Origin: a bacterium
GTDB lineage: Bacteria; UBP15; UBA6099; DSWB01
Assembly: GCA_020061125.1 (NCBI GenBank)
Contig: JAGUYV010000346.1
Coordinates: 1-8,720 of the forward strand
Length of the DNA stretch: 8,720 bases
Direction of reading: 5' to 3'
A program made the position numbers and the translations under genes. Below the pieces are notes generated by a model. The model was given only the letters and a program-made list of their open reading frames with translations. It had not been told where the DNA came from and did no database searches. This document shows positions 1 through 8,720 of the stretch, one piece after another. Every line of letters starts with the position of its first letter. The stretch's first letter is position 1.

Positions 1-1
1 A

Positions 2-1615
2 CCCCGCGGCCATGACCCCGTTGTAGCTCGTGGCCACGGCGGACATGCGGTTGTGCGATTCTACGAAGAACCCGTGCGCATCACGGTCCGCCTGGAACAG
101 ATCGCCGAGGCGATCCGCGTCCGCGCTCGGAACCGCGGCCGGGGCCAGAACCACGGCGTCGAAGGTCTGGCTCACGGCGTTGCCCACGGCGTCCATGCAG
201 GAAACGGCCACGCCGCCGTTGCCGCCTGTGACCTTGATTTTGTTGGGGTCCGCTACACGGATGATGCGCGCGCCCCCGGCGATCATTTTGTCCGCGAATT
301 CCTGGGCCGCCTTGCCGGGCAGGGTGAGGTCGCGCACGAAATGCGCGGTCTCGACGCCTTCGGCCTTGTGCCGGGCCATGTGCCCGAGTTTGAGAGCCTC
401 CATGCAGCAGAAGCCGGAGCAGTAATTGTGCAGGTCCGCGGAGCGGCTGCCCGCGCAATGGATGAAAGCGATGCGTTTGGGCGTTTTGCCGTTGACAATC
501 AGCTCTCCGCCCGTGGGGCCTGTGCTGCTGATGAGCCGCTCCATCTCGAGTGTGGTGATCACGCCGGGTGTTCCGCGGCCCAGGTGCGCGAGCGCCGCGC
601 CGTCCGCGAGCGAGAACCCCGTGGCAAGCACCACCGCGCCCGCCTTGATGTCCACGGTTTCGTCCTGCTGCGCGTAATCCACGGCCCCGAATCCGCAGGC
701 GTCCGCGCACGCGGTGCAGTCCCGGTTTTCCGTGAACCGCACGCATGCGCCGGTGTCTATGACCGGCACATTGGGCATGGCTCCGGCGAACGGCCAGTAA
801 ATGGCCTTGCGCATGCCCAGGCCCTCATCGTAGTCATTGGGAACGGACACCGGGCAGGCATTGAAGCATTCCATGCAACTGAAGCACGCGGCCGGGTCCA
901 CGAACCGCGCCTTCCGGGTCACGGTCACGATGAAATTGCCGAGAAATCCCTTGACATCCGTGACCTCGCTCCAGGTCATGGTCTCGATGTTTTCGTGGTG
1001 CAGCGCATGGTCCATCACGGGTTCGAGCATGCAGGGCGCGCAGTCCAGGTTCGGGAACACATCCTCGTAGCGCACCACCATGCCGCCCACGCACGGCGCC
1101 TTTTCCACGAGGGTAACTTTGCGTCCCTTCTGCGCCAGGAGCAGGGCCGCGGACAGGCCCGCTGGCCCCGCGCCCACGACCACGGCGTCCGGGTTGGCGT
1201 CAATCTCCGGGGTTTCCAGAGGCTCGTGCTCGAGCACGCGCTCCATGGCCCCGCGGATCATGGCGAGCGCCTTGTCCGTGGCGGCCTTGGGGTCGTTGCT
1301 CACCCACGCGCACATCTCGCGGATGTTGGCCATCTGCATGAGATACGGGTTGATGCCCGCAGCGCGGCATGCGGCGCGGAAGGTGTGCTCGTGCTGGCGC
1401 GGCGAACACGCGGCGATCACAACATGCGTAATGCCGTGTTCTTTGATGGCCTCTTTGACGAAACCCGCGCCCTCGTCCGAGCAGAGCAGCCCGTGCTGAA
1501 TGGCAACCACGGAATCTCCGCGCGCTGCCACGGCGCGCTCCAGCGCGTCCGTGTCCAGGCTCTCGGAAATGTTGGTTCCGCAGCGGCAGATAAATACGCC
1601 GGTTTTTGTGTTCAT
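2..1615 (-). CDS. hdrA: Heterodisulfide reductase subunit A-like flavin/iron-sulfur protein (C-terminus cut by left edge)
   Basis: HdrA-family proteins use FAD and [4Fe-4S] clusters for cytoplasmic electron transfer, often electron bifurcation with HdrBC partners. 538 residues are readable with no stop. Visible in order: N-terminal Cys10-x-Cys12 segment; FAD-binding GAGPAG at 148-153 with acidic Glu171; family signature FPNLDCAPCML at 187-197; a ferredoxin-like insert with Cys244/247/250/254 followed by Pro, and a second set Cys291/300/303/307; ATGF at 331-334; HCAGSR at 386-391 with Cys387, 399, 403 and 404, an extra cysteine group typical of HdrA; and GFFVE at 515-519. Family members usually continue with a QGP-type motif and more iron-sulfur sites, which would be off the left edge. 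The start is ATG 1615-1613, preceded by GAGGGG (1626-1621) six bases upstream. It is divergent from the chemosensory operon. The substrate and partner are not decided by this sequence. Confidence 0.93.
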   Translation of the reverse strand, partial: MNTKTGVFICRCGTNISESLDTDALERAVAARGDSVVAIQHGLLCSDEGAGFVKEAIKEHGITHVVIAACSPRQHEHTFRAACRAAGINPYLMQMANIREMCAWVSNDPKAATDKALAMIRGAMERVLEHEPLETPEIDANPDAVVVGAGPAGLSAALLLAQKGRKVTLVEKAPCVGGMVVRYEDVFPNLDCAPCMLEPVMDHALHHENIETMTWSEVTDVKGFLGNFIVTVTRKARFVDPAACFSCMECFNACPVSVPNDYDEGLGMRKAIYWPFAGAMPNVPVIDTGACVRFTENRDCTACADACGFGAVDYAQQDETVDIKAGAVVLATGFSLADGAALAHLGRGTPGVITTLEMERLISSTGPTGGELIVNGKTPKRIAFIHCAGSRSADLHNYCSGFCCMEALKLGHMARHKAEGVETAHFVRDLTLPGKAAQEFADKMIAGGARIIRVADPNKIKVTGGNGGVAVSCMDAVGNAVSQTFDAVVLAPAAVPSADADRLGDLFQADRDAHGFFVESHNRMSAVATSYNGVMAAG

Positions 1616-1620
1616 GGCAA

Positions 1621-1626
1621 CCCCTC
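1621..1626 (-). promoter_or_regulatory. Ribosome binding site of hdrA
   Basis: GAGGGG on the minus strand, five bases (TTGCC) before the ATG at 1615. It decides the hdrA start, and the following residues match the HdrA N-terminus. Confidence 0.75.
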
Positions 1627-1714
1627 GCGGCATGGGATATGTTTCTGACAGCATATTTGTATAAGTTTTCTTGTAAGTGATATGATATTGTGAAATCCCG
1701 GCGAGGAGTGGTGT

Positions 1715-1735
1715 TGCGGCCCTCCCCGCATTTTT
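1715..1735 (+). terminator. Small terminator-like hairpin, plus strand
   Basis: TGCGG (1715-1719) and CCGCA (1726-1730) form a 5-bp stem around a 6-base loop, followed directly by five T (1731-1735). The stem is short and no plus-strand gene precedes it. If real, it would stop transcription running antisense to the start of hdrA before it reaches the operon promoter. Confidence 0.25.
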
Positions 1736-1759
1736 GCATGTTGAGCATACATTACATCA

Positions 1760-1771
1760 TTGCCGGGGCAA
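1760..1771. repeat. Short inverted repeat, possible operator
   Basis: TTGCC-GG-GGCAA has two 5-base arms around a 2-base centre, in the middle of the divergent intergenic region about 45 bases upstream of the rightward promoter. The placement suits an activator or shared regulator. No known regulator consensus is recognised. Confidence 0.3.
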
Positions 1772-1813
1772 AACGCAAGCAGAAAAATTCATGGAAATCC
1801 TGTTCATCTTTTT

Positions 1814-1842
1814 TTGTGATATCATGCCGGGAGCGGTATAAT
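1814..1842 (+). promoter_or_regulatory. Sigma-70-type promoter of the chemosensory operon
   Basis: The -35 TTGTGA (1814-1819, four of six consensus bases) is followed by exactly 17 bases and a perfect -10 TATAAT (1837-1842). The expected transcription start is near 1849, giving a leader of about 95 bases before the response regulator ATG at 1945. The palindrome TGATATCA (1817-1824) overlaps the end of the -35 box and could be an operator. Confidence 0.65.
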
Positions 1843-1895
1843 AAACGCCATTAGCAGGGAGACAACGGCTCGATAGCATGTTACGGAATGCCGAT

Positions 1896-1908
1896 GAGCC
1901 ACAGGCTC
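1896..1908 (+). repeat. Leader hairpin
   Basis: GAGCC-ACA-GGCTC forms a 5-bp stem with a 3-base loop in the predicted 5' leader, upstream of the response regulator ribosome binding site. No T-run follows, so it is not a terminator. Its role is unknown and it may be chance in GC-rich sequence. Confidence 0.3.
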
Positions 1909-1944
1909 CGGGCGGCCCGACGCCGCATGAAAGGACGGACTCGC

Positions 1945-2559
1945 ATGAGCGTGCAGATAGTTGATGTGGAAGGCATCGAGAGCGGCATGATGGCCGCGGA
2001 CGACATATTGGCCCTGGACGGCACGGTGATCGTGCGCAAGGGCATCGAATTGGAAGGGCGGCACATGCGCCTGTTCAAGCGGGCGCTCATATCCCAGGTG
2101 CGCGTGGTGCGCGGGGAAAAGCCGCCCGAGGGCAGGGATTCCATCCACATTGACGAATATGCAAACAACCTGGCGCACCTCAAAGCCGCGCGCATTCTGA
2201 TAGTGGACGACTCGAAATTTCTGCGGTTCAAGCTACAGAAAGCGCTTGTCGCTGCGGGGCTGAATGTTGTGGGCATGGCCGAAGACGGGCAGCAGGCCGT
2301 GGCTGCGGCGCGTGAGCTGCAGCCCACGCTGGTGACCATGGACATCGAGATGCCAAACTTTGACGGGCTGTCCGCGGTGGCGCCCGTGCGCGAGGCCTCA
2401 CCCGGCGCCGAGGTGGTCATGATTTCCTCGGCCGGAGACGAAGAGCGCGTGCTTCTCGCCCTTGCCGGCGGGGCCATGGATTTCATTCACAAACCCATTG
2501 ACCCGGTGGCCACTGTGCGCGCCATCATCAACATCATCATTGTGTCCAGGGCTTATTGA
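1945..2559 (+). CDS. Response regulator: HD-GYP-type N-terminal module plus CheY-like receiver
   Basis: 204 residues. Residues 83-200 form a receiver domain: acidic pair Asp88/Asp89, phosphoacceptor Asp133 in VTMDIEMP, Ser161 at the switch Ser/Thr position, and Lys183 in HKP. Residues 5-56 (IESGMMAADDI...DGTVIVRKGIEL) resemble the short module usually found just before HD-GYP domains, but there is no HD-GYP domain here. The protein is cytoplasmic and has no DNA-binding domain. It is the only receiver protein in the window apart from CheB, so it may take phosphate from CheA and act as the CheY-like output; this is inferred. The start ATG 1945 was chosen because AAAGGACGG (1930-1938) precedes it at good distance. 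In-frame ATGs at 1888, 1897 and 1927 exist but have weaker support. It is the first gene after the operon promoter. Confidence 0.88.
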   Translation: MSVQIVDVEGIESGMMAADDILALDGTVIVRKGIELEGRHMRLFKRALISQVRVVRGEKPPEGRDSIHIDEYANNLAHLKAARILIVDDSKFLRFKLQKALVAAGLNVVGMAEDGQQAVAAARELQPTLVTMDIEMPNFDGLSAVAPVREASPGAEVVMISSAGDEERVLLALAGGAMDFIHKPIDPVATVRAIINIIIVSRAY

Positions 2560-2613
2560 GAAAGCGCCGCGGGCCTTGCGGATTCCAGGCCGGAGCCGTG
2601 CGCCGCGGACCCC

Positions 2614-3270
2614 ATGACCGGAAATTTCTCAACGGAAAACAGACGCCATTACGAAACCCTGGGGCTTGCGCCCGGCGCGGGCGTGCGCGAGGTGAAAAAA
2701 CAGGCGCGCATGCTTCTGCTGCGCTTTCATCCGGACTTGAACCCGCAAAACCGCGAGTTCTGCGAGGAAAAAACCAAGGGGATTGCGGCGGCGTACACGG
2801 CGCTGCTGCAATGGCTGCGCCAGAGCGGGGACGCAGAGGAGGCTGAAGCGGCCGCGCCCGCCGCGGGCGCGGCTCTGGTTTTCGAGCTGTCGCACAGGCT
2901 GTTCGCGCTTCCCGCGGCGCAGGTGCGCGGCGTGTTGCGTTTGAGGGACGCACGCCTCGAGGACTTGAGCATCGTCTCCGGCGCGTTCCCATATATCTGC
3001 GGCGTGTTTCACAGCCGGGGAGAACTGGTCATGCTGTGGAATCTGCACGCGCAACTGGGCCTGCGCGAGCCGGCCGCGGATTCGGGCCTGGCGCGAGCCA
3101 TGCTGGTGCATGCCGAATGCGACGACACGGCCGCCGGGTTTCTAGCCGACGCCGTGCACGGCATGGCTGAATGCGAACAGGGCGCGGGCGGCGTTCTGGA
3201 TACGCCTCATGGACATGCCACGGTTCTCGACCTGCGTGAGCTGCTGTTCGGCGATGCGCAAGGGTTTTAA
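2614..3270 (+). CDS. J-domain protein fused to a CheW-like domain
   Basis: 218 residues with two domains. Residues 12-70 match a DnaJ J-domain: HYETLGL opening; helix II with basic residues Arg25, Lys28, Lys29, Arg32 and Arg37; the HPD motif at 39-41, which is needed to stimulate Hsp70 ATPase; then helix III with the I..AY..L pattern at 57-64. Residues 71-86 are an Ala/Glu-rich linker. Residues 87-214 follow the CheW fold: FELSHRLFALPAAQVRGVLRL, GVFHSRGELVMLWNLHAQLGL (CheW proteins usually read GVINLRGxxxPVIDL here), AMLVHAE and TVLDLRELLFG. The conserved NLRG is SRGE (134-137) and the following proline is lost, so receptor or CheA contacts may differ. The suggested role is a co-chaperone adaptor at the chemosensory array (inference). 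The start ATG 2614 lies 11 residues before the J-domain; its ribosome binding site is weak. It lies 54 bases after the response regulator. Confidence 0.85.
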   Translation: MTGNFSTENRRHYETLGLAPGAGVREVKKQARMLLLRFHPDLNPQNREFCEEKTKGIAAAYTALLQWLRQSGDAEEAEAAAPAAGAALVFELSHRLFALPAAQVRGVLRLRDARLEDLSIVSGAFPYICGVFHSRGELVMLWNLHAQLGLREPAADSGLARAMLVHAECDDTAAGFLADAVHGMAECEQGAGGVLDTPHGHATVLDLRELLFGDAQGF

Positions 3271-3300
3271 GAGCGCAGCCGCGAATCGGCGAATTAAAGG

Positions 3301-3306
3301 TATAAT
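3301..3306 (+). promoter_or_regulatory. Possible internal promoter -10 box
   Basis: A perfect TATAAT in a short AT-richer patch of the 82-base gap before the first cheW. The preceding GG matches the context of the main promoter (GGTATAAT in both). No acceptable -35 box is seen at 15-19 bases and there is no extended -10 TGn, so it would need an activator or may be chance. Confidence 0.3.
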
Positions 3307-3312
3307 CACGAT

Positions 3313-3331
3313 ATGCTCCGGGCCGGAGCAT
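3313..3331 (+). repeat. Perfect 8-bp inverted repeat (hairpin) before cheW
   Basis: ATGCTCCG-GGC-CGGAGCAT has arms 3313-3320 and 3324-3331 with a 3-base loop. It lies 6 bases downstream of the TATAAT at 3301-3306, about where a transcript would begin, and 21 bases before the cheW start. No T-run follows, so it is not an intrinsic terminator. It could be a 5' stem-loop stabilising mRNA, a processing site, or an operator. Confidence 0.6.
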
Positions 3332-3352
3332 GCAAGGACAACGGAGCGGGCC

Positions 3353-3886
3353 ATGCAAACGGACCACAGTGCGCAGCCGCGCGAAGAAAAAAGAGCCGTG
3401 CTTTTCGAGTTGTGCGGCGAAGCGTACGCCATAGCCCTCGAAGCCGTGGAGGAAGTGATCCGCGTGGGTGATATATCGCGCGTACCACAGTCTCCGGCGT
3501 TCGTGGAGGGCGTGATCAATCTGCGCGGGTTTGTGATTCCGGTGGTGGATCTGGCGCGGCGGTTCGGCGTGGGTTCCGTGGAGCGCACCCGGTCCGCGCG
3601 CATCATGGTCACGGCCGTGGAGGACCAGTTCGTGGGCGCGCTCGTGGATCGCGTGCTGGACGCGCTCACACTGGACGCCTCGGACATCGAGCCGCCGTCG
3701 CGGCTTCTGCGCAGCGCCATCCGGGCGGATTACCTGCTCGGGTTTTTCGAGTCCGGCGGCGCGCTGGTCAAGCTGCTGGATTTCGACAAAGTATTTTCCA
3801 TCGAGGAAATCGGAGCGCTGTCGGAAATGCGGCAGGGCGCGGACCAGGCGTCCGGTTCCTGGGAACGGGAAGGAGACAAAGCATGA
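3353..3886 (+). CDS. cheW: CheW coupling protein (first copy)
   Basis: 177 residues. CheW bridges chemoreceptors and the CheA P5 domain in the cytoplasmic array. A single CheW fold spans about residues 14-150: [23 protein letters not shown] at the start, the hallmark GVINLRG with NLRG at 56-59, then [22 protein letters not shown] at 96-105, and [11 protein letters not shown] near the end. About 27 hydrophilic residues follow the fold. ATG 3353 is preceded by GGAG (3343-3346) at six bases. An open frame continues upstream to 3209, but it would overlap the previous gene and lies before the domain. The stop overlaps the chemoreceptor start (ATGA at 3883-3886), so the two are probably translationally coupled, as expected for proteins that assemble together. 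Confidence 0.93.
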
Positions 3887-5727
3887 GCACAGGATCGAAA
3901 ATGCAGGCCAATTATCTGACGGGGCCGGTTCTGCGGCTGTTTCTGGCGGCGGCGTGCGGCGCCGCGGCGCTGATTGCGGGCGGCGTGTATCTCGAGGAGC
4001 AGCTTTTGTACATCGCCGCCGCGGGCGTGCTCGCTCTGGCCGTGGCCGCGTACTTGAGCTGCCGCGTCAGCACCGACGCCGCCATGCGCGAAAAGACCGA
4101 AACCGAGGCCAACACCATGGATCTCGCCATGGGCATCTCCGAGATCTTCGAGGCCCTGTCCCAGGTGACCGCCACGGGCGATCTGGGCATCCGAGCGCCC
4201 CGAAGCCAGTCCCAGGAAATGCTGGCCAGGCTCTCCGACATGCTCAACACCATGCTCGAAAACCTGCAGCACGGGGTGTCCCAGACCGACGCGGAGCATG
4301 CCTATGTGCGCGGCCGCGTGGACCATCTGCTCGAGGTCATGAACAAAGTGGAGGAGGGCGATCTGGACATTCGCGCGGACATCGTGAAGCCGGACGACGA
4401 GATGGGCCGCCTGTGCCGGGGCGTGAATGAGATGATCCAGGAATTGCAGGAAACGCGCGCCGAGTCCGACGCCGCAAACATGGACATGGCTTTGAGCCTG
4501 TCGGAAACCTTCGAGGCGCTGCGCGCCGTGTCGAGCGGCGACCTCACGCAGTCCCTCACCCCCGGCTCCTCCAACGAACTGTTCGTGAAACTGGCCGAAG
4601 TGGTCAACACCACCATAGAAAACCTGCGCGGCCTGATCGCCAAGATGAACGACGCGGTCACGCACATCCGGCGGTTCACCGAGGACTTCCAGTTGACGAC
4701 CGAGCAGGTGCGGCGCGGCGCGAGCCAGATCGCGGATTCGGTGCAGGACATGGCCAAAGGCTCCGAGGTGCAGAACAGCAGCGTGCAGGAGACCTCGGCG
4801 ATTCTGGACAGCCTGCTCAAGACCATAGACCAGATCGCCAAGGGCGCGCAGGAGCAGGCCCAGGGCGTGGAGCAGACCTCGCGCATCGTCAACGGAATGT
4901 CCGCCACCATCGAGGGCACGGTGGCGCGGCTCAAGAACATGATCGGCGTGTTCCGCGCGTCTGCGGACCGCGCCACCGCAGGCCGCGACGCCATCGCCAC
5001 GGCCATTGACAACATCAACCGCGTGACCGAAACCGTGGAACAGTCCGCGGCCATGGTGCAGCAACTCGGCGCAAGTTCCAAGCGCATCGGGGACATCACC
5101 GAGGTCATAGACGACATCGCCGAGCAGACCAACCTGCTGGCGCTGAACGCGGCCATCGAGGCCGGACGCGCGGGCGAGCACGGACGCGGATTCGCGGTCG
5201 TGGCCACAGAGGTGCGCAAGCTGGCCGAACGCTCGGCCAAGGCCACGCGCCAGATCACCGAACTGATCCGCGGCGTGCAGGATGAAACGGGCCGTGCCGT
5301 GGAAGGCATGACCCAGGGCGCGCGCCAGGTGCGCGACGGCGCTCGCCTGGGCGAGGAGGCCCGCTCCGCCCTGGCCGACATCATGGGCGCCATCGCCGAA
5401 ACCGACCGAGAGATTATGACCGTGTCCGGCGCGCTCGAAGACCTGGTCGAGCAAAGCCACCGCATCGTGGATTCCATGGACATGGTGGCCAGCGTGGTGC
5501 AGGAGAACACCGCGGCCACCGAGGAAATGGCGGCCAGCTCCCACGAGGTCGAGGAATCCATGCGCCGCGTGGCCGCGATCTCCGAGGACAACGCCGCGGC
5601 CGCCGAGGAAATTTCCGCTTCGGTCGAGGAGCAGACCGCGGGCATCATCGAGGTGTCCAACGCCGTGGCCGCCTTGAGTGAAATGGCCCGCGAACTCGAA
5701 TCCGGGTCACAGTCCTTCACCCTGTAG
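3883..5727 (+). CDS. Methyl-accepting chemotaxis protein without periplasmic sensor domain, with tandem HAMP-like segments
   Basis: 614 residues. Two hydrophobic segments (about 14-37 and 41-60) are separated by only EEQ or so, making a membrane hairpin with no ligand-binding domain outside. Three HAMP-like segments follow: about 86-130 (ending GDLGIRAP...NTMLENL), 143-190 (GDLDIRAD...DEMGRL) and 206-250 (GDLTQSL...NTTIENL). The first and third share near-repeated sequence (SEIFEAL and SETFEAL). The signalling domain spans about 270-614, with the hairpin tip at 407-450 ([38 protein letters not shown]...), which binds CheA and CheW. Methylation-type sites sit at Glu547/548 ([10 protein letters not shown]) and Glu575/576 ([10 protein letters not shown]). 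There is no C-terminal CheR-docking pentapeptide. AAGGAG (3870-3875) lies seven bases before the ATG. It probably senses a cytoplasmic or membrane state, or a partner protein; the ligand is unknown. Confidence 0.93.
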
Positions 5728-5741
5728 CAGACGGTGCCGTT

Positions 5742-6257
5742 ATGAGCATGCAGCCCGCGCCCGCGCGGCGCAAATCCCTGTCCGGGCACAAAGCCCCGGA
5801 AGACCAAGGCGCGCTGTTCGTGATCTTCGAACTCGCGGCCGAGCGCTACGGCGCGGGCATTGACTGCGTGCAGGAAATCATCAAGCCGCCCGGCATCACG
5901 GAAATTCCCCATGCTCCCGAGTATCTGTCGGGGGTCATCAACCTGCGCGGCCGCATCGTGCCCGTGGTGGACCTGCGCCGCAAGCTGCACATGGAGCCGC
6001 GGCCTCTCACTCCGGACACGCGCATTATTGTGGCCCTGGCGGACGGGCACACGCTGGGCATGATCGTGGACCGCGCCCTGGCCGTGCGTCCAATCCCCGA
6101 GCGCCTCATCGAACCCCCGCCGCCCATGTTCACCGCGGCCGTGGATCCCGGCGCCATTTCGGGCCTGGCCAGAATTGAGGGAGAACTCGTCACTCTCCTC
6201 GATCTCCGGTCCGTTCTCGCTGCAAACAACCGGCCCGCGCCGGACGCAAACGGGTGA
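5742..6257 (+). CDS. cheW: CheW coupling protein (second copy)
   Basis: 171 residues. After a polar N-terminal extension of about 22 residues, one CheW fold runs from ALFVIFELAAERYGAGIDCVQEII through GVINLRGRIVPVVDLRRKLHM (NLRG at 67-70), TLGMIVDRALAVRPI and GELVTLLDLRSVL. It keeps the core signature better than the J-domain fusion and differs clearly from the first CheW, so it is not a recent duplicate. It begins 14 bases after the receptor stop with only a weak ribosome binding site, suggesting coupling to upstream translation; ATG 5748 is an alternative start. CheA follows after 7 bases. Having one CheW on each side of the receptor gene suggests that both serve the same array, but which one binds CheA best cannot be told. 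Confidence 0.93.
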   Translation: MSMQPAPARRKSLSGHKAPEDQGALFVIFELAAERYGAGIDCVQEIIKPPGITEIPHAPEYLSGVINLRGRIVPVVDLRRKLHMEPRPLTPDTRIIVALADGHTLGMIVDRALAVRPIPERLIEPPPPMFTAAVDPGAISGLARIEGELVTLLDLRSVLAANNRPAPDANG

Positions 6258-6264
6258 TTCCGGC

Positions 6265-7953
6265 ATGAACGCGCACGACATAGATCCCGAAGAAATTCAA
6301 ATCTTCCTCGAAGAGATGGACGAACTGCTCGCCGTGCTCGAAGAGGATTTGCTCAAGCTTGAAAAGGAAACCGGGAATCCGGCCCTGATCGCGGAAATCT
6401 TCCGCGCCGCGCACACGCTCAAAGGCTCGGCCGGCACCATCGGCTTTCCCGCGCTGGCCCAACTGGCGCACGCCATGGAAAGCGTGTTCGACGGCGTACG
6501 CAAGGGCAACATGCCCGTGACAGCGCGCCTCATAGATGTCTTCCTCAAGTGCATGGACGCCCTGGGCCGCGCGCGCGGCGAAATCCAGGAACAGGGGACC
6601 GTGGCTTCCACCTTCGATCCGCTTCTGGCGGACCTCGAACGGATCCGCGACCCGCAGCCGCCCGGAGACGCCCCCGCGGAACCCCCGCCCCCGCAGGAGA
6701 TTGCCGTTGCCGAAAAGCAGACCCCCGCGGAAACCCCCGCGGACCCGCGCTGCACGCACGGCGTCCGTTCCGTGCGCGTGAATGTCGAACGCATGGACGC
6801 CATCATGGACCTGGTCGGCGAGCTTGTAATCAAGCGCACGCGCATGTCCCAGCTCTGCAACGCCCTGGACGACGGCGAGGGGCCGCTGCACGAAGTCGCC
6901 GAAACCGCGGACCACATCGAACACATCACCGCACAGCTTCAGGAGCACATCCTCAAGGCGCGGCTCCTGCCGCTTGACAATGTGTTTCACAAATTCCCGC
7001 GCATGGTGCGCGACCTGTCCCAGATCACGGGCAAGCAGGTGGACCTGGAAATCACGGGAGGGGACACGGAACTGGACCGCTCGGTGCTGGAACAGATCGG
7101 CGATCCGCTCATGCACATTCTGCGCAACTGCGTGGATCACGGCATCGAGCCTCCGGCCGAGCGCCAGTCCGCGGGCAAAAATCCGCAGGGCAGAATCCGC
7201 ATCGGCGCGGGCCATGTCGAGGATCATGTGGTCGTGACCGTGGAAGACGACGGCCGCGGCATAGACACGAACAAGGCCCTGGAGCGCGCGCGGCAGCTCG
7301 CCCTGGCCCCGCCCGAGTTTCTCGACCGCATGAAGGAATCCGATATTCTCAATCTGATCTTCACGCCCGGATTCAGCACAAAAGATCAGGCGGGCGAAAT
7401 CTCCGGCCGCGGCGTGGGCATGGATGTGGTGCGCACCAATATCGAGAAACTCAACGGCAGCGTGGTTCTGCAGAGCAGCCCCGGGCAGGGCACCAAAATG
7501 ATCATCAAGCTGCCCCTGACCCTGGCCATCATAAGCTCCCTGCTGGTTCGCGTGCGGGGCCGCATTTTCGCCATCCCGCTCATCTCCGTGTCCAAGACAT
7601 TGCGCGTGGATCCCGCGGACATCAAGCTCGTGCAGGGCCGGGAGGCCATTCTGTTTGAGGATGCGGCCCTGCCCCTTGTGCGCCTGGACCGCGTGTTCGG
7701 CATATCGGATGACAGGGCGCGTCACAGGCCCCGCCTGTTCATTGTGGTGGTGTCGTGGGGCGGGCAGCGCGCGGGCCTGGTGGTGGATTCACTGGCCGGG
7801 GATCAGGACATCGTGATTCGTCCCCTGGGCGAGTATGTCGGGGACACGCCGGGCATCTCGGGCGCGGCCATCCTTGGAGACGGCGGCATCGCGCTCATCA
7901 TAGATGTGGGCGGCATTCTGAAACGCAGGGCGGAGATCGAACTTCCCGGCTGA
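6265..7953 (+). CDS. cheA: CheA sensor histidine kinase, short form without P2
   Basis: 562 residues. Cytoplasmic kinase that autophosphorylates under receptor control and passes phosphate to receiver proteins. P1 (Hpt) occupies about 1-110 with His50 in AAHTLKGSAGT. A Pro/Ala-rich linker at about 130-170 takes the place of the P2 domain. P3 dimerisation starts near VRSVRVNVERMDAIMDLVGELVI (about 172-235). The P4 kinase domain has an N-box HILRNCVDHG (284-293), G1 EDDGRGID (327-334), F box FTPGF (366-370) and G2 GRGVGMDVV (381-389). P5, the CheW-like domain, runs from about 415 to 555. All catalytic motifs are intact. The start is ATG 6265 with GGGTGA (6252-6257) seven bases before; the frame is open back to 6175, but that part overlaps cheW. 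Loss of P2 is common outside enteric bacteria and implies direct docking of receivers to P1 or P4. Confidence 0.95.
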   Translation: MNAHDIDPEEIQIFLEEMDELLAVLEEDLLKLEKETGNPALIAEIFRAAHTLKGSAGTIGFPALAQLAHAMESVFDGVRKGNMPVTARLIDVFLKCMDALGRARGEIQEQGTVASTFDPLLADLERIRDPQPPGDAPAEPPPPQEIAVAEKQTPAETPADPRCTHGVRSVRVNVERMDAIMDLVGELVIKRTRMSQLCNALDDGEGPLHEVAETADHIEHITAQLQEHILKARLLPLDNVFHKFPRMVRDLSQITGKQVDLEITGGDTELDRSVLEQIGDPLMHILRNCVDHGIEPPAERQSAGKNPQGRIRIGAGHVEDHVVVTVEDDGRGIDTNKALERARQLALAPPEFLDRMKESDILNLIFTPGFSTKDQAGEISGRGVGMDVVRTNIEKLNGSVVLQSSPGQGTKMIIKLPLTLAIISSLLVRVRGRIFAIPLISVSKTLRVDPADIKLVQGREAILFEDAALPLVRLDRVFGISDDRARHRPRLFIVVVSWGGQRAGLVVDSLAGDQDIVIRPLGEYVGDTPGISGAAILGDGGIALIIDVGGILKRRAEIELPG

Positions 7954-7995
7954 CGCCGCTCGGCAGTTTATGTTCCGAAAGGCAATTCGTAACGC

Positions 7996-8720
7996 ATGGG
8001 CAACAAGCCGATCCGCGTGCTGATTGTGGACGATTCCAGCTACATGCGCTTCGTGCTGGGCAAGATTCTGGGCGAAGACCCGGACATCGAAGTCGCGGGC
8101 GCGGCGCGCGACGGTCTGCACGCCCTCGAACTTCTCGATGAAATCAAGCCGGATGTCGTTACCCTGGACCTGGAAATGCCGCGCCTGGACGGGTTCGACG
8201 CGTTGAAGCGGATCATGCGCGACAGACCCACGCCCGTGGTCATCGTCACCAGCTTCACCGAGCAGGGCCGCGATCCCGCCATCCGCGCCCTGGAACTGGG
8301 CGCCGTGGATTTCGTGCGCAAACCCGACAAGCGCGAGAGCCTCACCATGTCCACGATCAGGGACGAACTCGTGGCCAAGGTCAAAATGGCGGCGGCCGCA
8401 AATCCCGAAACCGCATTCCAGGACAGGGCCGCGACTGTGAATGAAGCGAAGATTCCCGCGCTCCCCGCCGCTCCGGATATCCCGATGAAAAGGCTTGTGG
8501 TCATCGCATGCTCCACGGGCGGCCCCAGGGCTTTGGCCTCGCTCCTGCCGGCCATTCCCGCGGACGCGCCCCTGGGCATCATCGTGGTGCAGCACATGCC
8601 CGCGGGTTTTACTTCGTCACTGGCCGCGCGTCTGGACATGCTTTCGCAGGTGCGCGTATCCGAAGCCGCGGACAATGACGCCCTGCGCGCGGGCCGCGCG
8701 TTCGTGGCGCCGGGCGGGTC
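7996..8720 (+). CDS. cheB: CheB protein-glutamate methylesterase/deamidase (cut by right edge)
   Basis: 241 complete codons are visible of a protein usually about 350 residues long. CheB removes methyl groups from (and deamidates) receptor glutamyl sites when phosphorylated by CheA. The receiver domain spans about 6-125 with Asp12/Asp13, phosphoacceptor Asp58 in VTLDLEMP, Thr85 and Lys109 in RKP. A linker of about 40 residues leads to the esterase domain, starting at KRLVVIACSTGGP with catalytic Ser173, then His200 in VVQHMP. The third catalytic residue (Asp) would be beyond the edge. The match to sites in the upstream receptor supports a working adaptation loop. ATG 7996 is the only sensible start; AAAGG (7978-7982) is 13 bases away, longer than usual, so translation may be moderate. 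It lies 42 bases after cheA. Confidence 0.94.
   Translation, partial: MGNKPIRVLIVDDSSYMRFVLGKILGEDPDIEVAGAARDGLHALELLDEIKPDVVTLDLEMPRLDGFDALKRIMRDRPTPVVIVTSFTEQGRDPAIRALELGAVDFVRKPDKRESLTMSTIRDELVAKVKMAAAANPETAFQDRAATVNEAKIPALPAAPDIPMKRLVVIACSTGGPRALASLLPAIPADAPLGIIVVQHMPAGFTSSLAARLDMLSQVRVSEAADNDALRAGRAFVAPGG

Follow-up and report, generated by a model that had tools for sequence, protein, structure and literature searches.

The window analysed here, an 8,720-nucleotide stretch of bacterial DNA, encodes a protein in which an N-terminal J-domain is joined to a diverged CheW domain (J-CheW), and the same two-domain protein was found in a genome of another phylum (G265). The fusion protein is real; both of its domains are known, but their combination is new. 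Neither Pfam nor NCBIfam has an entry naming a J-domain together with CheW, and a search of the open-access literature for J-domain or DnaJ and CheW returned no paper with a title or abstract on such a fusion, although an earlier mention elsewhere is possible; this agrees with the earlier note on this DNA, which knew of no such system. Judged from the sequences, the presence of the fusion in two phyla suggests a built-in link between Hsp70 chaperones and sensory arrays. In the window, the gene is the second of a co-directed run that encodes a response regulator, J-CheW, CheW, a chemoreceptor (MCP), CheW, CheA, and CheB (Table 1).

The open reading frame translates into 218 residues without an internal stop codon, and both of its parts match Pfam families above the curated cut-offs: DnaJ (PF00226) at residues 12-64 with E = 2.4e-9 and 37.6 bits (cut-off 27.8), and CheW (PF01584) at residues 87-189 with E = 6e-13 and 49 bits (cut-off 23.5). 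The fusion within a chemosensory operon, which the earlier note had read from the DNA, is thereby confirmed. When the halves were scanned separately, they scored 40.4 bits (DnaJ) and 50.9 bits (CheW), so that the lack of a J-domain match, for which the earlier note had allowed, was not borne out. The proposed domain limits hold in part: within the suggested J-domain at residues 12-70, the HPD motif (39-41) and a basic helix II are in place, but the Pfam match ends near residue 64 and helix III extends to about 70; likewise, the CheW fold proposed for residues 87-214 is matched as far as residue 189, but its C-terminal third is shortened, with the match ending at position 96 of the 138 profile positions. 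DnaJ and CheW were the only Pfam families above cut-off in the protein, with no Response_reg or CheR match, and neither G/F nor zinc nor C-terminal substrate-binding domains were found at these cut-offs. Furthermore, the NCBIfam DnaJ models scored far under cut-off, and the TopJ models were unmatched. In a sequence search of the PDB, J-domains were the top matches (from E = 1.4e-9 over residues 10-69), and CheW chains matched weakly (E 0.75-0.77), which points to a strong divergence of the CheW part. The G+C content by codon position keeps one phase on either side of the junction between the two parts, and there is thus no sign of a frameshift.

Table 1. Features of the window, with positions counted from its first nucleotide.
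Feature	Position	Strand	Basis
Response regulator gene that opens the operon: receiver preceded by an N-terminal segment of no known family	1945..2559	+	Pfam Response_reg 9.8e-24
J-CheW fusion gene, 218 aa	2614..3270	+	Single ORF; Pfam DnaJ and CheW; G265 homologue of the same architecture
J-domain, residues 12-64 (helix III to ~70)	2647..2805	+	Pfam PF00226 2.4e-9; AF2 pLDDT 92-96
Ala31, aligned with Tyr25 of E. coli DnaJ (G265: Ser)	2704..2706	+	Alignment of 49 J-domains
HPD motif, residues 39-41	2728..2736	+	Translation; invariant in 49/49 aligned J-domains
Thr54, aligned with Phe47 in the KFK motif of E. coli DnaJ (G265: Thr)	2773..2775	+	Alignment of 49 J-domains
Ala/Glu-rich linker, residues 71-86	2824..2871	+	No Pfam family above cut-off; pLDDT <60 past residue 70
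Diverged CheW domain, residues 87-215 (Pfam match 87-189)	2872..3258	+	Pfam PF01584 6e-13; Foldseek to CheW structures
Region with 5-residue insertion, otherwise only in the CheW domain of the G265 fusion	2938..2967	+	E38-R62 spacing 28 vs 20-25 in 48 others
HSRG, residues 133-136, replacing NLRG; His common to the G265 fusion	3010..3021	+	Alignment
CheW (A)	3353..3886	+	Pfam CheW 1.4e-34
Chemoreceptor (MCP) with HAMP domains	3883..5727	+	Pfam MCPsignal 1.3e-46, HAMP
CheW (B)	5742..6257	+	Pfam CheW 2.5e-36
CheA kinase: Hpt, dimerisation, ATPase, CheW-like P5	6265..7953	+	Pfam
CheB, truncated by contig end	7996..8720	+	Pfam Response_reg, CheB_methylest

AlphaFold2 modelled the J part with high confidence (block pLDDT 92-96, residues 11-70), with helices at residues 24-37 and 44-70 flanking the HPD motif. 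In the model of the whole protein, which drew on no G265 rows, the J-domain alone was confident, and pLDDT dropped below 60 past residue 70. Foldseek matched the J part to J-domain structures with a probability of 1.00, although with weak E-values (best 7.5e-3, obtained with the whole, poor model). The CheW part modelled alone from a four-row alignment reached a mean pLDDT of 52, which is low confidence; the prediction for the protein alone that the earlier note had called for therefore succeeded for the J part but not for the CheW part. All top Foldseek matches of this CheW-part model were CheW or CheA-P5 structures (best E = 4.6e-6, TtCheW, 2qdl). Since the rows of the underlying alignment were themselves CheWs, this result alone is weak support, and the predicted assignment to CheW is carried by the Pfam match rather than by Foldseek.

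The second full match was found in a broad sample of 386 genomes. The G265 homologue comprises 225 residues, with Pfam matches to DnaJ (4e-13, 49.7 bits) and CheW (1.4e-17), and is 29% identical to the window protein over 189 residues (E = 1e-27); both halves of this pair exceed the scores of 500 shuffles by a wide margin (z = 32 for the J part and z = 18 for the CheW part). It begins right at the J-domain, after a GAGGAGG ribosome-binding site, and heads the gene order CheC-CheD-CheB-CheR-HDOD-FliM, in which CheR, HDOD, and FliM were named by reading the sequences, without a profile scan; cheA and MCP genes are not adjacent. Because an independent genome, G265, carries the same two-domain protein, J-CheW is not an assembly artefact. 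In both genomes the fusion occurs in a chemosensory operon, but its partner genes there are not the same, and the idea that it might always sit in the same operon has to be given up.

The J-CheW family is rare. The search covered 7 genomes of the window's phylum, 74 of the G265 phylum, 3 and 80 of further phyla, 386 sampled from one large phylum, and the broad sample, and among these roughly 900 distinct genomes no third J-CheW was found besides those of the window genome (G000) and G265. The recurrence in other genomes that the earlier note had proposed to look for thus extends to another phylum but not to the 6 other genomes of the window's own phylum, and the 73 other genomes of the G265 phylum likewise lack the fusion. 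No J-CheW was found in viral contigs or in plasmids. A scan of genome contigs with the two-row alignment returned 20 J-proteins, in none of which a CheW part could be recognised (the patterns are short, and other fusions are possible); read through, their open reading frames encode DnaJ, CbpA-like, J-TPR, or other J-proteins. Rejected as fusion candidates were L052, a CbpA-like protein covering one part, L053, a plain CheW, L060, in which the CheW part alone matched, and L061, in which the J part alone matched.

Several features connect the two fusions to each other. Their J-domains, which are about 50% identical, are reciprocal best matches among 49 J-domains and form one clade in the J-domain tree (97/92), at which two long branches meet. 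Their CheW domains group with support of 91/47, and of 92/90 once other long rows were removed. Among 50 CheW/P5 domains, a spacing of 28 residues between the sites equivalent to Glu38 and Arg62 of E. coli CheW is confined to the two fusions (20-25 residues in the other 48), and they alone have His at the position of Asn60. They also have in common an EEKTK motif in the J-domain, the loss of two Hsp70-contact residues (Y25 and F47, see below), the domain order, and the position of the linker. As the J-domain clade agrees with the CheW insertion and His, a single origin of both fusions is likely, though not proven. Furthermore, CheW A of the window is closest to a CheW encoded on G265 contig C24 (44% identity), and the P5 domain of the window CheA is closest to the CheA of the same contig, which suggests that a chemosensory class including J-CheW may be common to both lineages, whether inherited or transferred. 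Closest to the fusion J-domains in the tree (82/77) is a J-TPR protein of Candidatus Anammoxibacter (L031:7992-8810), which has KTK instead of KFK in helix III.

With respect to Hsp70 partnership, both fusions have kept HPD, a basic helix II, Arg at the position of K26, and also H33 and D35. The position of Y25 is occupied by Ala in the window protein and by Ser in G265, and that of F47 by Thr in both; the other J-domains have Tyr or Phe at position 25 in 47 of 47 cases and Phe, Met, or Leu at position 47 in 46 of 47, the exception being L031 with Thr. According to a simulation study (PMC13012618), D35, K26, Y25, H33, and F47 of the J-domain lie against R167, E217, L391, and L392 of Hsp70, and this contact set is incomplete in both fusions through the replacement of Y25 and F47. 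Moreover, according to PMC1906734, Ala at either Y25 or F47 inactivates the tested DnaJ proteins, and Leu or Met is tolerated at position 47. Because both residues are replaced, ordinary stimulation of DnaK by the J-domain of J-CheW appears doubtful, and the recruitment of DnaK put forward in the earlier note is not supported, given that this part of the DnaK contact is lost in both fusions. The conserved HPD motif argues that an Hsp70 may still be met in some way. The other option of the earlier note, in which the J-domain has been co-opted as a docking module, is a possible alternative.

The CheW domain has also changed at known functional positions. In place of INLRG, the window protein has FHSRG and G265 has THYQG, with the N and L of the motif lost; Arg62 is kept in the former and lost in the latter, and the E38 position is Gly or Ser in the fusions. 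E. coli CheW with R62A still binds, though chemotaxis is impaired, and receptor binding is disrupted by E38A (PMC3828127). Since the N and L of INLRG as well as E38 are lost, binding of J-CheW to arrays is not assured. The loss of E38 says little by itself, because plain CheWs lose it too; it affects roughly one in four of the CheWs sampled and was dropped as a hallmark of the fusion. The longer loop between the E38 and R62 positions is the clearest mark of the family, and from the E. coli study (PMC3828127) we infer that it falls in the region linking the receptor and kinase sites.

Taken as a whole, we tentatively read J-CheW as an auxiliary array scaffold and class-C-like J-domain protein of single origin that would recruit an Hsp70 locally, a reading to which we give just short of an even chance. 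The CheW domain, whose loop is longer than usual, would take or flank a position of CheW or CheA-P5 and thereby fix the J-domain to the array. There the HPD loop would recruit an Hsp70 on site, and the absence of Y25 and F47 would probably make this contact weak or alter its specificity. The recruited Hsp70 might then help to assemble, remodel, or clear CheA/receptor complexes, and the tethering, by raising the local concentration, could offset the weaker Hsp70 contact. A precedent for a link between Hsp70 and arrays is the interaction of HtpG with CheA in E. coli, which is lost without DnaJ and CbpA (PMC3708813); further precedents are the Hsp70 StkA, which acts upstream of the Dif chemosensory proteins of M. 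xanthus (PMC4319316), and Mycoplasma TopJ, which is a component of the motility organelle (PMC4669176). Weighing against the proposed scaffold and Hsp70 recruitment are the restriction to two genomes, the loss of Y25 and F47, and the composition of the operons, neither of which contains dnaK or grpE as far as they could be read. Possible, with less confidence, is a dedicated array chaperone present in at least two phyla, in which the CheW-borne J-domain and an ATP-driven Hsp70 would drive or gate array assembly, CheA activity, or receptor turnover.

The chief rival, which we place on the unlikely side, is that the J-domain does no Hsp70 work and serves as a passive helical docking or spacing module on a CheW-like scaffold, shaping or linking arrays. 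It would explain why Y25 and F47, at which Ala abolishes DnaJ function (PMC1906734), were lost in parallel in both fusions, and it has a precedent in the Treponema CheW-CheRlike protein, which has altered catalytic residues and keeps the array ordered (PMC7666581). However, HPD, for which the known role is Hsp70 contact, is intact in both proteins despite a J-domain identity of only about 50%, helix II is still basic, and so, as Arg, is the K26 position. Quite unlikely in our view is a role of J-CheW at adaptation or motor-side proteins (CheB, CheC, CheD, CheR, or the switch), with the CheW domain as an adaptor that carries the J-domain or an Hsp70 to these proteins instead of to the array core. 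Such a role would fit the G265 gene order, with no cheA or MCP beside the fusion, and the divergence of the CheW domain at motifs tied to the receptor and kinase sites, but the window gene adjoins CheW, MCP, and CheA genes, and adaptation genes act on receptors in any case.

The remaining rivals concern the fusion itself. We regard it as very unlikely that each fusion had its own origin from separate J and CheW parents, in which case they would form no family and have little functional meaning: while the CheW domains, searched pairwise on their own, are not mutual best matches, long branches meet in both trees, and there are just two cases from distant phyla, independent fusions would leave it to coincidence that both proteins have the CheW insertion and His as well as EEKTK, that both lack Y25 and F47, and that their domains and linker are placed alike. 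Scarcely credible is an accidental join of two unrelated genes by misassembly, gene decay, or the sequencing frameshift that the earlier note had raised. The window genome is a fragmented 4.1 Mb draft (513 contigs, 79% complete), and the C-terminal part of CheW is shortened, but the frame is open throughout, the G+C phase is the same on both sides, and the same fusion exists in G265, where a good ribosome-binding site directly precedes the J-domain.

Read as a scaffold that carries a J-domain, J-CheW resembles several known systems in part. The CheW-CheRlike protein of the F2 systems of Treponema denticola (PMC7666581) likewise combines CheW with a second domain that has altered functional residues, in a chemosensory system that also has ordinary CheW and CheA; its second domain, however, is a C-terminal CheR-like methyltransferase fold instead of an N-terminal J-domain, and it was shown to bind CheA and to order the array. 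CheV (CheW and receiver) also adds a regulatory domain to a CheW-like scaffold, but J-CheW has an N-terminal J-domain in place of the receiver. With DnaJ, CbpA, and other DnaK co-chaperones, J-CheW has in common the J-domain fold, HPD, and the basic helix II, and it differs from them in the replacement of Y25 and F47, in the use of CheW as a targeting domain, and in that no G/F, zinc, or C-terminal domain was found. Mycoplasma TopJ is a J-protein at a polar motility and adhesion organelle, named by NCBIfam for organelle assembly, but its targeting domains are different, and the TopJ models do not match J-CheW. In Nostoc DnaK1/DnaJ3 (PMC9239167) and Myxococcus StkA (PMC4319316), Hsp70 machinery is tied to motility signalling as well, though through separate proteins without fusion to a chemotaxis scaffold. 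Little is known about how arrays are assembled and renewed and about chaperone action there beyond general folding, and a scaffold with its own J-domain would offer a direct, gene-defined handle on the role of chaperones in arrays. If the J-domain no longer binds Hsp70, J-CheW would join Treponema CheW-CheRlike as another example of an apparently disabled domain that serves the array as a structural part.

Some observations on the operon and the host genomes should be added. The first 80 residues of the response regulator that opens the window operon have no Pfam family above cut-off, and a promoter-like site, recognised by consensus match only, lies ahead of this gene at 1814-1842. Divergent from the chemosensory operon, at positions 2-1654 on the minus strand, is a gene for an HdrA-like FAD/4Fe-4S oxidoreductase. 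A genome of the same order (G005) has a different chemosensory operon (L092:2349-12027), with two CheWs and a CheR-TPR protein and without J-CheW. CIRCE heat-shock operators were not found near the J-CheW gene in either the window or G265. The window genome encodes a canonical DnaK (contig C426) and a second Hsp70 (contig C49; L101, 2-2476, minus strand), the latter with an altered interdomain linker (GLVLVD) and followed by a 157-residue J-protein, with which it likely forms a dedicated Hsp70/J pair. On contig C45 of G265 (L100:8649-15921), cheA is divergent from hrcA-grpE-dnaK-dnaJ, with a CIRCE-like operator between them (L100:11009-11035), so that the genome with the second J-CheW also pairs cheA with heat-shock genes.
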